Shown here: positions 1 to 43,068 of the stretch, piece after piece | Layout: every line of letters starts with the position of its first letter | Numbering within the stretch: position 1 is the first letter of the stretch | Source: Sulfurimonadaceae bacterium | GTDB taxonomy: Bacteria > Campylobacterota > Campylobacteria > Campylobacterales > Sulfurimonadaceae | Reading direction: 5' to 3' | Length of the DNA stretch: 43,068 bases | Assembly (NCBI GenBank): GCA_016744575.1 | Contig: JADGEC010000015.1 | Location: 1-43,068 of the forward strand | Notes under the pieces: model-generated | The model's input: the letters and a program-made list of their open reading frames with translations, nothing else | The model's database searches: none | Told to the model about the DNA's origin: nothing | Made by a program: the position numbers and the translations under genes

Positions 1-2
1 AA

Positions 3-1118
3 GGTGCTGCTGCCAATCAGCTTGCCTATCCAATGGAGTCCATTATCGACTCAAGTGGTAACATCTATGTGGCAGATAGTGAAAATCATAGAGTCCAGAA
101 GTGGGCACTCGGTGCCACTGTAGGTATCACTGTCGTGGGTGGCAATGGAGAAGGAGATGCTACCGATCAGCTTAACTACCCTTGGGGTGTGGTTATCGAT
201 GCTAGTGGCAAGCTCTATGTGTCAGATTATAGCCATAGAATAAAGATATATGAATTATCCACGATATTGAGCGGGACTCCGACAAGTTCGGATGTGGGAG
301 TCCACAGTGTCTCACTGATGCTTAGTGACGGTACGGATGAAGTCGAGCATACTTTTCAGGTAACTGTTGCAGCAGATATCACTGATAACGATAACGATGG
401 CGATGGCACAGATGATGGAGATGACCCATGGCCAGATGACTCACGTTTCTCAGCTGATAGTGATGGTGATGGTATCCCGGACCGATGGGAGATGTTCCAG
501 TTCCAGAGTCTGAGTGCTGCTACGGCGACTTCAGATGCTGATGGGGACGGCTACAGTGACCTTGAGGAGTTCAACGCTTTCGATAGCGCCTATGACCCGA
601 CTGCAGCAGAGCCGACACGGAACGAGGCGATTCGCCGGACCCCTCCTATGCTGGAGACTTTGAGTATGGATGAGCAGATGAGTGCAGGAGAGACTTATAC
701 CCTTGGCTGGAAGGCCATGGGTTATGACGCTGGTTACCATACGACAGTCGTTCTCTTTGACTGTACGGATAAAGCCGAAGGGCAGTGTGGTAATAGCTAT
801 AGTGAGAACTTCTACTCGCAGCGGGTGGAGATACCTACTTCTGTGACAGACTCTAGCTGGACTTATGAAGGGGAGATCGCGAAGTATTTTGACTACAGCA
901 CGAGCTTCACCGTTCCAGCCTCAAGAGCCGATGGCAGTGCCTGGTCAGCTACGGGGACGAAGATCGTGGTACGTTTCTACCAGAAGACGAACGCAGACAG
1001 TGATGCAGGGAAAAGTTCCATATCGCTGTTGATAGGTGGTAACGTGACCCCGGTCTATTATGACTCTACGGGAAGACGTATAAACAAGACTATCTGCCCT
1101 AGTGGTGGGTGTCAATAA
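3..1118 (+). CDS. C-terminal part of a secreted NHL-repeat / calcium-binding-repeat protein (5' end outside window)
   Basis: The reading frame is open from base 3, so the ATG at 33 is internal and the gene begins upstream of the window. The first 80 or so residues are NHL-type beta-propeller repeats (NQLxYP, IDSSGNIYVADSENHRVQKW and a second copy ending YVSDYSHRIKIY). They run directly into the second half of a cadherin-like domain (SGTPTSSDVGVHSVSL), then Asp-rich thrombospondin-type-3 calcium repeats (DSDGDGIPD, DADGDGYSD). A C-terminal domain of about 170 residues follows and is shared with the next gene; it contains CGNSYS and ends in GGNVTPVYYDSTGRRINKTI plus CPSGGCQ. NHL propellers and TSP3 repeats are typical of secreted, surface-associated proteins. 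The function of the shared C-terminal domain is unknown to me. Because the N-terminus is missing, the export signal cannot be judged. Confidence 0.85.
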   Translation, partial: GAAANQLAYPMESIIDSSGNIYVADSENHRVQKWALGATVGITVVGGNGEGDATDQLNYPWGVVIDASGKLYVSDYSHRIKIYELSTILSGTPTSSDVGVHSVSLMLSDGTDEVEHTFQVTVAADITDNDNDGDGTDDGDDPWPDDSRFSADSDGDGIPDRWEMFQFQSLSAATATSDADGDGYSDLEEFNAFDSAYDPTAAEPTRNEAIRRTPPMLETLSMDEQMSAGETYTLGWKAMGYDAGYHTTVVLFDCTDKAEGQCGNSYSENFYSQRVEIPTSVTDSSWTYEGEIAKYFDYSTSFTVPASRADGSAWSATGTKIVVRFYQKTNADSDAGKSSISLLIGGNVTPVYYDSTGRRINKTICPSGGCQ

Positions 1119-1164
1119 TATCGATCAGCAGATGATCGTCAAAACTAAAAAAAGGAGTGTTTAG

Positions 1165-1971
1165 ATGGAGTCATATCCAAATAGATACAAGACAGTGCTG
1201 TTCGCATTGTTGCTAAGCGTTACGACACTACTCGCTGTAGACAGTGATAATGATGGTGTCGATGATGGTGTTGATATCCGACCCAACGATATAAGGTTTG
1301 CTGTAGACAGTGATAGTGATGGCCTACCAGATGAGTGGGAGATGCTGCAATACGGAGACCTCACGACTGCTACTGCTGCAAGTGATAGTGACGGTGATGG
1401 TTATAGTGATGTGGATGAGTTTGACACCTTTATGAACAAGGTCGACCCATTAGCTGCTGAGCCTACGCGCATAGAGGCTATTAGACGTATCCCACCTATG
1501 CTTGATAGCCTGAATATGAGTGAGCAGATGGAAGCAGGCCAGAGCTATACCATTGACTGGAAAGCACTGGGATATGATGAGGGTTATCATACGACTATCG
1601 CACTGTTCGACTGTACCGGGCTTGCCGCCGGTCAATGCGGGAACAGCTATAGCCAGAACTTCTTTGCTGCGGTGGTGGACACACCGACATTGGTAGAGAA
1701 CGCACCATGGACCTATAGTGGGGAGAGTGCGAAGTATTTTCATTACAGTACCAATTTCACCGTCCCAGCCACCAGAGCAGACAGCAGTAGTTGGCCAGTT
1801 GCCGGGACAGAGATCGTCGTACGTTTCTATCAGAAGACCAATGCAGACAGTGATGCGGGTAAGGGCTCTATCTCACTACTCATAGGCGGTAATGTCACTC
1901 CGGTCTATTATGACTCGACTGGAAGACGTATCAACAAGACCATCTGCCCAGGCGGCGGATGTACACCATAA
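1165..1971 (+). CDS. Secreted protein with TSP3 calcium repeats and the shared Cys-containing C-terminal domain
   Basis: This is a 268-residue protein with a good Shine-Dalgarno (AAGGAG, 7 nt before the ATG). Residues about 8-24 (VLFALLLSVTTLLA) form a signal peptide, so it is exported. Two Asp-rich TSP3-like calcium motifs follow (DSDNDGVDDGVD, DSDGDGYSDVDE). The remainder aligns along its whole length with the C-terminal half of the preceding gene: IEAIRRIPPML, AGQSYTIDWKALGY, FDCTGLAAGQCGNSYSQNFF, and the last 35 residues nearly identical. The DNA of that tail differs mostly at third codon positions, so the protein sequence has been kept by selection after duplication. The four conserved Cys (DCT, QCG, ICP, GGC) could form two disulfides in the periplasm or outside. 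No enzymatic motif is seen. It is probably the first gene of an operon with the lipoprotein that follows. Confidence 0.85.
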   Translation: MESYPNRYKTVLFALLLSVTTLLAVDSDNDGVDDGVDIRPNDIRFAVDSDSDGLPDEWEMLQYGDLTTATAASDSDGDGYSDVDEFDTFMNKVDPLAAEPTRIEAIRRIPPMLDSLNMSEQMEAGQSYTIDWKALGYDEGYHTTIALFDCTGLAAGQCGNSYSQNFFAAVVDTPTLVENAPWTYSGESAKYFHYSTNFTVPATRADSSSWPVAGTEIVVRFYQKTNADSDAGKGSISLLIGGNVTPVYYDSTGRRINKTICPGGGCTP

Positions 1972-1981
1972 GGGGGAGATG

Positions 1982-2443
1982 ATGAGAAAGATGATGATGA
2001 GTATCAGCCTGAGCCTGCTAAGCGTGCTGTTCTTGCAGGGATGCGGCGGTGGTTCAAGCTCAGATCCAGACACGACGGTAGGAGCTGGTACAACAGCAGT
2101 CTCTACTGAGGGGATGGCAAGTGATGCGGGAGCAGAGACATCAGTAGTCAGTCAAATGACCCTGGATGTGACGCCAAGTGAAGAGGGTGTCCTGCTTCGA
2201 TGGGATCCGGGTAGTGATGCAGACTATTATGAAGTGACAAAGCGTGATGATAGTAATGTCACTGAAGTACTGATCTCAGACAGTGATGAGCGTACTGTTA
2301 CTGACTATGATGTCGAAGAGGGTGTCTTATATCGATATACGCTAAATACTTATGGCAGTGATGGAGAGATCAGTGACACTCTGGAGAGCGGAGCACGTAT
2401 CCAGCACTATGCACAGCTCAAAAGTGATGAGATAGAAGAGTAG
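1982..2443 (+). CDS. Small FnIII-like lipoprotein
   Basis: The start was taken at 1982 because AGGGGG at 1971-1976 lies 5 nt upstream; ATGs at 1979 and 1991 are alternatives. The gene begins 10 nt after the previous stop, so the two are probably translationally coupled. The protein is about 153 residues with a classic lipoprotein signal (LLSVLFLQ followed by GCGGGSSS; lipid-bearing Cys at about residue 21). A low-complexity Ser/Thr/Asp linker is followed by one fibronectin-type-III-like domain (VTPSEEGVLLRWDPGSDADY and YRYTLNTYGSDGEIS). It probably sits in the outer or inner membrane facing the periplasm or surface. Its last residues, HYAQLKSDEIEE, recur almost exactly at 2803-2841, where no complete gene remains. 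The function is unknown. A surface-adhesion or scaffold role would fit its neighbours but is inference. Confidence 0.8.
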   Translation: MRKMMMSISLSLLSVLFLQGCGGGSSSDPDTTVGAGTTAVSTEGMASDAGAETSVVSQMTLDVTPSEEGVLLRWDPGSDADYYEVTKRDDSNVTEVLISDSDERTVTDYDVEEGVLYRYTLNTYGSDGEISDTLESGARIQHYAQLKSDEIEE

Positions 2444-2472
2444 GCATAATACATTGTATGACATGAAGATCG

Positions 2473-2478
2473 TATAAT
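2473..2478 (+). promoter_or_regulatory. -10 box (TATAAT) for the small peptide gene
   Basis: TATAAT lies 27 nt upstream of the ATG of the 59-residue peptide. No good -35 is visible, which is usual for Campylobacterota sigma70 promoters. It suggests the peptide is transcribed separately from the lipoprotein gene. Confidence 0.45.
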
Positions 2479-2504
2479 GCCAAGAGAAGAAAAAAGGAAC
2501 ATAA

Positions 2505-2684
2505 ATGATAAAGAAAGAAGTGACGACAAAGAAGATAGAGAAGAGCGAAGCGCAGAGAGAAGTCGATGTGAAGAAGCGTAGTTTCATGAAAAAGTTTGGA
2601 AAGTATGCGGCAGTGGGAGCGGGAGCGACAGTCTTGATGAAGCCAGGTGCTGCCCTGGCAGGTTCAGATGGTGGTGCACCATAG
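2505..2684 (+). CDS. Short Tat-like / RiPP-precursor-like peptide (59 aa)
   Basis: The ATG is preceded by AAGGA at a 6-nt spacing. The 59-residue product has a highly charged N-terminus (MIKKEVTTKKIEKSEAQ), then KKRSFMKKFGKY, a weakly hydrophobic stretch (AAVGAGATVLMKP) and AxA (AALA) before a short tail GSDGGAP. KRSFMK resembles a twin-arginine signal (RRxFLK with Lys for the first Arg), so it could be a Tat-exported micro-protein. The same leader recurs at 4986-5121 with a different tail. A conserved leader with a variable tail, near a PqqD-like domain and a kinase, is what a modified-peptide precursor would look like. Both readings are inference. The peptide is too short to assign to a family by eye. 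Confidence 0.7.
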   Translation: MIKKEVTTKKIEKSEAQREVDVKKRSFMKKFGKYAAVGAGATVLMKPGAALAGSDGGAP

Positions 2685-2760
2685 ATAGAGGAAAGATAGG
2701 GATGACAGACTGCTTCAGAGCAGTGAAGTCATCGTATCTGTAGAGAAAGAGAGTCCAACC

Positions 2761-2841
2761 ATGACTTTCATAGACAGGTCTTCGTCTTTTAGGCTGAGAC
2801 CTGTATATGAACAGCTTAAAAGTGACGAGATAGATAAATGA
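2761..2841 (+). other. Short ORF or gene remnant encoding FIDRSSS...QLKSDEIDK
   Basis: An ATG at 2761 opens 26 codons whose end, VYEQLKSDEIDK, matches the C-terminus of the lipoprotein encoded at 1982-2443 (HYAQLKSDEIEE), including at DNA level. The frame is open upstream to 2689 (reading RDDRLLQSSEVIVSVEKESP). There is no convincing ribosome binding site. It could be a very small gene or the tail of a lost lipoprotein paralogue. The inverted repeat at 2767-2811 lies inside it. Confidence 0.35.
2767..2811. repeat. Inverted repeat element, copy 1
   Basis: TTCATAGACAGGTCT (2767-2781) and AGACCTGTATATGAA (2797-2811) pair over 14 of 15 positions around a 15-nt loop. A second copy at 5197-5241 has identical outer sequence and a perfect stem. 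Each copy lies about 80 nt after the stop of a Tat-like peptide gene. There is no T-run, so it is not a standard terminator. An RNA hairpin, an operator or a transposition remnant are all possible. Confidence 0.75.
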
Positions 2842-2880
2842 GCGTCTTTAAATATAACGTCTTATGTTACATTAGATGGA

Positions 2881-2886
2881 TATAAT
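2881..2886 (+). promoter_or_regulatory. -10 box (TATAAT) and about 175-nt leader of the PKD lipoprotein gene
   Basis: TATAAT at 2881-2886 would start transcripts near 2893, leaving an untranslated leader of about 175 nt before the ATG at 3067. The leader contains a hairpin-forming stretch (GGTCTCTTAAGAGAGATTACC at about 2981-3001). I cannot identify a known riboswitch in it. Confidence 0.4.
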
Positions 2887-3066
2887 CGCATATCTAGATC
2901 CATTGATCAAAAGGTACGAACACGGACGTCATTCTGCAATAAAAGCCGATCTGTCTGATGAGGGGCAGTACGGAAAACCATGGGTCTCTTAAGAGAGATT
3001 ACCTGGCTGCTTCGGAACGATCTATCTTACGAAATAATTACATTTGACATCAGACGAGGAATAGAG

Positions 3067-4899
3067 ATGATAACAAAAAAGATATTGACTACGATGATCC
3101 TGAGCACGACAGGGGTCTTCTTGGCACTCATCATGAGTGGATGTGGTGATGAGACCACGACGACAAACTACTATGGTGACCCGCAAGAAGAGAGTCAACA
3201 GGGAGCTACTCCGACTGCCGTCATGACAGGACAGTTCCTTGATGATGTCGTAGAGGGACTGGGTTATACCTGTTCATCTGGTAGAGCCGGAACGACGGAT
3301 GCGGATGGTCTCTATACTTGTGATGCCGGAGATGAAGTGAGCTTTTCTGTCGGTGAGCATAGCATCGGAACGGTCCCCGCACAGACACACTTCATCACTC
3401 CTTACTCCTTTTATCCAAATGATGAGGATGCAGCCCTTCGGCTTGCACGAGTACTACAGAGTCTTGATGTGGATGGTGACCCGGAGAACGGTATTGTCAT
3501 CGAGGCAGAGATAGCCACTTTATTGCCCTCTGACTTAGACCTTATGGACCCCTCATCAGAAGCTGCGATCGAGGCTGCATTGGGTATCACTCTGGTCAGT
3601 CGGGAGCAAGCCTATGCACACTTGCATGAGAGTATCGCTGAAGCCAGTGGTGATAGCGAGCAGAACCTCTACATCCCTGAAGCCGATGCTGGAGCAGATC
3701 AGAACACCCATACCGAGTCGACAGTGACGCTCGATGCAAGTCTCAGTACCGATGTGGATGGTAGTCCACTTACTTACCGATGGGAACTAATAGAGCGTCC
3801 AGAGGGTAGTGAAGCAGTATTGTCTGATGATACGGCGGTACGACCGACGTTCGATCCAGATGTCGATGGCTCTTATAGGGTAGAGCTTATCGTCGATGAT
3901 GGTGTCTATGTCAGTCTGCGTATCACAGTCATCATCATCGCGACGACTGCCAATGCTGCTCCGGTAGCAGATGTCGGAGACGACCAGAATGTCCAGACTA
4001 GCTCGCTTGTCTATCTTGATGCTTCCAGAAGCAGTGATGAGGATGGTGATGAGTTGACCTATGCGTGGCGATTTGTCTCCAAACCAGAAGGTAGCCTTGC
4101 AACACTCTCTGATGTGACCGCTATCGATCCGACCTTCGTCACGGATGTGGAGGGTGACTATGTCATCGCCCTTATCGTAGACGATGGTGAGAGTGAGAGC
4201 TCGGCAGATGTGATCGTCGTTACCGCATCCACACTGATCACGTCACCTGTCGCTGAGGCTGGTGAGGCTCAGGATGTAGGTATAGGTGAGATAGTCATAC
4301 TTGATGGACGTTTTAGCGCAGATAGTGATGCTGATCTGATAAGTTATGAATGGAGTCTGATAGCCAGACCTGTAGGAAGTCTTGCGACACTGTCTGCGCC
4401 TACACGGGTGAACCCGACGTTCACAACGGATGTGGAGGGGACTTATGTAGCTCAGCTGATCGTCAGTGACGGTGTCTCTATCAGCCGTGCTGATACGGTC
4501 GTGGTCACTGCACTTAGAGATGAGATCGTCCCATCACCATACCCGACGCCGGATCCTGACCCGCTACCGGTCACGACACCGATCGTCGAGCCAGTACCTG
4601 AAGACCCAGCCGTTGACCCGTACCCAATGCCTACACCGCTCCCTGATCCATATCCTACACCAGACCCTGATCCGAGCATCGATCCGATCTCTGGTCCGGA
4701 TGATGGTGCAACAGGTGAGGACGACCTCCCTATGGTTGACCCTGTAACGGACACAGACCCTGTAGTCGACCCGACACCGACTCCTGTTACTGAACCAGTC
4801 ATCACACCAGTTCCAGATCCTATTACTGTACCGGTGATCATGCCAGTCCCTGATCTTGTCAATGATAATGGAAATGGACATTCAGATTCAGCACCATGA
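3067..4899 (+). CDS. PKD-repeat surface lipoprotein with Pro/Asp-rich tail
   Basis: The start at 3067 follows GAGGA by 6 nt and gives a clean lipoprotein signal (ILSTTGVFLALIMSGC, lipid Cys at residue 26); the longer ORF from 2980 lacks this. The protein is 610 residues. After a linker, residues about 45-200 form a domain seen in many marine bacterial surface proteins (GQFLDDVVEGLGYTC, TTDADGLYTCDAGDEVSFSV, RLARVLQSLDVDGDPENGI). Three PKD-type immunoglobulin-like domains follow (about 202-296, 297-392, 392-487), each with LDASxSxDxDGxxLTYxW-like and TFxxDVxGxYxxxLIVDDG-like motifs. The last 120 residues are a Pro/Asp/Thr-rich stalk (PYPTPDPDPLPV, PDPYPTPDPDPSI). The family acts outside the cell in adhesion or polymer binding. 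The exact ligand is unknown. Confidence 0.85.
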   Translation: MITKKILTTMILSTTGVFLALIMSGCGDETTTTNYYGDPQEESQQGATPTAVMTGQFLDDVVEGLGYTCSSGRAGTTDADGLYTCDAGDEVSFSVGEHSIGTVPAQTHFITPYSFYPNDEDAALRLARVLQSLDVDGDPENGIVIEAEIATLLPSDLDLMDPSSEAAIEAALGITLVSREQAYAHLHESIAEASGDSEQNLYIPEADAGADQNTHTESTVTLDASLSTDVDGSPLTYRWELIERPEGSEAVLSDDTAVRPTFDPDVDGSYRVELIVDDGVYVSLRITVIIIATTANAAPVADVGDDQNVQTSSLVYLDASRSSDEDGDELTYAWRFVSKPEGSLATLSDVTAIDPTFVTDVEGDYVIALIVDDGESESSADVIVVTASTLITSPVAEAGEAQDVGIGEIVILDGRFSADSDADLISYEWSLIARPVGSLATLSAPTRVNPTFTTDVEGTYVAQLIVSDGVSISRADTVVVTALRDEIVPSPYPTPDPDPLPVTTPIVEPVPEDPAVDPYPMPTPLPDPYPTPDPDPSIDPISGPDDGATGEDDLPMVDPVTDTDPVVDPTPTPVTEPVITPVPDPITVPVIMPVPDLVNDNGNGHSDSAP

Positions 4900-4985
4900 C
4901 GCGTAAGGGTGTGCTCAAGTGGTATCTATGCTATGATCTTTTAAGATACGAAATTGCTAAGACCATCTAAAAAAAAGGAACAGAT

Positions 4986-5121
4986 GTGATAAAGAGAGAA
5001 GAGACGACAAAGAAGATGGACAAGACAGAAGAAGCGTAGCTTTATGAAGAAGTTCGGCAAGTATGCCGCCATGGGTACAGGTGCTGTCCTAGCTGATTCT
5101 TCATGGGATCCTAATGCCTAA
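4986..5121 (+). pseudogene. Frameshifted second copy of the Tat-like peptide gene
   Basis: Starting from GTG at 4986 (AAGGA upstream at the same place as in copy 1), the frame reads VIKREETTKKMDKTEEA and stops at TAG 5037-5039. One base out of frame the homology resumes as KRSFMKKFGKYAAMGTGAVL followed by ADSSWDPNA and TAA at 5119-5121. Alignment with the gene at 2505 shows that 23 nt corresponding to GAAGCGCAGAGAGAAGTCG and the next four bases are missing, which shifts the frame by +1. An internal ATG at 5044 could still make a 25-residue peptide without the charged leader. The C-terminal residues differ from copy 1 while the leader is conserved. It is broken unless frameshifting or internal initiation rescues it. 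Confidence 0.7.
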
Positions 5122-5196
5122 GATACGTCAAGAAGTGATGTGTCTTTGCTGACGAGCAGAGCGCGTCATACTATCTATGAGACTTCGGTAAGGATT

Positions 5197-5241
5197 TTCA
5201 TAGACAGGTCTTCATCTCTTAGACGGAGACCTGTCTATGAA
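5197..5241. repeat. Inverted repeat element, copy 2
   Basis: TTCATAGACAGGTCT (5197-5211) and AGACCTGTCTATGAA (5227-5241) are perfectly complementary over 15 bp with a 15-nt loop. It matches copy 1 at 2767-2811; the loops share 11 of 15 bases. It ends 27 nt before the start of the kinase gene, so it lies in that gene's probable 5' leader. In frame it reads FIDRSSSLRRRPVYE, like copy 1. Confidence 0.75.
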
Positions 5242-5268
5242 CCTCGAGAGTATATTATCAGGAGATAG

Positions 5269-6420
5269 ATGTATAGTGATGAGATGATGAGAATACCGCT
5301 GCACTATAAAGAATATGACGCCTACTTAATGGATGAAAGTCTTCTTATCTACTCCAATAAGACAACTCAAGTCTATGGATATGAGAAGGATGATGCCGCT
5401 CTTTTTCTAGAGATCGATGAGTATCTCAGTGAGTATACCCCAGCGCAGGTACTAGAAAAGTTTGTTGACCTTAGCGTTCTAGCAGTAAAGCAGATGATCG
5501 ATCTGGCAAGTGGTAATGAGATAGGCGAAGAGATAGTATCTGAGACACGAAGAGATGAGAGACAGTATTTGACAGAGCAGGTGGTCAGGACTTACTATCG
5601 GTTAAACGATAATCTCTTTGCTATTTACTATCCGAGTGTCGATCTGTATGATCATATCCATCCACTTTTTGAACATATACATGTTGAAGAGATGAGTGGC
5701 TGTAGAGAGGTGTTAGTCGATCTTCTACCGTCTGGCGATATGTGGAAGATACATCTAGATGGTATTGTGGCCGATAAACTGGTCCATCGTGCCCAGTTGG
5801 CGACTTTTGTTCAGGCAAAGATGATGTCAGCTACCTATGAGTCGACTCCTTACCTGATAGCCTTGCATGCGGGTGCTGTGGAACGAGATGGTAAGGTCAT
5901 TGTCATGCCTGCCGCCTCGGGCTCAGGTAAATCGACTTTGACAGCCACTCTGATGCACCATGGTTTTACGCTTTTCAGTGATGAGACTGTGGTACTGGAT
6001 GATGATGGCCATGTCGAACCACTTCCTTTTGGGATGAACATCAAAGAGGGTAGCTGGGATATACTTGCTCCGATGTACCCAGAGCTTGATGATCTAGATA
6101 CGCATAGTCGCTTTGATGGACAGGGTATCCGTTTTCTTTTACCTAAGAAGATGCATCAAGGGACCAGGAAGGCCACGCATATGATATTTCCAAAGTATGT
6201 TCAAGATGCTGAGACAGCATTAATAGCTATTGGTGCTAATGAGGCCTTAGCAAAAATACAAGAAGCCACCTATCAGGTCCAAGAGCGTCTTGACGCCGAT
6301 AAGTTTAGACTTATACTAGAGAAGCTAATAGCCCTACCAAAGTATGCACTTGTCTATTCAGACCTGGATGAGGCGATAGGTGTGATAGATAGACTACTAG
6401 AGAGTGATAAGGAGCGTTGA
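5269..6420 (+). CDS. PqqD-like domain fused to HPr-kinase-like ATPase (HprK-related kinase A type)
   Basis: The protein is 383 residues; AGGAG sits 4 nt before the ATG. Residues about 8-80 look like a PqqD-type winged helix (LLIYSNKTTQVYGYEKDDAA and EYTPAQVLEKFVDLSVLAVK), the fold that binds precursor-peptide leaders in RiPP pathways. Residues about 190-370 are an HprK-like kinase domain: HAGAVERDGKVIVMPAASGS then GKST (P-loop about 216-223), FSDET with a likely catalytic or metal-binding Asp at about 238, and PLPFGMNIKEGSW. Related HprK-like kinases phosphorylate lasso peptides such as paeninodin, and PqqD-like proteins are known beside HprK-related kinase A. The two being fused here is notable. 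The stop overlaps the next start by 4 nt (ATGA), so the nucleotidyltransferase is in the same operon. Phosphorylation of the nearby small peptide is inference. Confidence 0.8.
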   Translation: MYSDEMMRIPLHYKEYDAYLMDESLLIYSNKTTQVYGYEKDDAALFLEIDEYLSEYTPAQVLEKFVDLSVLAVKQMIDLASGNEIGEEIVSETRRDERQYLTEQVVRTYYRLNDNLFAIYYPSVDLYDHIHPLFEHIHVEEMSGCREVLVDLLPSGDMWKIHLDGIVADKLVHRAQLATFVQAKMMSATYESTPYLIALHAGAVERDGKVIVMPAASGSGKSTLTATLMHHGFTLFSDETVVLDDDGHVEPLPFGMNIKEGSWDILAPMYPELDDLDTHSRFDGQGIRFLLPKKMHQGTRKATHMIFPKYVQDAETALIAIGANEALAKIQEATYQVQERLDADKFRLILEKLIALPKYALVYSDLDEAIGVIDRLLESDKER

Positions 6421-7598
6421 TGAGTCCTGTCGGTAAGCTCTCCTCAGATATGTCTTTTGTCCTTCTGGCATGTCAGAGTGAGATGGATGAGAAGCAGATA
6501 GCGGAGTTCAGAGAGCATGTCGAGCGAAGTGATGCACTTGAAGAGGTGGCGATGCTTGCCTATCGTCATGGTGTCTATTCGCTGTTCCATCGAGCTGTGC
6601 TTAGATATTCACCCGACCTGATAGATGAAGAGATGAACGAGGCATTGGATTATCTCGATGATGGTATCAAAGTCAAGAACGAGGGAATGACAGCTGAACT
6701 GCTTAGAGTCATATCACTGCTTGAAGCAGCGGATATTGATGTACTCTCGTTCAAAGGTCCGGTCTTGGCACAGATGCTCTATGGTGATATCGCTCTTCGG
6801 CAGTATGTCGATCTGGACCTGTTGATAAAAAAAGAGGATATTGAGAAGATAGAGACCTTACTGATATCAGAGGGCTATATAGCAGCTTTAGAGTTGACTC
6901 CTGTACAAAAAGAGGTCTGGAAAAAAACTCGACATGATCTTGGTTTCAAGCATCATGAGAAAGGTATTAAGCTGGAGATGCACTGGGCGTTACTCGATGA
7001 TGATTACCCGGTGTCGATAGCGCTCAGTGATGTCTGGAAATATCCACAGAAGGTAAGGATCAATGAACAGAACATCAGTACTTTTTCCATAGAGGAGCTT
7101 TTTTCTTATCTCTGTGTTCATGGTTCCAAACATCTATGGGAGCGACTTGCATGGATAAAGGATATAGACGTCTTTATCCGAACAAAAGAGATAGAATGGG
7201 AGAGTCTGATCAAGAAAGCAGAGAGTTCAAGACTCGAAACGATGATAGAGCTCGGACTTTCACTCTCTTTACTACTATTTAAGACACCTTTACCTAGAGA
7301 GATCGAGAAACGGCTAGAAAAAAATACTCATTTTTACAGTCTCAAAGAGTATGTCATAGCAAGTTGGGAGTCACCTCAAAGTACTTTTAAGCAACATGCA
7401 GCGGTACTTAAGCTATTCCCATCCACACACAAAAAGATATTTTACTTAAATAATATTTTGATCAAGCCATCTTATAAGGAGTTCACCTACATCGATCTTT
7501 CAAAAGGTCTCTATGGGTTCTACTATCTTATACGCCCCTATTTACTTGTGAGGAAGTACCTCTTGTATGCTCTGGGAAAGATGAGGTCTGTAAAATAA
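6417..7598 (+). CDS. Nucleotidyltransferase family protein (NTP_transf_5 type)
   Basis: This 393-residue protein shows the family signature LSFKGPVLAQMLYGDIALRQ followed by YVDLDLLIKKEDI at about residues 109-140. This is the NTP_transf_5 arrangement, with Lys112-Gly113 and a metal-binding DxD at Asp131/Asp133. Further family-like segments are KLEMHWALLDDDYP and HGSKHLWERLAWIKDIDVFI. Such proteins sit beside HprK-related kinases and PqqD-like proteins in peptide-modification and surface-polymer clusters; the transferred group and the acceptor are not established. It overlaps the kinase gene by 4 nt. The C-terminal 60 residues are basic and aromatic (YGFYYLIRPYLLVRKYLLYA) and could touch the membrane. 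No terminator is seen after it; the next gene is convergent. Confidence 0.8.
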   Translation: MMSPVGKLSSDMSFVLLACQSEMDEKQIAEFREHVERSDALEEVAMLAYRHGVYSLFHRAVLRYSPDLIDEEMNEALDYLDDGIKVKNEGMTAELLRVISLLEAADIDVLSFKGPVLAQMLYGDIALRQYVDLDLLIKKEDIEKIETLLISEGYIAALELTPVQKEVWKKTRHDLGFKHHEKGIKLEMHWALLDDDYPVSIALSDVWKYPQKVRINEQNISTFSIEELFSYLCVHGSKHLWERLAWIKDIDVFIRTKEIEWESLIKKAESSRLETMIELGLSLSLLLFKTPLPREIEKRLEKNTHFYSLKEYVIASWESPQSTFKQHAAVLKLFPSTHKKIFYLNNILIKPSYKEFTYIDLSKGLYGFYYLIRPYLLVRKYLLYALGKMRSVK

Positions 7599-7639
7599 AA
7601 CAGATGCATATTGATACGTTCTCAATAAAGATATGAAGA

Positions 7640-8326
7640 TCAAAACGCAGCCCCGATAGAGAATTGATAGACAGTAAGGTCTGCTGTATTACTGCTGTCT
7701 ATATCTAGATAGTCCTTTCCAATAGAGCCTTTGATAAAGATCTGATCATTAAGGTCATAACGAAGACCTATGGATGCGCCATAGTTCAGACTCACCGTGG
7801 TGTAGGTGAGATCCACTGGTCCGCATAGGTAGCCATACCAGGGGTACCAGTAGCAGCCGGTGATCTCTTCGCCCGTAGAGATCCCTGAATCAATATAGGT
7901 CGAACCGATACTTGCTGAGACGAAGGGGGTGAAGTCGCCTTCTAAAAAGTTATAGGTGGCAGCAAACTTTATACTGCTTGTGTACATATTGGAGGTGAAC
8001 TTCTCAGATGTCCCATCATCGTGGACTCTGGTGCCTTCATAGTTTCCACTGCTGCTGTTCATCAGTATTGCGAGCTCGACGTTGGGATTGACATTGTAGC
8101 CGATACCCAGACCCAAAGCCGAGCGACTACTGATATCTGCTTGTGATCCGTTACCAAAGGAGAATGTCGTCTGATCTGTGAACTGTGGTGTCAGAAATAT
8201 TTCCCAGGTGCCATTTCGCAACTCATTAGCCTCGATCATCACACTAGAGAGTGTGATGATCGTGGCTGCGAGGGTAAGTCGAGTCGAGAGTCTTTTAGAT
8301 GTCTTATTCGTGACTGCCTGCATCAT
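7640..8326 (-). CDS. Outer-membrane beta-barrel protein
   Basis: The protein is 228 residues with AAGGAG about 6 nt before the first of two ATGs. The N-terminus has a basic stretch and a signal peptide (LTLAATIITLSSVMIEANE). The mature part has alternating amphipathic strands typical of a small barrel: GTWEIFLTPQFTD, SALGLGIGYNVNPNVELAIL, IKFAATYNFLEGDFTPFVSA, LNYGASIGLRYDLNDQIFIK. It ends in the outer-membrane signature phenylalanine (YQFSIGAAF). An aromatic, Cys-containing extracellular-loop-like segment (GCYWYPWYGYLCG) lies about two thirds along. It fits the OmpW/outer-membrane beta-barrel superfamily; the substrate is unknown. It is transcribed alone, convergent with the nucleotidyltransferase gene. 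Confidence 0.8.
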   Translation of the reverse strand: MMQAVTNKTSKRLSTRLTLAATIITLSSVMIEANELRNGTWEIFLTPQFTDQTTFSFGNGSQADISSRSALGLGIGYNVNPNVELAILMNSSSGNYEGTRVHDDGTSEKFTSNMYTSSIKFAATYNFLEGDFTPFVSASIGSTYIDSGISTGEEITGCYWYPWYGYLCGPVDLTYTTVSLNYGASIGLRYDLNDQIFIKGSIGKDYLDIDSSNTADLTVYQFSIGAAF

Positions 8327-8362
8327 CCTGATCTCCTTGATATATGTTTATGTATCTTATCG

Positions 8363-8827
8363 TTAAAAGCTAAAGCCAAATACTACCATGGGGTAGGAAC
8401 GCTCACAGCCTGTCGAGCATTTGTCATAAGTCTCATGAGTCCACTCCAGACCTATCGAAGCCTGCGGGGTATAGAACAGCACACCTCCTCGAAAACCGTA
8501 AGAGGAGCCGATATCTTCTGAACTGGCATAGTTTTGAGCATAAAATGCACCGAGATAGGGCCGTATACGATTACTTACGGGAAGGTAGTAGTTGGCATCT
8601 ATCGAGAGTTTGTCTATGCCCGGTTCACCCTCAAACCATCGTTCATAAGCAAGCCCTATCTTTAATCCATCTAGGAGAAAGTATCCGACATTGACTCCTG
8701 CGATGCTGTACTTCTCATCGTCGACCGTTACGAGACCAGCTTTGAGCGATAGGACTCCGGTCCCACTTTCCAACATGGCTCCTTGTAAATAGCCGACAAG
8801 AGAGAAGATGAGTATGATGTTCTTCAT
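8363..8827 (-). CDS. Small outer-membrane beta-barrel protein, paralogue of the 14998 gene
   Basis: The real start is the ATG at 8827; the longer frame reaching 9331 is only the antisense of the DUF481 gene. The product is 154 residues: a signal peptide (MKNIILIFSLVGYLQG), then barrel strands (YSIAGVNVGYFLLDGLKIGL and AYERWFEGEPGIDKLSIDAN) and terminal Phe (VVFGFSF). It shares with the protein encoded at 14998-15498 the order of motifs YRHWFGGxPSIDEL / YERWFEGEPGIDKL, YLPVSNRIRPYLGAFY / YFVPLHPKYRPYGGVFY, two Cys near the end (KCSTGC), and a YPxVxFxFSF ending. It probably faces the outer surface. The function is unknown; porin or OmpW-like is the nearest description. Confidence 0.8.
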   Translation of the reverse strand: MKNIILIFSLVGYLQGAMLESGTGVLSLKAGLVTVDDEKYSIAGVNVGYFLLDGLKIGLAYERWFEGEPGIDKLSIDANYYLPVSNRIRPYLGAFYAQNYASSEDIGSSYGFRGGVLFYTPQASIGLEWTHETYDKCSTGCERSYPMVVFGFSF

Positions 8828-8942
8828 TGTAAAAGGACCTTTATGTCTTACTTGTAAAGATTGTACACTTTTGACTGTGCATAGAATACTATAGCTGAGC
8901 TTAACGACTAAAAAAGTCATTATATTCGATACTATTTCACTT

Positions 8943-10292
8943 ATGATACGTTTTTCTTTTTTTATAGAGTCGATCTTTTTAACACTGCTTATGATCACAC
9001 CTGCCACTGCTGAAGACAACAGCACATCAAATATTTTTGATGTGACTGAGCTCGCGGAGACTATTTCTGGTGAAAAGACTCTAGAGGTCATCAAGATGGA
9101 TGACACCTCGGGACTTAGTGATGATGAGGTACGAGATATCGCTGGAGAGGCGGATAAGGCTGAGTCTAAAGCGATCATTAAAAAACGTGCCGATGAAGAG
9201 AAGTCTCGACTACCGTCAATGATAGAAGAGGAGAAAGAGGCAGCCTGGGAAGAGCTCTCACCGACTCCCCGAAAGTACGACTGGATAGAACTTATCTCTG
9301 GTGAGTGGCTTAAAGGCGACTTTAAAGCCATGTACGAGAAAGAACTTGAGTTTGATAGTGATAAACTGGACCTTCAGGTCTTTGACTTTGATGATATAAA
9401 GCAGATCCGGACACATCGTGTCGTCACTGTCAGTCTTATGGTAGAAGATGATAGTTATGATGGTCTATTGGGCCTACGTCATACTACTATTGCGATGATG
9501 GGTATTTTACGTCTGAACGGGAAAAAGGTATCGATCATCCGTGGTGATGGACGAGTGGAACTTGAGCGAAAGCATCTTATATCCATTGCCTATGGTGGTG
9601 AGAACGAGTATGAGTACTGGTCGGGTAAGTTTAATGTGGGTCTGGATATTCGACGGGGTAACAGTGAGAAACTCGATTATACTGCCATCGCTAACCTCCA
9701 GCGCCGTTCATCAAAGACACGGCTACAACTGGACTATCTGGGCAATATCTTCACTACATCAAACCAAGAGACGGCTAACAATCACCGGATCAATGAGAGT
9801 TTTAATGTCTTTGTCACAAAAAAGTTCTATTATACCCCGCTCTTTGCAGAGTACCTCAGAGATAAATACCAAAATATCCGCGATCAATATACGGTCGGTG
9901 TAGGTATTGGGTACACCATAGTCGATACTAAAAAGGTCGATTGGGATATCTCAGGTGGTCCGGCAATGATCTATGTGAAATACGATACGGTCGAGGAGGG
10001 CAGAGATGACTCGAGTAGAACGGCCGCTTTAGAGTTAAGTACGTCATATGATGTGGAAGTGACTAAAAAGATTGACTTTGTCTTCGACTATAAACTGACC
10101 CTGATAAAAGGTGACGTGGGTGATTATAAACATCACATGGTCACTTCTCTTGAGAATGAGATCACAAAATGGCTTGATGTAGATATTGCCTTCATCTGGG
10201 ACTATACACAAAACCCTGAACCTAATGCCGATATGAGTGTCCCGGTTAAAAGCGATATGCAGCTTTTGGTCAGTCTAGGTGTTGATTTTTAG
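8943..10292 (+). CDS. DUF481-family outer-membrane protein
   Basis: This 449-residue protein has a signal peptide (FFIESIFLTLLMITPATAED), then a charged, probably helical segment (about 30-105, rich in Glu/Lys), a small domain about 115-215 (DWIELISGEWLKGDFKAM, QIRTHRVVTV, GDGRVELERKHLISI), and a C-terminal barrel about 225-449 of the DUF481/YdiY type (YWSGKFNVGLDIRRGNSEKL, RLQLDYLGNIFTTS, TVGVGIGYTIVDTKKVDWDI, final VSLGVDF). DUF481 proteins are outer-membrane proteins, some salt-induced, with no firm function. No clear ribosome binding site is seen before the ATG. It is divergent from the small barrel gene at 8827, leaving about 115 nt for both promoters. Confidence 0.8.
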   Translation: MIRFSFFIESIFLTLLMITPATAEDNSTSNIFDVTELAETISGEKTLEVIKMDDTSGLSDDEVRDIAGEADKAESKAIIKKRADEEKSRLPSMIEEEKEAAWEELSPTPRKYDWIELISGEWLKGDFKAMYEKELEFDSDKLDLQVFDFDDIKQIRTHRVVTVSLMVEDDSYDGLLGLRHTTIAMMGILRLNGKKVSIIRGDGRVELERKHLISIAYGGENEYEYWSGKFNVGLDIRRGNSEKLDYTAIANLQRRSSKTRLQLDYLGNIFTTSNQETANNHRINESFNVFVTKKFYYTPLFAEYLRDKYQNIRDQYTVGVGIGYTIVDTKKVDWDISGGPAMIYVKYDTVEEGRDDSSRTAALELSTSYDVEVTKKIDFVFDYKLTLIKGDVGDYKHHMVTSLENEITKWLDVDIAFIWDYTQNPEPNADMSVPVKSDMQLLVSLGVDF

Positions 10293-10311
10293 ATCTGTTG
10301 TCGGATGAGTG

Positions 10312-10330
10312 ATACGGCGTTATGCCGTAT
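10312..10330. terminator. Possible bidirectional terminator hairpin
   Basis: ATACGGC / GCCGTAT form a perfect 7-bp stem with a 5-nt loop between two convergent genes (DUF481 stop at 10292, histone-like stop at 10346). There is no T-run on either side, so the call is tentative. Confidence 0.4.
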
Positions 10331-10345
10331 GGATGGAGCAGGTAC

Positions 10346-10498
10346 TTATTTCTTAGATCTTTTCTTTGACTTTTTAGCGTTTTTCTTCTTCTTGGCTTTT
10401 TTAGCTGCCTTTTTCTTTGCCGCTTTTTTCTTAGCTGCTTTCTTCTCTGCTTTTCTTGCTGCTTTCTTAGCTGCTTTTTTCTTTAACTCTTTTGCCAT
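10346..10498 (-). CDS. Lys/Ala-rich histone H1-like protein (50 aa)
   Basis: The minus strand has an ATG at 10498 preceded by AAGGAG (5 nt away) and 50 codons ending in TAA at 10346. The product is almost only Lys and Ala: MAKELKKKAAKKAARKAEKK, then repeats of AAKKK, then KNAKKSKKRSKK. This composition matches the C-terminal tails of histone H1-like proteins, the bacterial KAK-type nucleoproteins (Hc1/Hc2-like, AlgP-like). It would bind DNA or other polyanions electrostatically. The opposite strand also has an open frame (Phe/Ala/Leu-rich), but that is a shadow without a plausible start signal. Low-complexity Lys codons (AAA/AAG) make the region prone to length change. The function is inferred from composition only. 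Confidence 0.75.
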   Translation of the reverse strand: MAKELKKKAAKKAARKAEKKAAKKKAAKKKAAKKAKKKKNAKKSKKRSKK

Positions 10499-10526
10499 GT
10501 GGTCTCCTTAAGGTATTTATTAGTGT

Positions 10527-10549
10527 TTATTACTAACCATTAGTAATAA
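10527..10549. promoter_or_regulatory. 9-bp palindrome upstream of the histone-like gene
   Basis: TTATTACTA (10527-10535) and TAGTAATAA (10541-10549) are perfect inverted repeats separated by ACCAT. They lie 29 nt upstream of the histone-like ATG, in the A/T-rich divergent interval shared with the regulator-like gene at 10668. The position fits an operator. Confidence 0.4.
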
Positions 10550-10667
10550 CTTATGGCTATTATAGCAATAATAAGAAAAACATGTCAAGAGTAATAAAAA
10601 GGTATTGGCTATAAAATATAGAGTTTTTAGATAAGATACTATTCACAATACCTGAGGGAGCTCGTGC

Positions 10668-10940
10668 ATGACATTTATAGAGTTTAAAAAGCTGTTGCTT
10701 GATGCTGAGATCACGCTTCCAAAGTTCAGTAAGCTTATCAAAGTAAGTGAGAAGAACCTGCAGTCTTACAAGAAAAAGGGTGAGGTCCCCAATACGATCG
10801 CCGTCATCGTCACCTGTTTTGTCAGGCTTCATCAAGAGAGACATGACTATAGGGAGCTTATCAATGATCTTGGACTTGAAGCCAAGACGAAAAAAGGGGC
10901 AGGCTTCTCTAAAGCTAAAGTGAGCGAAGAGTCGCAGTGA
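10668..10940 (+). CDS. Small putative DNA-binding protein (HTH-like)
   Basis: The protein is 90 residues. Residues about 5-45 (EFKKLLLDAEITLPKFSKLI followed by KVSEKNLQSYKKKGEVPNTI) look like a degenerate helix-turn-helix in which an amphipathic helix is followed by a 'KVSEKNLQSYKKKGEVP' recognition segment, as in Cro/XRE-type folds. The remainder is helical and basic (EAKTKKGAGFSKAKVSEESQ). There is no enzymatic motif. Its stop overlaps the bioF GTG start (GTGA), so the two are co-translated. It may be a regulator, but the helix-turn-helix call is by eye only. Confidence 0.65.
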   Translation: MTFIEFKKLLLDAEITLPKFSKLIKVSEKNLQSYKKKGEVPNTIAVIVTCFVRLHQERHDYRELINDLGLEAKTKKGAGFSKAKVSEESQ

Positions 10941-12058
10941 CGACATCGCTCTTCTATGCCAATGAGATCACGGCATTAAAACGTTCAGGCCGTTATCGTG
11001 AACGACATCTTTATGAGTCTGATGTCGTCGATCTTGCCTCTAATGACTATCTGGGCCTGGCAGATGATCCCGCGCAGATAGAACAGGCTTACAAAACACT
11101 TTCAAAAGCACCTTCCTATGCCGCAAAAGCTTCGATGCTTGTCAACGGTTACCATCAGATACATGCTGATTTTGAGAAAGCCCTCTGCGAAGCGAACGGA
11201 TTTGAAGCCGGAGTGATATTGGGCAGCGGTTTTAATGCGAATATCGCGCTTATAGAATCACTCGTACGTAAAGGTGATGCGCTATTTATGGATGAGAAGT
11301 ACCATGCCAGCGGCATCCTGGCTACGAAGCTGACGGATGGGAAGGTCACTTTTTTCTCACATAATGATCCTCATGACCTCCTAGACAAACTTGAACGTTC
11401 AAAGGCAAAGCGCAACATCATAGCGGTGGAGGGGATCTACTCTATGGATGGCGATATACTCTCTCGTGAGATCATAGAGATAGCAGATCGTTATGATGCA
11501 CTGCTTATTGTCGATGAGGCCCACAGCAGCGGAGTTGTCGGTAAGAAGCTGATGGGTGTTTTCGATCTTTATGACATCACGATCGCTGCGAACCATATCA
11601 AGATGGGTACACTGGGTAAGGCTTATGGTAGCTTTGGCGCCTATATACTGGCTTCGGAACATATTATCGACTATCTCATCAATCGGGCTAAACCGATCAT
11701 CTATGCTACCGCACCGTCACTTTTTGATACGCTGCTTGGTCATCAGGCTCTGATATATATACAGCAAAACAGAGAGTCGTTGAGAGAGGCGATCGAAGAA
11801 CGGCAGGCAGTCGTGAGAGAGACGTTTGGTCTGGATATCCCAGGTCTGATAGTCCCTGTCGTCATAGATGATAATGTCAAAGTCATAGAGATACGCGATC
11901 AGTTGTTAAAAGAGGGGATACTTGTCGGTGCGATCAGACAGCCGACCGTACCAAAAGCCATCATGCGTCTTATTGCCAGAGTAAATGTCGATATAGGACT
12001 ATTGAGAGAGGCTTGTGTCGCCATTGACGTAAGCAGAATGGCACAAGGGCAGCTCTGA
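10937..12058 (+). CDS. bioF: 8-amino-7-oxononanoate synthase family (BioF-like) PLP enzyme
   Basis: This is a 373-residue alpha-oxoamine synthase. Visible motifs are DLASNDYLGLADDP near the N-terminus, ILGSGFNANIALIESLV, the PLP-binding DEAHSSGVVG and the Schiff-base Lys in HIKMGTLGKAYGSFGAYI. BioF condenses pimeloyl-ACP (or pimeloyl-CoA) with alanine to make KAPA, the first step of the biotin ring pathway, in the cytoplasm. Close relatives (Kbl, other alpha-oxoamine synthases) share these motifs, so the substrate is inferred from length and family resemblance. It starts with GTG, overlapping the preceding small gene by 4 nt. No other biotin gene is in the window. Confidence 0.8.
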   Translation: MTTSLFYANEITALKRSGRYRERHLYESDVVDLASNDYLGLADDPAQIEQAYKTLSKAPSYAAKASMLVNGYHQIHADFEKALCEANGFEAGVILGSGFNANIALIESLVRKGDALFMDEKYHASGILATKLTDGKVTFFSHNDPHDLLDKLERSKAKRNIIAVEGIYSMDGDILSREIIEIADRYDALLIVDEAHSSGVVGKKLMGVFDLYDITIAANHIKMGTLGKAYGSFGAYILASEHIIDYLINRAKPIIYATAPSLFDTLLGHQALIYIQQNRESLREAIEERQAVVRETFGLDIPGLIVPVVIDDNVKVIEIRDQLLKEGILVGAIRQPTVPKAIMRLIARVNVDIGLLREACVAIDVSRMAQGQL

Positions 12059-12184
12059 TGATCGTCTATGTCATCAGAGGTCAAAGAAGATGTAAGCTAT
12101 TGTAGGCAATTCAAAAGGCTGAGATGTACGACTTGTTCATCTTAGGTCTTGATGCAAAGTAGCTGCTCTTTAGTGTTTTTAAGC

Positions 12185-12190
12185 TAGAAT
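12185..12190 (+). promoter_or_regulatory. -10 box (TAGAAT) for the ABC ATPase-PBP operon
   Basis: TAGAAT lies 22 nt before the start of the ABC ATPase gene in a 154-nt gap. The same gap holds an AGATG...CATCT inverted repeat at about 12123-12146 of unclear role. Confidence 0.35.
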
Positions 12191-12212
12191 AAAAGACTTT
12201 TTTGGGCAGAAG

Positions 12213-12905
12213 ATGATGCAGGTAAAACAATTACAGATAAGATTAGGATCAAAAGAACTCGTGGATATCACGTTTTCTATCAGAACGTCGTTGGCGCTGG
12301 TCGGACAGAGCGGTAGCGGTAAGAGCCTTACGCTTAAGGCGCTGATGGGGATGTTACCTTCATCTATGCAGGTGGAGTCTGATATTCATGCTGGTTTTGA
12401 GATGATACGAGGTGATACTGTAGCTTTTGTACCGCAAAATCCCTTTACTGCACTCTCCCCACTTACCAAGATCAAAGATCAGTTCTTCGTCCCATCGGAG
12501 CGGATCGATGAACTTTTTGAGCTTGTAGGACTCGACAAAGCTCTCTTAAAGCGTTTTCCCCCGGAGCTTTCCGGAGGACAGCTTCAGCGTGTCGTCATCG
12601 CGATAGCTCTTAGTTCTGATCCGAGTCTGTTACTACTGGATGAGCCGACGACTGCATTAGACCCACATACGAGAGAGGTCATCATCGCTCTTCTACGTCG
12701 TCTGCAATTAGAACTTGGTTTTAAGATGCTCTTTGTCACCCATGATATGCACAGCGCCAAGATGCTGTGCGAGGACATCTGTGTCGTCAAGGATGGGCGT
12801 GTGGTTGAAAGTGGCAATATGGACGAGGTCTTAAGTCATCCTAAAGAGAGCTATACTGAGACACTGATCGAGGCAAATTTTTCCAATAGAGGATTTCGTC
12901 TATGA
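12213..12905 (+). CDS. ABC transporter ATP-binding protein (oligopeptide/nickel type)
   Basis: This 230-residue ATPase has all core motifs: Walker A GQSGSGKS (about 31-38), Q-loop VPQNPFTALSP, signature LSGGQLQRV, Walker B LLLLDEPTTALDP and switch His in FVTHDMHSAK. VPQNP, with NPFTAL..., is typical of the DppD/OppD/NikD group that energises uptake of peptides or metal chelates. It is short compared with DppD (about 320) because it lacks the C-terminal zinc/oligopeptide extension. No permease or binding protein lies next to it. Its stop overlaps the penicillin-binding-protein start by 4 nt (ATGA), so the two are co-expressed. A link to cell-wall peptide recycling is possible but is inference. 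Confidence 0.8.
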   Translation: MMQVKQLQIRLGSKELVDITFSIRTSLALVGQSGSGKSLTLKALMGMLPSSMQVESDIHAGFEMIRGDTVAFVPQNPFTALSPLTKIKDQFFVPSERIDELFELVGLDKALLKRFPPELSGGQLQRVVIAIALSSDPSLLLLDEPTTALDPHTREVIIALLRRLQLELGFKMLFVTHDMHSAKMLCEDICVVKDGRVVESGNMDEVLSHPKESYTETLIEANFSNRGFRL

Positions 12906-14848
12906 AAAGACTCTTTTTCGTTTTAATGATACTCCTACTGCTTACGCCAGTGATCGTCTTTTTCTACTATACGGAAAAATATGGCTACAAGACGGCACTG
13001 CTCATCGACTATCAGCCGAGACTGACAACTCGTATCTATGACCGTAATGGTGACAAGATAGCAAATATCTTTAAAGGTCAACACCGCTACTATGCCCGCT
13101 TTGATGAGATACCGCCACGGGCAGTAGAAGCACTGCTGGCGATAGAGGACACTGTCTTCTTTGAACACCCAGGTGTGAATATTGACGCTATCTTCCGTGC
13201 TATCATCAAAGATGTCAAAGCCGGAAAACTGGTCGAGGGCGCGAGTACTATCACGCAGCAGCTGGTAAAGAACACCTTACTGACACGGGAGAAGAAGTTT
13301 TCGAGAAAGATCAAAGAGCTGATATTCTCGATCAAGGTCGAACAGGAGTTAAGTAAAGAACAGATCCTGGAGCGTTACCTTAACGAGGTCTATCTGGGAC
13401 ATGGTTATTATGGGATAAAGACAGCGGCAGATGGTTATTTCCATAAAAGTCTTGCTGATCTCACACTTAAAGAGATGGCAGTGCTTGTCGGCTTGCCAAA
13501 AGCACCAAGTTTTTATGCACCGACTAAGAACTACGAACTCTCTATGGGTAGAGCAAACCGTGTTGTGACTCGGATGCATGACCTGGGCTGGATAGATGAG
13601 CCTACCTATCTCGCGGCACTTGAGGAAGAGCCTAAGGTGTTTAACGATACGTTGACACAGAACAAGGCACCTTACATCGTCGATGAGGTGTTCAGACGTG
13701 CGAAAAAAGAGTTTGATGACATAAAGAGTGGTGGTTATGAGATCTATACCACCATTGACCTTTCTCTACAGGACGCTGGACGAAAAGGGCTCTCACACGC
13801 TTACAACCTGGCACTTGAGCGCGCAGCAAAAGGTAAGGACTCCAATGAGAGTAACCTTACACAACTCAATGGTGCTTTGGTAAGTATCGACCCACGAAGC
13901 GGGGATATACTTGCCCTTGTGGGCGGTGTGGACTATAAGAAGAGCTCTTATAACCGTGCGACTCAGGGGCTTCGTCAGCCGGGTTCAGCCTTTAAACCTT
14001 TTCTCTATCAGGTGGCACTCGATATGGGGTATTCAGGAGCGACTGAGCTAGTCGACATCGCACGTACTTACGAGTATGAGAAAGATGGCGAAGAGATGAA
14101 GTGGCAGCCGAAGAACTATGAGAAGAACTATAAAGGGCTTATCTCCTTGCGTGAGGCTCTTGTCCATTCTCGCAACTTGGCCACGATCAACCTCGTAAGT
14201 GATATTGGACTCTACAGCATGCTTCGTGAGCTTAAACAGTACGGCATTGGCGATCTTCCACATGACCTTTCCCTCTCACTCGGTTCTATCTCACTCTCAC
14301 CGCTGGCTCTTTCCAAGTACTACTCTTCTTTTGCTAACAAAGGAATGCAGGTCGAACCTATTTTGATCCGTCGCATAGATGACTCTTATGGTGAACGGAC
14401 CATCTATGAGAGTAAAAAACAGCTCATCACATCCCCTCAGCAGACCTTTTTGATGACGACGATCTTACGTGATGTCGTCAATCGTGGAACGGGACGGCGT
14501 GCAAGGGTGAAGGGGATCGAACTGGCCGGTAAGACAGGGACGACAAACAAGTCTGTCGATGCTTGGTTTGCCGGTTACTCTCCTACCGTAGAGACCATCG
14601 TCTGGTTTGGAAATGACAATAATACTCCGATGCGTAAGAAAGAGACTGGAGGACGTGTAGCCGGTCCTGCGTTTAGCCACTACTATCAGCAGCTCATCAA
14701 GCTTTACCCTCAGGTGAAGCGTAAGTTTGAAGAGCCTGAAGGTGTCATCGAGATCGTGCATGGAAAGCAAAAAGAGTATTTTACGGATATCTCGAGACCA
14801 CCGAATGTCAATGTAGAAGCCGATCCTGATGAAGAGCTACTGTTCTGA
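12902..14848 (+). CDS. mrcA: Class A penicillin-binding protein 1A (glycosyltransferase/transpeptidase)
   Basis: The protein is 648 residues. It has an N-terminal membrane anchor (LFFVLMILLLLTPVIVFFYY). The glycosyltransferase-51 domain follows (about 50-225) with EDTVFFEHPGVNIDAI carrying the catalytic Glu, EGASTITQQLVKN and ERYLNEVYLGHGYYGI. The transpeptidase domain has the active-site Ser in QPGSAFKPF (SxxK), the SxN motif HSRNLAT and KTGTTNKS. It polymerises and crosslinks peptidoglycan in the periplasm. The length is close to other Campylobacterota PBP1A proteins. It is the last gene of the two-gene unit with the ABC ATPase; a hairpin-rich gap follows. Confidence 0.93.
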   Translation: MKRLFFVLMILLLLTPVIVFFYYTEKYGYKTALLIDYQPRLTTRIYDRNGDKIANIFKGQHRYYARFDEIPPRAVEALLAIEDTVFFEHPGVNIDAIFRAIIKDVKAGKLVEGASTITQQLVKNTLLTREKKFSRKIKELIFSIKVEQELSKEQILERYLNEVYLGHGYYGIKTAADGYFHKSLADLTLKEMAVLVGLPKAPSFYAPTKNYELSMGRANRVVTRMHDLGWIDEPTYLAALEEEPKVFNDTLTQNKAPYIVDEVFRRAKKEFDDIKSGGYEIYTTIDLSLQDAGRKGLSHAYNLALERAAKGKDSNESNLTQLNGALVSIDPRSGDILALVGGVDYKKSSYNRATQGLRQPGSAFKPFLYQVALDMGYSGATELVDIARTYEYEKDGEEMKWQPKNYEKNYKGLISLREALVHSRNLATINLVSDIGLYSMLRELKQYGIGDLPHDLSLSLGSISLSPLALSKYYSSFANKGMQVEPILIRRIDDSYGERTIYESKKQLITSPQQTFLMTTILRDVVNRGTGRRARVKGIELAGKTGTTNKSVDAWFAGYSPTVETIVWFGNDNNTPMRKKETGGRVAGPAFSHYYQQLIKLYPQVKRKFEEPEGVIEIVHGKQKEYFTDISRPPNVNVEADPDEELLF

Positions 14849-14864
14849 TGATTATTTGAGACGC

Positions 14865-14935
14865 CAAACGAACAAGTCCGTTTGACTACGATATCTCCCG
14901 TTAAGAGATCATGCTGGGAGCATGATCTTAGGGAG
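14865..14935. other. Two hairpins between mrcA and the small barrel gene
   Basis: CAAACG (14865-14870) pairs with CGTTTG (14879-14884). Then CTCCC...AGATCATGCT-GGG-AGCATGATCT...GGGAG makes a perfect 10-bp stem with a 3-nt loop (14906-14928) extended by 5 more pairs after an internal loop. There is no T-run. They could end mrcA transcription or structure the leader of the gene at 14998. Confidence 0.5.
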
Positions 14936-14997
14936 TAAAATCAAGTTAGTAGATGTAGCAAACCTGCGTACTGTTATATATATATGAGAAGGATACG

Positions 14998-15498
14998 ATG
15001 ATGAAGAAGATCGTAATTGTGATGTTGTTGATGTTCTCTCTGTTACAGGCAGAGATATTTATGAAGGGTGATAAGACTATTGGTGTCACTTTAGGTAGTG
15101 GAAGTGTGAACTATGGCTTTCGCCATGGCAATCAAAACTATACTATCTTAGGAATAAGTGGCAGCTATTTTGTCATGGACGATCTCTCAGTAGGAATAGG
15201 TTACCGACACTGGTTTGGTGGATCACCAAGCATTGATGAGTTGACAGTCCCTGTCACCTATTTTGTACCGCTGCATCCAAAGTACCGTCCTTATGGAGGC
15301 GTCTTTTATCGCAGAGTCTTTATGGGTGATGATTATGAGGATGACAGTGTCTATGGTCTTCGTGCCGGTCTGACTATCAAGTTGTCATCACAGAGTCATA
15401 TAGGCTTGGGTTGGGTGCAGGAGTATTATGATGACTGCTCTGATCGCAGTGAATGCACCTCAGGTTATCCTGAAGTGCTTTTCAGTTTTAGTTTCTAA
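14998..15498 (+). CDS. Small outer-membrane beta-barrel protein, paralogue of the 8363-8827 gene
   Basis: This 166-residue protein begins MMKKIVIVMLLMFSLLQAEI, a signal peptide. Strand-like segments follow (ILGISGSYFVMDDLSVGIGY, RHWFGGSPSIDEL, YRPYGGVFYRRVF, GLRAGLTIKL, IGLGWVQEYYDDC) and the final residue is Phe (VLFSFSF), the usual barrel-insertion signal. Two Cys bracket a charged segment near the end (DCSDRSEC), as in its paralogue (KCSTGC). The TATATATATGAGAAGGATACG before the ATG supplies AAGGA. The stop codon overlaps the stop of leuA on the other strand. The function is unknown. Confidence 0.8.
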   Translation: MMKKIVIVMLLMFSLLQAEIFMKGDKTIGVTLGSGSVNYGFRHGNQNYTILGISGSYFVMDDLSVGIGYRHWFGGSPSIDELTVPVTYFVPLHPKYRPYGGVFYRRVFMGDDYEDDSVYGLRAGLTIKLSSQSHIGLGWVQEYYDDCSDRSECTSGYPEVLFSFSF

Positions 15499-17165
15499 TC
15501 CGTAAAACTACGGTTCAAAGCACTGAAAAGTGCTTTGATGGAGGCTAGAGCAATATCGGTATTACTGCCTATACCAAAGTGACTGGCATAGTCCTCTGTC
15601 TCTATCTCGATGTAGGCCACCGCACTCGCTGTTGAGCGTTCGCCGCAGGAGTGCTCAGAGTATGACTGCAGTTTAAAGTGATGCGGATAGTCTTTTGCCA
15701 GCGCCTTTCGGCAGGCATCGATCGGTCCGTTTCCTTCTCCCTGGGCTTTGATCTCCTCACCATTGTAGAGATAGGTCAGTTCACACCAGACACTGTTATC
15801 TTTAGCGGTCTTTGAGTTAAAGGCTATATCGACGAACTCAATATGCTTTTTTGGATGAAAGTAGGTCTCTTCAAATACTTCCAGTATCTCTTTTTGGCCT
15901 AGTTCACGACCCTCTTTATCTGTGATAGCCTGGACGATACGTCCGATCTCAGGATGCATCTTCTTAGGCAGGTGGTAACCATACTTCTCTTCGAGGATAT
16001 AGGCGACGCCTCCCTTACCGGACTGAGAGTTGATACGGATGATACTTTCGTAACTACGTCCAACATCCTCTGGGTCAATAGGCAGATAAGGAACCTCCCA
16101 GAAGGAATCCTCTTTACTTCGCTGGTAAGCCATCCCTTTGTTGATCGCATCCTGGTGTGAACCTGAGAACGCGGTATATACCAACTCTCCTACGTAAGGA
16201 TGACGGACATGGGTATCTATCTTGGTACAGCGTTCAACGGTCTCAAGTACGGTGTTGATATCACTGAAATCCAGAGTAGAGTCGATGCCCTGGGTAAACA
16301 TGTTCAACGCCAATGTGATGATGTCGACATTTCCGGTCCGCTCACCATTAGAAAGTAAAGTACCTTCGACACGGTCTGCACCAGCGAGCAATGCCAACTC
16401 GGTCGCTGCGACGGAAGTCCCACGGTCATTATGCGTGTGGGTCGATATCAGCACATGCTCACGCTTCTCCAGGTGCCGACTCATCCACTCTATCTGGTCA
16501 GCGTAGATATTTGGTGTAGCCATCTCAACGGTAGCGGGCAGGTTGATGATAACCGGGCGCTCAGCGCTGATGCCCCAACTACGTGTCACAGCGTTACAGA
16601 TCTCAGCGGAAAACTCCAGTTCGGTACCGGTAAAAGACTCCGGAGAGTACTGCAGCATGATCTCGCCATCATGGTCGGCCTCAAAACGTTTGACCAGTTC
16701 TACCCCCTCAAGGGCAAGAGCGATGATCGCTTTCTGGTCTTTTTGAAAGACGATCTTACGCTGAGCGACCGAGGTCGAGTTGTAGAGGTGGACAATGGAT
16801 TTTTTGACACCTTTTAGTGATTCAAACGTCTTGGAAATAAGGTGTTCTCGAGCCTGTACCAATACCTGTATGGTCACATCATCAGGGATCATCTTCTTAT
16901 CTACAAGTGCACGTAAAAAGTCAAATTCGACAGCGGATGCGGATGGGAACCCCACCTCGATGGTCTTAAATCCGAGTTTTAGCAGGAGGCTGAAGAGTTC
17001 AAGTTTTTGCTCAAGGTCCATAGGCGTGATCAGTGCCTGGTTTCCATCACGGAGGTCGACACTACACCAGATAGGTGCTTTAGTTATAGTGTTGTTAGGC
17101 CATTGTCTATTTGGCAGATCGATTGCTTGATAGGGACGATATTTCCCTCTTTTGATGTGATCCAT
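15495..17165 (-). CDS. leuA: 2-isopropylmalate synthase (LeuA, long form)
   Basis: This 556-residue enzyme is of the longer LeuA type (the actinobacterial/fungal-like form). The HMGL-like TIM barrel begins with CSVDLRDGNQALITPMDLEQ (metal/substrate DLRDGNQ) and has STHTHNDRGTSVAATELALL (metal-binding HxH) and GNVDIITLALNM. The C-terminal LeuA dimer/leucine-feedback domain spans about 430-556. It condenses acetyl-CoA and 2-oxoisovalerate, the first committed step of leucine synthesis. AAGGA lies 6 nt before the ATG. Regulation by leucine is known for the family through the C-terminal domain. No leader peptide with Leu codons is evident. The 3' end overlaps the convergent barrel gene by 4 nt. 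Confidence 0.92.
   Translation of the reverse strand: MDHIKRGKYRPYQAIDLPNRQWPNNTITKAPIWCSVDLRDGNQALITPMDLEQKLELFSLLLKLGFKTIEVGFPSASAVEFDFLRALVDKKMIPDDVTIQVLVQAREHLISKTFESLKGVKKSIVHLYNSTSVAQRKIVFQKDQKAIIALALEGVELVKRFEADHDGEIMLQYSPESFTGTELEFSAEICNAVTRSWGISAERPVIINLPATVEMATPNIYADQIEWMSRHLEKREHVLISTHTHNDRGTSVAATELALLAGADRVEGTLLSNGERTGNVDIITLALNMFTQGIDSTLDFSDINTVLETVERCTKIDTHVRHPYVGELVYTAFSGSHQDAINKGMAYQRSKEDSFWEVPYLPIDPEDVGRSYESIIRINSQSGKGGVAYILEEKYGYHLPKKMHPEIGRIVQAITDKEGRELGQKEILEVFEETYFHPKKHIEFVDIAFNSKTAKDNSVWCELTYLYNGEEIKAQGEGNGPIDACRKALAKDYPHHFKLQSYSEHSCGERSTASAVAYIEIETEDYASHFGIGSNTDIALASIKALFSALNRSFTD
15500..15537. other. Tandem hairpins inside the leuA 3' end, just after the convergent barrel gene
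   Basis: CCGTA-AAAC-TACGG (15500-15513) is followed by CAAAGCACT-GAAA-AGTGCTTTG (15516-15537), a perfect 9-bp stem with a GNRA loop. On the + strand they begin 2 nt after the barrel gene's stop. On the - strand they lie within the last codons of leuA. They may help end + strand transcripts. Confidence 0.45.
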
Positions 17166-17191
17166 AAAGAATCCTTTCGTATAAACTTGAA

Positions 17192-17227
17192 TAATAACTT
17201 CCTGCAGTTATTAATGGCGCAATTATA
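17192..17227 (-). promoter_or_regulatory. leuA promoter and leader hairpin
   Basis: On the minus strand a TATAAT box (17222-17227) lies upstream of TAATAACT / AGTTATTA (17192-17199 and 17206-17213), an 8-bp inverted repeat with a 6-nt loop near the expected transcription start. It could be an operator or a 5' hairpin. Confidence 0.45.
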
Positions 17228-17325
17228 GCTAAATGAGCTTTTCCTTTATTGCATCTACTTCATCTATCCATTTGCAGTGGAAAGATCTTAGCTGGATCTG
17301 ACAACTCCCCCATAAACATTGGACA

Positions 17326-17841
17326 TCAGCGGGTCAGTCTGCCGCCAAGTAGACGTATACCGCCAGTTATGGCTGCTAGTGTATATGCACTCATACCGAG
17401 AAAGGTCTGTGAGTCGGTATCGGCACCTCGTTCGATAAGCTCATCGACTATCTCCTTATGTCCGAACATGGCAGCGAACATAAGTGCCGTCTTACCGCCG
17501 CCGTTATCGGCATCGATCTCTGCACCATACTTCAAAAGAAGCTTGAGGATCGCAAGGTCGCCTTTAAAGGCTACGCCGCCTAGAGGCGTCTGACCTCGGT
17601 CATTACGTCTATCGACTTGAGCACCTCGTAAAAGTAGCATACTGGCAGTATCGTGATTGCCGTGGTAGGCAGCAAGCATCAACAGACTGTTTCCTTTCTC
17701 ATCTAAAAGATCTGGACTAATACCGACATCTATCATATGCTCAAGAGTGTCTGTCTCACCTTTGCGGGCAAGATCGAAAGCTAACATCTGTAGTTCGATA
17801 TAACGTTCTTCTTCCTCTTTTGTGATCGATAGCTGTTCCAT
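17326..17841 (-). CDS. Ankyrin-repeat protein paired with catalase
   Basis: The protein is 171 residues with about four ankyrin repeats: KGNSLLMLAAYHGNHDTASM, DRRNDRGQTPLGGVAFKGDL, DADNGGGKTALMFAAMFGHK and a final FLGMSAYTLAAITGG. There is no signal peptide, so it is cytoplasmic. Its start is 2 nt from the catalase stop, so the two are co-translated. An ankyrin protein next to catalase is known in Pseudomonas (AnkB) and Campylobacter jejuni (Cj1386, reported to help supply heme to KatA). A similar catalase-maturation role is likely here from family and position. Residues 1-20 are an acidic N-terminal helix. Confidence 0.85.
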   Translation of the reverse strand: MEQLSITKEEEERYIELQMLAFDLARKGETDTLEHMIDVGISPDLLDEKGNSLLMLAAYHGNHDTASMLLLRGAQVDRRNDRGQTPLGGVAFKGDLAILKLLLKYGAEIDADNGGGKTALMFAAMFGHKEIVDELIERGADTDSQTFLGMSAYTLAAITGGIRLLGGRLTR

Positions 17842-17843
17842 GA

Positions 17844-19274
17844 CTAGGTACCTAAGGCTTTCGCTACTCCGGCAGCATATGCTGGAGATATCTTCTTAAA
17901 AAGAGCCAGCTGTCTGTAAACTATCTCTTTGGGCACACCATCCATCGCCGCAGAGATATTGTGGAACAACTGCTCTTTTTGATCATCACTCATCAACTCG
18001 AACAGTGCTCTGGGTTGCGTGTAGTGATCATCACTGTCAGCAAGATGGTTGTATCGGTACCCATCACCATCAGAAGGGAAGGGTGGTTCGACGTACTGTG
18101 GGTCCTCTATCGGCCCATCAAAACTGTTTGGCTCGTAATAAGCATCACTACCTGCAGGAGAATCAAATCGCATCGGACCGTCAGCGTGGTAGGTGTTTAC
18201 CTCCGATAGTGGACGATTGACGGGAAGCATCTCGTAATGTGTCCCTAAGCGGTATCTGTGCGCGTCTGCATAAGAGAGCACTCTTGCCTGCAGCATCTTG
18301 TCCGGCGACCAGCTGATGCCAGGGACGACATTGGAGGGGCTAAAGGCTGACTGCTCGATCTCAGCAAAGTAGTTCTCCGGGTTTTTGTTTAGTTCCATCA
18401 CCCCGACATCGATCATAGGGTAGTCAGCATGTGGCCACACTTTTGTCAGGTCAAAAGGGTTGAATGAAGCGTCTTTCGCCTCTTTATCACTCATGATCTG
18501 GATCTGCATCTTCCAGCGTGGATAGTCATGCGCTTCGATAGAGTCATAAAGATCTCGCTGTGAGCTCTCTCTATCTTTTGCGATAAGGGCATCTGCCTCT
18601 TCATTAGTCATCGTCTCATTTCCCTGCTCTGTCTTAAAGTGAAACTTTACCCAGAAACGCTCACCCTCTTTGTTGATAAGACTGTAGGTGTGTGAACCGT
18701 ACCCATTCATATGTCTCAGAGTCTTTGGGATACCTCTATCGGACATCAGTATGGTCACCTGATGAAGTGACTCGGGACTTAGAGACCAAAAATCCCACAT
18801 CGCCGTCGTACTTCTTAGGTTACTTCGCGGATGTCTTTTCTGAGTATGGATGAAGTCGGGGAACTTCAAAGGGTCTTTGATGAAAAAGACCGGTGTGTTG
18901 TTTCCGACGAGATCCCAGTTTCCCTCTTGGGTATAGAACTTCATCGCAAAACCACGTACATCGCGTTCGGCATCTGCTGCACCTCGTTCACCGGCAACCG
19001 TCGAGAAACGAATAAGCATCGGTGTGGCAGCTCCTTCTTGAAGGACCTTCGCCTTGGTATATTGACTGATGTCTTGCGTGATGGTCAATGTCCCGTAAGC
19101 TCCAGAGCCTTTTGCATGTACGACACGCTCTGGTATCCTCTCCCTGTTTTGATGAGCAAGCTTCTCTATCAGCTGATAGTCCTGCATTAGCAATGGACCA
19201 CGCGCTCCTGCACTCAGTGAGTTCTGATTGTCTCCTACTGGATTTCCACCAGATGTCGTCATCGTCTTTTTCAT
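17844..19274 (-). CDS. katA: Heme catalase (small-subunit, clade 3 type)
   Basis: The start at 19274 was chosen because AAGGAG sits 6 nt upstream; a start at 19292 is less well placed. The protein is 476 residues, usual for small-subunit catalases. The distal catalytic His lies in [16 protein letters not shown] (about His53), the Asn region is [20 protein letters not shown], and the proximal heme Tyr lies in [14 protein letters not shown]. It breaks down hydrogen peroxide to water and oxygen. The first 20 residues are a polar extension ([19 protein letters not shown]), as in other cytoplasmic members. It precedes the ankyrin gene in one operon and follows the desulforubrerythrin gene, giving an oxidative-stress block. 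A GGGC-AAA-GCCC hairpin and a TATACA-like -10 in the 67-nt gap suggest its own promoter. Confidence 0.95.
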
Positions 19275-19341
19275 GATATTCTCCTTTTTCATTGTATAAA
19301 TGTTAGGTGGGCAAAGCCCGAAGTCGCATCACGCTTATTTC

Positions 19342-19989
19342 CTAGTCGAGGTGTTCACGCTTGAAAAACTCTTGTGGAGCTTTACATAGAGGACAGGCCT
19401 TAGGTGCTTTTTTGCCGCGATGGACATGGCCGCACACTTCACAGACCCAGTACTCATCCTCACCGCTTTCGAAAAAGCCTTCTGCTTCAAGCATCTTCTT
19501 TAGTCCAGCATATTCACGTTCATGTTCGACTTCGACTTTGCCGATCGCTTTAAGCAGTCTGGCGACATCTTTATGCCCTTCATCCTGTGCGATCTGTGCA
19601 AAGTTCGGATACATGACCGTATGCTCGTAGTTCTCACCTTCCATCGCAAGGTCAAGGTTTTTAAGTGTCTCATAGATCTCAATACCATACACAAGTCGAT
19701 TATATGCCTTGAACTCTGCTTTTGCATGATACTTCTCGTTCATCGCGGCCTCGTTGAAATGTTCGGCGATGCGGTGCCATCCCTCAGTCTCAGCCATCTC
19801 GGCAAAAAACTCATATTTGTTTCTAGCCATCGATTCACCGGCAAAGGCTTTCATAAGATTGACAGCAGTCAGATCTTCCGTGATACACTTCATCTCTTTA
19901 CCGCAGCAGTGCAGCGTACCTTCTCCTACATTTTGTATCTCTACTTCATTAGCGCATTCGTTACATCTATAAGTCTCATATTGTCGCAT
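19342..19989 (-). CDS. rrc: Desulforubrerythrin (peroxide-reducing diiron protein)
   Basis: This 215-residue protein has three parts. An N-terminal desulforedoxin-like iron centre holds CNEC (Cys9, Cys12) and CC (Cys28-29). A four-helix ferritin-like diiron domain (about 40-170) carries Glu/His ligands in AFAGESMARNKYEFFAEMAE, NEKYHAKAE and VEVEHEREYAG. A C-terminal rubredoxin centre has CEVCG and CPLC. This three-domain form is known from Campylobacter jejuni (Cj0012c, Rrc/DRbr). It reduces hydrogen peroxide with electrons passed through the iron centres, in the cytoplasm. AAGGA lies 6 nt before the ATG. It lies upstream of catalase on the same strand. Confidence 0.92.
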   Translation of the reverse strand: MRQYETYRCNECANEVEIQNVGEGTLHCCGKEMKCITEDLTAVNLMKAFAGESMARNKYEFFAEMAETEGWHRIAEHFNEAAMNEKYHAKAEFKAYNRLVYGIEIYETLKNLDLAMEGENYEHTVMYPNFAQIAQDEGHKDVARLLKAIGKVEVEHEREYAGLKKMLEAEGFFESGEDEYWVCEVCGHVHRGKKAPKACPLCKAPQEFFKREHLD

Positions 19990-20041
19990 CTATCTTCCTT
20001 GTGGATAATCTTTTTCCTAAGAGAATTATTAGATAAATATA

Positions 20042-20066
20042 CTTAAAGGATAATTAATATCCTAAG
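20042..20066. promoter_or_regulatory. Palindrome upstream of desulforubrerythrin
   Basis: CTTAAAGGATA / TATCCTAAG form an imperfect palindrome (AGGATA and TATCCT perfect, outer CTT/AAG after two unpaired A's) in an A/T-rich leader about 55 nt before the gene. A PerR/Fur-type operator is plausible given the gene it controls; this is inference. The rest of 19990-20178 shows no gene. Confidence 0.4.
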
Positions 20067-20178
20067 AAATTAAATATATGATGAGTAATCTAGGGTATTG
20101 TGACTGGGAAGTGAACTATTTGATACATTTTGGGGTAGGGTCAGTGCGACTATCGATCGCTCTGAAAAGGAGAGGGTG

Positions 20179-20958
20179 TTAGAAGTCTACCATCTCTCTG
20201 ACTCTATTATGAAAAGTTGTACATTGTCGGTAACCGACCGTTTTTGCAAATGCTTCGGCGCGTTCTCTAAAGAGGCCTACCTGTTCTGGACTATGGGCAT
20301 CTGAAGCAAATGTTATGGGGATGTTCAGTTCGAAAGCCCTTCGCAGTAGTGGCTCTGAAGGGTAGGCCTCTTCGATGGGTTTTCGGTAACCTGCAACATT
20401 GACTTCAAGGACCATGTCTGCCGCTTTGATTGCTTTGAGAGCAGCTTCTGCGATCTCAGTGATCGGCTTTTTCGGCAGGAACTTAAAGACCTTGATGAGG
20501 TCGAGATGACCGACGATGTCAAAATGGCCACTTTTAGCCATCGCTTCTATAAGGTCGAAATAACGCTGCCAGATGACATCGATGTCTTCATGCTCATAAC
20601 GTCCGATAAACTCGGGATTATCAAAGCCCCAATCATCGATGAAATGTACGGAGCCTATAAGGTAGTCGACATCGGCATCAAGGACCATCTTGTCCATATG
20701 ACCGGGAAGGTAATCGACTTCATAGCCAAAGCGAACATCGATCTCTTTGGCATATTTCTCTTTTGCTTCCATCACCATAGAGCGGTAGATCCCCATCTGT
20801 TCAAACGACATCCGATAGTCAGGATCGAAATCCATTGGAGCATGGTCAGAAAAACCGAAGACGTCTATTTTGTTATTGATCGCTGCTTGGACATAGGCTT
20901 CTACGCTTCCTTCTGCATGGTTACAAAGCGTAGTATGGTTGTGTAGATCGATTTTCAT
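20179..20958 (-). CDS. hisK: Histidinol-phosphatase, PHP family (HisK/HisJ type)
   Basis: The ATG at 20958 was preferred over the GTG at 20967, since AAGAAG lies 8-9 nt before it. The product is 259 residues. Metal-binding PHP motifs are visible: KIDLHNHTTLCNHAEG at the N-terminus, FGFSDHAP, FGYEVDYLPGH, IGSVHFIDDWGFD, DIVGHLDLIK and a final FASDAHSPEQVG. PHP-type histidinol phosphatases remove phosphate from histidinol phosphate in histidine synthesis and bind three metals. No other his gene is nearby, so the substrate rests on the family. It is divergent from cheZ with a 69-nt gap. Confidence 0.82.
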   Translation of the reverse strand: MKIDLHNHTTLCNHAEGSVEAYVQAAINNKIDVFGFSDHAPMDFDPDYRMSFEQMGIYRSMVMEAKEKYAKEIDVRFGYEVDYLPGHMDKMVLDADVDYLIGSVHFIDDWGFDNPEFIGRYEHEDIDVIWQRYFDLIEAMAKSGHFDIVGHLDLIKVFKFLPKKPITEIAEAALKAIKAADMVLEVNVAGYRKPIEEAYPSEPLLRRAFELNIPITFASDAHSPEQVGLFRERAEAFAKTVGYRQCTTFHNRVREMVDF

Positions 20959-21027
20959 TTCTATCACTTCTTAAGTATTTCGTGATATTATAGTAAAAAT
21001 AATTGATTTTTTCTACAGGATTGAGCG

Positions 21028-21717
21028 ATGACACAAGAAGAGCTAGATGCTTTGATGAATGGCGACCTGGACATCGATACACTGAATATCGAGGATATAG
21101 ATGATGAAGTGATCGAAGAACCAGCTCCTGAGATCACAGAAGAACCGGATGATACATACAAGGCCTCTGCTACGAACAGTGCCCCACCGCCGGCGACAGA
21201 TGATAATAAGATGGTCCATCAGCTTGATGATGTCACTAAAGAGAGTGAAGAGAAAGCGACAGAGATCTTTGATATCATCGAGGTCATCAGTAATGAGATG
21301 ATGCAAAGTGAAGAGCATGCCCGGAGTGTGATCACCATCTTTCGCTCTAATATAGAACTTTTCACTGCCTTGACACAGAAATTTCCAGACGTCATGAAGT
21401 TCAATGAGCAGCTTGAGAAGAACCAAAGTGCATTGTCTGATAGTGAGGCAATGTTGGATGTCTTGCAAAATAGTGGAGACAGTATCATGTCTGTGATGGA
21501 TATCATGCAGTACCAGGATATCCATCGTCAGAAGATCGAAAGAGTCATCAATGTGATGCGCGCACTCTCGACCTATATGAATGCCCTGTTCGAAGGGAAG
21601 GTAGATGATGAGAAGCGAGTCAGTTCTGCCACGCATCTTCCCGGTGATGAGTCGACGGAAGAGATCGTCAGCAGTGATGATATTGAAGAGCTATTAAAGT
21701 CTTTCGGTCAAAAGTAG
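21028..21717 (+). CDS. cheZ: Chemotaxis phosphatase CheZ (divergent Campylobacterota form)
   Basis: The protein is 229 residues. It starts MTQEELDALMNG, like the CheY-binding N-terminal peptide of FliM, and ends with EIVSSDDIEELLKSFGQK, the kind of terminal peptide by which CheZ grips CheY. An acidic linker (about 12-60) leads to a long helical hairpin with the catalytic segment MQYQDIHRQKIERVI, matching the DxxxQ pair (Asp and Gln) that positions water to remove phosphate from CheY-P. Campylobacterota CheZ is a remote homologue. Its neighbour here, the U32 gene, is the same as I recall in H. pylori (HP0170-HP0169), which supports the call. Confidence 0.82.
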   Translation: MTQEELDALMNGDLDIDTLNIEDIDDEVIEEPAPEITEEPDDTYKASATNSAPPPATDDNKMVHQLDDVTKESEEKATEIFDIIEVISNEMMQSEEHARSVITIFRSNIELFTALTQKFPDVMKFNEQLEKNQSALSDSEAMLDVLQNSGDSIMSVMDIMQYQDIHRQKIERVINVMRALSTYMNALFEGKVDDEKRVSSATHLPGDESTEEIVSSDDIEELLKSFGQK

Positions 21718-21780
21718 TTGTAGACCTTAATCCGCTTTCTACAGGAAACTCGGTAAGATTCGCCAAAAAGATAGCTCTAA

Positions 21781-23073
21781 ATGGAAAAGATAGAACTTCT
21801 CTCCCCTGCGGGAAACCTGGAAAAACTTAAACTTGCACTAGATTACGGCGCTGATGCCGTGTATGGTGGTGTAAGTCACTTCTCACTGCGTATCCGCTCT
21901 GGTAAAGAGTTCAGTTTCGAAGAGTTTCAAGAGGGCATCGAATATGCGCATGAACGTGGAAAGAAAGTCTTTGCCACGATCAACGGTTTTCCTTTTAACT
22001 CTCAGCTTAGTCTATTAAAGAAGCATATCCTCAAGATGGCGGCACTTAAGCCTGATGCCTTTATTGTCGCGACGCCCGGTGTACTTACCCTGGCACATGA
22101 GTTGGCCCCGGAGATACCACTTCACCTCTCTACTCAGGCTAATGTCATGAACGTGCTTGATGCCAAAGTCTACTACAACATGGGTGCGCGTCGTATCATC
22201 GCTGCGAGAGAGATCTCACTAAGAGACCTCAAAGAGATCAAAGAAGAACTGCCGGAGATGGAGATAGAAGTCTTTATCCACGGGTCAATGTGTTTCGCCT
22301 ATAGCGGGCGCTGTCTGATCTCGACACTGCAAAGCGGCAGGGTCCCCAATCGCGGTAGCTGTGCCAATGACTGCCGCTTTCCCTATGAGTTATATGCTGC
22401 TAATCCTGAGACAGGGACACTTTTCCGTCTGGAAGAGGACCCAGGTATCGGGACTTATATCATGAACTCCAAAGACCTGAACCTTGCTTCACACATGAAA
22501 GAGATCATCGATTCGGGCTGTATCGATTCGGTCAAGATCGAAGGGCGTACCAAGACCAGTTATTATGCGGCTGTCACGGCACGTACTTACCGGCAGGCGA
22601 TCGATGACTGCTATGCCGGTGACTATAACGCTGATATATATCAAAAAGAGCTGCATACCTTACAAAACCGCGGGTTTACTGATGCTTACCTGGTAAATCG
22701 TCCATTTGAGAAGCATGACACTCAGAGTCTGGACTTCACCATGCAGATGGGAACACATCAGGTCAGTGGTATGGTGAGTGAAGAGGGAACACACTTCCTC
22801 TGTAAATATAAGACACTTCCTGCTGACAAGGTCGAGATCGTGGCCCCAGGGGGCAGCACTATCGAAGAGATAGATAACGAGATCGGGACTATCTTTCTAG
22901 ATGAGGGTAGATACTACATCATCTTTAAGAAGCTCGTAGCCCAAAACGGTAAAGTGTGGGAGTCGGTACATAGCGGGAACGTCAACCCTATAGAACTACC
23001 TGCCGCACTACCTGCTTATACGTTCTTACGTGTCCCGGCAACGGACGATATGAACATGCTGCCTAAGGTCTGA
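21781..23073 (+). CDS. trhP: U32 family protein, TrhP-like tRNA uridine hydroxylase
   Basis: This 430-residue protein starts MEKIELLSPAGNLEKLKLAL and has ADAVYGGVSHFSLR, HLSTQANVMN, and the Cys cluster typical of the TrhP/YegQ branch: HGSMCFAYSGRCLIS, then NRGSCANDCRFPYEL. The older name is collagenase-like protease PrtC; in E. coli YegQ (TrhP) makes 5-hydroxyuridine at tRNA position 34, drawing on prephenate. The Cys set is likely an iron-sulfur site. The C-terminal domain (about 330-430) is an OB/beta-barrel-type U32 C-terminus. It lies 63 nt after cheZ, possibly in one operon. The protease activity of this family is doubtful; the tRNA role is from the family. Confidence 0.85.
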   Translation: MEKIELLSPAGNLEKLKLALDYGADAVYGGVSHFSLRIRSGKEFSFEEFQEGIEYAHERGKKVFATINGFPFNSQLSLLKKHILKMAALKPDAFIVATPGVLTLAHELAPEIPLHLSTQANVMNVLDAKVYYNMGARRIIAAREISLRDLKEIKEELPEMEIEVFIHGSMCFAYSGRCLISTLQSGRVPNRGSCANDCRFPYELYAANPETGTLFRLEEDPGIGTYIMNSKDLNLASHMKEIIDSGCIDSVKIEGRTKTSYYAAVTARTYRQAIDDCYAGDYNADIYQKELHTLQNRGFTDAYLVNRPFEKHDTQSLDFTMQMGTHQVSGMVSEEGTHFLCKYKTLPADKVEIVAPGGSTIEEIDNEIGTIFLDEGRYYIIFKKLVAQNGKVWESVHSGNVNPIELPAALPAYTFLRVPATDDMNMLPKV

Positions 23074-23077
23074 TCTC

Positions 23078-23299
23078 CTACCACTGATAACGTTTGTGTC
23101 GTTGTATGATGTAAAGATATTTTTTATAGAAGTAGGTGGTCCCAATGGCAAATAGGATGTAGCCGATGAGGGTGAAAGGGTAGTTGAAGTGAAAGATGAC
23201 TAGTATCAGGTATAAGGTGATGGTCTCCATAGAGAAGTAGATAAAAGGGATAGTACTGCCTCTGTTTCGTCTTCGATCCATTCTGCTTTCTATTGACAT
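23078..23299 (-). CDS. Small membrane protein with two helices
   Basis: This 73-residue product has a basic N-terminus (SIESRMDRRRNRGS), a hydrophobic helix (about 17-38, FIYFSMETITLYLILVIFHF), a short turn, a second helix (about 42-58, FTLIGYILFAIGTTYFY) and a basic C-terminus (YIIQRHKRYQW). GGAG lies 5 nt before the ATG. It is convergent with the U32 gene, stops only 4 nt apart. I do not recognise the family. The membrane topology (both ends inside) follows the positive-inside pattern. Confidence 0.6.
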   Translation of the reverse strand: MSIESRMDRRRNRGSTIPFIYFSMETITLYLILVIFHFNYPFTLIGYILFAIGTTYFYKKYLYIIQRHKRYQW

Positions 23300-23416
23300 A
23301 AGGGCTCCATATAATAGTATTAAACTGTAAATAACATAATATCATATGTCTAACTTTGATGTCAATTAAACCGTTGTATATTATTAAAATATAAATCTAT
23401 TAGTAGTAGAATATTT

Positions 23417-23522
23417 CTGTATAGTCATAGTGAGATATTGCAATGCGTCTCGAAGCTGAGATATTAGGACTTTTTTTGTGCTTCCTTCTGTATCATCAGG
23501 GTCAAATAGTCTGACTATACAG
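23417..23522. repeat. Widely spaced 11-bp inverted repeat upstream of purE
   Basis: CTGTATAGTCA (23417-23427) and TGACTATACAG (23512-23522) are perfect inverted repeats 84 nt apart; the right arm abuts the purE -10 box. Between them GAGATATT occurs twice (23432-23439, 23458-23465) and there is a T-run. The stretch 23300-23563 holds no gene. It may be a regulatory region or a small RNA. Confidence 0.5.
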
Positions 23523-23528
23523 TATAAT
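23523..23528 (+). promoter_or_regulatory. -10 box (TATAAT) for purE
   Basis: TATAAT lies 35 nt before the purE ATG, with AAGGA 6 nt before the ATG. It overlaps the end of the long inverted repeat, so binding there could block transcription. Confidence 0.55.
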
Positions 23529-23563
23529 CACGGTATTAAAATTTTAATCAGCAAGGAAAATCA

Positions 23564-24064
23564 ATGAAATTTGTCTCCATCATCATCGGCTCAAAAAGTG
23601 ACTATGAGATCATGAAATCATGTGCAGATACACTTGATACTTTTGGTGTTCAGCACGAACTGATCATCTCATCAGCGCATCGTTCTCCAGAGCGTACAAA
23701 AAACTACATACGTTCAGCAGAGAAAAAAGGGGCACATGTCTTTATTGCTGCGGCAGGTATGGCAGCGCATCTGGCGGGTGTACTATCATCTAAGACAGTC
23801 AAACCTATTATCGGTGTTCCGATGAGTGCTTCGGCACTGAACGGTATTGATGCACTACTCTCAACGGTACAGATGCCTGCAGGTATGCCAGTCGCTACGG
23901 TAGCCATCGGTAAAGCGGGTGCGATCAACTCAGCTTATCTGGCAATGCAGATCCTTGCACTGGAAAACGAAGACCTCGCGGTCAAACTCCAAGAGGACCG
24001 TATCTCCAAAGCAAAGAAGGTCGAGATGGATTCGATGGAGATCGAGACGATCATCAACCTCTGA
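23564..24064 (+). CDS. purE: 5-(carboxyamino)imidazole ribonucleotide mutase (PurE, class I)
   Basis: This 166-residue protein carries the class I PurE motifs: GSKSDYEIM near the start (substrate phosphate binding), ISSAHRSPERT with the catalytic His, AAAGMAAHLAGVL, and VPMSASALNGIDALLS. It moves the carboxylate of N5-CAIR to give CAIR in purine synthesis, as an octamer in the cytoplasm. The C-terminus is typical (ISKAKKVEMDSMEIETIINL). It is the first gene of an apparent operon with the DUF3972 and DUF89 genes (16-nt gap, then a 4-nt overlap). Confidence 0.95.
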   Translation: MKFVSIIIGSKSDYEIMKSCADTLDTFGVQHELIISSAHRSPERTKNYIRSAEKKGAHVFIAAAGMAAHLAGVLSSKTVKPIIGVPMSASALNGIDALLSTVQMPAGMPVATVAIGKAGAINSAYLAMQILALENEDLAVKLQEDRISKAKKVEMDSMEIETIINL

Positions 24065-24079
24065 TAAAAAGGATCTCTG

Positions 24080-24577
24080 ATGGAGTGGATGCATATAGAT
24101 GAATATTGTAGGCTGACCGGACTTGAGCGCAGTGCTGTAGAGCAGCTCATCGCCCGGGAGAAGCTGACTATCATGGAAGATAGCGGTCAGGTCTATATAG
24201 ATCCCTCTAAGGGTGCAGGAGCAGTCGTCCCGGCTAAAGTCAAAGAGCTCACATCTAAACAGCAAGGTGACATACTTGTCGGTGAGAAGTTCGTCGAAAA
24301 GACGATCGGGACCATCATAAACCTGCATGAGAAGGTCATCGATGCAAAAGACGAGACGATCGAGTCTGTCAAAAATGAGAACAGCTTTCTAAAAGAGGCA
24401 CTTGCCTCGCTTCAGGAACTCTATGACGAGGACCGCAAGACCATCGAAATATTGACAGACCAGCTAAGACTCTCTCAGAAAGAGGTCGAGTTCATGCGTC
24501 GTAAATATAAGTTGATGTGGGGTAAGGTCGTCGAAGAGTATGCAGACACCCCTAAAAGAAGAGAGAACGATCTATGA
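24080..24577 (+). CDS. DUF3972-type coiled-coil protein
   Basis: This 165-residue protein has an N-terminal part that looks like a small helix-turn-helix (MEWMHIDEYCRLTGLERSAV and EQLIAREKLTIME), followed by a long predicted coiled coil (about 70-150, heptad-like LHEKVIDAKDETIESVKNEN, ALASLQELYDEDRKTIEILT, DQLRLSQKEVEFMRRKYKLM). I associate this arrangement with DUF3972, which occurs in Campylobacterota beside purE and glyQ. The function is not known. The N-terminal part resembles excisionase/MerR-like DNA-binding domains, but DNA binding is inference. The stop overlaps the start of the next gene by 4 nt. Confidence 0.75.
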   Translation: MEWMHIDEYCRLTGLERSAVEQLIAREKLTIMEDSGQVYIDPSKGAGAVVPAKVKELTSKQQGDILVGEKFVEKTIGTIINLHEKVIDAKDETIESVKNENSFLKEALASLQELYDEDRKTIEILTDQLRLSQKEVEFMRRKYKLMWGKVVEEYADTPKRRENDL

Positions 24578-25431
24578 CGATAGACTCGGCATGTGTGGAG
24601 TGTATCATCAACCAAAGCCGTCGTGTAGCCGAGACCATCGACGCTGACGCAGCCCTCAGTGAAGAACTTGTTTCCACCGTACAGCAGATGAGTCAGAGTT
24701 TCTCATACGCACAGAACCCTCCGGAGATCGCATCAGATGTCTATGAGAAGATGGCTGAGATAGCCCATAAAGTAGATCTTTATGATGAGATAAAAGCACA
24801 ATCTACCGAGTCGGCCAAACAGTTCCTACCGCATTTACGTACAGAGATCTCATCTGCTGATGATAGATTGCTTACGGCTACGAAGGTAGCTGTCGCAGGC
24901 AATGTCATCGACCTCGCTGCCGAAGTGACGTTTTCGCTTGATGAAGAGATAGGCAAGGTCTTCGATACTGCCTTTGCTCATGATGATATGGATAGTCTAC
25001 GGGCTTCTCTGGAAGAGGCTAAGACACTGCTCTATATCGGTGATAATGTCGGTGAGCATATCTTTGACTATCTTTATATAGAGACACTGCAAAAGCTCTA
25101 TCCACGACTCGATATCAGCTATATGGTACGGGGTCGCGCCATCATCAATGATGTGACGATGAAAGAGGCGGAGGAAGCAGGTTTTGATAGGCTTTGTAAG
25201 CTAATAGACAGTGGTGTCAATACTCCAGGGTTTGTCTATGAACGAGCAAATGAAGTCAGTAAGAAGCTCTTTGATGAGGCTGATCTCATCATCGCCAAAG
25301 GGATGGGGAACTATGAGTGTCTAAGTCCAACACATCGTAATAGTGTGCTCTTCTTACTGAAAGTCAAATGTGGTGTGGTAGCTGCTTCACTGGAGAAAGA
25401 GGTGGGAGATATCATCTGTAAGATGGTCTGA
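24574..25431 (+). CDS. DUF89 family damage-control phosphatase-like protein
   Basis: This 285-residue protein has the DUF89 landmarks: N-terminal CVEC (Cys7, Cys10), a conserved AVAGNVIDLAAE, YIGDNVGEHIFD (metal-binding Asp), VRGRAIINDVTMKEA and AKGMGNYECLS. Members of the family are metal-dependent phosphatases that clear side products such as sugar phosphates (ARMT1, PANK4 domain). The substrate here is unknown. It is cytoplasmic with no signal peptide. It ends the operon with purE; glyQ lies downstream on the same strand but is separated by a 4-kb minus-strand insert. Confidence 0.85.
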   Translation: MTIDSACVECIINQSRRVAETIDADAALSEELVSTVQQMSQSFSYAQNPPEIASDVYEKMAEIAHKVDLYDEIKAQSTESAKQFLPHLRTEISSADDRLLTATKVAVAGNVIDLAAEVTFSLDEEIGKVFDTAFAHDDMDSLRASLEEAKTLLYIGDNVGEHIFDYLYIETLQKLYPRLDISYMVRGRAIINDVTMKEAEEAGFDRLCKLIDSGVNTPGFVYERANEVSKKLFDEADLIIAKGMGNYECLSPTHRNSVLFLLKVKCGVVAASLEKEVGDIICKMV

Positions 25432-25454
25432 CATCTCTGATAGACACCATATGC

Positions 25455-25826
25455 TTAGTGTGGGTCTATCCGTTTTTGTCGTTGAAATGCCTTTTGACGT
25501 TTTTTCTTCCACAACTCTCTGATCTTATCGTCATCACTTTGTCTATTTAGATGTGTCGCTCTTCTGCCTTTGAGCGAAGGTCGAAGGGCTTGTCCGTTAG
25601 GGCTTAGCCCATCCTCATCTATAGTCGCATACTCATACTGCTTACTCTTTTTATTGTAGATCAGGATATCACCCTCTTGACTCTCTATCCAGTTGAGATA
25701 CTCATCACCATGTTGTTTACCTGTAAATGTCGTACCATCAGGCTGTTGGAACTGCCGTTTTTTACTAAGGGCAGGTGCAGCATAAAGCAGCGAAGTGGTG
25801 ATGATGGAAAGTAATAACCACTTCAT
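25455..25826 (-). CDS. Standalone secreted propeptide-like protein of the M6 metalloprotease
   Basis: The start at 25826 follows AGGAG by 5 nt. The 123-residue product has a signal peptide (MKWLLLSIITTSLLYAAPAL) and a body FQQPDGTTFTGKQHGDEYLN then WIESQEGDILIYNKKSKQYE and GLSPNGQALRP. This matches the N-terminal propeptide seen in M6 (immune-inhibitor A-like) proteases, where a 'PDGTxF...GDExLNWxExxxG' strand-rich module precedes the catalytic domain. Here it is a separate gene, starting 2 nt after the protease stop. It probably acts as a chaperone or inhibitor of the protease in trans; that is inference. The C-terminus is Arg/Lys-rich. Confidence 0.75.
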   Translation of the reverse strand: MKWLLLSIITTSLLYAAPALSKKRQFQQPDGTTFTGKQHGDEYLNWIESQEGDILIYNKKSKQYEYATIDEDGLSPNGQALRPSLKGRRATHLNRQSDDDKIRELWKKKRQKAFQRQKRIDPH

Positions 25827-25828
25827 GT

Positions 25829-27277
25829 TCACTCCTGATCGCTATTGATGATGTTGGCTGTCATAAAAGTGTCTCTGCTTGAGATGTCTTTGACCGTGAT
25901 CCCGGTACTGCGACCATCATAGCTTTTTGAACTTGGTGAAGTGTCATCGTCAAACAAGCTTTTATGCTCTAGGTAGAACAGGTTCTTCTCATGACCAAGT
26001 CCCGGTTCATCCTTATTGACGTAACCAGTATCGATATTTGCCTCAGCAGCCTCTTCGATATCTACCCCTTTATGATCTCGGTCATTGTTTACTCGATTAT
26101 TCTCAAACTTGGCATCGATGACCTCCTCGTCTATATGCCAGATAGCCATTCCCCCTTCAAAGAAGCCATTTAGTCCATATAGTCCTTGGTCAAAATGGCT
26201 GTCATGTCGGTTTTCCAGTAAAAAATACTCTTTATCATCGTGGGGGATCTTGATGATGTTGTAGTCTGGGGAGGCGCTTTCGTAAAGTGTGATAGTCGTA
26301 TTACCCTCTATGATCTCGGGAGTGACCCAGCCATTGCGTATCTTACTCCATGCGCTTAGGTGTACAGGCGTGTTCCCATAGAGCTTGGTCTCAGAGTTTA
26401 CATCATCATAGGTGTTTCCCCAGCTCCCATAGCCCATCAGACCAAAATAACCGATACCACTGAAGGCACTATCGATGGTGTCGTAAAGATCAGGCAGATC
26501 AAAGGTAGAGTGACCTAGTTCGTGCGCGATGATACCGATCGTGGCATCATGGTCATGATGGCGTTCACCGAAAAGGGCATAATTACCATCATCAGCACAG
26601 CCCATCACACTTACACCATCGACTGTTGGTGTGTCTTCGCTATTCACACAGTCCTGATGTGCCCATACAGAAGGATGGTCACTGCTATCGTAAGCTTCCT
26701 CATGACCTGCGATGATAAAGACGATAGTAAGTTCATCAGAGGTTATCGCTCCATCATGGTCGCCAAGATCGTCATAATGAGCAAAATCCATGAGCTCATC
26801 GGCTTTTAGCAGTGCAAGTCTCAGGTCTGGATGGATCTTCTCTCCACTGCCAGAATCAGGATGCTCTTTGTTTAAACGGACAGTGATCACGCCATCATCG
26901 ACAGTGCCATCGTCTTCCTCGGCGCGTGAGTATGTGAAATGACCGTAAGAGACCTCATGGAAGTATTCATTTAGTCTGTTATAGTCGTCACTGCCTCTAT
27001 CTGAACCAAAGATCTTATTACTCCAGGAGAGTGCGTTATGGGTAAAGGTGTTCTCTTTGTATTCGATCTGTATGACGAGCATAGGATTCACTCTAAGTGC
27101 GGAAGGGGCTGGAGTAACTGTGGTATCGCCTGGAGGTGTGCTTGGTGAGAGGTAGTCTTGAGGTATGCTATTGTTCTCATCGTCGACAGTCTCGGATGGA
27201 GAGCTGCTACCTCCACCGCAGCCGCTGAGAAGAAGCAGTGTGCTGATCATAACAGAGCTAAGTACTGTTTTATACAT
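25829..27277 (-). CDS. M6 family metalloprotease, lipoprotein
   Basis: The start at 27277 follows AAGGAG by 8 nt and gives a lipoprotein signal (VMISTLLLLSGCGGGSSS); the longer frame from 27325 does not. The 482-residue product has a Pro/Thr-rich linker, then the M6 catalytic domain: HELGHSTFDLPDLYD with the zinc-binding HExxH and a downstream Asp, the Met-turn FGLMGYGSWGN, and MAIWHIDEEVID. No propeptide precedes the catalytic domain in this polypeptide; the next gene supplies one. The enzyme would be anchored to a membrane and cut extracellular or periplasmic proteins. The target is unknown. Confidence 0.88.
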   Translation of the reverse strand: MYKTVLSSVMISTLLLLSGCGGGSSSPSETVDDENNSIPQDYLSPSTPPGDTTVTPAPSALRVNPMLVIQIEYKENTFTHNALSWSNKIFGSDRGSDDYNRLNEYFHEVSYGHFTYSRAEEDDGTVDDGVITVRLNKEHPDSGSGEKIHPDLRLALLKADELMDFAHYDDLGDHDGAITSDELTIVFIIAGHEEAYDSSDHPSVWAHQDCVNSEDTPTVDGVSVMGCADDGNYALFGERHHDHDATIGIIAHELGHSTFDLPDLYDTIDSAFSGIGYFGLMGYGSWGNTYDDVNSETKLYGNTPVHLSAWSKIRNGWVTPEIIEGNTTITLYESASPDYNIIKIPHDDKEYFLLENRHDSHFDQGLYGLNGFFEGGMAIWHIDEEVIDAKFENNRVNNDRDHKGVDIEEAAEANIDTGYVNKDEPGLGHEKNLFYLEHKSLFDDDTSPSSKSYDGRSTGITVKDISSRDTFMTANIINSDQE

Positions 27278-27390
27278 TGGCAAGACTCCTTCTGTGAGAT
27301 CGAAGCCTATATGACCTCTTTTCATTCTGATATCTAAGAGAGACTCCTAAGTACTCTCTATTATACTTTAGGTCGATACTCTCTCTGCTT

Positions 27391-29670
27391 TCATCGAAAG
27401 ATTACCTGGTCTCTACCTGCATCTTTGGCTTCATAGAGGGCATCATCACCACGCTGGACGATACTGATGATATCATCATCACCATGAAAGGTGCTGACAC
27501 CAAAGCTACAGGTGAGTCGTTCAATACCTTGAAGATCTGCATCCCTGATGATGTTGCGAAGCGACTCGGCAAGGAGTGTGGCTCCCTCCTCATCAGTCTC
27601 GGGACAGATGATCATAAACTCCTCACCTCCCCATCGTCCAAGGATATCTGTCAGTCGCAGGTTCATTTTCAGTGTCTTACTCATCTGGATCAGGACCCGG
27701 TCACCTGCAAGGTGTCCATAGGTGTCATTGATCTTCTTGAAATGATCGATATCTATCATGATCACAGAGAAATCTCGTTTATAGCGATGATATAGACGAG
27801 TCTGCTGCAGTAGTGATTCATCAAGTTTACTGCGGTTATAAAGCTGTGTCAGTCTGTCTGTCATCGATAGCCTGAGCAGATCTTGATTATGCTTTTTCAG
27901 ATAACGTTGACGGAAGAAAAGTAGGGTTATTAGGATGACAAAGAACAGTAGGATCTGACCGATAAGCTCATAATCGACCTTTGACTTATAGTGGATGGTC
28001 ATATGACGGTTAAAGATCGCTTCACGCTCCTCTTTAGTGATCATATCGATTGCTTTGTTTATGATAGAGAGCAGTTCAGGATAGTCATCACGCAGCATCA
28101 GACGGATATTGAAATCGAACTCAGTGGTCCCGGATATCTTGAGGTCTGTGTATCCGGAGGTGTGGATTATATGGCTTAATACTGGTAGTAGACCTACGAC
28201 AGCAAAGACCTTTTCCTCCTCAAGTGCTTTGATCGCATCATGAGTACTGTCCAGCGGTATGATCTCTATTTTCGGATAGTGTTTACGTAGTTCATGTTCG
28301 ATGGTGTGACCACGACCTACTGCTACACGTTTGCCGTTTAGCGCAGAGAGGTTTTTGATATACCCGACACTGCTTCTAGTGGCGATCACATTGTCAAAGG
28401 TGTCATAGGGTTTACTGAAGATAGCATATTCCTCACGTTCATTAGTGATGGCAGCACCAAGTGATATATCTGCTTTTTTATCTTCTATTGCAGTAAGTAC
28501 GTCTTCCCATGATTCTGCATGGTTCAGCTCCATCTCTATCTCTGCGTTTTTGACGATCTCCATCCAGAAATCATAGGAGATACCACTCAGTGAGGATTTA
28601 GCACCCTTGCTGTCGATGTTGTAATTGAACGGAGCCCATTTTTTAGTAGAGATCGCCTGGATCTTATGCGTACGAAGAAACTGCTTCTCTTTGGCAGTAA
28701 GGTGTAGAGAGGTCTCAAAAGAGGATGGATAGATAAGACCATCAAGTCCTTCCATCGGTGCATCAGTCAGTCCAAGTGTCTTGTAGATGATGTAGATATC
28801 TCTGAGCCTCTCTTTAGTGATATCACCGAGAATGTCGTTGTGATCATAGGCCAGTCTTTTCAAAGCTTTGGCTTCAAATAAGAGGCTTTCTCGACTTCTG
28901 TTGTCTGTATTGTACTTTTTAAGGATCAGCTCCACACTCTCATCGAGATGTTCAAAGGCGTATTCCCATCCACGGATCGATGCCTCGAGGAAAAGTCGGG
29001 CACGCTGGGGATGGGAGTCGATCTCCTCTTCTGAAGTAAAAAGAATGCCATCATAGAGATCGAACCCATGGTCTTTGGATGCGAACTCGATCGTCTCTAT
29101 CCCTCTTTCTCGCAGTCGATAGGGATCAGTGGAGAGATCAGTCACCATCAGGTCTGCCTTGCCGCTGATAAGGTCTTCGATATCAAAGGAGTGAGGTAAC
29201 AGTGTCACTTCAGAGAGTGAGATGCCTTTGCTGTTGAGTAGTGCCTGATAGGAGTGGCTGCTCTGTCTGCTTCCGCCTGTCATGACACGTCCCCGGATAT
29301 CCTCTATACTCTTGATAGCACTTTTCTTTAGAGTGAGCAGGGTCTCAGGTGATGACTGTAAGATCGCCGCCATAGCAACGACAGGGCTGCCCTTAAGTCT
29401 GTCGATAAGCAAAGAGGAGCTGGCGATGCTGTAATCGGCATGGCCATTTAGGACATCATCGACAGGTCGTGTCGTCGGCATATAGGGTCTCAGGGTGACA
29501 TCAAGTCCAGTGTCGTGGTAAAGACCTTTCTCTTTAGCCATATAATAGCCAGCAAACTGGAACTGATCGTGCCTGGTAAGCTGCAGAGTTATCTTATCTG
29601 TGACAGGTGCACTCTGCAGGAGTGCCGACAGTAGTAAGAGTAGTAAGAGTATACGAGACGGTAAACGGAT
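27391..29670 (-). CDS. Membrane diguanylate cyclase with two substrate-binding sensor domains
   Basis: The first standard ATG (29541) is inside the first domain. The frame is open upstream and encodes a signal peptide (RLPSRILLLLLLLSALLQSA) followed by the family N-terminus ITLQLTRHDQFQFAGYYMAK. The codon at the expected start, 7 nt after AGGAG, is ATC (29668-29670), so initiation is unusual or mutated; I give that as the end. From there the protein is about 759 residues: an NMT1/THI5-like binding domain (about 28-280), a second SBP_bac_3-like binding domain (about 325-555), one transmembrane helix (ILLFFVILITLLFF), and a GGDEF domain with active GGEEF (about 681-685) and an RxxD inhibitory site (RLTD) five residues before it. 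It should make cyclic-di-GMP in response to a periplasmic ligand, perhaps a pyrimidine-like or amino-acid-like compound. Confidence 0.85.
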   Translation of the reverse strand: MRLPSRILLLLLLLSALLQSAPVTDKITLQLTRHDQFQFAGYYMAKEKGLYHDTGLDVTLRPYMPTTRPVDDVLNGHADYSIASSSLLIDRLKGSPVVAMAAILQSSPETLLTLKKSAIKSIEDIRGRVMTGGSRQSSHSYQALLNSKGISLSEVTLLPHSFDIEDLISGKADLMVTDLSTDPYRLRERGIETIEFASKDHGFDLYDGILFTSEEEIDSHPQRARLFLEASIRGWEYAFEHLDESVELILKKYNTDNRSRESLLFEAKALKRLAYDHNDILGDITKERLRDIYIIYKTLGLTDAPMEGLDGLIYPSSFETSLHLTAKEKQFLRTHKIQAISTKKWAPFNYNIDSKGAKSSLSGISYDFWMEIVKNAEIEMELNHAESWEDVLTAIEDKKADISLGAAITNEREEYAIFSKPYDTFDNVIATRSSVGYIKNLSALNGKRVAVGRGHTIEHELRKHYPKIEIIPLDSTHDAIKALEEEKVFAVVGLLPVLSHIIHTSGYTDLKISGTTEFDFNIRLMLRDDYPELLSIINKAIDMITKEEREAIFNRHMTIHYKSKVDYELIGQILLFFVILITLLFFRQRYLKKHNQDLLRLSMTDRLTQLYNRSKLDESLLQQTRLYHRYKRDFSVIMIDIDHFKKINDTYGHLAGDRVLIQMSKTLKMNLRLTDILGRWGGEEFMIICPETDEEGATLLAESLRNIIRDADLQGIERLTCSFGVSTFHGDDDIISIVQRGDDALYEAKDAGRDQVIFR

Positions 29671-29807
29671 CGGAAAGCTCCTCTGGTATGCAATAAAAAC
29701 GGTAAAGACCTAAAAAAAATATATTATATCTTAAGATCGATGACAACGATGTTAAAGAGAGTCTTGATGGTGTTGTCGGCTTTAGTCAAAAGCAAGTGAC
29801 TGGGCGA

Positions 29808-29813
29808 TATAAT
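29808..29813 (+). promoter_or_regulatory. -10 box (TATAAT) for glyQ
   Basis: TATAAT in GCGATATAATGGCGCAATTAT lies 43 nt before the glyQ ATG. The same TAATGGCGCAATTAT core occurs inverted at the leuA promoter. Confidence 0.5.
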
Positions 29814-29855
29814 GGCGCAATTATTTGGGCATCTACGATGTCTTTAGGGGTTACA

Positions 29856-30737
29856 ATGATCACATTTAGCGATATGCTGTTGAGACTGCAGGAGTTTTGG
29901 AAAGAGCAGGGCTGTAATATTGTCCAGCCGTATGACATCCCTGCGGGTGCCGGGACGTTTCACCCTGCGACCTTTTTACGTTCACTCGACTCACAGCCAT
30001 GGTCAGTCGCTTATGTCGCTCCAAGCCGTCGTCCGACAGATGGTCGTTATGGTGAGAATCCCAACCGTCTGGGAAGTTACTACCAGTTTCAGGCAGTGAT
30101 CAAACCAAGTCCGGCAAATATCCAGGAGCTCTATCTTAAAAGTCTGGAGTATCTTGGACTGGACCTCAAAGAGCATGATATCCGTTTTGTGGAAGACAAC
30201 TGGGAATCCCCGACTCTGGGTGCCTGGGGTCTTGGATGGGAAGTGTGGTTAAACGGTATGGAGGTGACTCAGTTCACCTATTTTCAGCAGGTAGGGGGGA
30301 TCGCCTGTGATCCTGTAGCTGTAGAGATCACTTACGGGACAGAACGTCTGGCGATGTATCTGCAAGGCGTAGATACCGTCTTTGATATAGTCTGGAACGA
30401 AAGTGCACATGGCAAGACACTTTACCGTGATGTCCATAAAGAGAGTGAGATACAGTTCTCCAAATACAATTTTGAAGTCGCTGACGTCGCTATGCTATTT
30501 ACTGAGTTCGATGCCAAATCAGCCGAGTGTGAGCGTGCGCTCGAAGCGGGTCTTCCTCTACCTGCATATGATCTCTGTATGATGGCTTCAAATACGTTTA
30601 ACATCCTCGATGCCCGCAAAGCGATCTCTCAGACAGAACGGGCAAACTATATCCTCAAGATCCGTGACCTCTCAAAGGGGTGTGCGGAACTCTATAAAGC
30701 ACAAGAAGCCGATCGTCTTGAGCGCGTAAAAGCGTAA
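29856..30737 (+). CDS. glyQ: Glycyl-tRNA synthetase alpha subunit
   Basis: The start at 29856 is supported by AGGGG 6 nt upstream and by the usual N-terminus [20 protein letters not shown]. The protein is 293 residues, the standard length of the bacterial alpha subunit. Class II motifs are visible: [38 protein letters not shown], and [15 protein letters not shown]. It charges tRNA-Gly together with the beta subunit (GlyS), which is not in this window. It lies 37-43 nt before recD2. In Campylobacterota it is often near purE, DUF3972 and DUF89 genes, which here lie about 4 kb upstream. Confidence 0.95.
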
Positions 30738-30779
30738 GTAGATGCAGATGGTCATCTACTACTTCTCCTCTTTTTGATC

Positions 30780-33032
30780 ATGGCACAACAGACCCTTATC
30801 GGACAGATAGACCAGATCATCTATGAGAGTGACGGTTTCTTTATCGGACTACTTAAGAGCGGAGAGAAGGTAAACGGTAACTACTACGAGAGTGACGTGA
30901 ACCATCTTATAGGGGCTGCGGTCACACTTACCGGTGAGTTTGAAGAGCATAAGAAGTATGGTCGCAGCTTCCGGTTCGACACTTTGAACATCAACCAAAA
31001 CGAACTCTTCTTTTTCCTCAACCGTGTCGTCAAAGGCTTTACCCGTAAACTCACATCTGACCTAATCGAAAAGTATGGTGAGAAGGGACTTATCGATGTC
31101 CTTGACAATGATATCGAGCAACTGCTTGAGGTCAAAGGGATAAAAAAGAAGCGTCTCGAGCGTATTCAGGCAAGTTGGAAGCAGTTTCGTTCTATGCGTA
31201 GGCTTGGCGAGTTCCTCGCACCTTATGATGTCTCTGCGATAATGCTGACACTTATTGCTGGAGCGATGAAAGAGGTCCAAGACCCGATAGGGCGTATTAA
31301 AGACAACCCTTACATCCTGACAAGTATAAACGGTATAGGCTTTAAACGGGCGGATGAGATCGCGCTGAAGATGGGTATGGAGTTAAAGTCTGAAAAGCGT
31401 ATTGGTGCTGCCATGGACTTCATACTCGCAGATTACTGTGAACGTCAGGGAAACAGCTGTGTCGGTAAAGATAAGCTCTTCTCCTTGCTTGATGAAGCAC
31501 TGGAGTTCTACGGTATGGAGACGCTTTATGGAGCTACGCTGGTAGAGCGTGTCAGTGAGCATAGTATCGTCGCACTTGCGAATGAGCGTTATGCACCTGA
31601 CAGGCTTTATGAAGCGGAGAAACTGCTTTTTGATGAGTTCGTGCGTCGGGGAAAACGCAAGAACGACATCATCCTCACGGATATCGATACTTTCTTATCT
31701 GAGAACGAACTGGAACTTGGAGAGCAGCAGCGTGAGGCGGTTACCATACTCAACAGCGGTGCTGCTCTGCTTTTACTTGTCGGTTACGCTGGTACGGGAA
31801 AGAGTACTACATCACGCGCGATCTTGGACCTGCTTGCCAAAGCCTATGATGCGAAGACCTTTATGACCTGTGCGCTAAGTGGTATAGCTTCACAGCGTAT
31901 TGCCGAGACAACGGGTTATGAGAGCGCGACGATACAGAGCCTTCTGGTGAAGTATGAGGATCGCGACAAGATGCCTTATGATGTCCTGCTCATCGATGAG
32001 TCCTCCATGATCAACTCCATGCTCTTTGCCAGACTGATGGCAAAGGTAGCACGAGATGCAGTCGTGATCATCGTAGGCGATGATGCGCAGTTACCGCCTA
32101 TTGGTGCAGGAAACGTGCTTAGTGATGTCTTGCATCTTGGTATTGCACCGACAGTGAAGCTGACCCGTATCTATCGTCAAAGCGAGGAGCAGGCCATCAC
32201 CTTGATAGCTAATGATATCCGCAAAGGGCAGGTACCGGACTATACCCGTAAGTATGAGGACTTTACTTTTGAAGATGTCTCTATAGCGGACTATTATGCC
32301 ATGAAGAGCAGACTCTCTCAGAACGAGATGGGTGAACTGCGTGAGATGAACGCAAAAGCGATCTTAGCGAAGATAGTAGAGACGACTATCGAGTATATCC
32401 CTGAAGCGAGAAAACGGCTGGAGAGTAAAAAGATAGCTCAATACCTAAACTACTTTCAGGTGATCTCCCCGATGAAAGGGGGGACCTTAGGTGTCGATAA
32501 TCTGAACACGGTCCTTCAGGAGTACTGCAATCCTAATGCGAAAAAAGTGATCAAGCGCGCAGGACGTGAATATAGACTTATGGACAAGGTCGTCCATACG
32601 AAGAACGAGAACATGCCTTCGTACTCTGCAGAGGGCTTTAAAGAGGCCCAGGAGAGCAGCCAGCGACGGATATTTAACGGTATGGGTGGTTTGTTGTTTA
32701 GGATCGATGAAGAGGACGAGCAGGCCTATGTCTACTACCCCAATGAAGAGGTCGTGGTGCAGTATGAGTTCTCGCAGCTTAAGAGCCATCTGATGCTCTC
32801 TTATGCTTTGACTATTCACAAAGTCCAGGGAATGGAGTATGATGCGGTAGTGATGCCTATGACACTTTCACATTACATCATGCTAAACACAAAACTGCTT
32901 TATACAGCGATAACCCGGGCTAAAAAGGCCTGTTATGTCATCGGTGAGCCGCAGGCTTTTGAGGCAGCCTGCAGACGGCTGGAAGTCACACGTCGTGATA
33001 CCGTGATGCTGGAGCTAGGTGTAAATAAGTGA
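30780..33032 (+). CDS. recD2: RecD2-type ATP-dependent DNA helicase
   Basis: The protein is 750 residues from ATG 30780; a TTG at 30774 is an alternative, and no strong ribosome binding site is seen. The N-terminal domain (about 1-110) is an OB-like module, then a helix-hairpin-helix region (LLEVKGIKKKRLERI, ILTSINGIGFKRADEIALKM). The SF1B helicase core has Walker A LLLVGYAGTGKSTTSR, motif II VLLIDESSMI, VGDDAQLPPIG (motif III), and in the C-terminal part SYALTIHKVQGMEYDAVVMP with YTAITRAKKACYVIG (motifs V, VI). It unwinds DNA 5' to 3' in repair. RecD2 occurs in bacteria without a RecBC partner. It follows glyQ closely, perhaps in one transcript. Confidence 0.9.
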   Translation: MAQQTLIGQIDQIIYESDGFFIGLLKSGEKVNGNYYESDVNHLIGAAVTLTGEFEEHKKYGRSFRFDTLNINQNELFFFLNRVVKGFTRKLTSDLIEKYGEKGLIDVLDNDIEQLLEVKGIKKKRLERIQASWKQFRSMRRLGEFLAPYDVSAIMLTLIAGAMKEVQDPIGRIKDNPYILTSINGIGFKRADEIALKMGMELKSEKRIGAAMDFILADYCERQGNSCVGKDKLFSLLDEALEFYGMETLYGATLVERVSEHSIVALANERYAPDRLYEAEKLLFDEFVRRGKRKNDIILTDIDTFLSENELELGEQQREAVTILNSGAALLLLVGYAGTGKSTTSRAILDLLAKAYDAKTFMTCALSGIASQRIAETTGYESATIQSLLVKYEDRDKMPYDVLLIDESSMINSMLFARLMAKVARDAVVIIVGDDAQLPPIGAGNVLSDVLHLGIAPTVKLTRIYRQSEEQAITLIANDIRKGQVPDYTRKYEDFTFEDVSIADYYAMKSRLSQNEMGELREMNAKAILAKIVETTIEYIPEARKRLESKKIAQYLNYFQVISPMKGGTLGVDNLNTVLQEYCNPNAKKVIKRAGREYRLMDKVVHTKNENMPSYSAEGFKEAQESSQRRIFNGMGGLLFRIDEEDEQAYVYYPNEEVVVQYEFSQLKSHLMLSYALTIHKVQGMEYDAVVMPMTLSHYIMLNTKLLYTAITRAKKACYVIGEPQAFEAACRRLEVTRRDTVMLELGVNK

Positions 33033-33078
33033 TGCACTCTATGCGAGTGTGCTATAGATAATACTATTTTGGGGTTGG

Positions 33079-33852
33079 ATGATGATAGTCAGATGGATAA
33101 AAGTAGCTATAGTGATGATAGCTTTGACGACGGCAGTGATAGCAAAAGACGGTTACCCGCTACTATATGGCTCGGTCGGTGATGAGCTTTATGAGGTAGC
33201 TGAAGGCTATACGCCCTTGTTAAAGATAGAGAGCCTGGAGCAAGTCCACGTCCATATAGAGGATTATGTCAGACAGGCGGAATCACTTAAAGAGACAGGA
33301 CTTGCTCTGGATAAGGTAAGTACTGCTGAAAGCTATAAGCTGTATCTTGCTGATCTGAGAAAGTTGTCACAGCAGAAAAAGGAACTCGATAGTAGAGTCT
33401 TAGTCGCTATAGAGGAGCTAAAGATGCGCCAGATAGAGGTCGATCTCGTCACGCTTCGAGAGAACCCTTATGCACTACTTAGTGAGGCTGCCGCACCGGA
33501 AGTCGTCGAACTCAATGCCTCCGAGGAAGCAGAGATGTCTGCGATGAACATGCAGGCTTCGTTGCAGGCGCTAAAGGTGCAGCTCATAGAGGTCCGAGAT
33601 GATGAGAACACGACCTTGATCGAATGCATCAACGATATCACAGCCATCAACTACTGGATCTTGGAAGTCGATAGACTGCGTGATGAAGGAGAGTGGTGTC
33701 ATGCTTATAAAGGTACCAGCCAGATCGTCGATTTTGAGCGTTCTGCGAGAAAAGCATGCGGCTCTGAACATCCGCTGTTCGAGCAGTGGACGGAGCACTC
33801 TGAACACTATCGTACTATGGTAAGAAAAGAGCTTGCACAGACGTGTGAATAG
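33079..33852 (+). CDS. Secreted or periplasmic protein of unknown function
   Basis: The protein is 257 residues with a signal peptide (MIVRWIKVAIVMIALTTAVIA, then KDGYPLLYG). It is largely helical and charged, with several probable coiled-coil stretches (about 75-105 and 140-175: ASEEAEMSAMNMQASLQALK). Four Cys occur late in the sequence (IECIND, EWCHAY, KACGSE, QTCE), possibly as disulfides in the periplasm. No family is recognised. GGGGTTGG lies just before the ATG. It is the last gene in a run with recD2 and converges with the L,D-transpeptidase gene. Confidence 0.7.
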   Translation: MMIVRWIKVAIVMIALTTAVIAKDGYPLLYGSVGDELYEVAEGYTPLLKIESLEQVHVHIEDYVRQAESLKETGLALDKVSTAESYKLYLADLRKLSQQKKELDSRVLVAIEELKMRQIEVDLVTLRENPYALLSEAAAPEVVELNASEEAEMSAMNMQASLQALKVQLIEVRDDENTTLIECINDITAINYWILEVDRLRDEGEWCHAYKGTSQIVDFERSARKACGSEHPLFEQWTEHSEHYRTMVRKELAQTCE

Positions 33853-33877
33853 CTACATGATATTTTTTGAAAGCCGC

Positions 33878-34573
33878 TTACTTAGAGCAGGCCACACCTT
33901 CGTAGAGTAGGGCTACTTCAGAGCAGGAACTTTTTGGGATCTGGACGAGCAGTGGCTCCTTTTCCGGTCTTAACCAGCTTATGATAGTACGGAGCTCTTC
34001 TATAGTCATGGAAGTACATCCGGCAGTCGGTGAGCCGGGTGGTCTTTCGACATGTAAAAAGATACATGAGCCCATCCCTGGTATCTGTTGAGGGTTATGT
34101 CCCACGATGACACCGATCTCATAGAGAGGGTCATCACGCCGCATCCATTCAAAGCTTCGTATCTCTACATCTCGCTCAATGGGGATGATCAGGTTATAGT
34201 CCTTAGATCTGCCGTCATCGACACAGATAAGGTCAGATCTCATCTGCCGATAGGGCATACTGCTCTCTATCTGTCTGGCATAACCAAATGTCTCTCCCAG
34301 TTCGAAGATACCGGCCGGAGCACGTCCATCACCTTCACGCTTCTCAGGCCCAGAACGATGAAGTGTCCGCTCCTTTGCAAGTCCCCATGCAAGACCGTTT
34401 CGGCCAAGGTTCACCTCTATAGGTACCCCTTTTCTCTCATAATGCCCTGCTGTCAGTTCAAAACGCTGAAGCGTCGCAGTCGTCTGGTCAAGATCATCGG
34501 CGACGACAAGCAGTATCTGCTCGGAAGCTGTGAGTGAGAAACATAATAAAAGTGGTAAAAGAAGATGTTTCAT
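33878..34573 (-). CDS. L,D-transpeptidase (YkuD) family protein
   Basis: The protein is about 231 residues from the ATG at 34573. It has a signal peptide (MKHLLLPLLLCFSLTAS), then VNLGRNGLAWGLA, GDGRAPAGIFELGETFGYAR and the catalytic segment IFLHVERPPGSPTAGCTSM. The HxxxxxxxSxTxGC arrangement with the catalytic Cys is that of the YkuD domain. Such enzymes form or exchange L,D crosslinks in peptidoglycan, or attach proteins to it, in the periplasm. The N-terminal 70 residues may be a substrate-docking part. Three additional Cys lie in the last 20 residues and their neighbourhood (SSCSE, GVACSK), possibly a disulfide. It is transcribed alone. Confidence 0.82.
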   Translation of the reverse strand: MKHLLLPLLLCFSLTASEQILLVVADDLDQTTATLQRFELTAGHYERKGVPIEVNLGRNGLAWGLAKERTLHRSGPEKREGDGRAPAGIFELGETFGYARQIESSMPYRQMRSDLICVDDGRSKDYNLIIPIERDVEIRSFEWMRRDDPLYEIGVIVGHNPQQIPGMGSCIFLHVERPPGSPTAGCTSMTIEELRTIISWLRPEKEPLLVQIPKSSCSEVALLYEGVACSK

Positions 34574-34693
34574 GAATAAATACACCCTTTCTTAGTTTAG
34601 TTTAATGGTTTGTATATTAGCATGATCTATAGTTAAAAAAGTAGGTGAGAACACACTTGATTTTTCTGCTATTTTGGTAGAAAGGATAGAAGT

Positions 34694-35317
34694 ATGGATA
34701 TTAAGATCCGTAAAGCGGCAGAGGCTGATAGTGAGCTTCTTGCCTGGGCGATCATGGAAAGTTCACGGGCCGGCAAAAAGCTTGGACTGTTTGATCTTAT
34801 CTTCTCGCCTGTTGACGATGCGGCGTTGCTTGAACGTCTCGTACAGCTTACTACAACAGAGACAAAGAGTTACTGTCATTTTAGTAATTTCATCATCGCA
34901 GAGGTCGGAGGCGTGAGTGCCGGTGTACTGTGCGGTTATGAACCTCGCATCGCAACGCATGAGATCTTCTCAAAAGCACTGTATGAACTCGGATGTAACG
35001 AAGGGTATGAGGAGCGTATAGCTGCTTATCTTCTGTGCAAACCTGAGATAGACAGGAAGACCTGGGTCCTGGACTTCATGGAAGAGAAACCCGAGTTTGA
35101 GAGTCTGGAGATCTTAAAAGAGATGATACAGAAGAGTCTGCTCACTGGACGCTTGAAGGGTTATCGACAGGTTCAGACCATGGTAGAGATAGGCTCTGTC
35201 GAGACACAGATGGTCTATGAGAAGCTTGGCTTCTCTGTCGAAGATGAGAAGCGTGCCGACTTTTATCGTGAAGTCTTCGGCCGTGCAGGCATCGCATCTT
35301 TACAGATGCATCTCTAA
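34694..35317 (+). CDS. GNAT family N-acetyltransferase
   Basis: This 207-residue protein begins MDIKIRKAAEADSELLAWAI, the standard GNAT first strand and helix. Later segments fit the fold: CHFSNFIIAEVGGVSAGVLC (strands), ILKEMIQKSLLTGRLKGYRQ where the acetyl-CoA loop would be, and MVYEKLGFSVEDEKRADFY near the end (the YEKLGF motif). The canonical Q/RxxGxG/A acetyl-CoA motif is poor: KGYRQVQT. It would use acetyl-CoA on an unknown acceptor in the cytoplasm. AAAGGA lies 7 nt before the ATG. Its stop is 9 nt before the probable NhaC start, so the two may form an operon. Confidence 0.75.
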   Translation: MDIKIRKAAEADSELLAWAIMESSRAGKKLGLFDLIFSPVDDAALLERLVQLTTTETKSYCHFSNFIIAEVGGVSAGVLCGYEPRIATHEIFSKALYELGCNEGYEERIAAYLLCKPEIDRKTWVLDFMEEKPEFESLEILKEMIQKSLLTGRLKGYRQVQTMVEIGSVETQMVYEKLGFSVEDEKRADFYREVFGRAGIASLQMHL

Positions 35318-35326
35318 AGGCCTCTT

Positions 35327-36700
35327 ATAGAACACGGTTGGCTCTCCCTTCTTCCTCCGTTTATGGCCATCATCATGGCCCTGTTTACCCGACATGTCCT
35401 GATCTCCCTCTTTAGTGGTATCGTAGTCGGGGTCATCATCCTTTCTGACTTCTCTGTAGGTGGGTCACTACAGACATCCATAGATCTTTTTTACGGACTG
35501 CTCATCCAGTCATGGATACTGAAGACACTTGCTTTTGTCTTGATGGTCGGCTCAGTCATGGCCTTGATCAGCGATTCTGGTGGTATTAACGGTTTTATCC
35601 ACTTTGTCCAGGAGCGTCATAAGCTCGTACGTTCGCCCCGCGCGGCATTGTTAGTGGCTTATCTTATAGGGTGGATCATCTTTATAGAGTCTTCCATCAC
35701 CATATTGATCGCTGGTGCTGTCAGCCGACCATTGACAGACTCTTACGGCGTAAGCCGGGCAAAACTTGCTTATGTCTGTGACTCTACTTCAGCTCCTGTG
35801 AGTTCACTAATAGTCTTGAATGGTTGGGGTGCTTTGCTGCTTGGGCTGATCGCTTCGCAGATAGAGAGTGGTATGCTCGAAGGTGAGAGTATTGAGCTTT
35901 TGCTGAAAGCGATCCCCTACAACTTCTATGCCATCATCGCATTGATCGTCACCTTTACGACGATCTGGTTTGGTATTGATGTCGGACCGATGCGTCATGC
36001 GGAAGTCGTCGCTAGTGATGATGAGACACAGGTATCAGGAAAAGCAGGTCACATGCTCTGGCCGATCTTTGTGATGGTAGTCTCCGTCTTTGGAGTGCTC
36101 TTTATCACAGGGGAGGGGAACATACTGCAAGGAAGCGGCTCTTCGGCTATTTTCTATGCATTGATCATCACCTTGCTCTTTGCACTGATCTACTATCGCA
36201 GTACAGACGGGATGTCGACGATACAATGGCTTAAAAGCTCACTCTTTGGTGCAAAGTCGATGATAGGCATCATCTTTATCATGATCCTGGCTTTTGCTAT
36301 AGGGGATGTGACAAAGTCATTGGGCACAGGAATCTACCTTGCCTCTTTTGCCAGTGATATGTTGCCTGCTGGAATACTGGCAGCAGTGATCTTCTTGCTG
36401 GCAAGCATCATGGCATTTTCTACAGGGACCAGCTGGGGGACCTTTAGCCTCATGATCCCCATAGCCATCCCACTCGCAGTCGTGTTGGGTGTCGATGCAG
36501 CGTTGGTCATCGGGGCGGTGATCTCCGGTGGAGTCTTTGGAGACCACTGCTCGCCTATCTCTGATACCACCATCATCTCTTCGATGGCAGCGAAGTGTGA
36601 TCATATCGAGCATGTCAAGACACAGCTTCCCTATGCTTTGACTGCGGGAACGATCGCGTTGGTACTATTTATCGTGGTTGGTATGGCCGGGGCATCTTAA
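35327..36700 (+). CDS. nhaC: Na+/H+ antiporter, NhaC family
   Basis: The first standard ATG is at 35363, but the frame upstream reads (I)EHGWLSLLPPFMAIIMALFT, which is the usual N-terminus of this family. The codon where ATG is expected is ATA (35327-35329), with AAAGG 6 nt upstream, so I extended the gene to it. The membrane protein of about 457 residues has 11-12 hydrophobic helices, with conserved segments WIIFIESSITILIAGAV, VCDSTSAPVSSLIVLNGWGA, ASIMAFSTGTSWGTFSLMIP and ISGGVFGDHCSPISDTTIIS, the last being the ion-pathway signature. It exchanges sodium for protons across the inner membrane, suiting a marine or saline habitat. The GNAT gene ends just upstream. Confidence 0.88.
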   Translation: MEHGWLSLLPPFMAIIMALFTRHVLISLFSGIVVGVIILSDFSVGGSLQTSIDLFYGLLIQSWILKTLAFVLMVGSVMALISDSGGINGFIHFVQERHKLVRSPRAALLVAYLIGWIIFIESSITILIAGAVSRPLTDSYGVSRAKLAYVCDSTSAPVSSLIVLNGWGALLLGLIASQIESGMLEGESIELLLKAIPYNFYAIIALIVTFTTIWFGIDVGPMRHAEVVASDDETQVSGKAGHMLWPIFVMVVSVFGVLFITGEGNILQGSGSSAIFYALIITLLFALIYYRSTDGMSTIQWLKSSLFGAKSMIGIIFIMILAFAIGDVTKSLGTGIYLASFASDMLPAGILAAVIFLLASIMAFSTGTSWGTFSLMIPIAIPLAVVLGVDAALVIGAVISGGVFGDHCSPISDTTIISSMAAKCDHIEHVKTQLPYALTAGTIALVLFIVVGMAGAS

Positions 36701-36899
36701 AACCGTTCTTTTGCTTTTCACTGATGATATCCAGTGACTGTAAAAGTGCCTCTTTTTTGGTCTTGAAATAGGATTTTGTACTTTTTTCGGAGCAGTCTGG
36801 ACCACACTGATGTAGAAGCAGATAGTCGTCAAAGAGTGTAGGGTAGATAGCGATGGAGTAGTAACGGACAGATCTGGCTGTTTTTCGTAAAAGTCTCAT
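36669..36899 (-). CDS. Standalone degenerate WGR-domain protein
   Basis: This 76-residue protein reads RLLRKTARSVRYYSIAIYPT, then LFDDYLLLHQCGPDCSEKST, YFKTKKEALLQSLDIISEKQ and KNGFKMPRP. The order (RYY..., PTLF..., a loop where WGRxG would be, a Phe-helix and a KxxGF end) fits a WGR domain, but the WGR tripeptide is replaced by CGP with a nearby second Cys. WGR domains bind nucleic acid ends in eukaryotic PARPs and in bacterial proteins. The change removes the usual signature, so function is uncertain. Its 3' end overlaps the nhaC 3' end by 32 bp on the opposite strand. Confidence 0.62.
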   Translation of the reverse strand: MRLLRKTARSVRYYSIAIYPTLFDDYLLLHQCGPDCSEKSTKSYFKTKKEALLQSLDIISEKQKNGFKMPRPYQPR

Positions 36900-36985
36900 G
36901 GTCTCACTTTGTAAGAAGTCTATTTTACAGATGACCGTTCAGACTCCATTATTTTGTAATTGCTAAAAAGCAAGAACTATTCCTG

Positions 36986-36991
36986 TACAAT
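36986..36991 (+). promoter_or_regulatory. -10 box (TACAAT) for the two-component system
   Basis: TACAAT (CTGTACAATCTT) lies 27 nt before the response-regulator ATG. The same TGTACAATTA-like box is used at 41643-41652 before the adhesin gene. A short TTGC-TAAAAA-GCAA repeat sits just upstream. Confidence 0.45.
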
Positions 36992-37018
36992 CTTAAAGGC
37001 TGTGAGAGGTGATAATAG

Positions 37019-37687
37019 ATGAAAAAAGCAAGACTGTTACTGCTTGAGGATGACGTAAACCTCAGTGAGACAGTAGAAGAGTATCTGAGTGATGAGGGTT
37101 ATGAAGTGGTCTGTGCCTTCAGCGGGACTGAGGCGGAGGAGAAGATCTATGAGCGCTCGTTCGACCTATTGCTACTTGATGTCAATGTCCCTGGACCAAA
37201 TGGTTTTACGCTACTCAAAGAGGCACGAGACCGGGGTGTGGACATCCCCTCTATCTTTGTCACTTCACGTAATGCTATGGCCGATGTCGAAGATGGTTTT
37301 GCCAGTGGGGCTGATGATTACATCCGTAAACCCTATGCCCTCAAAGAGCTGCTTTTACGGATAGAGACGATCTTGCGTAGGAACTTCTTTCACCATCCTG
37401 TGTCACAGATAGAGCTCGATGAGAACATCTCTTACGATGTTCAGAACTCTGAGCTCTATGTGGATGGAGAAAAGGTCGTACTTCAAGCACAGGAAGCAAA
37501 GCTGCTTAAACTGTTCATACAGCGTAAAGGGGAAGTAGTCACGCATGAGGTGATCATGGAACATCTGTGGGACTATGATGAGGTCGCAAGCGATACGGCG
37601 CTTCGGACCTATATCAAAGATCTGCGAAAAGTGTTGGGGAAAGAACGTATTGTCAACCATAAACGAATCGGGTATCAATTTAGCTGA
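37019..37687 (+). CDS. OmpR-family response regulator
   Basis: This 222-residue protein has a receiver domain (about 1-120) with LLLEDDVNLSETVEEYL (acidic pocket), LLLLDVNVPGPNGFTLLKEA carrying the phosphorylated Asp, FVTSRNA (Thr) and YIRKPYALKELLLRI (Lys). A winged-helix DNA-binding domain (about 130-222) has LQAQEAKLLKLFIQRKGEVV, MEHLWDYDEVASDTALRTYI and IVNHKRIGYQF. This is the PhoB/OmpR layout. AGAGG lies before the ATG. The 3' end overlaps the sensor kinase gene. The signal and targets are not known. Confidence 0.92.
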   Translation: MKKARLLLLEDDVNLSETVEEYLSDEGYEVVCAFSGTEAEEKIYERSFDLLLLDVNVPGPNGFTLLKEARDRGVDIPSIFVTSRNAMADVEDGFASGADDYIRKPYALKELLLRIETILRRNFFHHPVSQIELDENISYDVQNSELYVDGEKVVLQAQEAKLLKLFIQRKGEVVTHEVIMEHLWDYDEVASDTALRTYIKDLRKVLGKERIVNHKRIGYQFS

Positions 37688-38831
37688 GAACCGGACTCTC
37701 CGGTCGTTCATACTACTTTATACACTGATGCTGGTAGTAATACTGGGTCTGATGGGTACCCTCTACTTTCAGTCACAAAAAGAGGTGATGCTCAGTGGTC
37801 ACAGGCTTTCGATGCAGCTTGAAGGTGACACCTACATCCCGCGGCTCAAACGCTGGATGCAGGGTGATGATGCTGTTTTTCCCATAGACCTTGCTTACCG
37901 GACAGCTCTGTTTGACGAACATGGCCTTCCTATTCACTCTATGTTAAAGAACACGCATATCAACTGGGACAGACCAATAACACTCGATGAGGGTACTATC
38001 CACTTTATCGTCTCTCTGGCTTCATATGAACTTGGTGAACAGTATTTGGTCTTTGAAGCAGATGATGACCGGTTATGGCTGATGGAGACATGGCTGCATC
38101 TGGTACTATTTGGTTCCCTACTGCTGATTTTCTTACTGATACTAGGTCTGGGTCTGGCAAAACTTCTTCTGCGTCCGATGAAAGAGTCCATACGGCTGCT
38201 CGATGACTTTATCAAGGACACCACGCATGAGCTCAATACTCCGGTAGCAGCTATCTTGAGTAATGTGGAGATGCTTGACCTTGATGCGATGGATGTGAAG
38301 AGTGCAAAGAAGATCAACCGAATAGCCATCGCCTCACGTACTATCTCTACCATCTATGAAGATCTGACCTATTTGGTCTTGAACCATGATATCGCCGTAG
38401 AGGATGTCCCGATAGAGATGACACATCTACTGCAGGAGCGACTGGAGTACTTTAAGACACGCTATCGACAGAAACGACTTAGACTCATACTGAGACTTGA
38501 TGAGGATGTCACCGTCACGATGGATCGTACTCGAGCGATGCGTCTTATCGACAATCTTCTCTCCAATGCGATCAAATATAACAAGCCTGGCGGTGAGATA
38601 CAGATAAGCTTGACAAACGATCTGCTAGGTGTCACAGATACCGGTATCGGGATCGCTGCAGATAAACTGGGACATATCTTTGAACGTTATCAGCGTGCAG
38701 ATACGAGTGTAGGTGGATTTGGGATAGGTCTGCATATCGTTGCTATGATCGTCAAAGAGTACGATATGAGGATAGAGGTGGACTCTCGCGAAGGGGAGGG
38801 GACGGCCATCACAGTGCGATGGCCGCTTTGA
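37650..38831 (+). CDS. Sensor histidine kinase
   Basis: No ATG near the response-regulator stop fits, and an ATG at 37575 would give a 113-nt overlap. I chose the TTG at 37650 (38-nt overlap); an ATC at 37674 is another possibility. The product is about 393 residues with two transmembrane helices (SFILLYTLMLVVILGLMGTL and HLVLFGSLLLIFLLILGLGL) around a periplasmic sensor of about 110 residues. The cytoplasmic part has HisKA (FIKDTTHELNTPVAAILSNV, phospho-accepting His) and HATPase motifs (NLLSNAIKYN, VTDTGIGIAADKLGHIFERY, GGFGIGLHIV). It phosphorylates the regulator encoded upstream. The ligand is unknown. The order regulator-then-kinase is common in Campylobacterota. Confidence 0.88.
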   Translation: MSTINESGINLAENRTLRSFILLYTLMLVVILGLMGTLYFQSQKEVMLSGHRLSMQLEGDTYIPRLKRWMQGDDAVFPIDLAYRTALFDEHGLPIHSMLKNTHINWDRPITLDEGTIHFIVSLASYELGEQYLVFEADDDRLWLMETWLHLVLFGSLLLIFLLILGLGLAKLLLRPMKESIRLLDDFIKDTTHELNTPVAAILSNVEMLDLDAMDVKSAKKINRIAIASRTISTIYEDLTYLVLNHDIAVEDVPIEMTHLLQERLEYFKTRYRQKRLRLILRLDEDVTVTMDRTRAMRLIDNLLSNAIKYNKPGGEIQISLTNDLLGVTDTGIGIAADKLGHIFERYQRADTSVGGFGIGLHIVAMIVKEYDMRIEVDSREGEGTAITVRWPL

Positions 38832-38845
38832 TCTGGGACTATCAG

Positions 38846-39133
38846 CTATTTTGAGCTGATAAAGTCTGCTAAAGTGTTAGTGTCTTCATCACTCAGTGAA
38901 GCGACCTGACCTTTCATAAGCGCCTTCATAGGACCTCCATAACTGCCATCTTTATAGCCGTTCATAGCGGTGACAAGATCCTCTTTGCTCATACCTTGGA
39001 TCACTTTACTCTTTCCAAGAGCATGTTTCTCACCGTTGGCACCATGGCAGGCTGCACATTTCTTATATAGAGCAGCACCATCTGCTGCGCCAAGTATCGC
39101 TGTTATTCCTAATATCATCAGTAAAGTCTTCAT
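38846..39133 (-). CDS. Cytochrome c (c553 type), periplasmic
   Basis: This 95-residue precursor has a signal peptide (MKTLLMILGITAILGAADG) and one heme site: CAACHG (residues about 26-31). Late Met (MKALMKG) could be the axial ligand. It resembles the small Campylobacterota cytochrome c553, which carries single electrons from the cytochrome bc1 complex in the periplasm to a terminal oxidase or other acceptor. AAAGGA lies 7 nt before the ATG. It is convergent with the histidine kinase and 64 nt from the cytochrome-like gene that follows upstream on the same strand. Confidence 0.9.
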   Translation of the reverse strand: MKTLLMILGITAILGAADGAALYKKCAACHGANGEKHALGKSKVIQGMSKEDLVTAMNGYKDGSYGGPMKALMKGQVASLSDEDTNTLADFISSK

Positions 39134-39196
39134 CTTATTATCCTTTTTTTATTGTCTATCTTTGAAAATTGCTTATCTGCCACTTTCTGGCCGTTA

Positions 39197-39550
39197 TTAA
39201 CCACAGCTTGGAACATTTCCGGAATCGCTGGCATACTCTATGACGAAGTCACGTACATGCTCCAGTTTTTTCCAGTTTTTTGGGTTTTCCAGGAACTTCT
39301 CTGCTTTTGGAAACTTCTCACTGTAGAGATCGATGAACCCTTCACCCTTGTCCTCAAAGAGCTCTTCCCACTCGTCTTGTGTGTGTTCAGCAGCGAACTT
39401 CGCACCACTGGCATGGAACTTTGACTTAAAACTCTTTAGATAGATCTTTTGCCCTTTTTTCACATCAGCCTGTGCCATACTCACTGTAAGAGCGGTCATA
39501 GCCAATATCATCGCTACCATCTTAAAAAGGTTTGTTTTTTTTCGTTTCAT
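39197..39550 (-). CDS. Cytochrome c-like periplasmic protein without CXXCH
   Basis: GGAGG lies 5 nt before the ATG at 39550. The 117-residue precursor has a signal peptide (KMVAMILAMTALTVSMAQAD). The mature part starts like a cytochrome c (VKKGQKIYLKSFKSKFHASG) but where CXXCH is expected it has SKFHAS. It continues AKFAAEHTQDEWEELFEDKG, ends SGNVPSCG with a lone Cys, and keeps the helical layout of a class I cytochrome. Related heme-less proteins occur in Campylobacterota. Without the Cys pair, covalent heme is not possible; the role may be as a chaperone or metal site, or nothing known. It is transcribed with the cytochrome c gene, possibly from the same promoter. Confidence 0.78.
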   Translation of the reverse strand: MKRKKTNLFKMVAMILAMTALTVSMAQADVKKGQKIYLKSFKSKFHASGAKFAAEHTQDEWEELFEDKGEGFIDLYSEKFPKAEKFLENPKNWKKLEHVRDFVIEYASDSGNVPSCG

Positions 39551-39589
39551 CGTAACCTCCATCGGTTTTGATAGTCACAGTTTAGAAGA

Positions 39590-39608
39590 TCATTGTGTAG
39601 TCATTGTG
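39590..39608. promoter_or_regulatory. 11-bp direct repeat (TCATTGTG) upstream of the heme-less cytochrome gene
   Basis: TCATTGTG occurs at 39590-39597 and 39601-39608, an 11-bp period. That spacing is typical of sites bound by OmpR-family dimers, and a regulator of that family is encoded 2 kb away. The link is inference. Confidence 0.4.
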
Positions 39609-39690
39609 AAATCGCTTTTCTAGTAACACATTAGTAGCAGATAATTAGGCTAGATCTATATGTTTTATAAATTTTAAACTTACTTGAGTG

Positions 39691-39696
39691 TATACT
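39691..39696 (+). promoter_or_regulatory. -10 box (TATACT) for the PEP carboxykinase gene
   Basis: TATACT lies 81 nt before the pckA ATG in an otherwise gene-free gap (39551-39776). Confidence 0.4.
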
Positions 39697-39776
39697 TATC
39701 GCCAAGAAAGAGCTAATGTTTTACATGCTCCCTTCAGTAGGTCTAAGTAGAACAAATTCGATGAAAAGTGGAATCT

Positions 39777-41360
39777 ATGAATACGCAAACAGAGATAGAA
39801 AACCTTGGGATCAAGAATATTGGTGAACTTTATCATAATGTAGGATTTGACACATTAATCGAACATGAGATAAAAAATGGTGAGACGCTCGCAGATAGTG
39901 GTGCGACGATGGTCGATACCGGTATTTTTACCGGTAGAAGCCCTAAGGACAAGTACTTTGTCGATCAGGAGCCTTCTAATAAGAACATCGCATGGGGAGA
40001 TGTGAACCAGCCGGTCTCAAAAGAGATCTTTGATGAGCTGTATGCTGTCGCGACAGAGCAGCTTTCCGGAAAAGACCTCTATGTCATGGACCTTTATGCT
40101 GGTGCCAGTAAAGCAAGTCAGTATCCTGTTCGCTTTGTCTCAGAGATAGCATGGCAAGCTCATTTTGTGAAAAATATGTTCATCCGCCCAAGTGAAGAGG
40201 AATTGGCAGGCTTTAAACCGGGCTTCACACTTATCAATGCTTGTCAGGCAGTCAACGATAAATGGAAAGAGCATGGACTAAACTCTGAAGTATTCGTACT
40301 TTTCAATGTTGAAGACAACATCGCTATCGTAGGAGGTACCTGGTATGGCGGCGAGATGAAGAAGGGTATCTTCTCCATGATGAACTACTGGCTACCACTT
40401 CAGGACAAGCTTGCGATGCACTGTTCAGCCAATATCGGAAAAGAGGGTGATGTAGCACTCTTCTTCGGTTTGAGTGGGACAGGTAAGACGACGCTCTCTA
40501 CTGATGCGAATCGTGAGCTGATCGGTGATGATGAGCACGGTTGGGATGATGAAGGAGTCTTTAACTTCGAAGGTGGCTGTTACGCAAAAGTCATCAATCT
40601 TAATGCAAATAATGAACCTGAGATCTATGGTGCGATCAAACGTAATGCGATGCTTGAGAACGTCGTTGCCAATGATGCGGGAGAAGTCGATTATGATGAT
40701 GGCTCCAAAACAGAGAACACACGTGTCTCTTACCCGATCGAGCATATAGAGAACCATTGTACGACCCTTTCAGGTGGTCATCCAAATAACATCATCTTCC
40801 TCTCTGCAGATGCTTTTGGTGTACTACCTCCGGTAAGTAAGCTCTCTAAAGAGCAGGCTATGTACTACTTCCTTAGTGGATACACGGCAAAAGTCGCTGG
40901 TACAGAACGTGGTATCACCGAGCCGGTGGCGACCTTCTCTGCTTGTTTTGGTGAAGCATTCCTGCCACTGCATCCAACAGTCTATGCCAAGTTGCTTGGT
41001 GAGAAGATCGATGAGCATGGTGTCAATGTCTATCTTGTGAACACGGGTTGGACAGGTGGCGCTTATGGTGTCGGCAAACGGATGAGTATCAAAGATACTC
41101 GTGCCTGTATCAATAGTATCCTGGACGGTTCTATCAACGAAGGTGAGTTTGATACGACCAGGACGTTCCGCCTTAAAGTACCTAAGACACTCGGTGATAT
41201 CAAACCTGAGGTCCTTAACCCACGTTTAGCCTGGGAAGATAAAGAGCTGTTTGATGCGACACGTGACAAACTTGGACAGATGTTTATCGACAACTTCCAA
41301 AAATACCAGACAGAAGAGAGTGAGTTCGACTTCTCTGAAGCCGGCCCGAAACTTCCATAA
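39777..41360 (+). CDS. pckA: Phosphoenolpyruvate carboxykinase (ATP)
   Basis: The start at 39777 gives [20 protein letters not shown]; a GTG at 39768 is less likely. The protein is 527 residues, the standard length for the ATP-dependent enzyme. Motifs include [12 protein letters not shown] (substrate Arg), [20 protein letters not shown], the P-loop [34 protein letters not shown] (metal-binding Asp), and [10 protein letters not shown]. It converts oxaloacetate to phosphoenolpyruvate with ATP in the cytoplasm, linking the TCA cycle to gluconeogenesis. A rho-independent terminator follows 12 nt after the stop. It stands alone. Confidence 0.95.
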
Positions 41361-41372
41361 ATGTTCCACTTC

Positions 41373-41400
41373 CCTTCCGGATCCCTCCGGGAGGACTTTT
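41373..41400 (+). terminator. Rho-independent terminator after pckA
   Basis: CCTTCCGG / CCGGGAGG form an 8-bp stem (one G-U) with loop ATCCCT (41373-41394), followed by ACTTTT. Confidence 0.8.
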
Positions 41401-41513
41401 GACTTCGACCTTCATCATACTGTATCTATTGTAAGACATACACTTTAGATGAGCACTTTTTCAGCGTCTTCAGAGTAGATCACCGACATTTATATTAAAG
41501 AGATCGGGTATAT

Positions 41514-41529
41514 TTCAAATACATTTGAA
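41514..41529. promoter_or_regulatory. Palindrome upstream of the adhesin-like gene
   Basis: TTCAAAT-AC-ATTTGAA is a perfect palindrome with a third half-site ATTTGAA at 41554-41560. A TACAAT -10 box (41645-41650) and AAGGA (41681-41685) follow before the ATG at 41693. The 41361-41692 interval holds only these and the pckA terminator. Confidence 0.45.
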
Positions 41530-41692
41530 GTATATCTAAATGCTATTTAACAGATTTGAATATGAGAAAGACTTACTCCTACTTACTAGCTTGTTATCAA
41601 AAGAAATCTTCAAGAATATAACGCACATTGTGATTATGAATCTGTACAATTAAAACAGAACATTTCAATAACATAAGAACAAGGATGTGGTC

Positions 41693-42973
41693 ATGCCGAT
41701 AGCAGATATACAGATAAATACTTATACACAGGGTCTTCAAGGTAGTCCATCAGTGACAGACCTCACTGATGGCGGTTATGTAGTGATTTGGCAATCAAAT
41801 AGTCAAGATGGTAGTCGTGAGGGTGTCTACGCTCAGCGATACGATGCGGATGGCGAAAGAGTCGGCAGTGAGACCCAAGTCAATACCTACACCGATGGTT
41901 CTCAATCTCTTCCCATTGTCACGGGACTGGTCGATGGTGGTTATGTGGTGACGTGGACGTCATATAGACAAGATGGTAATCTTGGGGGTGTCTACGCTCA
42001 GCGATACGATGTGGAAGGAGAGAGCGTCGGCAATGAGACACAGATAAGTACCTCTACCACGGGCGGGCGAGCTCAACCTTCTATCACTGGACTTACTGAT
42101 GGTGGTTATGTCGTCTCATGGACTGCGTATAAACAAGATGGCAATGATGGTATCTATGCTCAGCGATTTGATGTGGAAGGAGAGCGCGTTGGTCAGGAGA
42201 CTCAGATCAATACTGAGACTCTTTTTAATATACGTGATTTTCACGTAAATCATGACGTCACCGGGCTTACAGATGGTGGGTTTGTGTTGATGTGGATGTC
42301 AAGAGATAGTGAGAATCAAACGAGTATTCATGCTCAGCGATTTGATGCGGAAGGAGAGAGCGTCGGCAGTGAGACTCAGGTCAATACCTATAGAGGTCCG
42401 GTCACAGATAGCTCTGTCACTGAGCTCATCGATGGTGGTTTTGTGATGACGTGGACATCGAAAGGACAAGATGGCGATAGTTATGGTATCTATGCTCAGC
42501 GATATGATGTGGATGGTGCGAAAGTCGGCAGTGAGACCCAGATCAATACCTATACCGATGATCCTCAGGTGAATCCTTCTATCACTGGACTGACTGATGG
42601 TGGTTATGTGGTGACATGGCAATCATATGGACAGGATTTAGTTGGTAATTACAGTATCTATGCTCAGAGATTTGATGCGCATGACGTATCAGTCGGCAGT
42701 GAGACTAGGATAAACACCTATAAGTGGGGTGATCAAGGCCATCCTTCTGTCACGGGTCTTCCTGATGGTGGTTATGTGGTGACTTGGGAGTCAATTGGAC
42801 AAGATGGTGATGGTTCCGGTATCTATGCTCAACGTTTTGATGTGGATGGGAATCCCTTTACTCCTGCCGCGGATGACGGTGATGACACCCCACTACCTCC
42901 ACCTGCTGAGGGTGTGGTCTTCAGCGATGATTTCAATGACACTGGACTGGGTGAGTGGTATGAGATCAGCTAA
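41693..42973 (+). CDS. Seven-repeat adhesin-like protein, apparently cut short
   Basis: The start at 41693 (AAGGA 7 nt upstream) is better than the GTG at 41687. The 426-residue product consists of seven repeats of about 50-55 residues, each ending in xxAQRYDxxGxxVGxET and containing TDGGYVVTWxSxxQDG, the repeat seen in large RTX-type and VCBS-like adhesins of marine bacteria. The start falls directly into repeat 1 (IADIQINTYTQ), and there is no signal peptide. The last residues (GVVFSDDFNDTGLGEWYEIS) open a new concanavalin-like domain and stop at once at TAA 42971-42973. No other frame continues it. It may be a fragment of a giant type-I-secreted adhesin, broken at both ends, or a short relative. 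Confidence 0.72.
   Translation: MPIADIQINTYTQGLQGSPSVTDLTDGGYVVIWQSNSQDGSREGVYAQRYDADGERVGSETQVNTYTDGSQSLPIVTGLVDGGYVVTWTSYRQDGNLGGVYAQRYDVEGESVGNETQISTSTTGGRAQPSITGLTDGGYVVSWTAYKQDGNDGIYAQRFDVEGERVGQETQINTETLFNIRDFHVNHDVTGLTDGGFVLMWMSRDSENQTSIHAQRFDAEGESVGSETQVNTYRGPVTDSSVTELIDGGFVMTWTSKGQDGDSYGIYAQRYDVDGAKVGSETQINTYTDDPQVNPSITGLTDGGYVVTWQSYGQDLVGNYSIYAQRFDAHDVSVGSETRINTYKWGDQGHPSVTGLPDGGYVVTWESIGQDGDGSGIYAQRFDVDGNPFTPAADDGDDTPLPPPAEGVVFSDDFNDTGLGEWYEIS
41702..42865. repeat. Seven tandem coding repeats of about 160 nt
   Basis: The nucleotide motif TATGCTCAGCGATTTGATG, with small changes, recurs at the end of each unit. The units are diverged (about 60-80% alike by eye), with repeat 4 the most different (ENQTSIHAQRFD). 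Such arrays change copy number by recombination. Confidence 0.7.
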
Positions 42974-43068
42974 CCCGAATTTAAATCCGAAGTGCAATCT
43001 TTGAGAATCAGAAGATCAGAGATAGTGCTTTAGGGGTTTGAAGAGGCTAGATGATAGAATCCCACTTC

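Follow-up and report, generated by a model that had tools for sequence, protein, structure and literature searches.

A three-gene set for a short precursor peptide, an HprK-like kinase with a predicted peptide-recognition domain and a nucleotidyltransferase turns up again in related marine bacteria and in rhizobia that live in symbiosis with plants. Judging from sequence, these genes therefore probably make up a pathway by which a small peptide is phosphorylated, decorated and exported. On balance we favor a pathway of RiPP type, akin to that of the linear polyphosphorylated peptides (LPPs), running from leader binding to export, whose catalytic and transport steps we infer. It builds on a leader/core pattern in the peptides, genetic linkage, domain make-up, the predicted topology of the recognition domain and conserved catalytic residues.

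The cassette and its conservation in Campylobacterota

The window, a 43,068-nucleotide stretch of a Sulfurimonadaceae bacterium contig, carries all features described here on its forward strand. The parts named by an earlier note on this DNA (a 59-residue peptide with a broken second copy, a 383-residue P-loop kinase and a family-5 nucleotidyltransferase) were all located as it described them. The precursor gene (59 aa, 2505..2684) is an open reading frame with a ribosome-binding-like AAGGAAC upstream; the fusion kinase gene (383 aa) spans 5269..6420, and the PF14907 (NTP_transf_5) nucleotidyltransferase gene (392 aa) spans 6420..7598. The 4-nt overlap previously proposed for these last two genes holds if the nucleotidyltransferase starts at TTG 6417; from ATG 6420, the overlap is 1 nt. 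Adjacent to the kinase, the second peptide gene copy (4984..5121) has decayed through a frameshift and internal stops but is still recognisable across two frames; the duplicated DNA in which it sits covers the leader region as well as a hairpin further downstream. The hairpin element 3' of the first peptide gene (2767..2811) is 88% identical over 50 nt to its copy at 5193-5242, where a 45-nt hairpin (5197..5241) with 21-nt arms, 90% complementary, separates the decayed gene from the kinase and could possibly act as an attenuator. A genome search returned just two such elements, both in the window, which rules out a dispersed repeat.

The peptide, the kinase with its predicted leader-binding domain and the nucleotidyltransferase behave as one conserved unit, as had been suggested from the window alone: at every one of the ten Campylobacterota loci that have the full-length kinase, a peptide with the same leader lies upstream of it, and downstream of it PF14907 is present in all eight loci whose contig reaches far enough. 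The peptide finding is more than chance because its homologues adjoin homologous kinases at ten loci, including one on contig C191 of the same genome, where peptide, kinase and nucleotidyltransferase genes form a second cassette that is intact; one locus (L025) has two tandem precursors. Across 397 Campylobacterota genomes, kinase and peptide co-occur in the same three and neither occurs in any other, and ten further genomes gave weak peptide-profile matches (E 0.002-0.1), mostly inside long open frames. The earlier note's own counter-evidence, many genomes with kinase and nucleotidyltransferase and no such peptide nearby, was thus not encountered in Campylobacterota. A search of viral contigs found no relative.

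Beside the fusion-kinase cassettes we found no dedicated protease or transporter. Likewise, neither the surroundings of the window cassette nor the fusion-kinase loci contain a lasso cyclase (Asn-synthase-like) or B2 protease, genes present only at the related locus L076, which bears out the remark that no lasso cyclase or protease was in view; a lasso peptide at the window was rejected, cyclase and B2 both being missing. What does surround the window cassette are TSP3-repeat and PKD lipoprotein genes, which also occur at loci L018 and L019. Together with a weak match of the PF14907 fold to FKRP, these neighbors could indicate that kinase and nucleotidyltransferase serve a surface system instead, with a surface glycan, a lipid carrier or a lipoprotein as their target and the peptide as a small accessory protein that is exported. 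We regard this as quite improbable, since the peptide is conserved whereas the neighboring surface genes differ among the C191, Hydrogenimonas and window loci, and since the known role of recognition domains such as that predicted in the kinase is leader binding.

A conserved leader, a variable core and a candidate export signal

The reading of the peptide as a modified and exported precursor draws on an alignment of 11 Campylobacterota peptides, in which K24, R25, F27, L44 and P47 are invariant and mean pairwise identity is 63% in the leader against about 27% in the core. This is the RiPP precursor pattern of conserved leader and variable core beside modifying enzymes, seen in 11 peptides and at 10 of 10 loci. 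The window peptide, 48% identical to that of the second cassette, divides into a leader (residues 1-52) and a predicted mature core of seven residues, GSDGGAP, whose sole Ser/Thr, Ser54, is the predicted phosphorylation site. Core types differ widely, the Hydrogenimonas core being His/Gly-rich, and loci L020 and L021 have dissimilar cores although their kinases are 82% identical.

The leaders here share the motifs KR-x-F-[MI]...LxxP. In the window these are KRSFMKK (2574..2594), Tat-like with KR in place of RR, and LMKP (L44-x-x-P47, 2634..2645), which may be a recognition motif of the W/Y/LxxP kind, followed by ALA/GSD (2652..2669), a putative signal-peptidase-I-like A-x-A site and then Ser54. 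Of the canonical recognition motif, window-type leaders retain L44 and P47 alone; LxxP is reported to be a tolerated variant of the RRE recognition motif (PMC12710340). At related Campylobacterota loci with separate kinases, RR leaders bearing [Y/W]xxPx[L/I] adjoin the kinase. This is the textbook RRE recognition motif.

The Tat motif RR-x-F-L-K itself is missing from the fusion-kinase peptides of Campylobacterota, 11 of 11 of which have KR where relatives have RR; a TatC gene is encoded in the window genome. This KR where RR would be expected, along with an h-region that is only modestly hydrophobic (GRAVY 0.75-1.36), would suit an LPP-like peptide whose head is a cytoplasmic RiPP leader, its signal-peptide look being incidental and export falling to an unlinked transporter and protease. 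The separate-kinase relative L076 is a full lasso cluster, encoding PqqD, a transglutaminase-like protease and an Asn-synthase cyclase, and there the same leader type occurs alongside an ABC exporter and a protease that belong to the cluster. We nonetheless consider an incidental resemblance unlikely: small residues at -3/-1 form an A-x-A-like site right before the variable region in all 11 peptides, the fusion-kinase cassettes are all without transporter or protease, and relatives (discrete-kinase and rhizobial) have genuine RR-x-F-[LIM]-K leaders, of which one exceeds the curated TAT-signal cut-off.

Beyond Campylobacterota, PqqD-kinase fusions are also found on Methylobacterium and Ensifer plasmids, where they neighbor RR-leader peptides and NTP transferase genes. 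The linkage is looser on Sinorhizobium plasmids, where most of the leader peptides are encoded at a great distance from any kinase detected on that replicon.

A kinase with a predicted recognition domain and its partner enzyme

The window kinase comprises a predicted RRE/PqqD-like region (residues 16-80; 5314..5508) and an HprK/PEPCK-like domain (residues 196-376) with the P-loop AASGSGKST. The latter matches TIGR04352 (HprK_rel_A) at 106 bits, below the family cut-off of 200 bits. H200, K221 and D238 align with HprK, and the fourth HKDD position is Glu239 in place of Asp, a replacement of the second Asp found in 10 of 10 Campylobacterota kinases.

The earlier note had ascribed a PqqD-like fold to the N-terminus, which we find upheld by predicted topology and by homologues but not by sequence homology in the window protein. 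In the AlphaFold2 model, strands 16-21, 24-29 and 35-39 precede helices 40-52, 58-64 and 70-80, an order of secondary structure that matches an RRE by predicted topology alone, with a pLDDT of 87.5 for this topology and the kinase fold and about 90 within the RRE region. Full-length homologues have a clear PqqD domain (Methylobacterium, 36.9 bits; Ensifer, 34.4 bits), and their PF05402 matches fall at the same place. In the window kinase, searches for PqqD homology (Pfam, NCBIfam, PDB profile, hhalign) gave nothing above background; the hhalign score was 10.9, and column-shuffled controls averaged 10.5. We thus treat the N-terminus as a predicted RiPP-recognition-element domain.

The nucleotidyltransferase matches PF14907 at 183.7 bits, has invariant K112 G113, D131, D133, E186 and H188, and weakly resembles in fold the nucleotidyl/phospho-transferases MenT1, LnuA, ANT(2'') and FKRP. 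Similarity to MenT1 and TglT, toxins under kinase control, might cast the kinase-nucleotidyltransferase pair as a toxin-antitoxin or phage defence system with the peptide as bystander. PADLOC, however, was blank for kinase and peptide and matched the nucleotidyltransferase to DpdK at chance level; moreover, the peptide is conserved, the kinase is of HprK type with a predicted recognition domain, and pairs of this sort are documented in RiPP clusters. We rejected this reading as very improbable, the PADLOC search itself being uninformative.

Relation to known phosphopeptides and a proposed pathway

The closest comparison for a peptide-modifying pathway is with the LPPs, published in 2026 from the Paenibacillus alginolyticus lpp cluster (Nat Commun, PMC13381572), which pair an RRE and an HprK-like kinase with an NTP transferase without a lasso cyclase. 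The cassettes here share a recognition domain, an HprK-like kinase (TIGR04352 match, HprK/PEPCK fold, conserved H-K-D), an NTP transferase (PF14907, eight of eight loci), the lack of a macrolactam cyclase and a precursor whose N-terminus is conserved and whose C-terminus varies strongly. Furthermore, the LPP leader is cut by a signal-peptidase-type enzyme and a Ser near the core start is phosphorylated, the same placement predicted here. However, in LPPs the recognition protein is a separate one, a SipW-like peptidase and an MsbA-like exporter are dedicated to the pathway, the leader motif is YxxPxVLxHQxIxFETxxS, and the class is described as restricted to Bacillota (PMC13381572); in the present cassettes, kinase and recognition domain are fused, no such peptidase or exporter is linked, the leaders are Tat/Sec-like with LxxP, and the hosts are Campylobacterota and Alphaproteobacteria.

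Paeninodin and pseudomycoidin, phosphorylated or glycosylated lasso peptides, likewise involve an HprK-like kinase acting on a peptide Ser, as predicted here, and the pseudomycoidin cluster has an annotated nucleotidyltransferase (PMC9266682), but our cassette is without lasso cyclase or B2 and its Ser stands at the core start rather than the end. The NCBIfam HPr-rel-A system (TIGR04352 kinase with TIGR04353 PqqD family peptide chaperone) has the same kinase family by profile, albeit with our match below cut-off, and a PqqD-type partner, separate there and fused here; its libraries name no precursor family for the peptides found here. The SynChlorMet kinase ScmC (TIGR04249) shares the HprK-like domain at 24 bits, far under its 125-bit cut-off, and no other SynChlorMet genes were seen at the window. 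Since LPPs and lasso peptides with kinases have been published, the chemistry is not entirely new, contrary to the earlier suggestion. What is new is that a single chain unites recognition domain and kinase, together with the Tat/Sec-like leaders, the absence of a dedicated protease or exporter and the non-Bacillota hosts; a literature search, mostly outside subscription papers, found no description of an HprK kinase fused to an RRE together with Tat-like precursors.

In the proposed pathway, the recognition domain of the kinase would bind the conserved leader, perhaps via L44-x-x-P47, and the HprK-like domain of the same chain would phosphorylate, possibly repeatedly, Ser54 just past it. The PF14907 enzyme would then place a nucleotidyl or sugar-phosphate group on the phosphoserine; published work on LPPs and pseudomycoidin has HprK-like kinases phosphorylating peptide Ser and the pseudomycoidin nucleotidyltransferase adding a hexose (PMC13381572, PMC9266682). 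Finally, the Tat- or Sec-signal-like leader may carry the peptide over the inner membrane for cleavage by signal peptidase I at the A-x-A site. Counted against the proposal are the undetectable PqqD homology of the window protein, Glu for the second Asp of HKDD, KR in place of RR, the retention of just L44/P47, the kinase-distant Sinorhizobium peptides and the lack of an adjacent dedicated leader protease or transporter.

More tentatively, and with somewhat less than even confidence, the cassettes may represent a widespread Gram-negative class of phosphorylated peptides in which one sequence is both recognition leader and export signal, modification by a kinase with its own recognition domain precedes export, and housekeeping Tat/Sec and signal peptidase replace dedicated exporter and protease. 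The proposed pathway would take the newly described linear phosphopeptide RiPPs past Bacillota into Campylobacterota and Alphaproteobacteria, among the latter the genetically tractable Sinorhizobium meliloti, in a minimal layout of three genes. With the predicted RRE-kinase fusion, leader-guided phosphorylation could be tested on one enzyme alone, and the strongly differing cores of the window and Hydrogenimonas would reveal the tolerance of the enzyme pair, while the signal-peptide-like leader provides a concrete, testable link of RiPP modification with ordinary protein export.

Recurrence of the cassette

The sequence features described in the earlier note are present as it placed them, and its core idea, that a short peptide, an HprK-like fusion kinase (5269-6420, 383 aa) and a nucleotidyltransferase (NTase) form a peptide-modification cassette, is well supported by genomics. 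Another contig of the window genome, C191, bears a second cassette: its peptide has 73 aa, its kinase shares 48% identity with that of the window along the full length, and its NTase shares 47% with the window NTase. Querying with the window peptide alone recovered the C191 peptide independently. Six further loci, every one from Campylobacterota, emerged when 84,980 species genomes were scanned by a pattern-based method sensitive only to close relatives, and two more obtained via relatives bring the total to ten with the window and C191. In all ten a same-leader peptide lies upstream of the kinase (L025 has two), the gap mostly ~16-122 bp; in the window itself, the copy next to the kinase has decayed and the intact one lies 2.6 kb off. 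Among 397 genomes of the phylum, leaving aside weak peptide matches (E 0.002-0.1), kinase and peptide co-occur in the same three and are absent from all others; since the profiles were partly built from those three, the informative part of this result is the absence elsewhere.

PF14907 is found in 8/8 loci of sufficient length, and because its sequence groups are only ~20% identical to each other, the NTase seems exchangeable, with peptide and kinase staying paired. The NTases of the window (6420-7598) and of the locus L021 (4570-5502) are ~20% identical beside partner kinases 50% identical, a divergence that suggests a swapped NTase gene. A beta-propeller-like gene (YGDYESSKVFNID...) is conserved immediately 5' of the peptide in loci of the Hydrogenimonas type (L014, L015, L023, L024 and L025, from Hydrogenimonas and related genomes).

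The intact window peptide (2505-2684) reads MIKKEVTTKKIEKSEAQREVDVKKRSFMKKFGKYAAVGAGATVLMKPGAALAGSDGGAP; a broken second copy (~4984-5121) is traceable in two frames, with stops, and a PKD-repeat lipoprotein gene (3067-4899) separates the two. A strong, long hairpin follows each copy (2767-2811 and 5197-5241), peptide gene and hairpin having been duplicated together, and a genome search found no further copy of the hairpin element elsewhere in the window genome. Lying 3' of the peptide copies, the hairpins could restrict read-through into the kinase gene. The peptide core GSDGGAP (2661-2681) resembles the GHSDSAP end of the PKD lipoprotein (4870-4899), which parallels the Campylobacterota locus L019. 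Two neighbouring TSP3-repeat surface proteins (33-1118 and 1165-1971) are closely alike, both ending NKTICPxGGC.

Enzyme domains and peptide architecture

The window kinase matches TIGR04352 (HprK_rel_A) over residues 196-376 at 106 bits, below the family cut-off of 200 bits, and keeps H200, K221 and D238 of the HprK catalytic set, with Glu239 at position four. Outside the N-terminus, its AlphaFold2 model (pLDDT 87.5, pTM 0.84) matches PEPCK and HprK structures. A sequence search of the N-terminus itself gave no significant PqqD similarity. Full-length homologues from Methylobacterium tardum pMt-1 and an Ensifer adhaerens plasmid match PF05402 there (36.9 and 34.4 bits) and align with the window kinase end to end at 22-23% identity, so a recognition domain is likely, if not proven. 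The NTase (PF14907, 183.7 bits) overlaps the kinase by 1 nt, stop codon on ATG, or by 4 nt if it starts at TTG 6417.

Mean pairwise identity is 63% among leaders and 27% among cores; the kinases of L020 and L021, both Campylobacterota loci, are 82% identical, while their cores are nearly unrelated beyond SFNSG. Many Hydrogenimonas-type cores are His/Gly-rich (SGSCGHGGHGG...). Invariant leader positions include K24, R25, F27, G32, G40, L44 and P47, and L44-x-x-P47 fits the W/Y/LxxP recognition class as a candidate motif. In 11/11 peptides a signal-peptidase-like A-x-A immediately precedes the variable region, with Ser at most four residues on; Ser54 is the sole Ser/Thr in the predicted core of the window peptide.

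Related peptides beyond the cassette

Other Campylobacterota loci (L018, L019, L073, L074, L076) place RR-x-F-[LIM]-K-[KR] peptides with [Y/W]xxPx[L/I] near separate HprK-related kinases; L018 has a PqqD gene (PF05402) and L073 a PF14907 gene. L076 is a complete lasso cluster with ABC exporter, Transglut_core3 protease, two kinases, Asn synthase and PqqD; at 7558-14565 (G300:C1 ~359558-366565) a lasso precursor with a Tat-like RR leader (RRSFLKKAAYAAPALVTLGQLARPSGAYADGSTGPSGPPTDGWTV) accompanies the two HprK-like kinases. Tat-like peptides near HprK-related kinases also lie at L018:5900-6076, L019:7435-7614 and L019:10928-11110, and the L018/L019 cores have an FGxPP motif in common with the C-terminal ends of proteins encoded nearby (GNFGLPPR, GKFGYPPL, DKFGEPPE).

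On rhizobial plasmids the kinase comes first, an overlapping NTase second and the peptide last (S. meliloti, DRREFLKNCGRFAVVTPPAV...; Ensifer, ARRNFLLKAGKFASITPPAI...); the Methylobacterium peptide sits immediately upstream of the fusion kinase. L084:4701-7384 (S. meliloti Ak57 pSymB) places kinase, NTase and Tat-like peptide on a symbiotic megaplasmid. Plasmid records with the S. meliloti leader number 92 and those with the kinase 23, under differing E limits, and none of the annotated peptide loci sampled has a kinase close to it. Many rhizobial leader peptides are scattered, with no kinase in their vicinity; two of these places are on S. meliloti 1021 pSymB. These scattered plasmid leaders count against strict peptide-kinase linkage in rhizobia; the collection searched consists of plasmids, and kinases for such peptides, if any, could be chromosomal.

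Known systems and proposed function

The wholly new chemistry envisaged in the earlier note is not borne out: linear polyphosphorylated peptides (LPPs), restricted to Bacillota according to their authors, are comparable (PMC13381572), and pseudomycoidin offers an NTase precedent, an annotated nucleotidyltransferase having been connected with hexose attached to phosphoserine (PMC9266682). The window cassette would, by analogy, work in the LPP manner, although it lacks the discrete RiPP-recognition element and the linked peptidase and exporter of LPPs, and its peptide differs from their leader motif. On this analogy, its most likely action is to phosphorylate Ser54 first and to decorate that residue afterwards. 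Tat export is plausible because the window genome encodes TatC and relatives have RR; with the KR motif, Sec or another route may also serve. The cassette is a real, conserved unit and probably a functional peptide-modification system.
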